From Nitrosomonadales bacterium (GTDB lineage Bacteria > Pseudomonadota > Gammaproteobacteria > Burkholderiales > Gallionellaceae), in the NCBI GenBank assembly GCA_016214695.1, contig JACRNY010000004.1, positions 1 to 64,000 on the forward strand: a DNA stretch of 64,000 bases, in the 5' to 3' direction. This document shows positions 1-64,000 of this stretch, piece after piece (within the stretch, counting starts at the first letter, position 1; every line of letters starts with the position of its first letter). Both the position numbers and the translations under genes were made by a program. The notes beneath the pieces are model-generated. The model ran no database searches. It was not told where the DNA came from and saw only the letters and a list, made by a program, of their open reading frames with translations.

Positions 1-60
1 GCGAAGGCTAACTTCGCTTGCGAAGTTAAGTCCCAACGGGACGGCCGGAGGCAAAGTAGG

Positions 61-89
61 TCATCCCTTCGATAAACTCAGGGCAGGCG
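61..89. repeat. Dispersed CTCAGG-type repeat copy
   Basis: The stretch reads as CATCCCTTCGA then CTCAGGGCAGG. It resembles the 17878-17902 copy (CCCTTCGACAGGCTCAGG) and the 21779-21798 copy. Short repeats with this core are widely scattered in many proteobacterial genomes. This copy is a diverged one, just before the terminator that ends whatever gene precedes the window. Confidence 0.5.
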
Positions 90-106
90 TCAAACCCCTT
101 ACAAAC

Positions 107-136
107 AAAACGCCCCGCCTGAAAACGGGGCGTTTT
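107..136. terminator. Rho-independent terminator upstream of pyrG
   Basis: An 11-bp perfect stem, AAAACGCCCCG pairing with CGGGGCGTTTT, encloses an 8-nt loop. The stem ends in a T tract on one strand and starts with an A tract, so it can work in both directions. It probably ends a [18 protein letters not shown] from the left edge and insulates pyrG. Confidence 0.85.
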
Positions 137-207
137 GCTTTGCAACCGCTGAAATTTGCTTTGCTGTGATGAGCGTTGCAACTGCCTCATTTTGTGTGCT
201 TCTTCCT

Positions 208-4039
<3,832 letters not shown>

Positions 4040-4040
<1 letters not shown>

Positions 4041-4372
4041 TGCGTGTCGTCACCTACATACTGATTGCCCTTCTCCTGCTGCTGCAATATCCGCTGTGGC
4101 TGGGGAAGGGTAGCTGGCTGAAGGTGTGGGACATGGGCAAACAGGTCGAAGCCCAGAAACAGATCAACGAACAGAACCAGAAACGCAATGCCTCGCTGGA
4201 TGCTGAAGTACGCGACCTCAAGCGCGGAACGGATGCCATCGAAGAGCGTGCGCGTAGCCAGCTCGGCATGGTCAAACAGGGCGAAGTGTTCTTTCAGATA
4301 GTCGGCGGAGAAGGGGCTGCAACGGCCTCGGGTGTGATTGCATCAACGCCATCCAAAGGGAACTCCCGCTGA
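4040..4372 (+). CDS. ftsB: Cell division protein FtsB
   Basis: A small bitopic divisome protein of the FtsB/DivIC family, which works with FtsL and FtsQ at the septum. The 110-aa sequence has one N-terminal membrane helix (about residues 4-21) and then a periplasmic coiled coil rich in E, K, Q and N. The family signature follows: an ERARSQLGMVKQGEVFFQIV-like segment around 68-88. The last 20 or so residues are low-complexity. The position right after eno, with a 1-nt overlap, is the conserved one. Confidence 0.93.
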
Positions 4373-4508
4373 TTTGAGTCAGATGCATTGCGTCATCACG
4401 CCACGATTGCAGCCCAACCGCAATTTTCCCGGTCAGCAAAAACAGCCCCTTGTCTGATCATCATTCCAGCCCCTTCCTGAAAATGCATAGACCGAGATAA
4501 ACAAAGAT

Positions 4509-4526
4509 ATAGGCCATTTGGCCTAT
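4509..4526. promoter_or_regulatory. Palindrome ATAGGCCA-TT-TGGCCTAT
   Basis: A perfect 8-bp inverted repeat with a 2-nt centre in the 267-bp gap between ftsB and the HlyD-like gene. The core GCCATTTGGCCTATT recurs upstream of xseA (63443-63457). The size and symmetry suit a dimeric [13 protein letters not shown] factor site. It lies 113 bp before the secretion gene start. The bound factor is unknown. Confidence 0.45.
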
Positions 4527-4556
4527 TGTCGAAATGGTCTTTATCGGTTAGCTTTA

Positions 4557-4579
4557 ATCCACATGCCTGATGTGGATAA
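4557..4579. promoter_or_regulatory. 8-bp inverted repeat overlapping a DnaA-box-like sequence
   Basis: ATCCACAT (4557-4564) and ATGTGGAT (4570-4577) form a perfect inverted repeat around a 5-nt centre. The right arm extends into TGTGGATAA (4571-4579), identical to the consensus DnaA box on the complementary strand. One 9-mer match may be chance. The symmetry makes an operator in front of the secretion gene at 4640 just as likely. Confidence 0.35.
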
Positions 4580-4639
4580 TCCCTCAAGGCAAGAGCATCG
4601 TCAGATGCTAAAAATCAAACACTTGCCGGTGGAGAAGCA

Positions 4640-6088
4640 ATGGCAGCTGCCTTCAGATCAGCGCGTAAGTCCCTTGTGGTCGATGTCGATCCGCTCGATT
4701 TCTCGCCCAGACTGCTGTGTATCCAGGCACAACCGCCGGCCCCGTTCGCGCGCACCCTGCTTTACATCCTGCTCACCTTGCTTGTGCTCATGCTGGTCTG
4801 GGCTATCTTCGGCAAGCTCGATGTCGTCGCCAGTGCTGAGGGCAAGCTCATCCCGCAAAGTCACCTCAAGATCGTTCAGCCTTCCGAACAAGGCGTCATC
4901 CGCGCCATCCTGGTTGAAGAAGGCCAGCGCGTCAAAGCGGGCCAACTGCTCATGCGCATGGACACCACCATCAATGAAGCAGACGGCAAGACACTCGAGT
5001 CCGACACCGAGGGTAAGCGCCTTGCCCTGCGCCGCATCGATGCAGAACTGAATGGGCGACCCTTCACCCGGAAAAGCGGCGATCCGGTCGACCTGTACAA
5101 CCTGACCCGTGCCCAATATCAGGCCAACATCACTGCTTACGAAACTGCACTGGAGCAGGAACGCGCCCTGCAGGAAAAAGCCAGGAGCGATCTCGCCGCC
5201 GCCGAGACGGTACGCAGCAAACTGACGCAAATCCTGCCGCACTACCGCCAGCAGGAAGAAGCCTACGAAAAACTCGTCAAGGACGGCTTCGCGAGCAGGA
5301 TCATGGCCAACGACAAGACGCGCGAACGCATCGAAAAAGAACAAGACCTCAAGTCGCAGGAATATCTCATCCAGAGTGCAAAGGCCAGCCTCGACCAATC
5401 GACCCGCAGGCTCGTCCAGATCAGTGCCGATTATCTGCGGCAACTCCGCATCGAACGCGCCGACATTGAAGACAAACTCGAAAAGGCCACCGGCGAACTC
5501 ACCAAACAGCAATACCGCCGCAATCTGCACGAACTCAGGGCACCGCAGGAGTGCGGGGAGATATCAACACCACACTCCGAAGTTGCAGAGACAGAGGACA
5601 ACCGACGGCCAAGCGCCGGCGGTTGTGTCGTCAAGGACCTTGCCACCCATACCATCGGTACCGTCATCAGCTCCGGCACCATCATCATGACCCTAGTACC
5701 CGAAGGCGAGATCCTGCGCGCCGAAGTGTGGGTCGGCAATCAAGACGTCGGCTTCATCCACACCGGCGAACCCGTCAAGATCAAATTCGCCGCCTACCAG
5801 TTCCAGAAATACGGCATGGTCGAAGGCAGCGTCGCCCACATTTCTGCAGATGCCAGCGATGCCAATCCGCAGCAACAGACCAACAACCGAACCGGTAACA
5901 ACCTCCCGTTCGCCTATCGCACTCTCATCGACCTCGAGGCCCAGGAACTCATCGCCGATGGTGTGCGCCACAACCTCACGCCCGGCATGCAAGTGACGGC
6001 AGAGATACACCTCGGCACTCGTACCATCCTTGAGTACCTGCTCTCACCCGTGCTGGGCGCGTTTCAGGAGGCGGGGAGGGAACGGTGA
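4640..6088 (+). CDS. HlyD-family type I secretion adaptor
   Basis: Periplasmic adaptor (membrane fusion protein) of a type I secretion system, linking an ABC exporter to an outer-membrane channel. The 482-aa protein has a short cytoplasmic tail, one membrane helix (about 41-61), a first lipoyl half-motif near SEQGVIRAILVEEGQRVKAG, a long alpha-helical hairpin (about 110-295), the second lipoyl half and a beta-barrel ending in GMQVTAEIHLGTRT. The ATG at 4640 follows GGTGGAG. The likely partner exporter is at 19493-21745, beyond the RTX substrates. Residues 304-327, at the second lipoyl half where homologues read directly from LRAPQ into VVKDLATHT, are an apparent in-frame insertion containing a palindrome. 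Whether the protein still works cannot be told from sequence. Confidence 0.9.
   Translation: MAAAFRSARKSLVVDVDPLDFSPRLLCIQAQPPAPFARTLLYILLTLLVLMLVWAIFGKLDVVASAEGKLIPQSHLKIVQPSEQGVIRAILVEEGQRVKAGQLLMRMDTTINEADGKTLESDTEGKRLALRRIDAELNGRPFTRKSGDPVDLYNLTRAQYQANITAYETALEQERALQEKARSDLAAAETVRSKLTQILPHYRQQEEAYEKLVKDGFASRIMANDKTRERIEKEQDLKSQEYLIQSAKASLDQSTRRLVQISADYLRQLRIERADIEDKLEKATGELTKQQYRRNLHELRAPQECGEISTPHSEVAETEDNRRPSAGGCVVKDLATHTIGTVISSGTIIMTLVPEGEILRAEVWVGNQDVGFIHTGEPVKIKFAAYQFQKYGMVEGSVAHISADASDANPQQQTNNRTGNNLPFAYRTLIDLEAQELIADGVRHNLTPGMQVTAEIHLGTRTILEYLLSPVLGAFQEAGRER
5549..5626. repeat. In-frame palindromic insertion inside the hlyD-like gene
   Basis: About 72 bp encode residues 304-327, which interrupt the well-conserved second lipoyl half-motif. 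The segment ends in an imperfect palindrome at 5598-5626: ACAACCG pairs with CGGTTGT, and CGGC with GCCG, with single-base mismatches between the stems. The encoded residues are polar, with no family resemblance that I can see. A small palindromic element inserted in frame would explain both facts. I have no second copy in the window to prove mobility. Confidence 0.45.
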
Positions 6089-6161
6089 GAAAGAAGAAGA
6101 CTGTGGCGCGCATAGAGAAGACTGGGCAGGCTGGCGGCAAAACGAAACTTCAATGAGCGAA

Positions 6162-6234
6162 TTGAAGATCAAAGTGATTTTGGATTCTGAACAGGAGAAT
6201 TGAGATGAGAAAACATATTGTGATGCTGCTCCCT
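6162..6234 (+). repeat. 73-bp direct repeat, copy A
   Basis: Matches 7664-7736 at 65 of 73 positions with no gaps. The left part, read in another frame, encodes RIEDQSDFGF and then a stop, the same tail as the transposase at 6961-7692 (RVEDQSDFGF). The right part holds the ribosome binding site and the first ten codons of a lipoprotein gene. So a transposase 3' end once lay directly upstream of this lipoprotein gene as well; only the tail remains. Confidence 0.8.
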
Positions 6235-6948
6235 CTATTTGGAATTTTGCTCATGCTTGGATTAAGCCTGAGTGCCTGCGCCGGACTCCTCGGTTTCGGC
6301 GGCGATAACTGGAAGGAAGAAGTGCTGTTGCACGATGGCAGCAAGATCATTGCGGAGAGAACTGCCAAACGTGGTGGGCGGCATGAAATCGGGCAGAAGC
6401 CGCCATTCGAATCACAACAGCTGGAATTCGTCATGCCAGTGACGGGCGAGCGGGTCATCTGGGTAGATAACTACAGCGAAGATATTGGAACGGCCAGTTT
6501 CCTGCCGATGCTGCTGGATATACGGCAAGGAGTTGCTTACCTGGTGGCGAATAACATGGGTTGCCTGTCCTACAACAAATGGGGCAGGCCCAATCCACCC
6601 TATGTCGTCTTCAAGTACGAGGGTAAGGAATGGAAACGCATCCCGGTGCAGGAACTGCCTGCGGAAATCAATAGACCGAACCTGATCCAATCGGAACCGG
6701 ACGCGACAGCGGAACGTATCCGGAAATCGCCAGTTCCGGCGGAGAGGATACAAGAAATCATTAGCAACTATCGCCAACCCGAATTCCGCACCATTCTGAG
6801 GGAGCCGCTGGCGAAGGGGCGCGGGTGTCCAATCCCAACGAATGCGAGAGCGGAGCCTGTAGGCCCAGTAATAAATGGAGAAATCCTTTTGTACAACTGG
6901 CGACAACTACTGGGGACGGCAAAATTAAAGGGCTCAGCTTCGCATTAA
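6205..6948 (+). CDS. Predicted lipoprotein, paralogue 1
   Basis: I do not recognise the family. The 247-aa protein has a lipoprotein signal peptide with lipobox LSAC (Cys about residue 25), so a lipid-anchored envelope protein is predicted. AACAGGAG precedes the ATG. Positions 6310-6804 align without gaps to 8361-8855 of paralogue 2, most bases identical, so the duplication is fairly recent. The last 45 or so residues do not match paralogue 2. The +1 frame there encodes a cysteine-containing stretch (NPNECESGAC and onward) more like the cysteine-bearing paralogue tail, so a frameshift near 6805-6830 is possible. Unlike the other two copies it is not followed by a lipase gene. Confidence 0.7.
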   Translation: MRKHIVMLLPLFGILLMLGLSLSACAGLLGFGGDNWKEEVLLHDGSKIIAERTAKRGGRHEIGQKPPFESQQLEFVMPVTGERVIWVDNYSEDIGTASFLPMLLDIRQGVAYLVANNMGCLSYNKWGRPNPPYVVFKYEGKEWKRIPVQELPAEINRPNLIQSEPDATAERIRKSPVPAERIQEIISNYRQPEFRTILREPLAKGRGCPIPTNARAEPVGPVINGEILLYNWRQLLGTAKLKGSASH

Positions 6949-6960
6949 ATTCTCAAAGCC

Positions 6961-7692
6961 ATGCCACGTCGCCCACGCATTAAATTAGCCGAAGTCCCGC
7001 AGCACATCGTGCAGCGCGGAATCAATCGCGAACCGTGTTTCTTTGCCGAGGAGGACTATCACTGCTATCTCCACTGGCTCCAGAAATCGGCTAGCGATTG
7101 GCACTGCGCCATCCACGCCTATGTACTCATGACCAACCACGTGCATCTGCTGGTCACGCCGGAGCAACCGGAAAGCATCGCCAAGATGATGCAATCCATC
7201 GGGCGTCGCTACGTGCAATACATCAACCGCTGCTATCGCCGCACGGGCAGCCTGTGGGAGGGACGCTTCAAATCCAGCCTGGTGCAGGCCGAAGCCTACC
7301 TGCTCACCTGCATGCGCTACATTGAACTCAACCCGGTGCGCGCCAACATGGTGAACGACCCGGCGCTGTATCGCTGGTCAAGCTATCGACACAACGGATT
7401 GGGGCAGGCGGACGAACGCATTACACCGCACCCCGTGTATCTGGCACTGGGCAAGGAAGAAGCAGACAGGCTGGCTGAATACCGCGGACTGCTCCGTAGC
7501 GAACTGGACGATGCGGCGATAACGGATATACGGCTGGCACTGGCACAAGGGCAACCGTTAGGAAGCGAACGGTTCGCCGAGATCATGTGTGCTGCGGTCG
7601 GCGTGCGGCGCGCACAGAGAAAGCCGGGCAGGCCGATGGTGATACGCGACCAGTGTGAAAGGGTTGAAGATCAAAGTGATTTTGGGTTTTGA
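6961..7692 (+). CDS. REP-associated tyrosine transposase (Y1/RAYT family)
   Basis: A 243-aa HUH-type single-strand transposase of the IS200-like RAYT group, thought to handle REP hairpins. The N-terminus PRRPRIKLAEVPQHIVQRG and the HUH motif in MTNHVHLLV (His-Val-His about residues 60-62) are intact. The catalytic-tyrosine helix IGRRYVQYINRCYRRTG is followed by SLWEGRFKSS and RYIELNPVRA, all family hallmarks. The gene starts 12 nt after the paralogue 1 stop and has no strong ribosome binding site. Its 3' end is shared with the 73-bp repeat. REP-like hairpins occur elsewhere in the window (19764, 25431, 25506), plausible substrates for this protein. Confidence 0.9.
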   Translation: MPRRPRIKLAEVPQHIVQRGINREPCFFAEEDYHCYLHWLQKSASDWHCAIHAYVLMTNHVHLLVTPEQPESIAKMMQSIGRRYVQYINRCYRRTGSLWEGRFKSSLVQAEAYLLTCMRYIELNPVRANMVNDPALYRWSSYRHNGLGQADERITPHPVYLALGKEEADRLAEYRGLLRSELDDAAITDIRLALAQGQPLGSERFAEIMCAAVGVRRAQRKPGRPMVIRDQCERVEDQSDFGF

Positions 7693-7736
7693 ACAGGAGA
7701 ATTGAAATGCGAAAACATAATGCGATGCTGACCCCT
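7664..7736 (+). repeat. 73-bp direct repeat, copy B
   Basis: Second copy of the 6162-6234 sequence. It spans the transposase 3' end, an AACAGGAG ribosome binding site and the first codons of a lost lipoprotein gene beginning at ATG 7707. Similarity to paralogue 1 ends a few bases after the repeat, and by 7756 the sequence is transposase again. Confidence 0.8.
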
Positions 7737-8115
7737 TTGATTCCTTTGATTTTCGAATCCCGTGCGCGCGGACATGGTGCGCGATCCCGGCGAGTATCGG
7801 TGGTCAAGCTACCGCTGGCACGGATTGGGCGCGGGCAACGAACTTATAACCGACCATCCCCTATACACGGCATTGGGGCTGGATGAAACAGAACGCAGGG
7901 CCACCTATCGTGCATTGTTCCGGGCACACCTGGACGAAGAGGCGCTGGACGAGATACGCAAGGCATCGAGCAGTGGCTTTCCGCTCGGCAGTGAACGATT
8001 CAAGGAGCAAATGGAAGCGGCACTGGGCAGGAGGGTTGGATTGCGTCCGCGCGGCAGGCGCGAAGCAGAATCCGCAAATGCCGTGTTGCCGGGTCAGTTT
8101 GGGCTGGATTTATAA
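7707..8115 (+). pseudogene. Chimeric remnant: lipoprotein 5' end joined to RAYT 3' part
   Basis: The first ten codons from ATG 7707 match the start of the lipoprotein at 6205. From about 7756 the sequence instead encodes, in another frame, NPVRADMVRDPGEYRWSSYR and the rest of a RAYT C-terminal half. This aligns with the intact transposase (NPVRANMVNDPALYRWSSYR) and runs to a stop at 8115. The HUH motif and catalytic tyrosine region are absent, so the protein cannot be active. A deletion fusing two genes of a tandem lipoprotein-RAYT unit explains the structure. Confidence 0.8.
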
Positions 8116-8126
8116 GGGGAAATGTG

Positions 8127-8225
8127 ATGAACGAAGAAAAGAAATCGACTCCGGTACCTTTGGGTCTACAGATCGAGAAGCTGGCGAAGCGGGTGGCAGA
8201 TTTGGAAAAGAAAAGTGGTAATTAA
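8127..8225 (+). CDS. Small hypothetical protein, 32 aa
   Basis: An ATG at 8127 preceded by AAGGGGAAATGTG opens a 32-codon frame: a short polar start, then LGLQIEKLAKRVADLEKK, a heptad-like amphipathic helix that could form a coiled coil. It starts 11 nt after the broken transposase and ends 45 nt before lipoprotein paralogue 2. The ribosome binding site and the helix favour a real peptide. Its function is unknown, and it may have travelled with the transposase fragment. Confidence 0.45.
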   Translation: MNEEKKSTPVPLGLQIEKLAKRVADLEKKSGN

Positions 8226-8270
8226 AAAATACTACGTCGAAAGAATATTTAGCCTTTGGAAGGAAACGGT

Positions 8271-8975
8271 ATGAACGGCCAAAACGGAATGATGAAACGA
8301 ATCGCCAAATTCACAATGCTGTTGATGTTTGGTGCAAGCATGAACGCTTGCTCGACAAGTTGGAAGGAAGAAGTGCTGCTGCATAACGGGGGCACGATCA
8401 TTGCGGAGAGAACAGCCAAACGTGGCGGGCGGCATGAAATCGGGCAGAAGCCGCCATTCGAATCACAGCAACTGGAATTTGTCATGCCAGTTACGGGCGA
8501 GCGGGTCACCTGGGTAGATAACTACAGCGAGGATATTGGGACGGCCAGTTTCCTGCCGATGCTGCTGGATATACGGCAGGGGGTTGCGTACATCGTTGCG
8601 AACAACATGGGTTGTCTGTCATACAACAAATGGGGCAGACCCAATCCACCCTATGTTGTCTTTAAGTACGAAGGTAAGGAATGGAAACGCGTCCCGTTGC
8701 AAGAATTGCCTGCGGAAATCACTAGACCGAACTTGATCCAATCGGAACCCGACGCGACAGCGGAACGCATCCGGAAAACGCCCGTTCCAGCGGAGAGGAT
8801 CCAAGAAATCATTAGCGAATATCGCCAACCCGAATTCCGCACCATTCTGAGGGAGGCTTATGCGGGGGCGGGTGGTAGTTGCGAGAAAATGGTGCATTAC
8901 AAGTGTGGATGGTTTGGAACACGACCGGATGGCACTTTCAATAAAGATTTCGCTGATCGCATGTGCAACAAATAA
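8271..8975 (+). CDS. Predicted lipoprotein, paralogue 2
   Basis: A 234-aa paralogue of the lipoprotein at 6205-6948, of a family I cannot name. The ATG at 8271 is chosen because GGAAGGAAA lies 5 nt upstream. The signal peptide leads to a Cys at about residue 25, but the preceding residues (SMNAC) are a poor lipobox, so lipidation is less certain than in the other copies. The body is nearly identical to paralogue 1 and then diverges into a tail with three cysteines. It ends 26 nt before the RTX lipase at 9002, and the pair is probably [13 protein letters not shown]. The same lipoprotein-then-lipase order recurs at 11272/11998, hinting at a cognate chaperone or immunity role (inference). Confidence 0.75.
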   Translation: MNGQNGMMKRIAKFTMLLMFGASMNACSTSWKEEVLLHNGGTIIAERTAKRGGRHEIGQKPPFESQQLEFVMPVTGERVTWVDNYSEDIGTASFLPMLLDIRQGVAYIVANNMGCLSYNKWGRPNPPYVVFKYEGKEWKRVPLQELPAEITRPNLIQSEPDATAERIRKTPVPAERIQEIISEYRQPEFRTILREAYAGAGGSCEKMVHYKCGWFGTRPDGTFNKDFADRMCNK

Positions 8976-9001
8976 CGCAAATTCAATAGGGAGAAATAAT
9001 C

Positions 9002-11275
9002 ATGGCAACCACAATTGAATACGCGCTGATGGCTGGTGCATCCTACATTTCAACTCGTGCAGACATAAACAAGTTTCCGATTCCACAAGGGTGGACAAGT
9101 GTTATTGATCCGCCGCACTTTAAGGATGATGTGACAGGCTTCGAAGCAGTTGCATTTACCAACGGCACCGAAATCGTCATCTCCTTCGCCGGCACAGGAG
9201 GCGATGGAGACTGGTTCCACGGCAATGTCCCGCTGGCTTTGGGAATGCTGCCTGACCAACTGCGCCAAGCCGCAGACTACTACCTGCAAGTCAAAGCCAG
9301 CGCCCCGGTAAATACAACCATCACCTTCACCGGCCATTCTTTGGGCGGCGGCCTCGCCTCCCTGATGGCGGTCATGTTTGGTGGCAGTGCCACCACCTTC
9401 GACCAGGCCCCGTTCCGCAGCGCCGCAGAATCCTACGCCACCCTCGACAATGGCAACCTCATCACCCGTTCCGTCGCACAAGACCTGCTCGCCTATCTGC
9501 AAGGCGAGACGGTTAATGGTCAGCCGGGTTACACCGTAGATCAGTTGCAATCGCTTGCCAGCTACGTCAATGCAGCGGATGCGGCAATAGGTACAGTGCC
9601 CAACGAGGCCAACGTGAACAACATCAACGTTCAGGATGAAATCCTGTCGGACCCGCCCGTGTCGATGTTCTCCCGCATCGGCACAAGCCAGAGCGACCTT
9701 GAGCAGCAGAACAATATGCCGGTCATCACAGGGAATATCAGCCTGCATTCCCAGGCATTGCTCACCGCCATGCTGCAAAGCGGCGACACGGCAACCAGCA
9801 CCTCGGCAGACCACACATTGGGGCAGGCCAGCGTCAAACTGACCGATCTGCTGAAGATGATTTTTGATGAGAATTTGTTTGCGCATACAACTGCGGCAAC
9901 AAATACGACTGACCCGAACTTCATCGAACACCTCGTGCGCCACCAGACGGGTGGCGTTGCCGGTGTGCAGGGCGGTGGTGACGCCATGGTCACGCGCTTC
10001 ACCTCAGATTTGTGGAAGATCGCGCAAGATGGCGGATTGAGTCTCACCGACACAAATCTCGCCGATGCGCTGACAGCCTTCGCAATGCAGAAATACTACG
10101 AAGAGAATGATCCGAACGTGTGCTACGGCGCGGAACTCTTTACCGACATTGCCACCGAAGGTGGCAGCAATGGCATTCGCTTCGACATGCACGATGTCTC
10201 GAAGGACATCGCAGCCCAGATGGACTCGACCGATCCCGCCGTCAGGGTTGACCTCGCTGCCACGCGGGACGGCAAGCTGCTGCTCAAGGGATATGAGTAT
10301 TTCCAGAACTACTTGAATGGCGGCGACACCGTCGCGGGTGACAACACCTACCCGACAGGCCCACTCTCACTCGCCGAACGCGCCATGATCCAATCCATGA
10401 TTTCCTCTCTGCGCGACTGGTACGTGCAGGCAGGTAGCGGCGGCATGACCGCCATCGACACACAGAACCGCGGCGCCTTCATGCTCGGCGGCAGCAGCGG
10501 CGATGCGCTCACAGGGGGAGCCGCAGCCGACCTGCTGGCGGGCAACGCAGGTGACGACTTAATGCGAGGCGGGCAGGGCAGCGACGTTCTTCTCGGGGGC
10601 TCCGGCAACGATGCCTACATCTACACCACAGGTGACGGCCTCGACACCATCCTCGATTCTGACGGCCAAGGCAGTATTGCGATGGATGGAGCGAACCTTG
10701 CGGGAGGAGAGCAGTACGGCGACAGCCGCGTACATCGCGATGCCGACGGACGCCTGTATGTGGATGTCGGCGGAGACCGCCTGGTCATCGACGGCAACAT
10801 TTTGATCGAAGGCCAGCAAGAGGGCGAGCTTGGCATCACCTTGGGCGGCCCGGATGCCGCAGCCGCCGACCCCGTGACCACCCGCGACATTGTTGGCGAT
10901 ATCAACCCGACCGACATCAATCCGGACCTGGATGGCGTCCAGGCAAAGCCCGATGCACTATACAACCCCGTCGGTACAACCCAGGCTTATGAGGACAGCC
11001 TGTTCGGCAGTCCCGGCAACGACCACATCCTGCTTGGTGAGATGCAGGACTGGGTCAGCGGCGGCAGCGGGGCCGACTGGATCGAAGGCGGCAACGGCAA
11101 CGACTACCTTATCGGCGGCAACTCCCTTGAGCGATATCAATTGGGTGTGGTTGCGGGCGACAATTACATCGACGGCAACGACCTCATCGAAGGCGGGGCG
11201 GGCAAGCGCTTTTGGCAACTCAATGCGGCGAACGATATCGAATATCAAATCCGACCCGCAAGGAGGGCAGCATGA
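9002..11275 (+). CDS. RTX lipase (class 3-type), probably 3'-truncated
   Basis: A 757-aa secreted esterase/lipase candidate. The N-terminal alpha/beta-hydrolase domain has the nucleophile elbow GHSLGGG with Ser113, followed by LASLMAV as in class 3 lipases. Glycine-rich Ca2+-binding RTX nonapeptides lie at about residues 495-540 and 675-745. There is no Sec signal peptide, as expected for type I secretion. The last repeat GGAG runs straight into a non-repeat tail of about 22 residues ending RPARRAA. The longer paralogue at 11998 continues far beyond this point, so this gene may have lost its 3' end and secretion signal. Its stop overlaps the start of the next lipoprotein gene. Confidence 0.85.
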   Translation: MATTIEYALMAGASYISTRADINKFPIPQGWTSVIDPPHFKDDVTGFEAVAFTNGTEIVISFAGTGGDGDWFHGNVPLALGMLPDQLRQAADYYLQVKASAPVNTTITFTGHSLGGGLASLMAVMFGGSATTFDQAPFRSAAESYATLDNGNLITRSVAQDLLAYLQGETVNGQPGYTVDQLQSLASYVNAADAAIGTVPNEANVNNINVQDEILSDPPVSMFSRIGTSQSDLEQQNNMPVITGNISLHSQALLTAMLQSGDTATSTSADHTLGQASVKLTDLLKMIFDENLFAHTTAATNTTDPNFIEHLVRHQTGGVAGVQGGGDAMVTRFTSDLWKIAQDGGLSLTDTNLADALTAFAMQKYYEENDPNVCYGAELFTDIATEGGSNGIRFDMHDVSKDIAAQMDSTDPAVRVDLAATRDGKLLLKGYEYFQNYLNGGDTVAGDNTYPTGPLSLAERAMIQSMISSLRDWYVQAGSGGMTAIDTQNRGAFMLGGSSGDALTGGAAADLLAGNAGDDLMRGGQGSDVLLGGSGNDAYIYTTGDGLDTILDSDGQGSIAMDGANLAGGEQYGDSRVHRDADGRLYVDVGGDRLVIDGNILIEGQQEGELGITLGGPDAAAADPVTTRDIVGDINPTDINPDLDGVQAKPDALYNPVGTTQAYEDSLFGSPGNDHILLGEMQDWVSGGSGADWIEGGNGNDYLIGGNSLERYQLGVVAGDNYIDGNDLIEGGAGKRFWQLNAANDIEYQIRPARRAA

Positions 11276-11979
11276 TGAACCTCTCGGCATTATTCAAGCG
11301 CATATCGTTTGGTCTGGTACTGGCAGCAGTGCCGCTGTTGGGGGCTTGCGCGCCGACTGAAATCAAGTGGGAGGAAGAAGTCAAGCTGCATGACGGCAAG
11401 ATCATCGTCGTCAAACGGCACGAAGAACTGGGACTCTCAGGTTTTCCGCTGGCGCACCGGGGTAGCCGCAAGTACTGGTATTTCTGCTACCAACCGATGA
11501 ATATCCAGTGGAAGTCAAAGCCGGGATACTTTCCCGAGGTCTTCGATATCGTGGATGGTAAGGCGTACGTCAGGGTAACTATTGATAACTGCGAACAGTG
11601 CATGTTGCATGACTACCCAGAAACCAGCGCACTGTATTTCGTATGGGAAGGCAATGCATGGAAAAAGATCGACTACAAGGATTTCCCGGCGGGGCTGCAG
11701 GTCAACATTCTCGGAAATACGCACTACGACGACGATGGAGCTCGAGATGTAAAAGGGCGGATTACGCTGGATGAGAAGGAAAGCCGTGAGCCGGAAATGA
11801 CTTGGCTGATGCGCAAGAAGCCGGAGATTGTCGGGTTGAACGACAGGGTGACTTATCTTGGGCCAAATCAGCCACCGGTCTATGCGCGCGAGGCGTGCAA
11901 GAAATGTATGGGAATACGCGGGAAAACCACCAGCACATCTGAAGTTTTCTTACCTGCGACCAGCAGTGACTGCAAATAA
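11272..11979 (+). CDS. Predicted lipoprotein, diverged paralogue 3
   Basis: A 235-aa lipoprotein with a clear lipobox LGAC. The double ATG at 11272/11275 follows AAGGAGGG, and the upstream lipase stop overlaps it, so translation is probably coupled. It shares the opening pattern W-E-E-V-LHDG after the Cys and the general layout with the paralogues at 6205 and 8271, but most of the sequence has diverged. The C-terminal part has a CKKC motif and a final Cys. The giant RTX lipase starts 18 nt after it. No known domain recognised; an envelope-anchored partner of the lipase is the simplest inference. Confidence 0.75.
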   Translation: MMNLSALFKRISFGLVLAAVPLLGACAPTEIKWEEEVKLHDGKIIVVKRHEELGLSGFPLAHRGSRKYWYFCYQPMNIQWKSKPGYFPEVFDIVDGKAYVRVTIDNCEQCMLHDYPETSALYFVWEGNAWKKIDYKDFPAGLQVNILGNTHYDDDGARDVKGRITLDEKESREPEMTWLMRKKPEIVGLNDRVTYLGPNQPPVYAREACKKCMGIRGKTTSTSEVFLPATSSDCK

Positions 11980-11997
11980 ATTCTGGGGGGATGATAC

Positions 11998-14900
11998 ATG
12001 ACTACTCAAATTGATTACGCGCTGCTGGCAGCAAATTCTTATGCAGTGAAGAGGGAAGTGACAAGTTCGGTAAACGAAATACTACCTCCTGACGGTTGGG
12101 AAATAATCGATTACCGTCGCGACGACCTTACCGGCTTCACCGCCCGCGCCTACACCAACGGAAGCGAAATCTGCATCGCCTACACCGGCACCACCTTCGA
12201 GGGGGCCGTCAACAATGTGGGCGACTGGTTGTTGGGCAACATCACGGCGGGCAGCGGTTCGGTGCTGGCGCCGCAGGTGATCGATGCCGCAAAGTTCTAC
12301 CTAGATATTCTGAAAGACAATCCCGACGCGAACATCACCTTCACCGGCCATTCGCTGGGCGGCGGACTGGCCTCGTTGATGGCAGTGTATTTCGACGAGC
12401 CCGCGACGGTGTTCGATGAGGCCCCTTTTGCGAAATCCGCCGATTCCGCACTTGTCGTTAACGGACTCAAAGCAGCGCTCGCGGCAGACCCCAATTATTC
12501 ATTACCGGATGCGTTTGCCAGCTACATTGCACTGGACCCGCTCTTCGGAACAATCCTCCCCAGCCCGAGCCGCATCGCCCGCGAAAGCAATGTTAGCGCC
12601 ATCTACGTCAAGGACGAAATCCTCTCGCTGGCGCAAACAACAACTGGCCGAACAGTATTGCCTCTGTTGTTTGCATGGAACCCGGCCCTGTTTGCGATCA
12701 GCCTCAATGTGACCAACATCTCCGGTAACGAACAGGTAATCGAGGCCAATGCCACCAGCGGCAATGGCTGGGAATTGGGCGTGGGCATACCGGACATCAA
12801 TGGCAATGTCGACCTGCACTATATGCCATTGTTGACTGCGTTCCTGCAGTCGAATGATTTCCTGATGGCTTGCCAGAACAATCCGGAAATATTGCAGGAG
12901 ATATTCACCTCTGAATGGAATGTGGATTCATCAAACGCACGGGTCCGCAACTTCCTCAACCTCATGGTGCAACGGCAACAGGTGCAGGGCGAAAACCCAG
13001 AAGACCCGCTGGGCGCATTTGCCGCCGACATAGGCCGCCTTAAGGGCAAACTGGCAACGGGTATCATGAAATCGGTGCTGGTCGAACTCGGCATCGACCT
13101 CGAATATGCACAAGGCATGGAGCATGCGATGGGTGTGACTGCGGGGAAGTTCGAGCCGGTCTTCAAGGAGTTGACCGGCGGCATACAAATCGAACACAAG
13201 ACGGAAGACGAGCAATGGGTATCGAAAGGTTTTTCCCAACTGGACCGGGAACTGCGCAATGCGCATCCGGATTTGTTTTCGATCAGTGTTGACCGTTATT
13301 CGCTGGCAACAGAGGGGGATCTTGTGATCACCGCGCCAAGCGATACCAAGCGTGACCTGATGTTGGGCGGAGCTGGAAGCGACATGCTCATCGGCGGGGA
13401 TGGTGATGATCAACTTGTGGGCGGCGCAGGTTCAGACACCCTCGACGGCGGCGCAGGCGTTGACTATTACATCGTCGAAGGCAACGACACCATCCGTGAT
13501 TCGGATGGCCTCGGTCTTATCAAAGACAAATCCGGCAACATCATCACCGGTGCGATCAAACACAATGCGGACGGCAGCTACACCTTTACAACCCATCCCG
13601 GCATCAGCGTCACCCGCGATGCCAATCTCACCCTGACACTGGCAGATGGGTCAACCATCGTCATCGAGACCCACAACTCCGGCGACCTGGGATTGCAAAT
13701 ATCGGATGCCGTACAGCCGCAGAGCCTACTGTTCGGTATGGACAAAGCGCTCTACAACGGCGCCGATACCCTTAACAGTAACACTTCCTGCGAGATGCAC
13801 GGCGGCCTGGGCAACGACATCCTGCATGCCAGCGTCGAGGCAGACCTGCTTTATGGTGAAGACGGACACGATGCTATATTCGCAGGAGAGGGCAACGACG
13901 AACTGCGCGGCGGCTTCGGCAACGACCTGGTAAACGGCGGCCTGGGCGACGACCTGCAGTACGGCGAAGAAGGCCATGACCTGATGGTGGGCCAGGGCGG
14001 CAACGACGTGCTGTATGGCGGAGAAGGCGACGACTGGCTGTTTGCCGGGAGCAGCTTTGGAACGATCCGCATCGTTCAGAGCACCAATGATTCCAACTAC
14101 CCCTCGCTCGCCGCGATCAACTCCCCGGACTTCGAAGGCTTCGTGCGCTTCGTTGATGGCGTGGCCGTGCCGGAACTGGAGGGGATGTATTTTGTGGGGG
14201 AGACGGGGAGCAACAACCTGCTGGACGGCGGTGTCGGAGACGACCACCTGTTGGGCGACAGCGGGATAGACATCCTGCTGGGCGGCACAGGCGCGGACAT
14301 GCTGTACGGCTTCTCCGAGGGCGACATGCTCAACGGGGGCGAAGGCAACGACACCCTGCATGGCGACGTGACGCAGGGAAACTACACCACTGTCAACGCA
14401 TACGGGGAAACGGCCTCGATCTATGCGCTGCCGGAATTCCACGGCAACGACATCCTGGAGGGTGGTACGGGCGACGATCAACTCATCGGTGATGGCGGCA
14501 GCGACACCTTGCTGGGCGGTGATGGCAACGACCAGATATTTGGCGACAGCGACAAACTGGATATTCAATGGCACGGCAACGACTATCTGGATGGCGGCGC
14601 GGGGGACGATACCCTAGTGGGGAACGGAGGCAACGACACGCTGTATGGCGGAACGGGTGTTGATCAGATGTGGGGAGGCATCGGCGATGACACCCTCGAC
14701 GGCGGCATCGGCAACGACACCCTGTGGGGCGGTAACGGCAACGACACCCTCATCGGCGACGCGGGCGACGACAAACTCTACGGCGAAGCCGGCAGCAACC
14801 ACCTCGACGGCGGCAACGGCAACGACACCCTCAACACCGGCGGCAGCACCAACACCCTGTTCGGCGGCACAGGCAACGACACGCTGCAAGCCGCAGGCGG

Positions 14901-17900
14901 CGGCAGCTACCTCGACGGCGGCGACGGCACCGACACCCTTATCGCTGTAGATGGCAACAACACTCTGTTTAGTGGTGCCGGAGACGACGACCTGCAGGCC
15001 GGCGGAGGCAACAACTACCTTGATGGCGAAGACGGCAACAACACCCTGTTTGCGGATGGCGGCAACAACACCCTGATCGGCGGGGCAGGCAACGACACGC
15101 TATCTGCAGCCGGGGGCAACAACTATCTGGACGGCGGAGAGGGCACCAACACACTGATTGCGGATGGCGGCAGCAACACCCTGATGGCCGGCTCCGGCGA
15201 CGACACACTCTCATCCACGGGCGGCAACAGCACGCTGGATGGCGGCGGCGGTAACGATACACTGGCCGCCGATGGCGGGGGCAACACTCTCATGGGCGGT
15301 GCCGACAACGACATCCTCAGGGGTGGTGATGGCAACGACATGCTGAATGGCGGTACTGGTAATGACGTGCTGGACGGCGGCGCGGGCAACGACACCCTGA
15401 CCGGCGGCGGCGGGGCCGATGCCTTCATTATGGATTTCGGCATGGGCATGGATATTCTGGCCGATGCTTCTGCAGCCGGCGGAACGCTGCAACTCAACCA
15501 GATAGCCATCGCAAATCTGACGTTCATGAAGCAAGGGCAAGACCTGCTTATCCAGATCGCCGCGAATGACGGCCTGTTGCTCAAAAACTATTACAGCTAC
15601 CCGCAAGCGACCTGGACGATACAAGATGCCAGCAACACAGCGACCACCGTGCAGACTCAGCTGGATGGCATCAGCACCGCCAGCAAATCAGAAATCGAGC
15701 AGGCAGAAAGCAACTTCCTGATCAAGGCCAGAAACAGCATCATCAGCGAATACCTTGTTCAGGGTTACAGCATGCAAAACGACGGCACACTTTACCGAGC
15801 CTGGTCGAATGATTTGTTTGCCTATAACACGGTCAACTACACCACGACCGATGTTACCCAGTATCTCAATTCGGGCAACATTGTGCACTTGCCCACAACG
15901 CAATCATCAACCCAAACGTGGTCGCCGATGTATGGCGGGTGGTATGGCGAACCCACGCTCCATGAAAATATCGTATCGATACGGGAGAGCGGGATTTTCA
16001 CCGATTTGGCGGTGGTTAACGCCAACACTTATTCGCAGAGCGTGGGTAGTGGGGGCGCCAAATGGCTTCAAACCACATGGACAACGATACCCGTTCAAAC
16101 ATGGTCTGAATTAACGGGTACCAGCACTCTGTACATGTACGAGCAAGGTTTCTCATCCGATCCAAATGCGACAAACCTGGGCCTGAGGCTCGGCTCTGAA
16201 GTAATTACAACTGTGCAGAGCCATGTCCAATCTGCCGCATACGGTTCAGTGGTCAACGTCCTTGCTTCGCCGGGGGATCTGCAGGCCGATGGTTCCTTGC
16301 CGCAGACAGTTGCCGCGCAGAGCACCATCGCCCAAATGACCTTCGATGTTTTGAGCATCACCCTGGGCGATGCCGGGCAAACGGTCTATGGCGATGTCAA
16401 CACCATGGTGCACGGCGGCAACGGCGACGATACGATCTTCAATGCCGGGCTTGCATTTGGAGGCGACGGCAATGACACGATCATGGACACCGCCACCCAA
16501 TTCGGCGACAGCGGCAACGACACATTGATCAACGGTCAATTGCTGAACGGCGGAGACGGGGACGATCATCTGTATGGAGGTGGCGTGCTGAACGGCGGCA
16601 CGGGGAACGACACGATGGATGGTGCGGGTGCGGGAATATACGGAACACGCTATGTGATCGATCCCACCCAAACCGGCATTGATACGATTCATGACACGGG
16701 CGACTACGATGCCGCATACAAGGATTGGTTTTACGGTCAACGCGGTATCACCAACTGGGAAGAACACGAGCAGCACGGCGGCATGTACCGGATCGATAAC
16801 GATGGAGACATATGCTATTTAACGCCTGAACAGTTCCATGCGGAGTATCCGAGCCAGATCGATAACCTCCCGCGTTGGGCATCATTCATGGAGCCCTTGC
16901 CGCCATTGAATCGCCCGGCAGCCTACGACTATGCGGCGTTGCAGGCGGCCTATGATGCCGGTGTGATTCAAAAAGACACACTGGAATTTACTGCAGGCGT
17001 CACTCTTTCCGATCTGCAATTATCCTGGGGGGAGACCGACTTTTATCGCACATTGATCCTTTCATGGAACGGCGGCGCCAGTCAGGTGAAGCTGGTCATC
17101 CCGCATGCGGATGATCCTTTGGGAAGCGGCGTCGAACAAATCCAGTTTGCCGACGGAACAGTGGTTGCGATGCAAGATCTGATCGCGCTCGCACCGGCCG
17201 GTGTTTCGCTCGATCCGCGCTACGATCTTGTGCTGGTTGGCACGGCAAACACCGATGTTCTGAACGGACAGTCGGGGAACGATCTGCTGATCGGACTGGG
17301 CGGGGACGATGTGCTTGCCGGTGGTGCGGGCGACGACACTTACCTCATCAATGTGGGCGACGGGGTGGATACGATCATCGATGACTTCACCGGGACGGAG
17401 AACAACAGCATTGTCTTCGGTACGGGGATCGATCCGGCGCGCATCGGCTTGTTCCAGGGTTCGCTGGGGATCGATCTGGGCAACGGGAGCGTGGTGCACA
17501 TCCAGGGCGTGGACTATGACGATATCGCCAACACCTGCTGTATCCGGAGTTTCCAGTTTGCGGATGGCACGGAACTGACTGTGCAGCAACTGGTGGAGCG
17601 CGGCTTCGACATTGCCGGCAGCGCCGGTGCCGATATTCTGAGCGGCACCAATGTTGTCGATCGCATTGAAGGCGGGGCCGGTAACGACACACTGATCGGC
17701 GGCGCGGGCGACGACATCTACCTGTACAACATCGGGGATGGTGCAGACATCATTCTGGACGACGTCAATGTTGCTGCGGGCGGTACTGAGATCAACACTC
17801 TGGTATTAGGGGCAGGTATTACCGCCGACATGATCAGTACCTCTGTTGACGCCAACGGGATGGTTACACTCGACTTCATCCCTTCGACAGGCTCAGGACA

Positions 17901-19458
17901 GGTTCGCGACAGCATCCGCATCAATCACTTTGGCAACCTGTCGGTGCAGAACATCCAGTTTGCGGATGGCAGTGTCATCGCGACCGAGTCGCTGGTGAGC
18001 GTCCCGCTTGTTGCTGTGCCAGATATGGTAGCAACAACCGAAGATACTGCTCAGGTCTCTATTGCAGCCGCCGCGCTGCTTTCCAACGACATTGCGGGCA
18101 GCGCAATCATCCTCACCGGAGTCGATGCGGTCACCGCGCAGGGCAATGCAGTCACGATGGGAGCTGACTGCAGCTTGACGGTCGATTTCGGCGACCGCTA
18201 CCAAGCGCTGGCGGAAGGCCAGACTGCTACCGACAGCTTCGGTTACACCGTGAGCGATACCGCAGGCGCCACCAGCGCCGCGACGGTCACCATGACCATC
18301 AACGGCAGCAACGACGCCCCGGTCACGTCCGGTGACATTGGGCTGGTGCAGGAAGACTACCTGCTCACCGCCACCGGCAGCGTGCTGGAGAACGACAGCG
18401 ATGTGGATCAGGGCGACGTGCTGACCGTTGCCAATGCAGGAACGCAGCAGGGTGTCTACGGCAGCCTCGCGCTCGCGGAAGACGGTAGCTACAGCTATGA
18501 GTTGGGCAATGTCTCGCAGTCCGTTCAGGCGCTGGATCGCAATACCGTGCGGGTCGAGCAATTCGGCTACACCGCGACGGACAGCATGGTCGGAACTTCC
18601 GATGTGCTGAACATCTTCGTGGTCGGGGCGAACGATGCGCCTATCTTGGTCGCGCCGCTGGAGGATAAGGAGGTGGTCTTCAATAAATCCTTCTCCTGGC
18701 AGATGCCGGAAGGCAGCTTCACCGACATCGATCAGGGCGATACCCTGACATACACCGCGGTGCTGGCGGATGGCTCGGCACTGCCAGACTGGCTCGTGTT
18801 CGATCCCGCCACCCGCACCTTCTCGGGCACGGCGCCCCGGCAGACAGGCGCCGTGGATGTCGCGGTGATCGCGACCGATATGGCGGCAGACGGAAGCATG
18901 GAGGGCAGCCTGGCGGCTTATGACGTATTTCGCATCAATGTTGCCCGCGGCAACGAAGGGGCAGGCAACGGCGACGATGCTCCGCTGCCCGGTCACGATA
19001 GCAACCATGACAACGGCCACGGCACCTCGCCCGGGCATTCGGGTTCGCGTGGACGCGACCATGCCCGCGACGAAGACAATGGAAGGAAGCATCGAAAAGA
19101 CGATCACGAGGACGAAGCGATCCGCGAGTGGTTCGGAAAGGACAAATCCGGGCATCGCGACAACTGCGACGGCTTGGGGCGCAGCGACGACCGCATCGAT
19201 CATCGCGTGAACCGCAACGTTTCGCGCGGCATCGACAAGGACTACAGCAGGCAATGGGCACAGATGAACGTGAGGCTCAGGGAACACTTGGCGCAAAGCG
19301 GCAGCGACGACCATTTTGATTCCGGTATCGGACATGCTTCGCCCACCCTGTTCGGCGCGGGCGGCTACCAGGGGCTGGCACAGCCGGGCTGGGGTGAGGG
19401 CGCGCAGATGAAAGCATTCGCCGGACTCAAGGAGGGGCTGGAGCGGCTGGGATGTTGA
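11998..19458 (+). CDS. Giant multidomain RTX lipase/adhesin-like protein
   Basis: A 2486-aa secreted protein. Residues 1-450 form a class 3-type lipase domain with GHSLGGG (Ser119), closely related to the 9002 gene. RTX nonapeptide blocks lie at about 455-490, 600-685, 725-1145, 1465-1545, 1745-1785 and 1875-1915. Several are followed by haemolysin-type segments of the IQFADGT kind. Two VCBS/cadherin-like modules (about 2005-2215; NDAP and LENDSDVDQGD motifs) precede a He_PIG-like module (about 2218-2310). A His/Asp/Arg-rich linker (about 2318-2420) and a short C-terminus, the presumed type I secretion signal, close the protein. No Sec signal. Residues about 1961-1968 come from a dispersed DNA repeat. 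It sits between its lipoprotein partner and the exporter gene. Role: secreted lipase with surface-binding capacity (inference). Confidence 0.88.
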   Translation: MTTQIDYALLAANSYAVKREVTSSVNEILPPDGWEIIDYRRDDLTGFTARAYTNGSEICIAYTGTTFEGAVNNVGDWLLGNITAGSGSVLAPQVIDAAKFYLDILKDNPDANITFTGHSLGGGLASLMAVYFDEPATVFDEAPFAKSADSALVVNGLKAALAADPNYSLPDAFASYIALDPLFGTILPSPSRIARESNVSAIYVKDEILSLAQTTTGRTVLPLLFAWNPALFAISLNVTNISGNEQVIEANATSGNGWELGVGIPDINGNVDLHYMPLLTAFLQSNDFLMACQNNPEILQEIFTSEWNVDSSNARVRNFLNLMVQRQQVQGENPEDPLGAFAADIGRLKGKLATGIMKSVLVELGIDLEYAQGMEHAMGVTAGKFEPVFKELTGGIQIEHKTEDEQWVSKGFSQLDRELRNAHPDLFSISVDRYSLATEGDLVITAPSDTKRDLMLGGAGSDMLIGGDGDDQLVGGAGSDTLDGGAGVDYYIVEGNDTIRDSDGLGLIKDKSGNIITGAIKHNADGSYTFTTHPGISVTRDANLTLTLADGSTIVIETHNSGDLGLQISDAVQPQSLLFGMDKALYNGADTLNSNTSCEMHGGLGNDILHASVEADLLYGEDGHDAIFAGEGNDELRGGFGNDLVNGGLGDDLQYGEEGHDLMVGQGGNDVLYGGEGDDWLFAGSSFGTIRIVQSTNDSNYPSLAAINSPDFEGFVRFVDGVAVPELEGMYFVGETGSNNLLDGGVGDDHLLGDSGIDILLGGTGADMLYGFSEGDMLNGGEGNDTLHGDVTQGNYTTVNAYGETASIYALPEFHGNDILEGGTGDDQLIGDGGSDTLLGGDGNDQIFGDSDKLDIQWHGNDYLDGGAGDDTLVGNGGNDTLYGGTGVDQMWGGIGDDTLDGGIGNDTLWGGNGNDTLIGDAGDDKLYGEAGSNHLDGGNGNDTLNTGGSTNTLFGGTGNDTLQAAGGGSYLDGGDGTDTLIAVDGNNTLFSGAGDDDLQAGGGNNYLDGEDGNNTLFADGGNNTLIGGAGNDTLSAAGGNNYLDGGEGTNTLIADGGSNTLMAGSGDDTLSSTGGNSTLDGGGGNDTLAADGGGNTLMGGADNDILRGGDGNDMLNGGTGNDVLDGGAGNDTLTGGGGADAFIMDFGMGMDILADASAAGGTLQLNQIAIANLTFMKQGQDLLIQIAANDGLLLKNYYSYPQATWTIQDASNTATTVQTQLDGISTASKSEIEQAESNFLIKARNSIISEYLVQGYSMQNDGTLYRAWSNDLFAYNTVNYTTTDVTQYLNSGNIVHLPTTQSSTQTWSPMYGGWYGEPTLHENIVSIRESGIFTDLAVVNANTYSQSVGSGGAKWLQTTWTTIPVQTWSELTGTSTLYMYEQGFSSDPNATNLGLRLGSEVITTVQSHVQSAAYGSVVNVLASPGDLQADGSLPQTVAAQSTIAQMTFDVLSITLGDAGQTVYGDVNTMVHGGNGDDTIFNAGLAFGGDGNDTIMDTATQFGDSGNDTLINGQLLNGGDGDDHLYGGGVLNGGTGNDTMDGAGAGIYGTRYVIDPTQTGIDTIHDTGDYDAAYKDWFYGQRGITNWEEHEQHGGMYRIDNDGDICYLTPEQFHAEYPSQIDNLPRWASFMEPLPPLNRPAAYDYAALQAAYDAGVIQKDTLEFTAGVTLSDLQLSWGETDFYRTLILSWNGGASQVKLVIPHADDPLGSGVEQIQFADGTVVAMQDLIALAPAGVSLDPRYDLVLVGTANTDVLNGQSGNDLLIGLGGDDVLAGGAGDDTYLINVGDGVDTIIDDFTGTENNSIVFGTGIDPARIGLFQGSLGIDLGNGSVVHIQGVDYDDIANTCCIRSFQFADGTELTVQQLVERGFDIAGSAGADILSGTNVVDRIEGGAGNDTLIGGAGDDIYLYNIGDGADIILDDVNVAAGGTEINTLVLGAGITADMISTSVDANGMVTLDFIPSTGSGQVRDSIRINHFGNLSVQNIQFADGSVIATESLVSVPLVAVPDMVATTEDTAQVSIAAAALLSNDIAGSAIILTGVDAVTAQGNAVTMGADCSLTVDFGDRYQALAEGQTATDSFGYTVSDTAGATSAATVTMTINGSNDAPVTSGDIGLVQEDYLLTATGSVLENDSDVDQGDVLTVANAGTQQGVYGSLALAEDGSYSYELGNVSQSVQALDRNTVRVEQFGYTATDSMVGTSDVLNIFVVGANDAPILVAPLEDKEVVFNKSFSWQMPEGSFTDIDQGDTLTYTAVLADGSALPDWLVFDPATRTFSGTAPRQTGAVDVAVIATDMAADGSMEGSLAAYDVFRINVARGNEGAGNGDDAPLPGHDSNHDNGHGTSPGHSGSRGRDHARDEDNGRKHRKDDHEDEAIREWFGKDKSGHRDNCDGLGRSDDRIDHRVNRNVSRGIDKDYSRQWAQMNVRLREHLAQSGSDDHFDSGIGHASPTLFGAGGYQGLAQPGWGEGAQMKAFAGLKEGLERLGC
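14851..15290 (+). repeat. Four tandem 108-bp units in the RTX region
   Basis: Units begin in phase at 14851, 14959, 15067, 15175 and (partial) 15283, exactly 108 bp apart. Each encodes 36 residues, that is four nonapeptides: a GGxGNDTL step, a GGxxYLDGG step and an NTLIAxDG step recur in order. A more diverged unit precedes at about 14743. The higher-order period points to segmental duplication of four-nonapeptide blocks. Confidence 0.75.
17878..17902. repeat. Dispersed CCCTTCGACAGGCTCAGG repeat inside the giant RTX gene
   Basis: Positions 17880-17897 match the core CCCTTCGACAGGCTCAGG of a widespread intergenic repeat. In frame it encodes PSTGSGQ, sitting between DFI and DSIRINHFG where related RTX proteins are expected to run on directly. 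The reading frame is preserved. Confidence 0.65.
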
Positions 19459-19492
19459 TCCGGAAAACGAGAACCGCTTGAAAGAGGCTGCC

Positions 19493-21745
19493 ATGCATTA
19501 CACCAATCAGGACATGCTGTGGTTGATCGGTAGCCTGTCGCGCCTGTTCCGCATCCCTTTTGATGCACAGCTCGTCCGCCAGCAATTCCCGCCGCCGTAT
19601 TCGCGCACAACGCTGCTCTATGCATTGCAGGCGCTGGAGTTCAAGGTTGGCGAAATGGAATTGGATGTGGAGGGCATCGCCGCTTTGGAGCGGATGCCGT
19701 TCCCGGTGGTTGCATTTGTACGGGAGGATGAGGCCACCCTCTTTCCCAGCCCCGTGGATTCTTCCTCTCCCTCCGGGAGAGGGCATGGGGTGAAGGGCGG
19801 AAGAGGGGAGCGCGACAGCGCGGGAGAGGGTGATGCCGAGCCGGCATCAAAACCCGCCATCCCCGTTCTGCTGATCAAGGCCGATGAAGAAAGCGTGCTG
19901 TTCTTCCGCGCCGGGGCCGAGCAGCCGGAAACGGTGCCCCTCGCAGAATTTGGCAAGCACTTCCGCAACGACATCCTGCTGGTCGCGCGCGACACCGCGC
20001 CGACGACGGCCGATCTGGAAACGGAACAGTCGGCCTCCGCATCGCAATCTTCGCAGTCCGGCCATCAACCTTTCGGATTCCGCTGGTTCGTGCCGGAGCT
20101 GCTGAAGCACAAGCGCGTCTGGCGCGACATCCTCACCGCTTCACTCGCCATCCAGCTCGTCGGCCTGGTCACGCCGTTGTTCACGCAGGTCATCATCGAC
20201 AAGGTCATCGTCCACCAGACGAAGAGTACCTTGATCGCGCTTGCTGTCGGGCTGGTGATGTTCATGCTTTTCAACAGCGCCATGACCTGGCTGCGCCAGT
20301 ATTTTGTACTGCACACGGGCAACCGTATCGATGCAGTTCTCGGCAGTCGGGTGTTCCGTCATCTGCTGCACCTGCCGCTGCCATATTTCGAGCATAGACC
20401 CACCGGCACGCTGGTGGCGCGGTTACACGGTGTGGAGACCGTGCGCGAGTTCATCTCCGGCGCGGCGGTTTCGCTCTTGCTCGATCTGCCGTTCCTGTTC
20501 ATCTTCCTCGCGGTGATGTTCTGGTATAGCTGGCAGCTCACGCTGATCGCGCTGCTGCTGTTGTCGTTCATCACCGTGCTGAGTTTCGCCGTGACACCGG
20601 TGCTGCGCGACAAACTCAATCACCAGTTCCTGCTCGGTGCGAAGAATCAGGCCTTCGTCACCGAATACGTGGCCGGCATGGAGACCGTCAAGTCGCTGCA
20701 GATGGAGCCCGTGCTGGAACACAAATATGGTGACCTGTTGGCCAACTACCTTGCCGCCGGTTTCGCCACGCGCCAGATATCCAACAGCTACAACGTCGCC
20801 GCCAACGCGCTGGAGCAGGTCATGACCCTCTCCATCCTCGTAGTGGGCGCGCTGCTGGTGATGCAGAACGATGGTTTCACCATCGGTATGCTGGTCGCGT
20901 TCCAGATGTTCGCGGGGCGCATGAGCCAGCCGATGTTGCGTCTGGCCGGCCTGTGGCAGGAGTTCCAGCAGGCCGATATCGCTGTCAAGCGATTGGGTGA
21001 CCTGATGGATGCTCCGGTAGAGCCGCATGCATTGATACCGGTGCGAGCACGCGGTGCAGCAGGGGGAATGGTCGAACTCAGGGACGTCAGTTTCCGTTAC
21101 AGCGATAAACATCCTTATCTGTATCGCAACCTGGATATGACCCTCGCTTCCGGCAAGCTCACCGTGCTGATGGGGCCGTCCGGCTGCGGCAAGAGCACGC
21201 TGGCCAAGATGTTGCAGGGATTCTACTGGCCCAGCGACGGCAGCATCCTGCTTGACGGTTACGACATCCGCCACCTAGCCGCCAACGAGCTGCGCGCCAA
21301 TTTTGGTGTCGTGCCGCAGGAGACACGATTATTCTCCGGTACCCTCTACGAAAACCTCCAGTTGGCCAACCCGCACGCCAGCTTTGAAGAGATCGTGCAT
21401 GCCTGCAAGCTGGCCGAGATCCACGCCGTCATCGAACAGCTTCCGCAGGGGTATCAGACTTCCGTCGGGGAGAACGGCATCGGCTTGTCCGGCGGGCAAC
21501 GCCAGCGTATCGCAATCGCGCGGGCCCTGCTCAAGCGACCGCGTGTGCTGATCTTCGACGAGGCGGTGAGCAACCTCGACCAGACCACCGCCGAACACTT
21601 CGCGCATACGGTCAACAAACTCAAGGGCAAGGTCACCATGCTGTTCATCACCCACCAGTTGCCAAAGGCATTGCAGGTGGACGATGTGATCGAGTTCGGT
21701 GCTCGGCAAACGAAAAATCACACGCAAGGAAAAGCTGCCGCTTGA
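19493..21745 (+). CDS. Type I secretion ABC exporter (HlyB-like, C39-like domain)
   Basis: Inner-membrane ATPase-permease that would export the RTX lipases. The ATG at 19493 is preferred over the TTG at 19478 because AAAGAGG lies 5 nt before it; this gives 750 aa. An N-terminal C39-like domain (about 1-170) lacks the peptidase Cys, as in HlyB-type exporters that bind but do not cleave substrate. Six membrane helices follow (about 215-500). The nucleotide-binding domain has Walker A GPSGCGKST (about 561-569), signature LSGGQRQR (about 665) and Walker B VLIFDEAVSNLD. Residues about 83-120 are an extra low-complexity segment translated from a REP-like element. The HlyD-like partner is at 4640; no TolC gene is nearby. 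Confidence 0.93.
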   Translation: MHYTNQDMLWLIGSLSRLFRIPFDAQLVRQQFPPPYSRTTLLYALQALEFKVGEMELDVEGIAALERMPFPVVAFVREDEATLFPSPVDSSSPSGRGHGVKGGRGERDSAGEGDAEPASKPAIPVLLIKADEESVLFFRAGAEQPETVPLAEFGKHFRNDILLVARDTAPTTADLETEQSASASQSSQSGHQPFGFRWFVPELLKHKRVWRDILTASLAIQLVGLVTPLFTQVIIDKVIVHQTKSTLIALAVGLVMFMLFNSAMTWLRQYFVLHTGNRIDAVLGSRVFRHLLHLPLPYFEHRPTGTLVARLHGVETVREFISGAAVSLLLDLPFLFIFLAVMFWYSWQLTLIALLLLSFITVLSFAVTPVLRDKLNHQFLLGAKNQAFVTEYVAGMETVKSLQMEPVLEHKYGDLLANYLAAGFATRQISNSYNVAANALEQVMTLSILVVGALLVMQNDGFTIGMLVAFQMFAGRMSQPMLRLAGLWQEFQQADIAVKRLGDLMDAPVEPHALIPVRARGAAGGMVELRDVSFRYSDKHPYLYRNLDMTLASGKLTVLMGPSGCGKSTLAKMLQGFYWPSDGSILLDGYDIRHLAANELRANFGVVPQETRLFSGTLYENLQLANPHASFEEIVHACKLAEIHAVIEQLPQGYQTSVGENGIGLSGGQRQRIAIARALLKRPRVLIFDEAVSNLDQTTAEHFAHTVNKLKGKVTMLFITHQLPKALQVDDVIEFGARQTKNHTQGKAAA
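19764..19795. repeat. REP-like hairpin inside the ABC exporter gene
   Basis: CCTCTCCC (19764-19771) pairs with GGGAGAGG (19775-19782), and the tail GGCATGGGGTGAAGGG follows. The intergenic hairpin at 25431-25470 has the same build: CCCTTCTCCC stem, then GGCCGGGGATGAGGG. The copy lies in frame in the C39-like domain, encoding SSSPSGRGHGVKGG. Confidence 0.75.
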
Positions 21746-21772
21746 AGCGCTGGCTAAAACCAGAACCAATCA

Positions 21773-21810
21773 CACTTGGACAGGCTCAGGGCGAACGGAC
21801 TCGCCAAGTG
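21773..21810. repeat. Dispersed repeat framed by a 7-bp inverted repeat
   Basis: CACTTGG (21773-21779) pairs with CCAAGTG (21804-21810) around GACAGGCTCAGGGCGAACGG (21779-21798), the best-conserved copy of the dispersed repeat in this window. It fills much of the 85-bp gap between the convergent exporter and pgm genes and might act as a weak terminator. There is no clear T tract. Confidence 0.55.
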
Positions 21811-21830
21811 GGCAGGTTGAAAGGATCAAA

Positions 21831-25428
<3,598 letters not shown>

Positions 25429-25430
25429 CT

Positions 25431-25470
25431 CCCTTCTCCCGCGGGCGGGAGAAGGGCCGGGGATGAGGGA
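25431..25470. repeat. REP-like hairpin after recQ
   Basis: CCCTTCTCCCGC (25431-25442) pairs with GCGGGAGAAGGG (25445-25456), followed by the tail CCGGGGATGAGGGA. It starts three bases after the recQ stop. It has the same build as the copy inside the exporter gene. It may also act as a [21 protein letters not shown] or terminating stem. Confidence 0.8.
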
Positions 25471-25505
25471 CGGTGAAATATATCGCAGCATAGTTTCAAC
25501 CTAAC

Positions 25506-25603
25506 GCCCCTCACACTAACCCTCTGGGTGAAACAACTAGCCATTCGACTAGGCTGCAAACAACCGCAGCCAAGTCGCTGGTTATCCCGCCTGCGGGAGA
25601 GGG
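25506..25603. repeat. REP-like element split by a 60-bp hairpin insertion
   Basis: The outer parts, GCCCCTCACACTAACCCTCT (25506-25525) and CCCGCCTGCGGGAGAGGG (25586-25603), join to form a standard REP with an 11-bp stem CCCTCTCCCGC/GCGGGAGAGGG. Between them lie about 60 bp that fold on their own: GACTAGGCTGC pairs with GCAGCCAAGTC (one mismatch) and AACTAGC with GCTGGTT (one mismatch). So a palindromic element appears to have entered the left arm of a REP. Confidence 0.65.
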
Positions 25604-25698
25604 AAATGTTTGGCACATTCAAGATTGAAGCCGCCCGCCACTTAGGGCAAGATGCGGCCTCGGCATTTATCGTATCAACCAAACAATAGAGAACAGAC

Positions 25699-26400
25699 AT
25701 GGGCGCACAGTGGAAAGCCAGGCATAAGGAAGTCGCAGCGAACGCAAAAGGCAAGATATTCGGCAAACTCGCCAAGGAGATCATGGTCGCCGCCAAGGGC
25801 GGAGCCGACCCCGCATCCAATTCGCGCCTGCGTCTGGTGGTCGAACAGGCCAAGAAGGCTTCGATGCCAAAAGACACGCTGGATCGCGCCATCAAGAAGG
25901 GCGCCGGCCTGCTCGACGGTGGCGCACAACTGGAGCGTCTTGTTTATGAAGGCTTCGCCCCGCACCGTGTCCCGGTCATCGTCGAGTGTCTGTCCGACAA
26001 TATCAACCGCACCAAATCCAGCATGAACGTGCTGTTCCGCAAGGGCCAGCTCGGCGCGGAAGGTTCCGTCTCCTGGGATTTCGACTATGTCGGCATGATT
26101 GAAGCGACGCCGAATTCCAAAGACTCCGACGCGGAAGTCGCCGCCATCGAAGCGGGTGCGCAAGACCTGGAACCTGCCGACGAAGGCGCCACCCTGTTCA
26201 TCACCGACACCACCGATCTCGATGCCGTGTGCAAGGCGCTGCCCGCACAAGGCTTCACCGTGGTCTCCGCCAAGCTGGGCTACCGTCCCAAGAATCCCGT
26301 CACCATCGCCAACGACGCCGAACTCGAAGAGGTGCAAGCCTTCCTCGAAGCCATCGACGAAGACGATGACGTGCAGAGTGTGTACGTCGGACTGGCCTGA
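25699..26400 (+). CDS. YebC/TACO1-family protein
   Basis: A 233-aa cytoplasmic protein of the YebC family, whose members act as [15 protein letters not shown] regulators or help ribosomes through difficult sequences. The N-terminus [27 protein letters not shown] and the [19 protein letters not shown] region, split here for length, are typical. The MGAQWKAR start is the variant seen in the YeeN-like subgroup rather than the MAGHSKW form of classical YebC. The acidic C-terminus ([16 protein letters not shown]) is also standard. The ribosome binding site is weak. The membrane protein at 26412 follows by 11 nt and may share the [10 protein letters not shown]. Confidence 0.92.
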
Positions 26401-26411
26401 ACGGAGGCAAG

Positions 26412-26750
26412 TTGGAGAAGCATCGCATCATCATCGGCTGGCTGTACGAAGCCATGGCCATGCTGCTGGCCGTATTCATCACCTTCGCCTGGCGGCGCGT
26501 ATTCAGCCCGGATGCGCCTGCAGGCGAAGCACAGATCATCATCTACGCCATCGCCGTTGCCGCATTGTTCTTCGCGCTCGGTCTCACCCTCATCCTGAAC
26601 TACCGGCGTTCGCACTGGATGTGCCTGCCGTTCTCGGTGGTCATCCTGATCTACTTCCCGCTCGGCACGGCACTGGGCGGGTATTACATCTGGTATTTCT
26701 GGCGATACGTTCGCCATCGGCAGAGTCAGGGAACAGACAAGCGCGATTGA
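26412..26750 (+). CDS. Small inner-membrane protein, three predicted helices
   Basis: A 112-aa hydrophobic protein of unknown function. It starts at a TTG (26412) 4 nt after GGAGG; no better-placed ATG exists before the first membrane helix. Predicted helices span about residues 8-27, 42-63 and 73-95. Short charged loops separate them and a basic C-terminal tail (YVRHRQSQGTDKR) follows. It lies directly after the YebC-family gene. No family recognised with confidence. Confidence 0.7.
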   Translation: MEKHRIIIGWLYEAMAMLLAVFITFAWRRVFSPDAPAGEAQIIIYAIAVAALFFALGLTLILNYRRSHWMCLPFSVVILIYFPLGTALGGYYIWYFWRYVRHRQSQGTDKRD

Positions 26751-26981
26751 ACTGGCGAGGTTCATTAGTTGTAAAAGTGATGAAAGCAAGCAGTTGAAGC
26801 GGCCCTGATGTGAATGAGGGAATCCTGCCTCAAGAACTGAAAATATTGACTGCGAAATTTTTCAGGAAGAAAATCCCCCGCAGCATCATCGAATTCAAGG
26901 ATTTAGAGCGGCATGTAAGTGATATAGATAACAAGCTTTGCGCGGCATCTTAGGCGTCTTACCTGGATGAGGGGAATGCAA

Positions 26982-28549
26982 ATGCAACTTGTAACGGCCG
27001 TACCTTCTGAGGTGAAGTTCAGAGCACGTGCTGACAGCCTGCGTTTTTCCCGCTGCGTGATGCGAGTCCTGTCGTGTCTGTTGTTCTTTCCTGTCATTTC
27101 GTTTGCGTCGCCGGATTGGTCCGACGAGGTCGTGTATTTCGTGCTCATCGATCGCTATGCCGACGGCGACAGCAGCAACAATCGCGGCGTCGAGCGCAAC
27201 AACCCCGGCGGTTTTCATGGCGGCGACCTGAAGGGCCTGACCCGGCAGCTGGACGATCTTGCCGATCTGGGCATCACCGCACTGTGGATCAATCCGGTGC
27301 AGAAGCAGATCGCCCAATGTCCCTATGCCAATGCTCCCGCCAAGCTGGGCCTCCCCGAATTCAAGCATTGCGGTTTTCACGGTTACTGGATAGACGATTT
27401 CAATGCGCTCGATCCGCATTTCGGAACAGCCGATGATCTGAAGAACCTGGTTGACGCGGCGCACAAACGGCATATCAAGGTCCTGCTCGATGTGGTCTAC
27501 AACCATGCCGGGTATGGCTCAAGTTACGAGTCGCGCCGGACATCGGACGGACAGGGCTGGATACGCTTCGGCGAGGGCAACTGCGAAGTCGATCCGGTCA
27601 CTTGCCGTGTGGGTGGCTTGCCAGACTTCAGGACTGAGCTGCCCGAGGTCAAAGACTATCTCCTCAAGGCGAACATCGATCTGGCCAGACAGGCCGGCGT
27701 GGACGGCTTTCGCCTGGACACCTACAAGCACATCGCGACCGACTTCTGGCTGGAGCACAGACGCCGCACGCGCGCCGAGATCGACAAGGATTTTTTCCTG
27801 CTGGCCGAACACTGGGGCGGCGATGCGAGATCGCTCGATCCGTATTTCGAAAGGGACGAGGTGGATGCCGGATTCGATTTCGGCTTCAAGGGCAGCTGTG
27901 AAGCGTTCGTGAACGGTCGCGGCCGCGCCATCGCCTACGGCAGCTATCTCGCTTCCCGGCACAAGGTGCGCAAAGGTTATCTGCTGGCGCACTATCTTTC
28001 CAGCCATGACGAACCCATGGCCTTGTCCAACCTGGGCAACGACAAGGAAAAATTCCGCATCTGCGCCGCCATCCAGATGACATCGCTCGGTTTGCCGGTG
28101 ATCTATTACGGCGAAGAGGTCGCGCGCGCGGGCAGCGAATGGCCGCTCAACCGCACCAACATGCCGTGGGGAGAGCGCGATATCAAGCCGGGGAAGGGGG
28201 CGGCGCGCGACGAAGCCATGCGCGACTACTACAAGCAACTGCTGCATATCCGGCATGACCACCCGGCACTGCGCCGCGGCGACTACGCGCTGCTGTCCGG
28301 GCCGCAGGAACCGCTGCTCGCGTTTGTCCGTCATGATGCGGCGAGCGGCGATAGCGTGCTGGTACTCGTCAATCGCGAGGACAAGGAATTGACGGCTGAT
28401 TTCGCATTGCCGGAAACATGGAACGGCAAAGCACTCACGGACGAGTTGAACGATAAACAGCAGGCGATCCCGGCAGGGCGTATAACGTTACCCATGGCAC
28501 CCAGGTCGGTACGCATACTCAGCGTTGTTTCAGGAAAGGCGGAACACTG

Positions 28550-28550
<1 letters not shown>
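26982..28550 (+). CDS. GH13 alpha-amylase family enzyme, exported
   Basis: Hydrolyses alpha-1,4-glucans, probably in the periplasm or outside the cell. Conserved GH13 regions are intact: DVVYNHAG (I), GFRLDTYKH with nucleophile Asp246 (II), LLAEHWGGD with acid/base Glu276 (III) and YLSSHDEP with Asp343 (IV). A hydrophobic segment LSCLLFFPVISFA ends in a plausible signal-peptidase site before SPDW. The start is uncertain. ATG 26982 has GAGGGG at good spacing but gives a long n-region; ATG 27060 gives a classical short signal peptide but has no ribosome binding site. Its stop overlaps the MalK start, placing it first in the maltodextrin operon. Confidence 0.9.
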
Positions 28551-29668
<1,118 letters not shown>

Positions 29669-29688
29669 CTTTCTTCGAGGAGAAAAAG

Positions 29689-30909
29689 ATGAAACAGCCA
29701 TTGCGGATCATTCTGGTAGCCGGCACCCTGCTCATGGCCGGACTCTTCACGGCGGCACAGGCAGCCGAACTGGTGCTGTGGCATGCGTACCGCGGCGCCG
29801 AGAAGAGCGCCATCGAAAAGGTCGCCAAGATGTACGAGGCGAAGATGCCGGGGACCAAGGTGGCCACGCTGGCCATTCCCTACGATGCCTACGCCGACAA
29901 AATCACTGCCTCCGTCCCGCGCGGCAAAGGGCCGGATGTGTTCATCTACGCGCAGGACCGACTGGGTGGCTGGATCGAATCGGGCAAGACGGTCGAGCCC
30001 GTCGGCTTCTTCATGGATGAGGCGACGCAAAAGCAGTTCCTGCCGGGCATGCTGGATGCGATGACCTACAAGGGCACGGTCTACGGCCTGCCGCTCAACT
30101 ACAAGAGCATCACACTGATCTACAACAAGGCGCTGGTGAAGACCCCGCCCAGGACCTCGACGGAGTTGGTGAAGCTGGCGAAGTCGCTGACCCATGCCGA
30201 CTCGGGCCGCTACGGTCTGGCCTACTGGTACACCAACTTTTATTTCCATGCCGCGCTGATGAATGCCTACGGCGGCCGCGTGTTCGACAAGGACGGCAAG
30301 CTGGTGCTGAATTCGAAGGAGACGGTCGCTTCGATCAAACAGATGATGAAGTGGTACAAGCAGGACGGCATCATGCCGACCGAGCCGTCCGAGACGCTGG
30401 TGTCCTCCATGTTCAACGAGGGCAAGGTGGCCATGGTGTTCAACGGCCCGTGGTTCATCGGCGAGATCTCGCCCTCCGTCGATTTCGGCCTGGCGGTGCT
30501 GCCGGTGATCGATGAAGCCGGCAAGAAACCGATGCGTCCCTGGCTGACCATCGAAGGTGCTTATGTCTCGGCCAGCTCGAAGCAGAAAGAAGCGGCTTAT
30601 GACTTCGCGAAATTCCTGGCCTCGGAAGAGGCCGGCCTGGTGCTGGCGCTGGAAGGGCGCCAGTTGCATACCAATGCCGCGATCTACAAGGATGCACGAG
30701 TCAGCAATGACGTGGTGCTCAAGGCTTTTCACGAGCAGTTGAGCAGCGCCGAGCCGATGCCCAACCGCGCCGAGATGACCATGGTGTGGTCGCCGGCGAC
30801 CACCGCGATGAACAAGGTGGTCAAGGGCAATGCCACGCCGGAAGCGGCCATCAAGGAAGCGAGCAAGGCGGTGCAGGACAGCATCAACGCCCTGCGCAAG
30901 GGACGTTGA
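29689..30909 (+). CDS. malE: Maltose/maltodextrin-binding protein, MalE-like
   Basis: Periplasmic solute-binding protein of ABC family 1. The ATG at 29689 follows CGAGGAG and gives 406 aa with a Sec signal peptide (hydrophobic core about 7-20, cleavage after AQA). The mature protein starts AELVLWHAY and contains the family-1 patterns YGLPLNYKSI and GKVAMVFNGPWFIGE seen in MalE-type proteins. No lipobox, so it is soluble. It lies 20 nt after malK and 31 nt before the permease gene. Confidence 0.9.
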   Translation: MKQPLRIILVAGTLLMAGLFTAAQAAELVLWHAYRGAEKSAIEKVAKMYEAKMPGTKVATLAIPYDAYADKITASVPRGKGPDVFIYAQDRLGGWIESGKTVEPVGFFMDEATQKQFLPGMLDAMTYKGTVYGLPLNYKSITLIYNKALVKTPPRTSTELVKLAKSLTHADSGRYGLAYWYTNFYFHAALMNAYGGRVFDKDGKLVLNSKETVASIKQMMKWYKQDGIMPTEPSETLVSSMFNEGKVAMVFNGPWFIGEISPSVDFGLAVLPVIDEAGKKPMRPWLTIEGAYVSASSKQKEAAYDFAKFLASEEAGLVLALEGRQLHTNAAIYKDARVSNDVVLKAFHEQLSSAEPMPNRAEMTMVWSPATTAMNKVVKGNATPEAAIKEASKAVQDSINALRKGR

Positions 30910-30940
30910 ACTTTAGCCGGCACGCCAGCGCGACCAGATC

Positions 30941-32860
30941 ATGAACATCACCGAACATCTGCAACGTTCCGCCGCCTTGGGCATGGGCATCGGCATGTTG
31001 CTGCTGCTGGTGCTCAGCAGCTGGATGTTCCGCTCGGAAGAGCTCGATCTGGGCGTGCAGCAGCGGGAACGTTCTGCCGTGTTGCAGGCGAACGCGCTGG
31101 TGCTGGCGGTCGCCGATACCGATGCGGTGGCGACAGGTGCGCGTGTGCGGCTGATGCAGCAGCAGAATCCGCAGATCGAGTCGGTGGTGATCATCGCCGG
31201 CACACAGATGCTGGCCTCGACCCGTGCCGAAGATGCGGCGCCGCGCCAGCTCAGGCGCGAGGAGAAGCCGCTGTACGACCTGAGCAACCTGATCCGCACC
31301 GCGCGCGAGACCAACCTCGGCGAGGAGGTGGTGCGCAAGAAGACCATCCAGATCGACGAACTGCCCAAGGGGCGCCTGGTGGTGACCTTGCCCTACCTGT
31401 CGGGCGGCGAATACGCGGGCATCCTGCAGATGCAGTTCCTTGTAGCGAAAGCCGCACGCGAATCTGGCTCCGGATACATGTCCGTGCTGCTGTTGTTCGC
31501 GGCCCTGTTGGTAGGGGCGTTGCTGCGCCTGAATGCGGAGAAGAGATTCGACCCGGCCAAGCTGCTCGCGCTCGCTGCATTCCTGCTGCTCGCGCTGTTC
31601 TACCAGCAGCAAGGGCAGGAGCGGCTGGAGCGGGTCATGATGCAGGACAACCGCGCCATCGCCGCGCAGTATCTCGCTGCCGCAGAGCAATACGACCGCC
31701 TGGGTTATCTGCCACTGCGGCGCGATGTGGCAGCGGCTAACCTGTGGGACACCGACCATTACCAGCGACCGCGCGGCATCATTGCGGCCGACGGTAGCGT
31801 GGTCGCCGAGGGCGAGGCGAAGCAGCTGGCGCAGCGCGCCGGCTTCATGCGTCCCATCCTGTGGTCCATCGACCTGCTGGCGGCGTGCGTCCTGCTGCTG
31901 TTCATCTACGGGTATGCAGCACGTGCCTATGCCGCGTTCCGGAAGCACCTCGATGCCTACCTCTACGTGGCACCCGCCATGATCGGCATGCTGGTGCTGG
32001 TGTTCTTCCCGTTCTCCTACGGCATCACGCTGGCGTTCACCGACACCACGCTGTTCAACGAATCGCTGCCCTTCCTCGATCGCCTGATCGGCTGGGGCAA
32101 CTTCAGGACCATCCTCGGCGATTTCAATATCTACCAGGAGACGGCGGACGGTTTCATCTGGAACTACCAGAACTTCTACTGGACGCTGATGGTGACGATC
32201 ATCTGGACCGTCACCAACGTCACCGTCGGCGTCACCGTCGGCTTCATGCTGGCGATGGCGCTGAACACCGAGGGGCTGCGCGGCAAGGCCATCTACCGCG
32301 TGCTGCTGATCCTGCCCTGGGCCATCCCCAACTACATCACCGCGCTGGTATGGCGCGGCATGTTCCACCCGCAGTTCGGCGTCATCAACCAGGTGCTGCA
32401 GATGTTCGGCATGGAACCGGTGTCATGGTTCGACGGTGTGTTCAGTTCCTTCATCACCGGACTGGCGACCAATGGCTGGCTGAGCTTCCCGTTCATGATG
32501 GTGGTGATCCTGGGCGCGTTGCAATCCATCCCGAAAGACATGTACGAGGCGGCCGAGGTGGAGGGGGCGAGCCGCTGGCAGCGCCTGCGCTACATCACGC
32601 TGCCGCTGCTGAAACCGACGCTGATCCCGGCCATCGTGCTGTCGGTGGTATGGACCTTCAACATGTTCAACATCATCTTCCTGGTATCCGGCGGCGAACC
32701 GGCGGGAGCCAACGAGATCCTGGTGACCAAGGCGTACAAGATCGCGTTCGAACAATACCAATATGCCTACGCGGCCGCCTACTCGACGGTGATCTTCATG
32801 ATTCTGCTGGTGTACGGTTTCTTCCAGACCCGCATCACCAAGGCGACGGAGTCGTTCTGA
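30941..32860 (+). CDS. malF: MalF-type permease with long N-terminal extension
   Basis: Inner-membrane permease subunit. The C-terminal half (about 345-639) matches MalF: AYLYVAPAMIGMLVL, then RVLLILPWAIPNYI, and the EAA loop EAAEVEGASRWQRLRYITLP that docks on MalK. The first 345 residues are unusual. One membrane helix (about 13-29) precedes a soluble, probably periplasmic, region of about 150 residues. Two helices follow (about 180-220), then a second soluble stretch of about 85 residues and another helix (about 311-327). The layout recalls the input part of a membrane sensor. E. coli MalF (514 aa) has instead a large loop between its third and fourth helices. The protein is intact with no frameshift. 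Confidence 0.88.
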   Translation: MNITEHLQRSAALGMGIGMLLLLVLSSWMFRSEELDLGVQQRERSAVLQANALVLAVADTDAVATGARVRLMQQQNPQIESVVIIAGTQMLASTRAEDAAPRQLRREEKPLYDLSNLIRTARETNLGEEVVRKKTIQIDELPKGRLVVTLPYLSGGEYAGILQMQFLVAKAARESGSGYMSVLLLFAALLVGALLRLNAEKRFDPAKLLALAAFLLLALFYQQQGQERLERVMMQDNRAIAAQYLAAAEQYDRLGYLPLRRDVAAANLWDTDHYQRPRGIIAADGSVVAEGEAKQLAQRAGFMRPILWSIDLLAACVLLLFIYGYAARAYAAFRKHLDAYLYVAPAMIGMLVLVFFPFSYGITLAFTDTTLFNESLPFLDRLIGWGNFRTILGDFNIYQETADGFIWNYQNFYWTLMVTIIWTVTNVTVGVTVGFMLAMALNTEGLRGKAIYRVLLILPWAIPNYITALVWRGMFHPQFGVINQVLQMFGMEPVSWFDGVFSSFITGLATNGWLSFPFMMVVILGALQSIPKDMYEAAEVEGASRWQRLRYITLPLLKPTLIPAIVLSVVWTFNMFNIIFLVSGGEPAGANEILVTKAYKIAFEQYQYAYAAAYSTVIFMILLVYGFFQTRITKATESF

Positions 32861-32861
32861 C

Positions 32862-33734
32862 ATGGCCGAACTGAAAACAAAGAACCACATCTGGCTGCAC
32901 ATCGGGCTCATCAGCTTCACGCTGCTGGCGATCTATCCGGTGCTGTGGGTGCTGGCGCTGTCGTTCTCGGGCCAGCAGAGCGTGGGGCTGATCGACCTGC
33001 CGCAGGATCCGACTTTCCTCGAACGCCTGCGCGCCATCCTGCCGGTGCCGGAACACTGGTCGGTGAAGAACTTCACCGAGGTGTGGACCGAGCAGCAGTT
33101 CGGCCGCTGGCTGTGGAACAGCGTGGTGATCTCGCTGATGACCACCTTGCTCGGCGTGTTCCTTGCCTGCACCGCGGCGTACGCGTTCTCGCGCTTCCGC
33201 TTCCCCGGCCGCAACCTCAGCATGCTCGCCTTTCTGGTGTCGCAGATGTTCCCCGGCACGCTGATGCTGATCCCGCTGTTCATCATCATCGTCAAGCAGC
33301 TGGAGCTGGGCAACACCTACATCGGACTGGTGATCGTGTATGCGACGACCTCCATCCCGTTCTGCGTGTGGATGCTGAAGGGCTATTTCGACACCATCCC
33401 CTACGACATCGAGGAATCGGCGCTGATCGACGGCGCCTCGCGCATGACCATCTTCTGGCGCATCATCCTGCCGCTGGCCAAACCGGCCATCGCCATCACC
33501 GCGCTGTTTTCGTTCATGACGGCATGGAACGAATTCATCCTCGCTTCGGTGTTCATGGAGTCGGAGGCGAACTACACCGCGCCGGTGGGACTGCGTTTCT
33601 TTGTCGGCGGGTTCTCTTCGCAATGGGGATATTTCGCGGCGGGCTCGGTGATCGTTTCGCTGCCGGTGGTGGCGCTGTTCCTGCAACTGCAGAAATATCT
33701 GATCTCCGGCCTTACTGCGGGAAGTGTTAAATAA
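32862..33734 (+). CDS. malG: MalG-type permease
   Basis: Second permease subunit, 290 aa with six predicted helices. It starts one base after the MalF stop. The EAA motif EESALIDGASRMTIFWRIILP is one residue longer than I quote as a unit, so note its core as EESALIDGASRM at about residue 186. The C-terminus LISGLTAGSVK closely matches the MalG tail thought to reach into MalF. Together with malK, malE and malF it completes an importer. Confidence 0.93.
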   Translation: MAELKTKNHIWLHIGLISFTLLAIYPVLWVLALSFSGQQSVGLIDLPQDPTFLERLRAILPVPEHWSVKNFTEVWTEQQFGRWLWNSVVISLMTTLLGVFLACTAAYAFSRFRFPGRNLSMLAFLVSQMFPGTLMLIPLFIIIVKQLELGNTYIGLVIVYATTSIPFCVWMLKGYFDTIPYDIEESALIDGASRMTIFWRIILPLAKPAIAITALFSFMTAWNEFILASVFMESEANYTAPVGLRFFVGGFSSQWGYFAAGSVIVSLPVVALFLQLQKYLISGLTAGSVK

Positions 33735-33927
33735 ATGCAACAAAAAGTATCGAATAGATAAAAAACATAATTTTCAAGGAGTAGACTCGGTCTATCGCTA
33801 CAGGCTCGGTGCTGGACCTTGCTTCCGCTGGTGATGAAGTTGTTGTGGCTTTGAGTATCTGAATCTCTGAATCACCACAGGAAGTGTTGGCTGACTGTAA
33901 CGTTCAATTGAGAGAAGGAGAAAGCGC

Positions 33928-34716
33928 ATGATCAACAATAAAACCGCTCTTGCTGTTTGCCTCGCGTCCCTGCTGTCCCTCTTTGTTTCTTCCGCTGCAC
34001 AAGCTGTCACTTTCGACGACGCAAAAGGTGACGACAAAGGCCCGGGCAATTATGTCTATCCCACAGATGGTGTCTATAAACCTGGCTCGTTCGACCTGAC
34101 CAGACTCTCGGTCAAGAAGAGCGGAGACAATATCGAGTTCGCTGCCGACGTCAACAGCTCGCTGGAAGATCCCTGGGGCATGGGAAACGGCTTCTCGGTG
34201 CAGATGATCTTCATCTTCGTCAAGACCGGCCCCGGCGGCCACACGGAAGGCTTGCCCGGCCTCAATGTGCAATTCGCCCCGGGCAGTGAATGGAACAAGG
34301 TGGTCATTCTGTCCCCGCAGAAGAAGGCGCGCGTCGTCGGCGAGGCGCAGACCAAGGCCCCCAAACTTGTCGCAGACATCGTCGTTCCCAATTCCACCCG
34401 CGGCAACAATCGCACCATCAAGGGCTCGGTGCCGGCCAGTGAGCTGGGCGGCGATGGTAATGTCGACGGCTGGTCTTACCAGGTGATCATGCAATCCAAT
34501 GAAGGCTTTCCTGCCGCGACCGATCTGCTGACCCGCAAGGTAAATGAATATGAAGGTCAGCACCGCTGGGGCGGCGGCAATGACGGCGATTGCGATCCGC
34601 ACGTGAGTGATGTGCTGGAATCGGCCGATGCCAAACAGGCGGACATGCTGGCCTACACCTGCGGTGCCAACGGTGAGTCGGTCAAGCCGGCCACCCTGAA
34701 GATGATCAAGAAGTGA
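33928..34716 (+). CDS. Exported glucodextranase-C-like carbohydrate-binding protein
   Basis: A 262-aa secreted or periplasmic protein with a Sec signal peptide (cleavage after AQA, about residue 26). The mature part looks like the C-terminal module of glucodextranase-type enzymes: an early DDAKGDDKGPGNYVYPTDG motif, then F-D-L-T-R-L and a GFSVQMIFIFVKT strand. There are no catalytic hydrolase motifs, so binding of glucans is more likely than cleavage. Two cysteines (GDCDPH, YTCGAN) may form a disulfide. AGAAGGAG precedes the ATG, which lies 193 bp after malG. A second protein with the same module is at 36671. Confidence 0.75.
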   Translation: MINNKTALAVCLASLLSLFVSSAAQAVTFDDAKGDDKGPGNYVYPTDGVYKPGSFDLTRLSVKKSGDNIEFAADVNSSLEDPWGMGNGFSVQMIFIFVKTGPGGHTEGLPGLNVQFAPGSEWNKVVILSPQKKARVVGEAQTKAPKLVADIVVPNSTRGNNRTIKGSVPASELGGDGNVDGWSYQVIMQSNEGFPAATDLLTRKVNEYEGQHRWGGGNDGDCDPHVSDVLESADAKQADMLAYTCGANGESVKPATLKMIKK

Positions 34717-34754
34717 TGCGTAGTCGATCTTTAACCTGATGAAAGGGGATGGAA

Positions 34755-36506
34755 ATGAGTAAGTACACATTGAAACCTTTGTGCCTGGCTATCGGTCTGG
34801 CTATGGCGGGCTCGGCTTCCGCGGCCACGCTGGATCTGAGCGGTACGAATTTCTACATGAAATTCCTCGACGGCAGCCAGATGGGAGCGCCCACCGGGAG
34901 TATCGATACCGCGAGCGGCGGTGACCAGGGGCAGTTCACCGAGATGAATCTCAACTTCAAGGCGACGATCTCGCCCAAAGTCGAGGCCGGCGGCCGCATC
35001 CAGAGCCGCAGCAGTGCGGCCTACTGGACCGAGTTCGGCGGTTTCGGCCAAGAGAATGCCGGCGGCGGATACACGGCTGACCAGATCAATCACCAGAAAT
35101 TCATGAAGCTGCGCGGGGCCTATGTGGAGTTGAGCCCGGGCTACGACTGGCTGAGTCAGGTCCGTGTCGGCACCAGCGACTGGGGCATGTTCGATCCGTT
35201 CACCGTGGGCAAGATCCGCTATATCGACCGCGACAATTACAACGGTCTGTACTTCAAGGGGCCGATGATGGCATCTGGCAGCAGTTGGGAATTGGCGCGC
35301 GTCTCTTTGCCGAGCTATCTGCAGTACAACTGGGGCCAAGGTCCGGTTTGCTGTAGCACGGACAATGCGCAATACAACGAGGCGGTCTATATCGCGCAAT
35401 TCAAGATGCCGGCCGGCCCTGCCAAGCTCGCTGCTAGCTACATGTCATTCATCGATCACACGGTCGGGACTACGGCCAACACCTACACCGGAGTGAACAC
35501 GAGGGCCATCTACAAGAACACGGTTCTCTCTCTCAAGGCGGATGCCAGCCCGGCCGACGGTATCGATCTGCGCGGTGCCTACTACCGTTCGACATCCGAT
35601 ACTTCGGCGGGCACCGTTGGCGAGACTTGGGGTAATGCGCCGCGTTCCAGTCTGACCGACAAAGCCATCAAACTGGATGTGGACTGGACGACTCCGGTCG
35701 ACAGCCTGACCTTGAGCTACCAGTACTTCAATATCGGTGCAGGCTATTACAGTACGGCGGCAGCACGTCGAGAATCCGATGTTTTGCTCACCGAGGGTTC
35801 CGAGTCGGCCTGGTACAACTGGGGTAATGCGATCTGGTCCGGCGGTGCGACATCCGACTATACCCAGTCCGCATCGGCCAGAAACGTCACCGACAATGCC
35901 TATATGGACTTCAACGAGTCCCCGGCAGAGTCTTCGATCGGCTGGAAGGGCCATACCTTCATGGGCAAGTATGAGGTGGCAGAGACGCCCATGTCTTTGG
36001 AGCTGACCCGCGTCGGCTACAACAACAACTGGCAGAACTATTCCGCGACCGGGCCGCTGTCCAATTACTTTGCCTTGAATCAGGACCGTTCGACCAACAT
36101 CATCGCGTTCAAACTCAACCACAACTTCCAGGTGATGGGTGGACTGGATGCCAATCTGAAGTTCAAACGCGTGGATGACAAGGACAAGGTGTCCGCCGCC
36201 ATTGCCACGGATGATCGCAGCGTGCTGGATAGCGGTGTGACAGCCAGTGTGGGCAACCAGTTGTTCGCCGACCTGTACGGCACACTGTCCTTCGGTCGTT
36301 ACATCCGCGACATCAAGGCCGGTGCCAACACCTTCAACAACTCCAAGAGCATCTATGGCGTGAAACTGGCTTACAACCTGCCCGGATTCGAGATGGGGAT
36401 GTTGACGCAGTGGATTCGCGGTTACGGTTATCCGACAGAGACAGTTGGCCCGTCTATCAAGATCCAGCAATATCGCATGAAGGCATATGCACAGGTCAAT
36501 TTCTAA
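34755..36506 (+). CDS. Outer-membrane beta-barrel protein (porin-like)
   Basis: A large porin-like protein of 583 aa from ATG 34755, chosen over ATG 34749 because AAAGGGGA is better spaced. A Sec signal peptide ends after SASA. The rest alternates polar and hydrophobic residues with many aromatics, and it ends in VNF, the C-terminal Phe signature read by the Bam complex. No named family recognised. Between glucan-binding proteins and a maltodextrin importer, it probably lets oligosaccharides through the outer membrane (inference). A strong terminator follows. Confidence 0.75.
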   Translation: MSKYTLKPLCLAIGLAMAGSASAATLDLSGTNFYMKFLDGSQMGAPTGSIDTASGGDQGQFTEMNLNFKATISPKVEAGGRIQSRSSAAYWTEFGGFGQENAGGGYTADQINHQKFMKLRGAYVELSPGYDWLSQVRVGTSDWGMFDPFTVGKIRYIDRDNYNGLYFKGPMMASGSSWELARVSLPSYLQYNWGQGPVCCSTDNAQYNEAVYIAQFKMPAGPAKLAASYMSFIDHTVGTTANTYTGVNTRAIYKNTVLSLKADASPADGIDLRGAYYRSTSDTSAGTVGETWGNAPRSSLTDKAIKLDVDWTTPVDSLTLSYQYFNIGAGYYSTAAARRESDVLLTEGSESAWYNWGNAIWSGGATSDYTQSASARNVTDNAYMDFNESPAESSIGWKGHTFMGKYEVAETPMSLELTRVGYNNNWQNYSATGPLSNYFALNQDRSTNIIAFKLNHNFQVMGGLDANLKFKRVDDKDKVSAAIATDDRSVLDSGVTASVGNQLFADLYGTLSFGRYIRDIKAGANTFNNSKSIYGVKLAYNLPGFEMGMLTQWIRGYGYPTETVGPSIKIQQYRMKAYAQVNF

Positions 36507-36542
36507 GGCCTGAGCGATACCCCGTCGCGATGACGGGGAACG

Positions 36543-36570
36543 CCCCTCCCGTAGCCCGGGAGGGGTTTTT
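36543..36570 (+). terminator. Rho-independent terminator after the porin-like gene
   Basis: CCCCTCCC (36543-36550) pairs perfectly with GGGAGGGG (36558-36565) around a 7-nt loop, followed at once by TTTTTCTTTT. It ends the maltodextrin [16 protein letters not shown] the separate gene at 36671. Confidence 0.92.
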
Positions 36571-36670
36571 CTTTTGCCTCTCTGCACTGCGCACCTGCAG
36601 GCGTATACTTCGACCGACAGAACAGTTGCCCCGGTGTGCCTCGTCAACCTTTGAGAAGAAGGATCTGGAA

Positions 36671-37780
36671 TTGAGAATATTATTTCTGGCTGCGCTGATA
36701 TTCACGGTGTTGAACGTATCGGCGGGCTCCCTGCCTGTGGTCAGCATCAGCGATCCTGCGGGGGATGATTTCGGCGACGGTACCCTCAGGTATCCGCAGC
36801 GTGAGGATTTCAAGACTGGTGATCTCGATCTGTTGCAATTGCAGATCAGCCGCGATGAGCAGGGATTCTGGTTCGAAGCCGTGCTGAAGAATCCCATCCG
36901 CGATCCGGCAGCCGTGCATGCCACCGTGGGTGGCGATTCGCTGGCGGATTCCGCGCGCAAGGGGTTCTACCAGTTCAATATCGACGTCTATATCGATACC
37001 GACCGGGCCGAAGGTTCGGGCAACACGTTTACGCTGCCGGGACGCAAGGTGCGCATCGATGCCGACTTCGCCTGGGAAAGAGCAGTGATCCTCACGCCTC
37101 GTCCGGAGCTGATGCGGCAGCAGTTGATCGGTGTGCTGCTGGAACAATATCCGGAAAAGTCGACAGCCGAGATCGAGGCGAGCGTGGACCAGTCCCTGTT
37201 CTTCCCGACCCGGATCAAGGTGCGCGGCAAGACGATCGCTTTCTTTGTGCCAGCCGGTTTTTTTGGCGGCAGTGCGGGGAGCAACTGGGCGGCCACCGCA
37301 TTGGTCACCGGGGCGATCACGACTGTATCAGCCGACTTCTCGCTTTTTCCATCGACGAAGAAACCGCTCGACATCCTTCTGTTGGGGGTCATGCAGCCCG
37401 CGCTCGGGCACCCCAGGGACAGCTTCGGGTACAGCGAGCGTCAGCCAAGTCCTGTGGTCGATGTGTTGGGAGCTTCGAGCGAGCAGCAGATTCAGCAGCT
37501 TGCCGACAAGGAAGACCTGAGCGGCGTGTCGTGGGGGTCGGCGGATGCTGCCGACAAGACTCAGGCTGCGACTGCATCGGTGACGCCTATCGCCAGATTG
37601 CTACAGCCGCAAACAACTCTTGCGATCACGCCTGCCGGATCGGGTGCAGCAGAGGAGCGCTCAACTGTCGATGGCGCCATCGCCAGGCGGCTGCAATCTT
37701 TGCAACAGCTGTACGACCAGAAACTCATCGACGAGACCGAGTACAAGCAGCAGAAGCAGCGCATCCTGAACGAACTGTGA
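36671..37780 (+). CDS. Exported glucodextranase-C-like protein with SHOCT-like C-terminus
   Basis: A 369-aa protein with a likely signal peptide (LRILFLAALIFTVLNVSAG). I start it at TTG 36671 because AAGAAGGA lies about 7 nt upstream and the signal peptide begins there; the open frame extends further upstream through the terminator. The N-terminal two thirds resemble the glucodextranase-C module of the 33928 protein (DPAGDDFGDGTLRYP, then GDLDLLQLQI). The last 35 residues form a SHOCT-like helix pair (LQQLYDQKLIDETEYKQQK), common in proteins that oligomerise or bind nucleic acid, odd for an exported protein. It is expressed separately from the operon upstream. Confidence 0.7.
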   Translation: MRILFLAALIFTVLNVSAGSLPVVSISDPAGDDFGDGTLRYPQREDFKTGDLDLLQLQISRDEQGFWFEAVLKNPIRDPAAVHATVGGDSLADSARKGFYQFNIDVYIDTDRAEGSGNTFTLPGRKVRIDADFAWERAVILTPRPELMRQQLIGVLLEQYPEKSTAEIEASVDQSLFFPTRIKVRGKTIAFFVPAGFFGGSAGSNWAATALVTGAITTVSADFSLFPSTKKPLDILLLGVMQPALGHPRDSFGYSERQPSPVVDVLGASSEQQIQQLADKEDLSGVSWGSADAADKTQAATASVTPIARLLQPQTTLAITPAGSGAAEERSTVDGAIARRLQSLQQLYDQKLIDETEYKQQKQRILNEL

Positions 37781-37797
37781 ACGAGCCAGTCCAGCCG

Positions 37798-37828
37798 GGC
37801 ATCGGGGGCGTCCTGGGACGCTCCGATG
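37798..37828. terminator. Hairpin between convergent genes
   Basis: GCATCGG (37798-37804) pairs with CCGATGC (37822-37828), and GCGTC (37807-37811) with GACGC (37816-37820). This strong two-part stem lies between the 36671 gene and the convergent TonB-receptor gene. There is no T tract, so it may stop [13 protein letters not shown] only weakly. Confidence 0.5.
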
Positions 37829-37856
37829 CTCCGATTACTGCAGCAGGCGGGGAATG

Positions 37857-39917
37857 CTAGAGGTTGAGTTGAAGCTGGATGTGGATCGAGCGTCCGGGCA
37901 ACGGCAGGTCGGAAATCATACCCACCGATTTGTAGGTTGGCTCCCAAGCCTTGCGATCGAACAGGTTGTATACCATGGCACTCATTTCCCAATCTTCGGC
38001 GAACTTCTCGCGGCGCAAGGTCAGATCCACCAGCGTGTAATCGGGAACCTTTGCGCGGGTATCTCCGGGTTCGCGCATGCGGTCTGCCACGTGGTTGGCT
38101 TTGGTGGCCAGATGCCATAACGGCATGAAACGCCAGTCGGCCCGCGCGAACAGGCGGCGATGCGGCGCCATGCCGGAGTCCTGACCGGTTGCCGAGTCCC
38201 TCGAGTGCTGCAAAGAATAGCTGCCAGTAAGCCGCAGATTGCCAGTGGCGTCATAAGTCGATTCCAGCTCAAGGCCGCGCCCGGTCTGGTCGCCAGAGTT
38301 CTGATAGGTGGCAGCGGGCAGGATGATGTCGCGCATGCGGTAACGGAAGAAATTCAGGTTGTTCTGCACTTCGGAAGTGGCCTGCCATGAAAACGCCAGT
38401 TCGTCCGTAGTGATCATCTCCGGCTTGAGGCCGGGATTGCCCACGGTCACCGGATTGTTGATGGCGTACAGCTCGGAGAAGGAAGGGGCGCGGAATGCCG
38501 TGCCGTGCAAGACCTTGATCACGACGTTGTAGTCGGCATCCCAAACCAGGGCGAGGCGCGGGTTGGTGGTGCCGCCGAAATCCGAATAATCGTCATGCCG
38601 CACACCGACGGTCAAAGCCCAGTCCTTGGCGAGACTCCATTCGTCCTGAACGAATGCATAACTCACGTTCCGTTTGTTCGGCAGCATATAGACCAGCGTC
38701 GGGTCTCCGGTCACATCGATCACTGCCGGCAGCGGAGCAAGCGCGGCATTGAAATTTTTCGTTTCCCGAACTTCATACATATCATCGATACGGTATCCCG
38801 TGCCGATGCGGAAACGATGCTGCTCGAATCCTGTATAAAAGGCAGAGACGCTGGCATGGGTGTGACGTTCAGAATGGCTGGGATTGCCTATCATGCCGTT
38901 GGGGAATGCTCCCCCGAATGCCCCCGCCGGGAAGATCGTATAAGCCGGATTGCCTTTTTCCTTATTGTCGTAGAAACCGAGTACGCCAGACACATCCCAG
39001 TTCTGTGCCCAGTTTGCCTGTTCGTAATTCAAGTCCAGGAACAGTCTGGACGAATGACCGCGCGAATTCGGGTCTAGGCTGCCTGCGACACCAACCCCCG
39101 TTCCCAAATCCCGCTTCTGATAGCCGGCGCGAAAGCGCCATTCGTCGCTGGAAAGATCCATGCGCATGTCGATCGCTTTACGCTCGGTACTCATCGGACC
39201 CGGGGCGAGCGATGCATTGGACCCGAACACGGTGTCCCAGGTCGACTGTGCATCTTGCTGGATGATGCCTTTGTGCCCATCGGTGTTTCCGGCTCGGAGA
39301 TAGAATGCGGCATCAAGAGTTCCCACCTTGCCGCCGTGCTGTATCCAGGCGTCACGTGTATTGAAGCTGCCGGCACGTACGCCGGTCTCTGTCCCCTTGA
39401 TGTCGGACGCGGTCTTGGTGATGACGTTGATCACGCCGGAGAAGGCATCGGCTCCATACAGCGCCGATCCCGGGCCGCGGATGATCTCGATACGCGCGAC
39501 GTTCTCCAGCGGCATGCCGCCCCATATCTGTCCGCGATCCCCCCAGAAGACATTCGTGATCGGAATGCCGTTCACCAGCATCAGGACTTGCGGGTTGTAC
39601 TTGGTGGCGATGCCACGAAAACCGTAGATGGGGTTTAATGCGGAATGGGAAAAGGAGACATGCAGTCCGGGGATACTTTCCAGCGCCTGATCCAGATCGG
39701 TCGCGCCCATGGCCTTTATGTCCAAGGCGGTGATCACACTCGCTACAGCCGGTGCCCGGGTGAGGGGTTGCTGGCTGCCGGTCGCAAGGCTGATGGTGGA
39801 TTTGTCGCCATATGCCAAAGCCAGGTCTTCCTCCTCTTCCGCGGATTGCGCAAGGACTGCGTTAGTCCAGAACAAGGCAAGAAGAGCGCAGAGTGTGCGA
39901 CGAGACATTGCTTGCAT
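37857..39917 (-). CDS. TonB-dependent outer-membrane receptor
   Basis: A 686-aa energised outer-membrane transporter. The start at 39917 is supported by GGGAGGAG upstream and gives a signal peptide ending NAVLAQS. The plug domain (about 40-165) contains VNGIPITN and RIEIIRGPGSALYGADAFSG. A beta-barrel follows with the typical AFRAPSFSELY strand and ends QLQLNL. It resembles CirA/BtuB-like receptors; the substrate cannot be told. It lies 73 nt downstream of the citrate-synthase-like pair on the same strand and may be the last gene of that operon. TonB-system exbB/exbD genes are at 62061-63102, but no tonB gene is seen. Confidence 0.92.
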   Translation of the reverse strand: MQAMSRRTLCALLALFWTNAVLAQSAEEEEDLALAYGDKSTISLATGSQQPLTRAPAVASVITALDIKAMGATDLDQALESIPGLHVSFSHSALNPIYGFRGIATKYNPQVLMLVNGIPITNVFWGDRGQIWGGMPLENVARIEIIRGPGSALYGADAFSGVINVITKTASDIKGTETGVRAGSFNTRDAWIQHGGKVGTLDAAFYLRAGNTDGHKGIIQQDAQSTWDTVFGSNASLAPGPMSTERKAIDMRMDLSSDEWRFRAGYQKRDLGTGVGVAGSLDPNSRGHSSRLFLDLNYEQANWAQNWDVSGVLGFYDNKEKGNPAYTIFPAGAFGGAFPNGMIGNPSHSERHTHASVSAFYTGFEQHRFRIGTGYRIDDMYEVRETKNFNAALAPLPAVIDVTGDPTLVYMLPNKRNVSYAFVQDEWSLAKDWALTVGVRHDDYSDFGGTTNPRLALVWDADYNVVIKVLHGTAFRAPSFSELYAINNPVTVGNPGLKPEMITTDELAFSWQATSEVQNNLNFFRYRMRDIILPAATYQNSGDQTGRGLELESTYDATGNLRLTGSYSLQHSRDSATGQDSGMAPHRRLFARADWRFMPLWHLATKANHVADRMREPGDTRAKVPDYTLVDLTLRREKFAEDWEMSAMVYNLFDRKAWEPTYKSVGMISDLPLPGRSIHIQLQLNL

Positions 39918-39990
39918 GGTGTACTCCTCCCATTTGACAAGTTGCCGAGGTGTTCTCTGCTTCGGCACTTCGTTTATTGTTTTCTGCCGG

Positions 39991-40806
39991 CTACTTGGGC
40001 CAGGCTCTTGGAGATTCTCCCTCATACAGAATATCGGCGCAAGGAACAGGATACAACGTCCCCTCCGGCCGTTCCGAGGCCTCGATGAAGCAGGGGGGCA
40101 TCCCGGCAAGAAAGGCCGGGAAAGAATACAGATAATATTCCTGGGGGCTAAGGCCGATATCGGCAATCAAAGCCGCGACCAGACCGGCATAGTTCATCTT
40201 CATGCGCAGCCGGCTGGCCAGCATGGTCTCCTCGATGCGTGCGGCGAGCTGCAGGTACGGTCCTTGATCCAGCTTCAGTGCTTTCGAAAGTGCCAGCATA
40301 TGCTGGTTGCGTTCGTCGCCGTTGATGAGAGGGCGGCCGTAGCCTGCCACGCTGCGGTGTGTATCGAGCTCAAGGCGGATGCACTCGGCCAGATCGCCTC
40401 CTGCCTCTGTTTCTTTGCGGGTGCGGATCAGGAAGTCGAAAGCGCGCATATCTATGCCGCGGCCGTATATCGTTGCTTCCGATACGGCCATCGCTGCTGC
40501 CATACCCAGGGTGCCCGTACTCCTCGAACTGCCTGCCAATGCAGCGACACGATTGTTCCACAAACGGACATCGGGATAACTGGTGTAAGTCCAGATGGAG
40601 TGCATCAGTCGCAATTGCTCCTTGCTGAAGCGGCGGCCGGTGATGCCGAACATGTACAGTTCGACCCAATCCATGTCCTGCAGCTCGGTGTGCAGGTCGC
40701 AACCGCGGTAGATCACATGGCTGCCCGGGTAGAAAGTGCCCATGCGGCTCTTTAATTTGCCGACGTTCTCCTGCAGCAGTTCCGGTCCAGCGGTTTTCAT
40801 GTTCAT
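39991..40806 (-). CDS. Degenerate citrate-synthase-like protein B
   Basis: A 271-aa member of the citrate synthase fold, shorter than the roughly 370-430 aa enzymes. By eye it aligns with the catalytic-domain order. The loop that carries the first catalytic His (PLHGGAN-type) reads IYGRGIDMRAF. The GFGHRVYK-type loop reads AGYGRPLINGDER, with Arg for His. The NVDFYSG-type loop reads MKMNYAGL, without the Asp. All three citrate-synthase catalytic residues therefore seem replaced. Its start overlaps the stop of protein A by 4 nt, which suggests obligate co-production. The two may form a heteromer with altered chemistry, or a binding or regulatory protein. Confidence 0.75.
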   Translation of the reverse strand: MNMKTAGPELLQENVGKLKSRMGTFYPGSHVIYRGCDLHTELQDMDWVELYMFGITGRRFSKEQLRLMHSIWTYTSYPDVRLWNNRVAALAGSSRSTGTLGMAAAMAVSEATIYGRGIDMRAFDFLIRTRKETEAGGDLAECIRLELDTHRSVAGYGRPLINGDERNQHMLALSKALKLDQGPYLQLAARIEETMLASRLRMKMNYAGLVAALIADIGLSPQEYYLYSFPAFLAGMPPCFIEASERPEGTLYPVPCADILYEGESPRAWPK

Positions 40807-41609
40807 GCGGGCTCTCCGGTCGTTTCGTTTTCGAGTTCCACGCTGCCGAACGGGAAATTCTTGTAGCCGAGCGGACGCTGTTCCAGCGCATGCGCCGCAG
40901 CCCCGGGGAGTCGCAGCAGCAGGTGCAGCATCTCGCCCTGATCGGGCGTGAATCCAAGGTCGGCGAATGCGGCGGCGGCGACGCCGGAGAGCGCCAGTGG
41001 GCAGCCCGCCGCCGTTTCCAATGCGGACAGGTTCTGCTGCAACCAAGGCAGATACTTAGCGGAGTCGGATCGCGCAAGGCAGGCGAGGGCCTGCTTCACC
41101 GGCGTGGCGGTGCTGACTCCGTGCGGGTCGAAACCGGGGGCATGCTCGGGTTTCGGCCAGATGCTGCCGGAAGTTTCATCTGGCCGGGAGAAATGTTGAC
41201 GCCATGCAGCGATATCGCAGCCGCATTCCTGCCAGGCTTGCATCGCCAGATATATCTCGCGGCCACCCGCGAACTGTCCGGCGCCCACCGCCAGCGCTGC
41301 CATGAGTGAAGAAGCGGCAGTCGAGCCGCAGACGCCGCCGCACATCGCGGCATGGACGGAAGCATCACGCGGACCGGGATTGGCCAGTGCGACGGCCAGG
41401 GTTTCCAGCAGATCGGCTTGTTGACCCGTGGGGGCTTCGTGGCGGAACAGCAGGAACAGCATATCGACCCAACGTGTCCGTCCGAGCATCTCGCCGTAGA
41501 CGTCGTAGCCATGGCAGTACGCAGCCCGGGTTGCGAAAGGATTGTCGGGTTCTGCTTCCTCGCGCCAGATGCGAGTACGAATTGCATGGGGTTTCTCGGT
41601 ATGCGACAT
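40803..41609 (-). CDS. Degenerate citrate-synthase-like protein A
   Basis: A 268-aa citrate-synthase-fold protein starting at ATG 41609 after TAGGAG. Fold marks include GEMLGRTRWVDMLFLLFRHEAPT near the N-terminus, the helix around VHAAMCGGVCGSTAASSLMA and the closing LPGAAAHALEQ. The first catalytic-His loop reads GQFAGGREI, with Ala for His, and the catalytic-Asp loop reads CPLALSGV, without Asp. A His remains in GFDPHG near the second position. It is coupled to protein B downstream and starts 8 nt after the SDR stop. Small citrate-synthase-like proteins are sometimes called citryl-CoA lyases, but the missing residues argue against assuming that. Confidence 0.75.
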   Translation of the reverse strand: MSHTEKPHAIRTRIWREEAEPDNPFATRAAYCHGYDVYGEMLGRTRWVDMLFLLFRHEAPTGQQADLLETLAVALANPGPRDASVHAAMCGGVCGSTAASSLMAALAVGAGQFAGGREIYLAMQAWQECGCDIAAWRQHFSRPDETSGSIWPKPEHAPGFDPHGVSTATPVKQALACLARSDSAKYLPWLQQNLSALETAAGCPLALSGVAAAAFADLGFTPDQGEMLHLLLRLPGAAAHALEQRPLGYKNFPFGSVELENETTGEPA

Positions 41610-41617
41610 GCTGGCTC

Positions 41618-42376
41618 CTAAGGTAAACACACAAGGCTGATACCGCCATCGACTACGATCTCCTCGCCGACCACAAATGTCGAGTCGTCCGAAGCGAGGA
41701 AAAGGGCTACTTTTGCAACTTCCTCCGGGGTACCCAGGCGCTTGCTGGGGGAGCGCCCCTCGATGTCGTTTTTGATCGCCAGCAACATCTCCTGCGGGAT
41801 CGGTAAGCGATTGAAGCCTTCGGTGTCGATGGGGCCGGGATTGATCGCGTTGACCCGGATCCCCCTGCCGATGAGGGCCAGCCCCAGAGATTGCACAAGA
41901 GAACGCAATGCAGCCTTGCTTGCTCCATAAACGCTGAAGTTGGGCGATCCGGTTCGATTGGTGATGGAGGTGGTGATGATGATGGACGCATTCTTGCTGA
42001 GTACCGGCAATGCTTTCTGGATGGAGAAGAACACGCCTTTGAAACAGGTCTGCACGATTTCATCGAACTGATCTTCGGTGACCAGGTCGACCGGCGCAGG
42101 AGTGCCAGAAGCGGCGTTAAGAAACAATACGTCAAGCTGGCCGAAATGTTCTTTTACCCGGGTCATCATGGAGTCGATCTCGGCCAGACTGCCGGCTTCG
42201 CTGCGGATGGTCAAGGTCTCTTCGCCCAACTCTTTCTGTGCCGCGGCCAGCCTTTCCGGATCCCTTCCCGTCACAGCAACACGCGCCCCTTCTGCAAGGA
42301 AGAGCCTTGCTGTCGCCAAACCAATCCCGCTCGTCCCACCAGTGATCAATACCGTCTTGCCTTTGAGCCTGTCCAT
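41618..42376 (-). CDS. Short-chain dehydrogenase/reductase
   Basis: A classical NAD(P)-dependent SDR of 252 aa. The ATG at 42376 is preferred because AGAGGA is well spaced from it; the ATG at 42382 is too close. The cofactor loop ITGGTSGIG, the NAASG motif, the catalytic Ser in TTSITN and the YGASK motif (Tyr and Lys) are all present, as is the C-terminal VVDGG. The substrate is unknown. It lies 23 nt after the ThDP-enzyme gene, so it could reduce the keto product of that enzyme (inference). Confidence 0.9.
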   Translation of the reverse strand: MDRLKGKTVLITGGTSGIGLATARLFLAEGARVAVTGRDPERLAAAQKELGEETLTIRSEAGSLAEIDSMMTRVKEHFGQLDVLFLNAASGTPAPVDLVTEDQFDEIVQTCFKGVFFSIQKALPVLSKNASIIITTSITNRTGSPNFSVYGASKAALRSLVQSLGLALIGRGIRVNAINPGPIDTEGFNRLPIPQEMLLAIKNDIEGRSPSKRLGTPEEVAKVALFLASDDSTFVVGEEIVVDGGISLVCLP

Positions 42377-42399
42377 ATTCATTCCTCTAGTTAAGTTTC

Positions 42400-44268
42400 T
42401 TATAGTGCATTCGTCAAAACACGCATACGCACGTTCATCGGCGGGATCTCTTCCGGGTCGATGTGAACATCCAGCAGGGTCGGGCCGTTGCGTTTGCACA
42501 AGGCATCGATATCCAGCCCGGCGAGATCTTCGGGCGAGCGGATGGTGAGGGCTGCGGCCCCCAGTGCGCGGGCCAGCATGGCGAAATCGGTGGGCGGCAG
42601 TTCGCAGCCGATCTGTTCCGCTCCCGCCAGGCGCTGGCCGTGCTTGACCATGCCCAGCGAGCGGTCGTTGAGTACCACGAAGACGATGCTGAGCCTTTCC
42701 GCGACGGCGACGGAGATCTCCTGACCGTTCATCAGCATGCTGCCGTCGCCGGTGATGCACACTACCGGCGCATCCGGGTTGGCTGCGGCAGTACCGATCG
42801 CGCCACCGATCGCCCAGCCCATCGCGGCGAAGTTCATGGTGACGCGCAGCCAGCCGCCGTCGGTCTTGCGTTGTCCCTGCGTTATCTTGCGGCCACCCCC
42901 GCCAAGCCGACGTTCGCTGATGCGCCGGTCGGTGACGGGATGCAGGTAATGTACCGACCAGGCTACGCTATTGCCGGTGTCGGCGAGGAAACGAGTGGTG
43001 GAGGGGAAACGTGTGCCCAGCTCGCGCATCAGGCGTTGCGGGGTAAGCGGGGAGGCATCGCTGTCGAACTTGTTTGGCGCCGCCAGCATGTGCAGCGGGT
43101 CCCACTCGCCGCTTTCCACTTCGCGCGCGGAACGTCGCCTCTGATGCTCAGTACTGTCGTCGCTACGCTGGTTGTGCTGGCGTTCGATCATGCGGTTGAA
43201 TACCGACAGGATGCGTCCGCGCACATGCAGGCGCGCCATCGGTGTGCGCGACAGGTGCTCTTCGGATTCGTCGATATGTGCCAGCCGCTCGTTGAGCAGA
43301 CTGTCGCACCAGCCGCCGCTGTTCCATTCGCCCATGCTGGTGCCGATCGCCAGGATCAGATCCACCGACTGGTCGCGCAAAGCGGTCTCGGCCGAGGCGT
43401 GGCCGCCGAAACCGAAAACGCCGCGGAACAGCGGATGGCGCGGGTTGACCAGTCCTTTTCCGTCCGGGGTCGTGACGAATGAAGCTCCTTTCATGGCGGC
43501 AAACTGGAGGATGGAACCGATAGCCTCGCCACAGCCGCTGCCGATCAGCATGACGACATTGCTGGATCGTGCCAGCACCTCGCACAAGGTGTCGATGGCG
43601 CAGTTGTCCACCAGCGAGGAGGGCGCCAGCAGGGTGCGCAGGTCGTAAGAGGGCGCAGCAGCCGGACTGGGGCTGCGGAACACGTCCACCGGAAAAGACA
43701 GGTGGGAAGGCCCTTTGGGGGCGCGCACCGCGCGCTGTAGTGCCGAGATCAGTTTGGCTTCGATCTGCTTCGGATGCGAGATCAGCGAGTTGTAGCGCGT
43801 GCAGTGGCGGAACATGCTGAGCGTGTTGATGCCGGTGCAGCTCGATTCCTGCAGCGGATTCTTGCCGAAGGAGGGTAGCGCGGGCTGTCCGGTGATCACC
43901 AGCATGGGGACGTTGTTGTCGTAGGCGCAGGCGACGCCGGTGATGAGGTTGGTGGCACCGGGCCCGGAGGTGGAGCAGCAGACACCGACCTTGCCGGTCT
44001 CGCGCGCATAACCATCGGCCATGAAAGCTGCGCCAGCCTCGTGGCGGGCCAGGATGTGGCGGATGCCACCCCTGCGTTCGCTTCTGGCGAGCGCGTTGTA
44101 TAAGGGTTCTATCGCACCGCCCGGGACGCCGAAGACATATTCGATGCCTATCTGTTCCAGGTAGGCGACCAGCAGGTCGGCCACTTCAGCGGTTTGAGCG
44201 GGAACGATGCCGGGATTCTTTCCGGCAACATCGGCGGGTTTCTGGACAAGCGAAATTTTGGCGTTCAT
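42400..44268 (-). CDS. Acetolactate-synthase-like ThDP-dependent enzyme
   Basis: A 622-aa enzyme of the ThDP-binding acetolactate synthase superfamily. It has the catalytic Glu in LARHEAGAAFMADGYAR, GPGATNLITGVACAYDN, the central FAD/DHS-like domain and the ThDP site GDGSMLMNGQE with LNDRSLGM. GGAGGG precedes the ATG. It lacks an adjacent small regulatory subunit (ilvH), and its neighbours are an SDR and citrate-synthase-like genes. A dedicated carboligase or decarboxylase is therefore more likely than branched-chain amino acid synthesis. Two basic or polar insertions are unusual: about residues 365-395, and around 460-485 (RRISERRLGGGGRK). Confidence 0.85.
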   Translation of the reverse strand: MNAKISLVQKPADVAGKNPGIVPAQTAEVADLLVAYLEQIGIEYVFGVPGGAIEPLYNALARSERRGGIRHILARHEAGAAFMADGYARETGKVGVCCSTSGPGATNLITGVACAYDNNVPMLVITGQPALPSFGKNPLQESSCTGINTLSMFRHCTRYNSLISHPKQIEAKLISALQRAVRAPKGPSHLSFPVDVFRSPSPAAAPSYDLRTLLAPSSLVDNCAIDTLCEVLARSSNVVMLIGSGCGEAIGSILQFAAMKGASFVTTPDGKGLVNPRHPLFRGVFGFGGHASAETALRDQSVDLILAIGTSMGEWNSGGWCDSLLNERLAHIDESEEHLSRTPMARLHVRGRILSVFNRMIERQHNQRSDDSTEHQRRRSAREVESGEWDPLHMLAAPNKFDSDASPLTPQRLMRELGTRFPSTTRFLADTGNSVAWSVHYLHPVTDRRISERRLGGGGRKITQGQRKTDGGWLRVTMNFAAMGWAIGGAIGTAAANPDAPVVCITGDGSMLMNGQEISVAVAERLSIVFVVLNDRSLGMVKHGQRLAGAEQIGCELPPTDFAMLARALGAAALTIRSPEDLAGLDIDALCKRNGPTLLDVHIDPEEIPPMNVRMRVLTNAL

Positions 44269-44563
44269 TTCAAAAATTCCCTCCTGGCGGCTTCTGTCGC
44301 CTCATTGTTTGTTTTTATCCGCCTCGGGGTGGCTGAACCAGGCAAATTTCCCTGCCGAGACTACGCTAATGCAGCAGGTTTATGTGCGATGGCGTACAAT
44401 CATACCCATGTTGTCGGTGTGGGCAGTGTAAAGCCTGATATTATTCGAAGCAAGTAAAGAGGCCGGTGACAGGCCACAAAGATTCAAATCGTTATCCTGA
44501 TGCCGGATGAAATATGGCAATCAGCCGTCGGACAAGGATATCGACCAATCAGGAGGAGTTTTT
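44269..44563. other. Divergent intergenic region
   Basis: About 295 bp between the minus-strand ThDP operon and the plus-strand leader ORF. It must hold promoters in both directions. I see no convincing -35/-10 pair, tRNA or repeat, and the short open frames across it have no ribosome binding sites or recognisable products. Confidence 0.4.
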
Positions 44564-44629
44564 ATGGGGTCATTCGATGTCAATTGCTCGGATAGTGTCA
44601 CTAACACTTGCCTGAACAGGCTTGATTGA
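44564..44629 (+). CDS. Possible 21-aa leader peptide
   Basis: An ATG 5 nt after AGGAGGAG, one of the strongest ribosome binding sites here, opens 21 codons (MGSFDVNCSDSVTNTCLNRL and a final D). The stop at 44627-44629 lies inside the extended frame of the next gene, whose own ATG at 44652 has no ribosome binding site. A translated leader that delivers ribosomes to the downstream start is plausible. It contains two Cys codons. Confidence 0.4.
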   Translation: MGSFDVNCSDSVTNTCLNRLD

Positions 44630-44651
44630 ACGACACTGCACGGCATCGATC

Positions 44652-45806
44652 ATGAGCATGTTCTCCCACCTCGTACTGTTCTGCACACGGATTTATTTCC
44701 GCAACCGAATAGCCATCGCGATTTTTTTGTTTGCTGTGGTGTTCCCCCCCGTTTCGTTGGCCAATACCGCCGTTACCGATCATTTCCCCGAAAAAGGTCC
44801 GTCTTGGGCGGAAGATTACTCGGGGACGATCAGTGCTATCGAAGCCTCCCAGGATGTGGTGGTCTTTCCCATCCAGGTCGCCGGGAATGGGGTTGTCGGC
44901 GCCTCCAGAAGTCTGACTAACAAGGTTGCGGAGCTGGCAGAAGTGGGCGGTATCGCGGTGATCTACCCGGATATCGGCGAACCCTATCGCAGTGTGTTCA
45001 CACAGATCATCGACGGTATCGAGGATAAGGCCAAAGGACATGTCGCCAATTTTGCCGTCGGTCCAAACGTCGATGTCGGGGAATTGAACGAATCCCTGCG
45101 TCGCCAGGATACCAAGGTGGTGATCGCTCTGGGACGGCAGGGCGTGAAGGTGGCCAGCTCGCTGGACAGCAAGATCGGTGTGGTGGTTGGCGGCGTGTTG
45201 TCCGCTGCCGATGGCGGTGGGCGGCAGCTTCAGGTGAACAGCCTGTCGCCGGATCCGGCACTGCTGTTCGCGAGATTGAAGAAGATGATGCCCGGCGTGC
45301 GCCGCATCTTCACAGTGTATGACCCGCGCCAGAACGAGTGGCTGGTGCAGTTGGCAAAAGACGGCGCCGCTGCGCAAGGGCTGGAGCTGGTGACCCATCA
45401 GGCGCAGGATCTGCGCAGTGCCATGCGGGCCTACCAGGAGGTCATCGCGAACGCCGACAACAGCCATGATGCCCTGTGGTTGCCGCAGGACTCCACTACG
45501 GTAGAAGAAGGCACTGTGCTGCCATTCGTGCTGCAAGAGTCCTGGAACAGCAATCTGGCGGTGTTCTCCAGCAGCTTCGGCCACGTCAAACGCGGTGTGC
45601 TGTTCTCCCTGTATCCGAATAACGTCGAATTGGGGCGCCATCTTGCCGGAGATGCGCTCGACCTGATGTCTTCCGGCGGAGTGGATGTCCCGGGAGTGAC
45701 TCCGTTGCGCGAAGTATTGATGGCTGTCAACCTGCGAACCGCCAAGCATCTCGGGCTGAATACCAGCCGCTTGCAGAGCTTCGACATGGCATTCCCCGAG
45801 CAATAG
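44652..45806 (+). CDS. Periplasmic ABC-type substrate-binding protein (ABC_sub_bind-like)
   Basis: A roughly 384-aa exported protein of the ABC_sub_bind type, two Rossmann-like lobes often found beside signalling proteins. Residues about 19-40 form the signal peptide hydrophobic core. Further on lie the family-like segments VIALGRQGVKVA and VRRIFTVYDPRQNEW. The start is uncertain: ATG 44652, ATG 44658 or TTG 44622, none with a clear ribosome binding site. The gene ends 11 nt before a GGDEF-EAL gene and has no transporter partner, so it more probably senses a ligand for that protein than feeds an importer (inference). Confidence 0.75.
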   Translation: MSMFSHLVLFCTRIYFRNRIAIAIFLFAVVFPPVSLANTAVTDHFPEKGPSWAEDYSGTISAIEASQDVVVFPIQVAGNGVVGASRSLTNKVAELAEVGGIAVIYPDIGEPYRSVFTQIIDGIEDKAKGHVANFAVGPNVDVGELNESLRRQDTKVVIALGRQGVKVASSLDSKIGVVVGGVLSAADGGGRQLQVNSLSPDPALLFARLKKMMPGVRRIFTVYDPRQNEWLVQLAKDGAAAQGLELVTHQAQDLRSAMRAYQEVIANADNSHDALWLPQDSTTVEEGTVLPFVLQESWNSNLAVFSSSFGHVKRGVLFSLYPNNVELGRHLAGDALDLMSSGGVDVPGVTPLREVLMAVNLRTAKHLGLNTSRLQSFDMAFPEQ

Positions 45807-45817
45807 GCGCGCCAGAG

Positions 45818-48265
45818 ATGAAGAAAACTATATTGGCGGCCTTCCAGAGATTCACCTTCCAGCGCCAGATCGGCTTTGCGGTCACGCTCGGCATCCTCTT
45901 CCTCGCCCTGTTCTCGTCGCTCGTCGAATCCTGGCAAGTGAATGCGAGGGTCCGCCACGATCTGATCGAGCAGGGGCAGCGCATCACCGAGAATCTGGCC
46001 CGTCAAAGCACCCTGGCACTGGTCTATTCTTCTGCGGATAATGCCGCCGAGGCGGTGAAGGCGACCATGTCCTTTCCGGGGGTGATCGGGGTTGAGATCC
46101 GGCATGCCAACGGGCATGTGTTGCTGGCGCAGGGCGAGAGCAATTCAAGCAGGCTTTTTGTGGAGTCAGCCAGGGTGGACGGCTTGCAGGCGGCCGCCAT
46201 GCTCGATGCGGAAAGCAGCAAGGCCTGGCATTTTGCCGCCCCGGTCTACTCGCAACCGGCGGAGGATTCGCCGTTCGAGGAACCGGCCGCGCCGGAATTG
46301 CTCGGCAAGGTCTCCGTGGTGATGAGCAAGGCGGCCTTGGCCAGAACGACATCCGACATCTTCATCACCAATCTGGCTACCTCGTTCTCCTTTGCGCTGC
46401 TGTTCCTGTTACTGATCCGCTATCTGACCCGCAGCATAGCCCGGCCACTGAACCAGCTGTCCGACAGCATGGAGCGCGCTCAACTGGGCGAATCGCAGGT
46501 TCGCGCCGAGCCGGGTGGGCCCAAGGACATCGCCGATATGGCGCATGCCTTCAACGACATGATGGCGGTGCAGGAAGAGCGCGAAGCAGCCCTGCGCATC
46601 GCCGCGATCGCTTTCGAGACCGAAGAGGGCATGATGGTGACCGACGAGAGTTCGGTGATCATCCGCGTCAACCAGGCGTTCACCCGGATCACCGGTTACA
46701 GTCAGGAGGATGCGCTCGGGGCAAAACCTTCCTTGCTCAGATCGGACATGCAGGACGAGCAGTTCTTCCAGCGCATGTGGGAAAGCCTGCGCAAGACCAA
46801 CAGCTGGCAGGGCGAGATATGGAACCGGCGCAAGAACGGCGAGATATATCCGGAATGGCTGACCATCACCGCGGTGATCGGCAAGGACGGCGAGGTCACC
46901 AATTACGTCGGAACCTTCGTCGATTTCACCGAGCGCAAGAAAGCCGAGAACGAGATACATCTGCTGGCGTATTACGACCCGCTCAGCCAGTTGCCCAACC
47001 GGCGCATGCTGCTGGATCGCCTGCGCCAGGCGGTCTCGACCAGTGTACGCAACCATACCGGCGGCGCGCTGCTGTTCATCGATCTGGACAATTTCAAGAC
47101 GCTCAACGATACCAAAGGGCATGGTATCGGTGATCTGCTGCTGATCGAGGTGGCCAAGCGGCTACAGGACTGTGTGCGCGATGGCGATACGCTGGCACGT
47201 TTCGGCGGGGACGAGTTCGTGCTGTTGCTGGAAGGACTGAGCGAGGAAAGGGCGCAAGCCGCGGTGCAGGCCAAGGCTGTCGGAGAGAAGGTCCTGGACG
47301 CATTGAGTCAGCCTTACATCCTCGACGGGAACGAATTCCACAGTTCGTCGAGCATGGGCATCACCTTGTTCATCGAATACAAGGACAAGCTGGACGAGTT
47401 GCTCAAGCAGGCCGACACCGCCATGTATCAGGCGAAGAAGTCGGGGCGCAATACTTTGCGTTTCTTCGATCCGGCGATGCAGGAGGAGCTGGAAGTCCGT
47501 GCACAGCTCGAGATCGGTTTGCGCGAGGCGTTGCGCAAGCATGAGTTCCGGCTGTATTACCAGATGCAGGTCGACCATACCGGGCGTATCCTGGGGGCGG
47601 AAGTGTTGCTGCGTTGGATACATCCGGAGCGCGGCCTGGTCCCTCCGATGCAGTTCATTCCGCTGGCGGAAGAGACCGGTCTCATTTTGCCGATCGGACA
47701 CTGGGTGCTGGAAAGTGCCTGCCAGCAACTCAAGGTCTGGCAAGCCGACCCGCGCAAGCGACACCTGCAGCTATCAGTCAACGTGAGCGGACGCCAGTTC
47801 CGCCAGGCGGATTTCGTGACGCAAGTCAGTGAGGTTATCGAGCGGACTGCGATCGAACCGTCACACCTTAAGCTCGAACTGACCGAGAGCATCGTGCTTG
47901 AGGACGTCGACGACACCATCGCCAAGATGCAGGCGCTCAGGCAGACCGGCGTGAGCTTCTCGATGGATGATTTCGGCACAGGCTATTCATCGCTGTCCTA
48001 TCTGACCCAGTTGCCGCTGAACCAGCTCAAGATCGACCAGTCTTTCGTGCGCCACATCGGCACCAAGACTTCGGATGCGACCATCATCCAGACCATCATC
48101 GGCATGGCCAGCAACCTGGGCATGGAGGTGATCGCCGAAGGGGTGGAGACGCAGCAACAGCGCGATTTCCTGGAAGCGAACGGTTGCCGCCTGTACCAGG
48201 GTTACCTGTTCGGCAGGCCGGTTCCGCTGGATGAGTTCGCCGCCAGCTTGCGCGAGAATGAATAG
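45818..48265 (+). CDS. Membrane PAS-GGDEF-EAL cyclic-di-GMP enzyme
   Basis: An 815-aa bifunctional-type protein for making and degrading c-di-GMP. A first membrane helix (about 19-38), a periplasmic sensor region (about 40-185), a second helix (about 187-205), HAMP (about 205-257) and PAS (about 265-385) lead to the enzymatic domains. The GGDEF motif (463-467) is intact, with an RxxD inhibition site five residues before it (RDGD). The EAL domain starts with Glu595 in EVLLRW and keeps NVSGRQF, ELTES, DDFGTGYSSL, KIDQSF and EGVET, so phosphodiesterase activity is likely. It is probably [13 protein letters not shown] with the binding protein upstream and the small protein downstream. Confidence 0.95.
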   Translation: MKKTILAAFQRFTFQRQIGFAVTLGILFLALFSSLVESWQVNARVRHDLIEQGQRITENLARQSTLALVYSSADNAAEAVKATMSFPGVIGVEIRHANGHVLLAQGESNSSRLFVESARVDGLQAAAMLDAESSKAWHFAAPVYSQPAEDSPFEEPAAPELLGKVSVVMSKAALARTTSDIFITNLATSFSFALLFLLLIRYLTRSIARPLNQLSDSMERAQLGESQVRAEPGGPKDIADMAHAFNDMMAVQEEREAALRIAAIAFETEEGMMVTDESSVIIRVNQAFTRITGYSQEDALGAKPSLLRSDMQDEQFFQRMWESLRKTNSWQGEIWNRRKNGEIYPEWLTITAVIGKDGEVTNYVGTFVDFTERKKAENEIHLLAYYDPLSQLPNRRMLLDRLRQAVSTSVRNHTGGALLFIDLDNFKTLNDTKGHGIGDLLLIEVAKRLQDCVRDGDTLARFGGDEFVLLLEGLSEERAQAAVQAKAVGEKVLDALSQPYILDGNEFHSSSSMGITLFIEYKDKLDELLKQADTAMYQAKKSGRNTLRFFDPAMQEELEVRAQLEIGLREALRKHEFRLYYQMQVDHTGRILGAEVLLRWIHPERGLVPPMQFIPLAEETGLILPIGHWVLESACQQLKVWQADPRKRHLQLSVNVSGRQFRQADFVTQVSEVIERTAIEPSHLKLELTESIVLEDVDDTIAKMQALRQTGVSFSMDDFGTGYSSLSYLTQLPLNQLKIDQSFVRHIGTKTSDATIIQTIIGMASNLGMEVIAEGVETQQQRDFLEANGCRLYQGYLFGRPVPLDEFAASLRENE

Positions 48266-48524
48266 GTTAGTCATTCTGTTTCCGCTCATACTGGCCACGC
48301 AGGCATACGCGGAGGTCCAACCCCGTTGTGCTACGGATGCTTTCGGTAACACGGTCTGCATGGATAAGGATGGAGTGCTGACCACAACTCCGGCCTCGGA
48401 TGGCAAGGAAGCGGCCGGCGCCGCGTCCGCGGTGAAGGCAGACGGCAGCAAGCAAGAGGGAAGCGAGGTACGCCGCCGTTGTAGCGTAGATCCCTTCGGC
48501 AATAACGTGTGCCGCGAGTGGTGA
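48258..48524 (+). CDS. Small periplasmic protein with duplicated Cys motif
   Basis: An 88-aa protein with a clear Sec signal peptide (LVILFPLILATQAYA). It starts 8 nt inside the end of the GGDEF-EAL gene. The mature part has the same motif at both ends: RCATDAFGNTVC and RCSVDPFGNNVC, separated by an Ala/Lys/Gly-rich linker. Four cysteines could form two small disulfide loops. I do not recognise the family. The overlap suggests joint expression with the signalling protein. Confidence 0.7.
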   Translation: MNRLVILFPLILATQAYAEVQPRCATDAFGNTVCMDKDGVLTTTPASDGKEAAGAASAVKADGSKQEGSEVRRRCSVDPFGNNVCREW

Positions 48525-48527
48525 GCC

Positions 48528-49382
48528 TTATTTAGCTGCGGTGCGTTCCGCCGATTGCACGGTGTTGGCGACCAGCATGGTGATGGTCATCGGACCGACG
48601 CCGCCGGGCACCGGAGTGATCCAGCCGGCAACTTCTTTCGCCGATTCGAAATCCACATCGCCGCACAACTTTCCGTCCGCCATGCGGTTGATGCCCACGT
48701 CGATCACCGCCGCGCCGGGTTTGATCATGTCGCCGGTGACCATCTTGGGTTTGCCGGTGGCGACCACCAGGATGTCGGCGTCGCGCGTGTGTTTGGCGAG
48801 GTCCTTGGTCTTGGAGGTGCAGATGGTGACGGTGGCATGATGCTGCAACAGCAGTTGTGCCATCGGCTTGCCGACGATGTTGCTGCGACCGACCACCACG
48901 GCATGTTTGCCCTCGATGGCTACATCGCTTTTTTGCAGCAGGATCAGCGAGCCATAGGGTGTACAGGGCGCGAAGCGCATGTTGCCGGTGGCCAACGCTC
49001 CCACGTTCATCGGATGGAAGCCGTCGACGTCCTTGTCCGGACTGATGGCGTTCAACACCTTGTCGCTGTCGATGTGTTTCGGCACCGGCAGTTGCACCAG
49101 CACGCCGTGGATCTTCGGATCGGCATTCAGTTCGGCGATCTTCGCCAGCAACGTCGCTTCCGAGGTGTCGGCAGGCAGGGCGATGTGCTCGGAGTGCAGC
49201 CCCAGCTCGGCGCAGGCCTTCACCTTGTTGGCGACGTAGACTTTGGAAGCCGGGTCTTCGCCGACGATGATGACTGCCAGGCCCGGCGTGATGCCGCGCG
49301 CTTTCAAGGCGTCGGCGCGAATCTTCCATTCGGCGCGCACTTCCTGCGCGATGGCTTTGCCGTCAATGATGCGTGCGGTCAT
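48528..49382 (-). CDS. folD: Bifunctional methylenetetrahydrofolate dehydrogenase/cyclohydrolase
   Basis: Converts 5,10-methylene-THF to 10-formyl-THF through two activities for one-carbon metabolism. From ATG 49382, preceded by AGGAGACC, it has 284 aa. The catalytic lysine motif [12 protein letters not shown], the DVDGFHPMN loop and the NADP-binding GRSNIVGKP are intact, as is the C-terminal [11 protein letters not shown]. It lies 16 nt downstream of ppa on the same strand and is convergent with the small-protein gene, with only 3 nt between their stops. Confidence 0.97.
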
Positions 49383-49398
49383 CGTGGTCTCCTGAAAT

Positions 49399-49947
49399 TC
49401 AGAACTCTGGTTTGTCGGTGCTGTTCTGGTAGTTGGCAACGCCGGTCATGATCTCTTTGCGTGCTTCTTCCACGCCTTCCCAGCCGCCGATCTTGACCCA
49501 CTTGTTGGGTTCCAGGTCTTTGTAATGGGCGAAGAAGTGTTCGATCTGCTTTAACGTGATCTCGGGCAATTGTGTGTAGTCCTTCAGGCCGCGATACAGG
49601 GTGGAGAGCTTGTCCACAGGTACCGCCAGCACTTTGGCGTCGAAACCGGATTCGTCTTCCATCTTCAGTACGCACAGCGGACGGCAACGCACCACGACGC
49701 CGCTGTTCAGCGGAACGGGGGTGATGACCAGCACATCGACGGGATCGCCGTCGTCGGAAAGGGTGTGCGGGATGTAACCGTAGTTGCAGGGGTAGTGCAT
49801 CGCGGTGTTCATGAAGCGATCCACGAAGATGGCGCCGGATTCCTTGTCCACCTCGTACTTCACGGGTTCGCCATGCATCGGGATCTCGATGATGACGTTG
49901 AAGTCGTTGGGAAGGTCTTTGCCGGAGGGGACTTTGTTCAAGCTCAT
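49399..49947 (-). CDS. ppa: Inorganic pyrophosphatase, soluble family I
   Basis: Hydrolyses pyrophosphate in the cytoplasm. From ATG 49947 it has 182 aa ([20 protein letters not shown] start) and the family I metal-site signature DGDPVDVLV; upstream in-frame residues do not resemble the family. The genome also encodes a membrane H+-PPase and a PPi-type phosphofructokinase (54649-57992), so soluble hydrolysis would compete with energy-conserving use of PPi. Only a weak AAGG precedes the start. Confidence 0.96.
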
Positions 49948-50038
49948 GATGCGACGCCTTTTTTGTGAAAATTGAAAGGCGCGCATTGTATCACCGGGCA
50001 GCAGTCTGCCAAAGACCACCGCCCGGGGCCGTCAAGAA

Positions 50039-51106
50039 TTAATAATCGGTATAACCTTTCTCGCCCGGGGTATAGAAAGTGGCGGGATCCGGTGCCGTCA
50101 GCGCCATGCCGTCCTGCAGCTTCTGCACCAGGTCGGAGTTGGCGATGAACGGGCGGCCGAACGCCACCAAATCGCCCTTTTGCGCATCGAGGTCGGCATT
50201 GGCGCGGGCCGCATCGTAGCCGCCTGACAGGATGTACTTGCCCTTGAAGTTGGCGCGGATCTTTGCCTTCAGTTCGGGGCTGATTTCCGGTGCGCCCATC
50301 GAGCTGTGATCGACGATGTGGATATACAGCAGATCCAGTTCGTTCAGGGCTTCGACCAGTTTCAAGTACATCACATCCATCTTGGCGTCCGCCGCGGTGC
50401 CGTTGAATACGCCATAGGGCGAGATGCGCATGCCGACGCGGTCTGCGCCAATGGCGGCGACAGTCGCTCTGGCCACTTCCACGGCGAAACGGATGCGGTT
50501 CTCCACACTGCCGCCCCATTTGTCGCCGCGCTGGTTGGTGGCGGTGTTGAGGAACTGGTCGATCAGGTAACCGTTGGCGCCGTGCAGTTCGACGCCGTCG
50601 AAACCGGCCTCGATGGCGCGCCTGGCGGCGTTGGCGTATTCGGCGACGGCCTGCGTGATGTCGTCCTCGCTCATCTCGGACGGAACCGGATACGGCTGCA
50701 TGCCGCTGCTGTCGGTCCACATCTCGCCGGGGGTGGCAAGCGCGGAGGGCGCGAGTATCCTGCTTCCGGCGGGCATGTTGGCGGGATGGCTGACGCGTCC
50801 GGTATGCATCAGCTGGATGAAGATGCTGCCGCCTTTCGCATGCACCGCATCGGTCACCCGTTTCCAGCCCTGCACCTGCGCGTCGGAATACATGCCGGGG
50901 ATGCGCGCATATCCCAAACCGTTCGGCGAGGGCGAGGTGCCTTCGGTGATGATGAGCCCGGCGCCGGCGCGCAGACTGTAATAGGTGGCCATCAACTCAT
51001 TGGGGATGTTCCCCGTGGCGCGGCTGCGTGTCATCGGTGACATGACGATACGGTTCTTCAGTTGCAGCTTGCCGAGTGTGGTCGGGGTGTACAGGGTGTT
51101 GCTCAT
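50039..51106 (-). CDS. Old yellow enzyme family alkene reductase (NemA-like)
   Basis: A 355-aa FMN-dependent ene-reductase that reduces activated C=C bonds, often electrophilic stress compounds. The N-terminus LKNRIVMSPMTRSRA, the substrate-binding HGANGYLIDQF (His and Asn pair) and the C-terminal FGRPFIANSDLV are typical. AAGGAG precedes the ATG. It is the last gene of a minus-strand run after two YceI proteins and a pirin, all divergent from a LysR gene. The run looks like a redox- or electrophile-responsive operon. Confidence 0.94.
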   Translation of the reverse strand: MSNTLYTPTTLGKLQLKNRIVMSPMTRSRATGNIPNELMATYYSLRAGAGLIITEGTSPSPNGLGYARIPGMYSDAQVQGWKRVTDAVHAKGGSIFIQLMHTGRVSHPANMPAGSRILAPSALATPGEMWTDSSGMQPYPVPSEMSEDDITQAVAEYANAARRAIEAGFDGVELHGANGYLIDQFLNTATNQRGDKWGGSVENRIRFAVEVARATVAAIGADRVGMRISPYGVFNGTAADAKMDVMYLKLVEALNELDLLYIHIVDHSSMGAPEISPELKAKIRANFKGKYILSGGYDAARANADLDAQKGDLVAFGRPFIANSDLVQKLQDGMALTAPDPATFYTPGEKGYTDY

Positions 51107-51136
51107 ATCGTGCTCCTTGGGTGATGCGGGATGGTT

Positions 51137-51161
51137 CCCCTCTCCGGATACCGGAGAGGGG
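51137..51161. repeat. REP-like intercistronic hairpin
   Basis: CCCCTCTCCGG (51137-51147) pairs perfectly with CCGGAGAGGGG (51151-51161) around a 3-nt loop, in the 64-bp gap between the first YceI gene and the OYE gene. There is no T tract. It may slow mRNA decay or lower expression of the downstream gene. Confidence 0.7.
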
Positions 51162-51170
51162 TGATGCAGA

Positions 51171-51737
51171 TTACTGCTTGATCGCCTCGACCGGGATGGT
51201 CAGGGTCACTTCGTCGCCGACATAAGGCACATTTTTGGACATGTTGAAATCGGAACGTTTGACCTTGGCGGTGGCGGTCGCGCCGCAGGCTTCTTTCTTC
51301 ACCATCGGATGCGGCATGCACAGGAACGAAACTACGGTGAGCGTGACCGGCTTGCTGATGTCCTTGATGGTCAGATCGCCTTCGACGGCAACCACTTTGT
51401 CACCGTCGAACTTCACCTTGCTCGACTTGTAGGTGATGGTGGGAAACATCTCGGTGTCGAAGAAATCGGCAGCCTGGATATGCTCGTTGAACAGCGCGAC
51501 GCCGGTGTTGACCGACTTGGCGTCGATGGTCACGTCGACCACGCCGCTCTTTTTGGCGCGATCCAGTGTGATCGTGCCGGAGGTCTTGTCGAAACGGCTG
51601 AGCTGCACCGAGTAGCCGAAGTGGCTGTATTCAAAGCGCGGCAGCGTGTGTGTCGGCTCGATGACGTAGGTCTCGGGTGCGGCATAAGCTGCGGCGGAGA
51701 GAAGGCTGGCGATCAGGGTGGCGATGGTTCTCTTCAT
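51171..51737 (-). CDS. YceI-family periplasmic protein 1
   Basis: A 188-aa YceI-like lipocalin-fold protein with a signal peptide (cleavage near AAYAAPE). The mature start ETYVIEPTHTLPRFEYSHFG is the usual YceI opening, split from the following strand. The core pattern FDKTSGTITLDRAKKSG and the C-terminal DEVTLTIPVEAIK also match. Family members bind isoprenoid-like lipids in a beta-barrel. Two cysteines (FLCMPHP, EACGAT) are extra. It is 31 nt downstream of YceI 2; the two are diverged paralogues. Confidence 0.92.
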   Translation of the reverse strand: MKRTIATLIASLLSAAAYAAPETYVIEPTHTLPRFEYSHFGYSVQLSRFDKTSGTITLDRAKKSGVVDVTIDAKSVNTGVALFNEHIQAADFFDTEMFPTITYKSSKVKFDGDKVVAVEGDLTIKDISKPVTLTVVSFLCMPHPMVKKEACGATATAKVKRSDFNMSKNVPYVGDEVTLTIPVEAIKQ

Positions 51738-51768
51738 GGTGTTCTCCTTGTTTGCGGTTGAGTGGGGA

Positions 51769-52344
51769 CTACTTCTTGCTGGGTGATGCGGTTACGACGA
51801 GGTTGAACTTGATCTGGATCTCGTCGGCAACGGCGCTGACATCGGTCCACGCACCTTCGCCGATGGCGTAATCGAGGCGTTTGATGGTGAAAACACCTTC
51901 GAAGCGGCCGCGGTCGCCAGAAGAGCGGAAAGAGACTGGGGTCTTCACATCCAGCGTTCTGCCCTTGATGCTCAGCTTGCCCGTGGCTTCATAGCGGTCG
52001 TTGCCCAACGCCTTGATGCCGGTGGAAACAAAGCTCGCAACCGGATGGGCCCTGGCATTGAACCACTGTTTGGTGACCACTTCCTCGTTCGCTTCGGCGG
52101 AGCCGGCATCGATACTGGCGACGTCGATGTCGATCTTCGCCTGCGCCTTGTTCAGTCTGGCCGGGTCGAAGCGGAGTTGAGCCGTGAATTTGCTGAACTT
52201 GCCGTCCAGGGGTACGCCCATCTGCGTATAGCCGAAGGTCACCGAGCTTTCTTCCGCCAGCACCTGCTTGTATTCGAGCGCAGAAGTGTTGCCTGCTGCG
52301 CAGAGCAGGGCGGCGAACGACAGTCGTATGAGCGGTTTGTGCAT
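51769..52344 (-). CDS. YceI-family periplasmic protein 2
   Basis: A 191-aa YceI-like protein from ATG 52344 with a signal peptide ending near NTSALEY. It has SSVTFGYTQMGVPLDGKFSK and the KAQAKIDIDVASIDAGS and LDVKTPVSFRSS strands of the family, each shorter than 20 residues. It is more like the cytochrome-associated YceI branch than its neighbour, but no cytochrome gene is nearby. The pirin gene stops 25 nt upstream; the cluster order is pirin, YceI 2, YceI 1, OYE. Confidence 0.88.
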   Translation of the reverse strand: MHKPLIRLSFAALLCAAGNTSALEYKQVLAEESSVTFGYTQMGVPLDGKFSKFTAQLRFDPARLNKAQAKIDIDVASIDAGSAEANEEVVTKQWFNARAHPVASFVSTGIKALGNDRYEATGKLSIKGRTLDVKTPVSFRSSGDRGRFEGVFTIKRLDYAIGEGAWTDVSAVADEIQIKFNLVVTASPSKK

Positions 52345-52369
52345 CGTGATCTCCTCGTATGCGGTGGTT

Positions 52370-53236
52370 TCAGGCGAGACGGCCATTGCGGTAATCTTCC
52401 AGCGCCTGATGTATCTCTTCCTGCGTGTTCATCACGAACGGGCCGTATTGCACGATGGGCTCGTTGAGCGGCTTGCCCGCGACAAGGATCAGGCGTGCGT
52501 CATGCGGCGCCGTCAACATGACTCCGTCCGCGTCGGGTGTGTTGCCCAGAATGCCCATGCGTTTCGATTCCACCAGCATGTCACCGACCTTCACCGCGCC
52601 GCGATAGACGTAGATGAAAGCATTGTGTGTGGCAGGCAGTGCGGTGGCGAAAGTGGAGCCCGCGGGCATGTGGATGTCGAGATACAGTGGTTCGGTGACC
52701 TCGCGCGACATGGCGCCGGCCACACCGTTGCTGTTGCCGGCGATGACGCGCACGGTCACATCCTCAGGCGTGACATATTCCGGGATGCTCTCGCTCGGAA
52801 AGTCCTTGTACCAGGGGGCTGCCATCTTGTTCTTTGCCGGCAGGTTGAGCCAGAGCTGGAAACCTTCCATGGTTCCGTCTTCCTGTTCGGGTATCTCGGA
52901 GTGGATCGCGCCGCGTCCCGCCGTCATCCACTGCACGCCGCCGTTTTGCAGCAGGCCTTCGTGTCCGGCGCTGTCGCGGTGGCGCATGCGTCCTGCCAGC
53001 ATGTAGGTGATGGTTTCGAAACCGCGATGCGGATGATCGGGAAAGCCGGCGATGTAATCGTCCGGATCGTCGCTGCCGAAAGCGTCCAGCATCAGGAAGG
53101 GATCGAGGCGGCGCTGCAGCTTGCCGGTGAGGACGCGGGTGAGGCTGACGCCGGCGCCGTCCGAGGTGGCGACGCCTTCGATCAGGCGCTCGATGCTGCG
53201 CGATTGGTGCAACTTTTGCTGGCTGGCCGTGTTCAT
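52370..53236 (-). CDS. Pirin family protein
   Basis: A 288-aa bicupin iron-binding protein. The N-terminal cupin has the metal ligands in PDHPHRGFETITY and in GAIHSEIP (three His and a Glu). The C-terminal cupin ends in a glycine-poor segment with GPFVMNTQEEI, as in other pirins. Bacterial pirins have been linked to quercetin dioxygenase activity and redox sensing. AGGAGGC precedes the ATG. It is the first gene of the operon and lies 89 bp from the divergent LysR gene, its likely regulator. Confidence 0.94.
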   Translation of the reverse strand: MNTASQQKLHQSRSIERLIEGVATSDGAGVSLTRVLTGKLQRRLDPFLMLDAFGSDDPDDYIAGFPDHPHRGFETITYMLAGRMRHRDSAGHEGLLQNGGVQWMTAGRGAIHSEIPEQEDGTMEGFQLWLNLPAKNKMAAPWYKDFPSESIPEYVTPEDVTVRVIAGNSNGVAGAMSREVTEPLYLDIHMPAGSTFATALPATHNAFIYVYRGAVKVGDMLVESKRMGILGNTPDADGVMLTAPHDARLILVAGKPLNEPIVQYGPFVMNTQEEIHQALEDYRNGRLA

Positions 53237-53278
53237 GGTGCCTCCTAAGTTGAGTGAAGTGCTTGCATATTATGAGTT

Positions 53279-53333
53279 CCATGAATGTAGATAAAGACTG
53301 GAATTCGGGATAGACTGTTCCGCAAATGGAACA
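53279..53333. promoter_or_regulatory. Inverted repeats between pirin and LysR genes
   Basis: TTCCA (53279-53283) and TGGAA (53301-53305) form an inverted repeat with a 17-nt spacer. TTCC (53320-53323) and GGAA (53330-53333) form a second over the lysR start. The first also contains T-N-A type spacing loosely like LysR boxes. They are candidate binding sites for the divergent regulator, by position. Confidence 0.35.
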
Positions 53334-54228
53334 AAAGAACATCTCTGCCGATGACTTGATCCTGTTCGCAACCATTGCGGAACAGGCCAGTCTGATACGT
53401 GCCGCCGAACAACTCGGGATGCCCAAGGCCACCGTCTCGCGGCGCCTGACGAATCTGGAAGAACTGCTGGGACAACGCCTGCTGATACGTACCACGCGCC
53501 GCTTGACGCTCACCGAGTTCGGGCAGGAGTTCCTTGATCACAGTCGGCGTGTGGCAGAGGAAGTGGCGATCGCGCAGGATTTCGTGCACAGCCAGGACGT
53601 GCGGCCGCACGGCAGGTTGCGTGTCTCCATGCCGGAGGATTATGCGCGGCGTACCCTGTCGCGTGCGCTGGCCACTTTCATCGAAGCCTATCCCGAGATC
53701 GAACTCGAACTCGATCTGAGTTCGCGCCTGGTCGACCTGATCGGCGAACGTTTCGATCTTGCCATCCGCATGGGCGTGCTGGCCAACGATTCCACGCTGG
53801 TGGCGCGCAAGCTGGACGAACAACATCTCGCGCTCTATGCCAGCCCGATCTACCTGGCGTTGCATCCCGCGCCTACGCATCCTGACGATCTGTTGCAGCA
53901 TGCCTCGGTGCGCATGCTGTCCAATCACGGGCAGGTGATCCCGTGGAAGCTGACGCGCGGCAAGGAGGTCTGGGAAGGTGTGCCGCCCGGGCGCCTGGCG
54001 CTCAACTCGATCAGCCAGCAGTTGCTGCTGGAAGGGGCTGGCATCGGCATGCTTCCCGTGCCTTTCGCGGAAGAGGATGTGCGCCAGCAGAAACTGGTCC
54101 GCGTGTTACCCGAGTGGAGTTTCCCCTCTGTCACTGCCTGGGCGGTGATGCCGATGCGCCGCTTCCTGCCGGCCAAGACGCGCGTGTTCCTCGAGCATCT
54201 GGAGCGGTTTCTCATCAAAACAAAATGA
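53326..54228 (+). CDS. LysR-family [15 protein letters not shown] regulator
   Basis: A 300-aa regulator with an N-terminal winged helix-turn-helix (about 9-66; ASLIRAAEQLGMPKATVSRR) and a C-terminal co-inducer-binding domain (about 94-295). It belongs to the large AaeR/DsdC-like group whose members often control a divergent redox or aromatic-response operon. Here that would be pirin-YceI-YceI-OYE, 89 bp away. No ribosome binding site is obvious ahead of the ATG. The effector is unknown. Confidence 0.93.
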   Translation: MEQKNISADDLILFATIAEQASLIRAAEQLGMPKATVSRRLTNLEELLGQRLLIRTTRRLTLTEFGQEFLDHSRRVAEEVAIAQDFVHSQDVRPHGRLRVSMPEDYARRTLSRALATFIEAYPEIELELDLSSRLVDLIGERFDLAIRMGVLANDSTLVARKLDEQHLALYASPIYLALHPAPTHPDDLLQHASVRMLSNHGQVIPWKLTRGKEVWEGVPPGRLALNSISQQLLLEGAGIGMLPVPFAEEDVRQQKLVRVLPEWSFPSVTAWAVMPMRRFLPAKTRVFLEHLERFLIKTK

Positions 54229-54369
54229 ATTCAACATATTGTGCTGCGCCTGGATTCGGGCGGGAGATTTTCGTGCAAATCGCCGGATTATCGGAGTAAG
54301 CTGCCATTCATACCAACGACATGTTGGGTCTCATCGTTCGATTTCATTCATGCTATGCAGGGAGGGATA

Positions 54370-54576
54370 ATGGGCTCGATCAATCGCGTTTCGAAAGCAG
54401 GTCATTCGTTCCAGCAGCCGCAATCTGCTGCCATGAGGAAGCAGGCCTCTGCGGCAGGTGAACAGACTTTTCCTCCCTTTGTGAAGCAGGGTTCCGATGA
54501 ACTCTATCTCAGCAGTTGTCGTCCCACCCGGTTGTCCATGCAGTTGATGTTGCAGGCGCGGGCGCAGGGAAAGTAA
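54370..54576 (+). CDS. Small hypothetical protein, 68 aa
   Basis: The ATG at 54370 follows AGGGAGGGATA, a strong ribosome binding site. The 68-aa product is Ser/Gln/Lys-rich with no signal peptide or membrane helix. It ends in an amphipathic segment (RPTRLSMQLMLQARAQGK). A good terminator follows at 54598. I do not recognise it; the ribosome binding site and terminator favour a real gene. Confidence 0.5.
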   Translation: MGSINRVSKAGHSFQQPQSAAMRKQASAAGEQTFPPFVKQGSDELYLSSCRPTRLSMQLMLQARAQGK

Positions 54577-54597
54577 GTGGCGGATTGCCAGACAGGA

Positions 54598-54624
54598 AAA
54601 AGGCCGACGTGATGTCGGCCTTTT
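54598..54624. terminator. Bidirectional terminator between small ORF and hppA
   Basis: AAAAGGCCGAC (54598-54608) pairs perfectly with GTCGGCCTTTT (54614-54624) around a 5-nt loop, followed by GTTTT. The A and T tracts on the two arms let it terminate the plus-strand small gene and the minus-strand hppA [10 protein letters not shown]. Confidence 0.92.
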
Positions 54625-54648
54625 GTTTTGCTGAAGTACGGAATGTTT

Positions 54649-56685
54649 TTACAGCAGCGGCACGATCATCAGCGCGACGATGTTGATGATCTTGATCAGC
54701 GGGTTCACCGCCGGACCGGCAGTGTCCTTGTAGGGGTCGCCCACGGTGTCTCCGGTCACTGCAGCCTTGTGAGCCTCCGAGCCTTTGCCGCCGTGGTTTC
54801 CTTCCTCGATGTATTTCTTCGCGTTGTCCCACGCACCACCGCCGGTGGTCATGGAGATGGCGACGAAGATGCCGGTGATGATGGTTCCGACCAGCACGCC
54901 GCCGAGTGCCTGTGCGCCGAGGGTCAGTCCGACGATCACGGGTACGGCGACCGGAAGCAGCGAGGGTACGATCATCTCCCTGATCGCGGCCTTGGTCAGC
55001 ATGTCCACGCAAGTGCCGTATTCCGGCTTGCCGGTGCCTTCCATGATGCCGGGGATCTCCTTGAACTGGCGGCGCACTTCCACCACCACGCTGCCGGCAG
55101 CGCGGCCGACCGCTTCCATGCCCATCGCGGCGAACAGATAGGGCACCATACCGCCGATGAACAGGCCGATGATCACCATGTGGTTGGAGAGGTCGAAGGT
55201 CAATGCCGGGCCGCCGTGGGTGGCGAGCGCGTGGGTGTAGTCGGCGAACAGTACCAGCGCGGCCAGGCCAGCAGAGCCGATGGCGTAACCCTTGGTCACA
55301 GCCTTGGTGGTGTTGCCGACCGCATCGAGAGGATCGGTGATGTTGCGGATCTTCTCGTCCAGGCCAGCCATCTCGGCGATGCCGCCGGCGTTGTCGGTGA
55401 TCGGGCCGTAGGCGTCCAGCGCGACGACGATACCCGCCATCGACAGCATCGAGGTGGCTGCGATGGCAATGCCGTACAGGCCGCCCAGCTCATATGCGCC
55501 CCAGATCGACAGGCACACCGCTATCACAGGAGCGGCAGTGGATTTCATCGAGACCCCCAGGCCGGCGATCACGTTGGTGCCATGGCCGGTGGTGGAGGCC
55601 TGTGCAATGTGGCGCACGGGACTGTATTCGGTGGCGGTGTAATACTCGGTGATCCATACCATCGCAGCGGTCAGCGCCAGGCCGATCAGCGAGGCCAGAT
55701 ACAGGTTGAGCGATGTCACCAGTTCGCCATTGATCATCACGCCATCGCCCAGCATCCACGTGGTCACCGGGTAGAAGGCGATCACTGCCAGCGCGCCGGA
55801 CACGATCAGTCCGCGATACAGCGCGTTCATGATCTTGCCGCCCTCGCGTGCTGAGACGAAAAAAGTGCCGATGATGGACGCGATGATGGATATGCCGCCC
55901 AGCACCAGCGGGTAGATCACGGCTTCGGGCGAGCCCGTGATCAGCAGTCCGCCCAGCACCATCGTCGCGATGATGGTCACGGCGTATGTCTCGAACAGGT
56001 CAGCCGCCATGCCGGCGCAGTCACCGACGTTGTCGCCGACGTTGTCGGCGATCACCGCCGGGTTGCGCGGATCGTCCTCGGGGATGCCGGCTTCGACCTT
56101 GCCGACCAGGTCGGCACCGACGTCGGCGCCTTTGGTGAAGATGCCGCCGCCGAGACGGGCGAAGATGGAGATCAGCGAACCGCCGAATGCCAGGCCGACC
56201 AGCGCATGTGTCGCTTCAGTGGTGGAAGTGCCGACCATCAATGTCAGGAACGCGTAATAACCGGCCACGCCGAGCAGACCGAGGCCGACCACCAGCAGGC
56301 CGGTGATGGCGCCGCCCTTGAAGGCGACGTTCAGTGCTGCATTCAGTCCGCCGCTGGCTGCCTGTGCCGTGCGCACATTGGCGCGCACCGAGACGTTCAT
56401 CCCGATATAGCCGGTGAGCCCCGACAGTACTGCACCGAGCACAAAACCGAGTGCGGTCTGCCAGCCAAGCGCCAGGAATATGGCGACCAGCAAGATCGCG
56501 CCGACGATGCCGATGGTGGTGTATTGCCGGTTCAGGTAGGCCTGTGCGCCTTCCTGGACCGCGGCGGCTATCTCCCGCATGCGGTCGTTGCCGGTTGGCA
56601 GGCCCAATATCCATTTGATTGAGAATGCGCCATACAGTATCGCTGCAATCGCACAAAACAGTGCAAAACCCAAGCCACCTGCCAT
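54649..56685 (-). CDS. hppA: Membrane H+-translocating pyrophosphatase
   Basis: Couples pyrophosphate hydrolysis (or its reversal) to proton movement across the inner membrane. The 678-aa protein has about 16 predicted helices. It has the catalytic signatures [20 protein letters not shown] and [14 protein letters not shown]. The motif GNTTKA carries Lys where K+-dependent enzymes have Ala, so a K+-independent proton pump is predicted. GGGGGGA precedes the ATG. It lies 53 nt downstream of the PPi-type phosphofructokinase gene; together they point to pyrophosphate as an energy carrier in central metabolism. Confidence 0.97.
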
Positions 56686-56738
56686 GATTCCCCCCTCAAG
56701 TAAAAACCGCCCCTGACAGGAGCGGTGTGTTTATGAAA

Positions 56739-57992
56739 TCAAATCTTGAAATTCCCCAACTTCTTCGCGACAGCTACATTCTTCAGTTGCACATACTGCG
56801 GTAATCCGTCTTTATAGGGCGGATAGTCCTCGCCCTTGATGAGCGGAGTGAGGTAGGTGCGACATTTTTCGGTGATGCCGAAACCGTCTGCCGTGATGAA
56901 GTTGCGTGGCATGAACTTCTCCACGTTGGCGACCTTGGCCAGCGGTGCCACGCCGACCTTCCACTTGTACGGTTTGTCGGATACGCGTTCCACCGTGGGC
57001 ATGACTGCGTTCTGTCCTTTGAGCGCCAGCTCGACCGCGGACTTGCCGAGTGCGTACGCCTGCTCAACGTCGGTCTTGGAGGCGACATGGCGTGCGGCAC
57101 GCTGCAGGTAGTCGGCTACCGCCCAGTGGAACTTGTGACCCAGTGCATCCTTCACCATGTTGGCGACCACCGGTGCGGCACCGCCGAGCTGGGCGTGGCC
57201 GAAGGCATCGCGTGTGCCCTGTTCGGCGAGGAACTTGCCGTCCGGATAATGGCAACCTTCCGAGACCACCACACTGCAGTAACCGTGCTTCTTCACCATC
57301 GCATCCACCTTGGCGAGGAATTTCTTCTGGTCGAATTCGATTTCGGGGAACAGGATGACCACCGGGATGCCTTGCTCTTCCACGAGGCCGCCTGCAGCGG
57401 CGATCCAGCCGGCGTGGCGTCCCATCACTTCGAGCACGAACACCTTGGTCGAGGTCTTGGCCATGGAACGCACGTCGAAGCTGGCCTCCAGTGTGGAAAC
57501 GGCGATGTACTTGGCGACCGAGCCGAAGCCCGGGCAGCAGTCGGTGATGGGCAGGTCGTTGTCCACCGTCTTCGGCACATGGATAGCCTGCACCGGGTAG
57601 CCCATCTTTTCCGACAGCTGCGAGACCTTGTAGCAGGTGTCGGCGGAATCGCCGCCGCCGTTGTAGAAGAAGTAACCGATGTTGTGTGCCTTGAATACTT
57701 CGATCAGGCGCTCATACTCGCGCTGGTTCTGCTCCAGGGATTTGAGTTTGAAACGACAGGATCCGAAAGCGCCTGAGGGGGTGCTGCGCAATGCAGCGAT
57801 GGCTCTGGCCGATTCTTTGGATGTGTCGATCAGATCTTCGGTGAGAGCGCCGATGATGCCGTTGCGCCCCGCATATACCTTGCCGATCTTGTCTTTGTGT
57901 TTGCGGGCTGTTTCGATGACGCCGCAGGCTGATGCATTGATGACGGCTGTGACGCCGCCGGATTGTGCATAAAACGCGTTCTTCTTCGCCAT
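56739..57992 (-). CDS. pfp: 6-phosphofructokinase, pyrophosphate-type
   Basis: Phosphorylates fructose 6-phosphate, probably with PPi, in a reversible step. From ATG 57992 (GGAGAG upstream) it has 417 aa; the open frame extends upstream without family similarity. The substrate loop reads HVPKTVDNDLPITDCCPGFG. The Lys in PKTVDND is the mark of PPi-using enzymes, where ATP enzymes have Gly (GTIDND). The phosphate-donor loop reads NGGGDSADT rather than the common GGDDS, so donor specificity is inferred mainly from the Lys. It is paired with hppA, which would tie PPi level to the proton gradient. Confidence 0.9.
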   Translation of the reverse strand: MAKKNAFYAQSGGVTAVINASACGVIETARKHKDKIGKVYAGRNGIIGALTEDLIDTSKESARAIAALRSTPSGAFGSCRFKLKSLEQNQREYERLIEVFKAHNIGYFFYNGGGDSADTCYKVSQLSEKMGYPVQAIHVPKTVDNDLPITDCCPGFGSVAKYIAVSTLEASFDVRSMAKTSTKVFVLEVMGRHAGWIAAAGGLVEEQGIPVVILFPEIEFDQKKFLAKVDAMVKKHGYCSVVVSEGCHYPDGKFLAEQGTRDAFGHAQLGGAAPVVANMVKDALGHKFHWAVADYLQRAARHVASKTDVEQAYALGKSAVELALKGQNAVMPTVERVSDKPYKWKVGVAPLAKVANVEKFMPRNFITADGFGITEKCRTYLTPLIKGEDYPPYKDGLPQYVQLKNVAVAKKLGNFKI

Positions 57993-58165
57993 ACTTTGCT
58001 CTCCATCAAAGGTTGTGAAGTAACTTCCAGTTTGCAAAACCGGGTTCATCTTACGCTTTTCAGGCTGTCATGTGTTGCTCATGATTCGGGCTCTGTCGAT
58101 ATGGTTGGGAATCGAGTAGAATGCCGAAGGAGTAGTGGGGAAGAATTCATATAAAAGGAAATCTA

Positions 58166-58939
58166 ATGGCCATCGAATTATTCAATAACGGCACACACCA
58201 ATGTCTGATGTTCGACGATCTGGTGGACGATTCCGTGGGGGATGCAGTACAGGCCAACCAGTTCCTGATCGTTGATAACGGTCATGGCGCGTTGATTGAT
58301 CCGGGCGGCAACATGACCTACAACGGATTGTTGATGGAAATGCACAACTATTTCCCGCCGAAGAAGCTGGAGTACATTTTGGCGTCTCACCCCGATCCGG
58401 ACATTATCGCTTCAGTCAACAAATGGATGATCCACTCCGATTGCAAAGTGATGATCTCGAAATTATGGGTGCGTTTCGTTCCTCACTTCTGCAGCGGCGA
58501 CAACTCGCTTGGACGCGTCTTGGGAATCCCTGACGAAGGCATGAATCTGCCATTGGGCAACGCTGTGATCAAGGCGGTCCCCGCTCACTTCATGCATTCG
58601 GAAGGCAATTTCCAGTTCTACGATCCGATCAGCAAGATACTCTTCTCTGGCGACATGGGCGCCTCGATTGTCGGGCATACCGAGGCGGACACGCCTGTTG
58701 AGGATTTCAAGGCGCACATCAAATACATGGAAGGTTTCCACAAACGTTACATGATCTCCAACAAGATCTGCCGTTTCTGGGTCAACATGGTGCGACAGAT
58801 GGATGTCGAAGCCATCGTGCCCCAACATGGCCGCGCCTTCGTGGGCAAGAAAATGGTGAACGAGTTCCTGAACTGGATCGAAGCGCTGCCTTGCGGCGTG
58901 GATATCATGACGCAGGAGAATTACCGCGTTCCGGCCTAG
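58166..58939 (+). CDS. ODP-type di-iron metallo-beta-lactamase-fold protein
   Basis: A 257-aa protein resembling the di-iron domain of flavodiiron (FprA-like) oxygen or NO reductases but without the flavodoxin domain, as in ODP oxygen-binding proteins. Candidate ligands by position are His75, Asp77 and Asp79 in HPDPD, His141 in PAHFMHSEG, Asp163 in FSGDMG and His221 in PQHGR. Flavodiiron proteins have Glu where Asp77 sits (HxExD). AAAAGGAAATCTA precedes the ATG. Single-gene unit with a strong terminator after it. A sensor or reductase for O2 or NO is the likely role. Confidence 0.85.
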   Translation: MAIELFNNGTHQCLMFDDLVDDSVGDAVQANQFLIVDNGHGALIDPGGNMTYNGLLMEMHNYFPPKKLEYILASHPDPDIIASVNKWMIHSDCKVMISKLWVRFVPHFCSGDNSLGRVLGIPDEGMNLPLGNAVIKAVPAHFMHSEGNFQFYDPISKILFSGDMGASIVGHTEADTPVEDFKAHIKYMEGFHKRYMISNKICRFWVNMVRQMDVEAIVPQHGRAFVGKKMVNEFLNWIEALPCGVDIMTQENYRVPA

Positions 58940-58953
58940 AAGGCTGTAGCATG

Positions 58954-58998
58954 AAACGAAACGGGCATCATCCCTTGCGGATGATGCCCGTTTCGTTT
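58954..58998. terminator. 20-bp-stem bidirectional terminator
   Basis: A perfect 20-bp stem: the arm at 58954-58973 (AAACGAAACGGGCATCATCC) pairs with 58979-58998 around a 5-nt loop. It lies between the convergent ODP and glcG-like genes and can end both [11 protein letters not shown]. Confidence 0.93.
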
Positions 58999-59033
58999 GT
59001 GGCGGGGATTTTTGAAACGCGGAAGCGTCGTGG

Positions 59034-59432
59034 CTACAGCGCGTTCACTCCGGCTTGGGCGATCTGCCCATCCTGGAAAGAACGCACGCCACTGATGCCG
59101 ATCCCGCCGACAAGTGTTCCGTCGCGGGTCAGAGGTATGCCTCCTTCCGCAGGAATGACACCGGGCAGGGCAAGGTGGATGAGGCGCCCGCTCAATACCG
59201 CATCTTCCGAAGCCTTGGTCGGGCGCTGGAAGGCAACGGCGGCATGCGCCTTGGTGATGGCGGTCTCGACACTGCCGAATTGGGTATCGTGACTGCGCTG
59301 GAGGAAAAGCAGATGGCCGCCGTCGTCAACCACCGCAATGACGACTTTCCATTCGTTCTTGACTGCTTCCGCTTCGGCAGCGGCAGCGACACGTTTGGCG
59401 TCTTCGAGGGTGAGTATCGGTTTGGCGGCCAT
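59034..59432 (-). CDS. GlcG/HbpS-like protein
   Basis: A 132-aa protein of the GlcG/HbpS family (heme-degrading-like fold), starting at ATG 59432 with GGGAG upstream. Typical elements are LTLEDAKRVAAAAEAEA, VVDDGGHLLFLQR, the long helix of the FGSVETAITKAHAA region and the GGIGISG loop. Members occur with glycolate genes or as extracellular heme binders; here there is no signal peptide. It begins 2 nt after the adk stop, so it is the last gene of the lpxK-adk operon. Function not clear. Confidence 0.88.
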   Translation of the reverse strand: MAAKPILTLEDAKRVAAAAEAEAVKNEWKVVIAVVDDGGHLLFLQRSHDTQFGSVETAITKAHAAVAFQRPTKASEDAVLSGRLIHLALPGVIPAEGGIPLTRDGTLVGGIGISGVRSFQDGQIAQAGVNAL

Positions 59433-59434
59433 GC

Positions 59435-60109
<675 letters not shown>

Positions 60110-60883
60110 TTAAATCCGTTTCGTAAATTCGGTGAACAGACGCCGCGCGATCCCCAAATCCTGTTCGGTGTCCACACCGCTTGGAGGTGCCTGATCGGTC
60201 TTGCTTACGCCGATCTTGTAGCCATGATACAACGCGCGCAGCTGTTCAAGCGACTCAATTTGCTCTATGGGAGTAGGGGTAAGTTTGCCAAAGTCGCGCA
60301 GGAAGCCAGCGCGATATGCATATATGCCGACATGTCGCAGCACTTCGATGTTTTGCGGCAAAGGATCGTTCTTTGCGTACGCATCCCGCGGCCACGGGAT
60401 AGGCGCGCGGCTGAAGTACAGCGCATTGGCGTGCTTGTCCAACACCACTTTGACGATGTTCGGGTTGCGCATGGACGCTTCGTCATGGATGGGATGGCAG
60501 GCGGTGGCGATGGCGCACTCGGGGTGGTCGTGCAGATGTTGCGCCACGGCACGGATGAGTTGCGGCGGGATCAGCGGTTCGTCACCCTGCACGTTGACCA
60601 CGATGGTGTCATCGCTCCAGCCCTGCTGCAGCGCCACCTCGGCGATGCGGTCGGTGCCGCTGACATGGTCGGCGCGCGTCATGCAGGCCTGGAAGCCGTG
60701 CTCCCGGGCGGCACTGATGATGGGTTGATGGTCGGTGGCGATGATGATCTGCTGGGCGCCGCTCTGTGCCGCCTGTTCGGCGACGCGGATGACCATCGGT
60801 TTGCCGCAGATATCCAGTAGCGGCTTGCCCGGCAGGCGTGTGGAGGCAAAACGGGCGGGGATGACGACCTTGAAGGCAGACAT
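60110..60883 (-). CDS. kdsB: CMP-Kdo synthetase
   Basis: Activates Kdo as CMP-Kdo for lipopolysaccharide synthesis, the step after the kdsA branch. The 257-aa protein starts at ATG 60883, which overlaps the stop of the YcaR-like gene (TGATG). The sugar-nucleotide transferase start [19 protein letters not shown], the [10 protein letters not shown] metal motif and the YAYRAGFL segment are intact. The overlap suggests coupling to the gene upstream. Confidence 0.97.
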
Positions 60884-61068
60884 CAAAGCGCTTCGACTTC
60901 TTGCGCGGTGAGTTCGCGAGCCTCGTCTGCCAGCATCACAGGGATGTCGTCCTTGATGGCGAAAGCCAGCCGATCCGCCTTGCAGATCAGTTCCTGTTCC
61001 GCTTTGCGATAGACCAAAGGAGATTTACACAGCGGGCAAACCAGAATGTCGAGAAGTTTTGCATCCAT
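60883..61068 (-). CDS. Trm112/YcaR-like small protein
   Basis: A 61-aa UPF0434/Trm112-like protein. It begins [20 protein letters not shown], with the CPLC motif, and continues with a third Cys ([19 protein letters not shown]), the family pattern. It overlaps lpxK upstream and kdsB downstream by one base each. In related genomes it always travels with lpxK and kdsB. Its function in bacteria is not settled; the eukaryotic Trm112 activates methyltransferases. Confidence 0.93.
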
Positions 61069-62051
61069 TATGGCGTGACCTTTTCAAGGATAAGTTGGGT
61101 GAGGGCCGGGCTGACTTGCGCATCCACGCGCAATACCCAGCATTTCTCGGTGGCGAAGGCAGCGCATTTTACCGCATCTTTTTCCGTCATGAGTACGGCA
61201 TCCGCATCGGCGAAGTCGATGTCGGTCGCGACATAATGGTGATGGTCCGGGAATGGATGTTGTTGAGCATTCAGGCCGAGATGTTCCAGATGGCCGAAGA
61301 AACGTTGTGGATGGCCGATGCCGGCGATGACATGCAGGCGCTGTTTTGCGAAAGCATCCGGGGCGACGACGATCTCCGGATTAAGCAGGTTGTAAAAGCG
61401 CGTTCCCGCCAGACACATGGCGAATTCCCTGGCGTGAGGCGCGCCGCCATTGACGACAACCGCGTCCACCTTGCGCAAACGCGATAGCGGCTCGCGCAGC
61501 GGGCCGGCTGGCAGCAACAGTCCGTTGCCGAAACGGCGGACACCGTCCACGACGGCGATCTCGGCGTCGCGCTGCAGTCGGTAATGCTGCAGGCCATCAT
61601 CGGAGAGGATGATGTCGCATTCCGGATGGGCATCGAGCAATGCCTGTGCGGCGGCCGGACGGTCGCGGCCTATCCAGACCGGACACAAGGCGCGTTGCGC
61701 CATCAGCAGCGGCTCGTCGCCGACTTCTTCAGCGCTATCGTCGGTAGAAACCCGGCGGGGTGTTTTCCCTTGCTTCCTGTCCCTGGTATAGCCGCGGCTG
61801 ACGATGCCGGGATGCAAGCCGTTGTCGATCAGTTGCTGTGCCAGCCACAGGGTAAGCGGGGTTTTGCCGGTACCGCCCACGCTGATGTTGCCAACGATGA
61901 CGACAGGCACCGGCAGTTTGACCGAGGCCAACAGTCCGCTGTAATAGAGCGCGCGCCGCATAGCGGCCAGCGCGCGAAAGACCAGACTTATGGGATAGAG
62001 CAGCAGATGGAGCGGCGAGATGCGATACCAGTGGTGTTGCAGCCGCTCCAT
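61068..62051 (-). CDS. lpxK: Tetraacyldisaccharide 4'-kinase
   Basis: Phosphorylates the lipid A disaccharide at the inner membrane, near the end of lipid A synthesis. The 327-aa protein has an N-terminal hydrophobic segment (about 11-32) and the P-loop [13 protein letters not shown] (about 53-65), then the typical [10 protein letters not shown] motif. The stop overlaps the YcaR-like start as TAATG. exbD ends 9 nt upstream. Confidence 0.97.
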
Positions 62052-62060
62052 GATGTGAGG

Positions 62061-62486
62061 TTACTTGTTCTGCTGGTTCTGCGTGGTGAAGGTGATACGG
62101 CCGTATCCCGCGATGCGCGCCGCTTCCATGATGTTGATGACGGACTGGTGGGTGGCTTTGGCATCGGCATTGATGACGATGGTCGGGTCCGTCTGGTCGC
62201 CGGCAGCCCTGCGCAAGGCCTCGGCAAAGTCGACCACGCCGTTGAACGTGGTGCGCACGCTGTTCACCGCATAGTGATCGGCGGCATCCACCGCCACATG
62301 GACTGGTTTGCTGGAGGCGAGTGCGCTTTCTTCGCCGGACGCTTGCGGCAGGTTGATCTGCAGCTGGGCGAAGTTCGAATAGCTGGTGGTGACCATCAGG
62401 AAGATCAGGATGACCAGCAGCACGTCGATCATCGGGATCAGGTTGATCTCCGGTTCCTCACGAGTGCGTCCGCGCCGAAAATTCAT
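62061..62486 (-). CDS. exbD: Biopolymer transport protein ExbD/TolR
   Basis: Part of the proton-driven motor that energises TonB- or Tol-dependent outer-membrane processes. I start it at ATG 62486, with AAGGGA upstream (141 aa); an upstream in-frame ATG at 62513 would overlap exbB. One membrane helix (about 19-40) carries the essential Asp in LIPMIDVLLVILIFL, followed by a periplasmic domain. The lpxK neighbour favours the ExbD-like paralogue found in lipid A operons over TolR. Confidence 0.95.
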   Translation of the reverse strand: MNFRRGRTREEPEINLIPMIDVLLVILIFLMVTTSYSNFAQLQINLPQASGEESALASSKPVHVAVDAADHYAVNSVRTTFNGVVDFAEALRRAAGDQTDPTIVINADAKATHQSVINIMEAARIAGYGRITFTTQNQQNK

Positions 62487-62496
62487 TTGCTGTCCC

Positions 62497-63102
62497 TTAC
62501 TTGCGTTCGCCATGCACGACTTCCACCAGCTTGATGGCCTGCTGTTCCATTTCGATGGTCAGGCTGTCCACCTGGGCGCGGAAATGACGGTAGGCGATCA
62601 TGCTGGGGATGGCGACGATCAGGCCGAACGCGGTGTTGTACAGGGCGACCGAGATGCCGTGCGCCAGTTCGGCCGGGGCTGCGCCGCCCGCGTTCTGCGA
62701 GCCGAAGATCTCGATCATGCCGACCACCGTACCGAACAGACCGAGCAGGGGGCTGATCGAGGCGACCGTGCCGATGGTGGTGAGGAACTTCTCCAGCTGG
62801 TGGGTGGCGGAACGTCCTGCCTCTTCGATCGATTCCTTCATGACCTCGGGTGCGCTCTTGATATTCTTCAATCCGGCGGCGAATACCATGCCCAGCGGCG
62901 AACCTTCGCTCAGGCGGGTCAGCATCTGCTGGCTTACGCCTTTCTGCTTGAGTTCCTGTACTACCTCGTCGAGCAGTTGCGGAGGAACGATCTTCCTGCG
63001 GCGCAGGAAAAGTGCACGCTCGGTGATGAAGGCGACGGCAATCAGGGAGGCGATGATGAGTAACCAGATGGGCCAGCCGGCTGCTTGGACTAGAGTGAAC
63101 AC
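62497..63102 (-). CDS. exbB: MotA/TolQ/ExbB proton channel protein
   Basis: Partner of ExbD, 201 aa. The start is a GTG at 63102 (VFTLVQAAGWPIW), with GGAG 8 nt upstream; the open frame reaches further upstream but the added residues have no family match. Three membrane helices (about 10-30, 108-130 and 150-175), the LLGLFGTVVGMI segment and NTAFGLIVAIPSM are family hallmarks. It is the first gene of the minus-strand operon, divergent from xseA. Confidence 0.95.
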   Translation of the reverse strand: MFTLVQAAGWPIWLLIIASLIAVAFITERALFLRRRKIVPPQLLDEVVQELKQKGVSQQMLTRLSEGSPLGMVFAAGLKNIKSAPEVMKESIEEAGRSATHQLEKFLTTIGTVASISPLLGLFGTVVGMIEIFGSQNAGGAAPAELAHGISVALYNTAFGLIVAIPSMIAYRHFRAQVDSLTIEMEQQAIKLVEVVHGERK

Positions 63103-63225
63103 GTAACGTCTCCGCAAAGTATGCTTAAATTCGAAGGCGGCACTGTAGCTTGTAGGCCATGTTTGAGCAAGGTGCGATGGGGTATGTAGAGCTAACTTCC
63201 AGCTGCATAAGCGAATTGTTTTTTT

Positions 63226-63256
63226 ATGCACAAAATCTGTGGATAACTTTGTGCAT
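63226..63256. promoter_or_regulatory. 9-bp inverted repeat around a DnaA-box-like sequence
   Basis: ATGCACAAA (63226-63234) pairs perfectly with TTTGTGCAT (63248-63256). The centre holds TGTGGATAA (63238-63246), identical to the consensus DnaA box read from the other strand. A dyad around this 9-mer also occurs at 4557-4579. It may be an operator or a DnaA-controlled site; chance is not excluded. Confidence 0.4.
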
Positions 63257-63440
63257 GAATATCCGGGATGGTGGTCGCAAGCCCAGTATTCTAGCCATTC
63301 CACAATGGTCGCCCAAAAAATATACCGAGCAAATACCCTTTAAAAACAATAAGAAGCTGTAAGTTGCAATTCTCTATTGCGATTATGGGTGCTGGAAGCG
63401 GCGATTTTACTGGGGTTGTGGATTGTAATGAGTTTGTCAA

Positions 63441-63457
63441 TATGCCATTTGGCCTAT
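63441..63457. promoter_or_regulatory. Palindrome copy upstream of xseA
   Basis: TATGCCATTTGGCCTAT shares the 15-mer GCCATTTGGCCTATT with the 4509-4526 palindrome. It lies right after a TTGTCA -35-like hexamer, between the putative promoter elements, as a repressor site would. Confidence 0.45.
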
Positions 63458-63504
63458 TTTGATAAGAAATTTTTTCCGGGATTGAGTGCAGGTAGGGCGA
63501 GGAA

Positions 63505-64000
63505 ATGGACAAGAACCGTGTGTTGAGTGTGCGCGAATTGAATCTTGCGGCGAAACAAATAATTGAGAGCGGCCTGCCGCTGTTGTGGGTGCGCGGTGAG
63601 ATATCCAATTTTGTCAGCGCAGCATCGGGGCACTGGTATTTTTCGCTCAAGGATGAACAGGCGCAGGTGCGCTGTGTGATGTTCCGGCATAAAAGTCAGT
63701 ACCTGGATTTCAAGCCGGCCAACGGCATGCAGGTGGAAGTGCTGGCGCTGGCAACCTTGTATGAGGCGCGCGGCGACTTCCAGCTGACCCTTGAAAAGAT
63801 GCGCCCCGCCGGACTGGGCGCCTTATATGAGGCGTTCGAACGGCTGAAGACCAAGCTGGAAGACGAAGGGCTGTTCGATGTCGCGCGCAAACGCGATCTG
63901 CCCCTGCTGCCGAAGCAGATCGGCATCGTCACCTCCCCGCAAGCTGCCGCGCTGCGCGATGTACTGCGCACCCTGGCGAACCGTATGCCGAGTGTGCCTG
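63505..64000 (+). CDS. xseA: Exodeoxyribonuclease VII large subunit, partial
   Basis: Large subunit of the single-strand DNA exonuclease VII; the gene runs off the right edge after about 165 codons. The ATG at 63505 follows GCGAGG. The N-terminal OB-fold is clear: [41 protein letters not shown] and then [20 protein letters not shown], given in pieces. The segment [18 protein letters not shown] begins the catalytic domain. The position opposite exbB is the conserved one. Confidence 0.96.

Follow-up and report, generated by a model that had tools for sequence, protein, structure and literature searches.

A conserved ThDP-enzyme and lyase-fold gene trio linked to a TonB receptor, a periplasmic binding protein and a membrane sensor: a candidate make-and-sense cassette

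Among described systems, two from Vibrio resemble the locus analyzed here. ScrABC of Vibrio parahaemolyticus is described as an operon that unites a signal-making enzyme and a periplasmic binder with a membrane protein of GGDEF-EAL type (PMC11315295), and in NspS-MbaA of Vibrio cholerae a periplasmic binding protein switches a GGDEF-EAL membrane protein (PMC8967002). The cassette we describe, found in a 64,000-nt stretch of a Nitrosomonadales contig (the window), follows the same logic of signal enzyme, binder and GGDEF-EAL protein as ScrABC, but in place of an aminotransferase it carries a thiamine-diphosphate (ThDP) dependent enzyme and two lyase-fold proteins (with an SDR in the window), it adds a TonB receptor, and its outputs vary between GGDEF-EAL, histidine kinase and hybrid proteins. 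With NspS-MbaA it has in common the pairing of a binding protein with a GGDEF-EAL protein, whereas the ligand there is a polyamine, the binding-protein family here is PF04392, and the NspS-MbaA pair, as excerpted, comes without a synthase or TonB receptor. Among the papers listed by a literature search, none describes this gene set in its title or abstract opening.

Layout and conservation of the cassette

The minus strand of the window encodes a 622-aa ThDP-dependent enzyme (42400..44268; Pfam TPP_enzyme N, M and C domains), an SDR oxidoreductase (41618..42376; PF13561, NCBIfam PRK06500), protein A (268 aa; 40803..41609), protein B (271 aa; 39991..40806) and a TonB-dependent outer-membrane receptor (37857..39917; PF00593 and PF07715). 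A and B were assigned to the citryl-CoA-lyase fold from NCBIfam models, predicted structures and alignment. The DNA bore out the predicted placement and strand of the first four genes, together with the spacings of 23 nt (ThDP enzyme to SDR) and 8 nt (SDR to A), the 4-nt overlap of A and B, and the 73 nt to the TonB gene. Across a region designated by position as a divergent promoter (44269..44621) lie two plus-strand genes, for a periplasmic binding protein of the ABC_sub_bind family (44622..45806; PF04392) and for an 815-aa membrane sensor in which a domain search found HAMP, PAS, GGDEF and EAL domains (45818..48265). The original prediction had set the extent at 39991-44268, which falls short, as the cassette also includes the gene for the TonB receptor and the two divergent genes at 44622-48265, and it had treated four genes as a unit, whereas the SDR is an optional member: no more than 35 of the 79 loci have one in the vicinity of B, a count from a loose threshold that may take in unrelated proteins. 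A palindrome upstream of the ThDP gene (44594-44608) was considered as a conserved operator and rejected, since among 77 upstream regions it occurs in that of the window and in no other.

Linkage was counted over 79 named loci found with B. In the gene-neighborhood survey that had been proposed, A was adjacent to B in all 79 and a ThDP enzyme was near in 73, with a TonB receptor within 8 kb in 71, a sensor-type protein in 62 (from a loose threshold that may take in unrelated proteins) and the binding protein in 58. The constant core is ThDP-A-B, usually accompanied by the TonB receptor, the periplasmic binding protein and the membrane sensor. In five of the six loci missing the ThDP enzyme, B lies less than 1 kb from a contig end. 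None was found near A-B in L090 and L035, and in L073, L083 and L092 the closest ThDP enzyme shares just 33-34% identity and is encoded on the opposite strand; in L073, from Geobacter, ThDP enzyme, binding protein and histidine kinase together occupy the strand opposite A-B. The binding protein is absent near B in seven loci longer than 14 kb (L065, L069, L070, L076, L104, L109 and L124) and in two of 12 kb (L072 and L116).

The association persists in a remote lineage, with TonB receptor, A, B and ThDP enzyme found together at about 30-38% identity in four f27 loci; in the two of these with listed ORFs, a binding-protein-like ORF and a sensor ORF come immediately after, so that TonB, A, B, ThDP enzyme, binding protein and sensor stand in a row, with Pfam run on L164 only. 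Methylomonas koyamae carries seven consecutive cassette genes. L176-L179 also carry the enzymes, and there neither a TonB receptor nor a binding protein was matched: in L177-L179 ThDP-A-B is next to a Ser/Thr-kinase-AAA-GAF-histidine kinase, and both loci scanned for a LuxR-type response regulator have one, and in L176, where no sensor was found on the short contig, the trio lies near an AMP-binding enzyme. One further candidate, L181 (G589), was left out of the B count because its profile match was weak (8.9e-16), the ORF there is 405 aa long and no trio lies nearby. By record title, carriers are beta- and gammaproteobacteria and relatives of Geobacter. Plasmid records gave no B match at 1e-10, and five of the proteins gave no PADLOC match to defense systems.

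Two lyase-fold proteins with altered catalytic sites

Proteins A and B matched NCBIfam citryl-CoA lyase models, A at E=3.7e-14 (52.4 bits; curated cut-off 261) and B at E=1.5e-08 (34.0 bits; cut-off 193). Against the citrate synthase family PF00285, window A scored 18.6 bits, below the gathering score of 27, and window B gave no match in the Pfam search; the f27 relatives in L164 exceed that score, at 33.7 and 28.1 bits. The predicted structures have a mean pLDDT of 84.5 for A and 82.1 for B, the latter with residues 87-94 below 50 and its minimum of confidence at a DxRxWxN motif. For both, the best Foldseek match in the PDB was citryl-CoA lyase (6hxp; E=1.5e-08 and 20% identity for A, E=4.3e-09 and 16% for B). 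A and B are predicted to share the fold as well as the size of this enzyme and of the corresponding module in ATP citrate lyase. The description of both as half-size proteins of citrate-synthase fold thus stands as to fold, but half size is no anomaly, being normal among citryl-CoA lyases. We accordingly rejected the view that these proteins are citrate synthases cut short, since both match half-size lyase models and structures, and they appear repurposed instead.

Unlike citryl-CoA lyase, A and B are two diverged paralogues side by side that are without the catalytic His, His and Asp. To map these columns (E. coli citrate synthase numbering) we aligned 86 A and 91 B rows, all of 230-340 aa, with citrate synthases and lyases using MAFFT. 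The joint loss of catalytic residues predicted from the window was upheld over this set. Asp362 is kept in none of the 177 rows; His264 is missing from every B (91/91) and from most A (73/86), being kept in 13 of 177, so the predicted loss of the first His from both proteins holds fully for B and largely for A. His305 had been thought lost by B alone, but A lacks it too (85/86, the one retention among all 177 rows), while in B its position is Arg in 91/91. At these three columns window A has F, P (within a shortened GFDPHG) and S, and window B has I, R and A; the profile search and residue mapping originally proposed as a check thus returned citryl-CoA lyase matches without the catalytic residues.

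New invariant residues are present in both proteins: Arg158 (at the His305 position), Glu165, Arg166, Asp79, Arg81 and Trp83 in B, and Glu17, Pro80, Arg81 and Glu243 in A. The DxRxWxN motif of B is conserved in 35 rows (the window's and 34 from a protein search); as the large locus scan used a DNA pattern derived from this motif, which is fixed by construction in those loci, its conservation rests on the 35-row set and other non-scan rows. In a quick tree A and B form opposite sides of one branch (SH-aLRT 89 and 100) with all three operon types within each, which indicates that their split is old. Given this apparent age, the invariant Arg of B and the DxRxWxN motif, A and B seem repurposed rather than decayed.

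The tight coupling of the two genes seen in the window recurs across loci beyond what chance would give, with an overlap of exactly 4 nt in 66 of 85 pairs measured with start codons chosen near the query's start, and with A adjoining B throughout. A and B are putative partners in a heteromer, and the 4-nt overlaps together with the steady ThDP linkage suggest that A-B and the ThDP enzyme act in one complex. The same observations argue against a different account, which we judge quite improbable, in which A and B are true CoA-dependent enzymes with a new catalytic centre and the ThDP enzyme performs a separate step; the new invariant residues (Arg158 and others in B, Glu17 and others in A) would suit such a centre, but we know of no described mechanism that uses them. 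This account is itself compatible with a make-and-sense role for the cassette.

The ThDP enzyme retains intact RHE and GDG...LND motifs, and 74 of 79 relatives have the xHE motif. Its nearest solved relatives by PDB sequence search are BbmA and CsmA (8x3x and 8x3z), with an LGMVxHG motif common to it and CsmA. It scores 293 bits against the TIGR00118 acetolactate synthase model and does not reach the equivalog cut-off of 538; likewise the SDR, at 301 bits, is below the PRK06500 cut-off of 336. The products of BbmA and CsmA are presumably alpha-hydroxy-beta-keto acids. JanthE was rejected as a relative, being YerE-like with CDG replacing GDG in the excerpted account (PMC12247030).

Receiver genes and the possible role of the cassette

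In the window the periplasmic binding protein adjoins the GGDEF-EAL membrane protein, as in ScrABC-type systems. Its start codon is uncertain and its N terminus looks signal-peptide-like by eye; PF04392 was matched by all six binding proteins scanned, five above the cut-off and that of L180 just below. In other lineages the sensor slot is taken by HAMP-type histidine kinases, partly fused to REC-GGDEF-EAL.

Among family genomes, the binding protein was present in 34 of 36 that are B-positive (one of them with a B remnant) versus 14 of 114 that are B-negative (Fisher p=4e-20). Order-wide it was present in 11/11 genomes with a strong B match and in 5 others, among 200 genomes that matching handles indicate to be the same in both scans. 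The 14 family genomes with the binding protein and without B, which mostly keep TonB receptor, binding protein and sensor together, yielded 15 receiver-only candidate loci: a TonB receptor lies beside the binding protein in 14, and ThDP enzyme, A and B are all missing in 13, with four on contigs shorter than 10 kb. The receiver half is thus separable from the synthase half. On the binding-protein tree 8 changes of trio state are required, at least 4 of them forced by well-supported branches, and the state is weakly clustered, with 27 of 500 shuffles as low.

That separability bears on a catabolic operon, in which the TonB receptor would import a substrate, binding protein and sensor would induce the genes, and ThDP enzyme, A-B and SDR would degrade it in the cytoplasm. 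Such a combination of receptor, cytoplasmic enzymes and sensor is a common layout for substrate use, and both ThDP enzymes and the lyase fold can cleave C-C bonds; we nevertheless hold this account improbable in view of the receiver loci lacking the enzymes, the enzymes without TonB or binding-protein match in L176-L179, and the lack of a recognized inner-membrane importer among recurrent neighbors.

Since the constant core is ThDP-A-B, usually with TonB receptor, binding protein and sensor, the cassette more likely serves to make and sense a compound than to form a metabolic route; a carbon-joining enzyme and an altered citrate-synthase-like pair adjoining a receptor, a binder and a signaling protein suggest a small molecule that is made and then sensed. 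The ThDP enzyme would take an acyl unit off a 2-oxo acid and couple it to an acceptor, with the A-B heteromer, without citrate-synthase catalysis, binding or presenting a CoA thioester or the product or alternatively joining the ThDP enzyme as a subunit, and with the SDR, where present, possibly reducing a ketone. The product would be exported, returned to the periplasm by the TonB receptor and bound as ligand by the ABC_sub_bind protein, which once loaded would switch the membrane sensor and, in the window, might change c-di-GMP through the GGDEF and EAL domains. We regard the chances as evenly balanced that the cassette makes an extracellular small molecule detected in this ScrABC-like way. 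Speaking for it are the linkage, the retention in a remote lineage, the co-occurrence, the receiver-only loci and the synthase found with another sensor; speaking against it are the need for a TonB receptor, the fit to siderophore piracy and the loci without binding protein or ThDP enzyme, and further the weak tree clustering of trio state and the lack of a constant exporter (an EamA-type gene is nearby in 4 of 21 loci).

The usual cargoes of TonB receptors are metal chelates, vitamins or sugars, and a small signal could normally do without such a receptor. The cassette could be a metallophore system, an unlikely alternative in which the trio produces a hydroxy acid or hydroxyketone that chelates metal, the complex is taken back up by the TonB receptor, and the cell learns of its return through binding protein and sensor. 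The frequent TonB receptor near B would fit, as would the many carriers among Gallionella, Sideroxydans, Geobacter and other metal-cycling groups, and receiver-only relatives are also compatible with siderophore piracy. However, PF04392 is not known as a siderophore-binding family, no ABC permease or ATPase was recognized in 15 recurrent neighbor clusters of 55 loci (part of the clusters being annotated), and Methylomonas, Massilia, Collimonas and Roseateles are not known as metal specialists.

Carrying the make-and-sense reading further, the cassette might represent a new class of extracellular signal, produced by a ThDP enzyme and a lyase-fold heterodimer without the lyase residues, relayed by a dedicated TonB receptor, binding protein and sensor to c-di-GMP, and read also by neighbors and receiver-only relatives, a proposal that we find plausible while leaning slightly against it. 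Because several carriers are named strains (among them Methylomonas koyamae, Rugamonas rubra, Collimonas humicola and Dechloromonas hankyongensis), the cassette is testable. Biofilm signals of iron-cycling bacteria are little known. If the reading is correct, it would reveal a self-contained make-and-sense circuit across beta- and gammaproteobacteria and Geobacter relatives, iron-cycling bacteria included, and would add both a type of signal synthase built around a repurposed pair of proteins with the citrate-synthase fold and a path leading from a TonB receptor to a c-di-GMP sensor.

Gene layout and conservation of the unit

The four minus-strand genes of the original prediction were recovered from the window DNA at exactly the positions claimed, encoding a ThDP enzyme (42400-44268), an SDR (41618-42376), protein A (40803-41609) and protein B (39991-40806), and so was their spacing, with gaps of 23 nt and 8 nt, a 4-nt overlap, and the TonB receptor start 73 nt beyond B. 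Pfam searches confirmed three of the assignments (ThDP enzyme, SDR, TonB receptor); A and B matched citryl-CoA lyase models. Divergent from the ThDP gene lie a periplasmic binding protein (ABC_sub_bind, PF04392; 44622-45806) and a HAMP-PAS-GGDEF-EAL protein (45818-48265), the membrane sensor; we refer to these two and the TonB receptor as the receiver, and to the ThDP enzyme, A and B as the trio. Upstream of the ThDP gene we also observed an inverted repeat, AGTGT-N5-ACACT (44594-44608); of the 77 upstream regions compared, just the window's own contains it. On the plus strand, an ABC permease gene and two Glucodextran_C-domain proteins (32862-37780) apparently form a separate sugar operon.

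Scanning named genomes with the B alignment returned 336 stretches, 327 of them confirmed, and we surveyed neighbours (on both strands, A excepted) in the 79 loci formed by the best 80 of these 327. Within this set, A adjoined B in 79/79 loci, 73 had a ThDP enzyme no more than 4 kb from B, and 71 had a TonB receptor no more than 8 kb away; sensor-type proteins (within 10 kb, 62 loci) and SDRs (within 6 kb, 35 loci) may include unrelated proteins, the count for ABC_sub_bind proteins (within 10 kb, 58 loci) being more specific. B lay <1 kb from a contig end in five of the six loci lacking a ThDP gene; L090 is a true exception, with A-B and no ThDP gene nearby, as is L035 among Gallionellaceae loci. 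The ThDP enzymes of L073, L083 and L092 (Geobacter, Pelotalea) are 33-34% identical and on the opposite strand. Among the 21 loci without a binding protein, seven exceed 14 kb (L065, L069, L070, L076, L104, L109, L124), L072 and L116 measure 12 kb, and the remainder are <10 kb. All seven genes are consecutive in Methylomonas koyamae. Repeated sets were also observed, with consecutive A-B-A-B-B at L065:6408-10870 and two ThDP-A-B sets at L104:3620-10786. At L041:12509-13435, an EamA-type transporter gene adjoins the TonB gene and is a possible exporter; its cluster, of which one member was scanned, occurs in 4/21 loci of another set, distinct from the 21 above.

Fold and residues of proteins A and B

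Citryl-CoA lyase models matched A and B with scores far below curated cut-offs, and a citryl-CoA lyase (6hxp) was the top PDB match for the AlphaFold models of both (mean pLDDT 84.5 for A and 82.1 for B, with residues 87-94 of B a low-confidence part at pLDDT < 50). The half-size length of A and B is normal for this family. The alignment comprised 86 A and 91 B sequences together with 12 lyase-like proteins and both citrate synthases of the window's genome; rows outside 230-340 aa were left out. The predicted loss of the first catalytic His and the Asp was borne out: the Asp362 position holds Asp in none of the 177 A and B proteins, and the His264 position holds His in 0/91 B and in 13/86 A, where this column falls in a variable stretch and the alignment is less certain. 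The second His (His305) is absent from B as predicted, with Arg in 91/91, and is missing from A as well (His in 1/86). In place of the oxaloacetate-site His, 79 A and 89 B carry Pro, and the remaining 7 A and 2 B carry Ala. Among the 12 lyase-like proteins, 7 carry all three residues and 5 His305 only; half-size proteins of the latter pattern were observed at L140, L142, L143, L144 and L145. Judged by sequence, A and B fall outside the catalytic definition of citryl-CoA lyase or citrate synthase.

Invariant residues in 21 B rows from three operon types include Pro78, Asp79, Arg81, Trp83, Asn85, Arg158, Pro159, Glu165 and Arg166; Asp79, Arg81 and Trp83, which belonged to the pattern used in the named-genome scan, were also invariant in 35 B rows obtained by protein search. 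A quick tree set A apart by one branch and B likewise (SH-aLRT 89 and 100), and each group includes every one of the three operon types; the pair is thus old and under constraint.

Receiver and synthase apart

B was found in 36/150 family genomes (E <= 1e-3), one of them a remnant (G074), and the binding protein in 48/150 (E <= 1e-20), namely 34/36 B-positive versus 14/114 B-negative genomes (Fisher p = 4e-20); one of the two B-positive exceptions, G049, has a piece of the binding protein at a contig end. Across 200 genomes of the order, the B profile matched 12 and the binding protein 16, with all 11 B genomes other than that of L181 carrying both; L181, a weak match without the trio, was rejected as a B locus.

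The 14 B-negative, binding-protein-positive family genomes yielded 15 loci, 14 with TonB nearby and 13 without ThDP, A or B, the other two having ThDP alone. A trio could be hidden at L184, L194, L195 and L196 (contigs <10 kb) or at L186 and L197 (contig ends beside the binding protein); a B search of these genomes gave no match. On a quick tree of 32 binding proteins, trio state must change 8 times, and well-supported branches force at least 4 of these changes. As few were needed in 27/500 shuffles, indicating that trio state is only weakly clustered, a pattern expected from repeated loss or transfer. L038:9600-11556 retains the receiver genes beside a ThDP gene and an 80-aa B remnant, and A was not found at this locus, a decaying trio.

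A broader B profile matched 10/398 genomes of the phylum. Among the loci retrieved, L180 and L182 have the trio accompanied by all three receiver genes, the L180 binding protein scoring 23.9 bits against a cut-off of 25.9. At L177:3016-12875, L178:6642-16455 and L179:6630-16198, a Ser/Thr-kinase-AAA-GAF-histidine kinase stands beside the trio in place of TonB and the binding protein, and both loci scanned (L177, L178) also have a LuxR-type regulator; at L176 (9.9-kb contig) the trio lies near an AMP-binding enzyme. Four genomes of the remote lineage f27, obtained with a lyase model rather than B, hold TonB, A, B and ThDP together at ~30-38% identity. At L163 and L164, the f27 loci with ORFs listed, these genes are immediately followed by one ORF resembling the binding protein and one for a sensor; at L164, where Pfam was run, A and B exceed the Citrate_synt cut-off.

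A putative enzyme-made ligand and its receiver

A PF04392 gene adjoins the sensor in Herbaspirillum (sCache-HAMP-histidine kinase-receivers-Hpt-receiver-GGDEF-EAL), Geobacter (sCache-HAMP-kinase-receiver, HAMP below cut-off) and f27 (CHASE8-like stretch, below cut-off, then HAMP-PAS-kinase-receiver), and L180 has a kinase-receiver-Hpt-GGDEF-EAL hybrid; c-di-GMP domains occur in the sensors of the window, L061 and L180. These layouts suggest that input type is constant and output variable.

The ThDP enzyme likely performs carboligation, since its catalytic motifs are present (xHE in 74/79 relatives, GDG or GEG in 78/79) and BbmA and CsmA are its nearest solved relatives. A and B would form a complex and may bind either a thioester or the ThDP enzyme, and the trio's product would be the receiver's ligand. 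Of all the components, the TonB receptor is the one that a signal system would be least expected to need, and it sustains the rival explanation of a metallophore system, in which the trio makes a chelator whose metal complex the receptor takes back.

No description of this gene set was found in the PMC literature searched. The cassette layout matches that of ScrABC (enzyme, periplasmic binder, GGDEF-EAL protein), where an enzyme produces a signal and the periplasmic protein, on binding it, switches the GGDEF-EAL protein (PMC11315295), and likewise that of NspS-MbaA (PMC8967002). By analogy, the circuit would work like ScrABC yet is not ScrABC. A receiver persisting without its synthase, together with a synthase beside another kinase, is what would be expected of a signal or shared metabolite.
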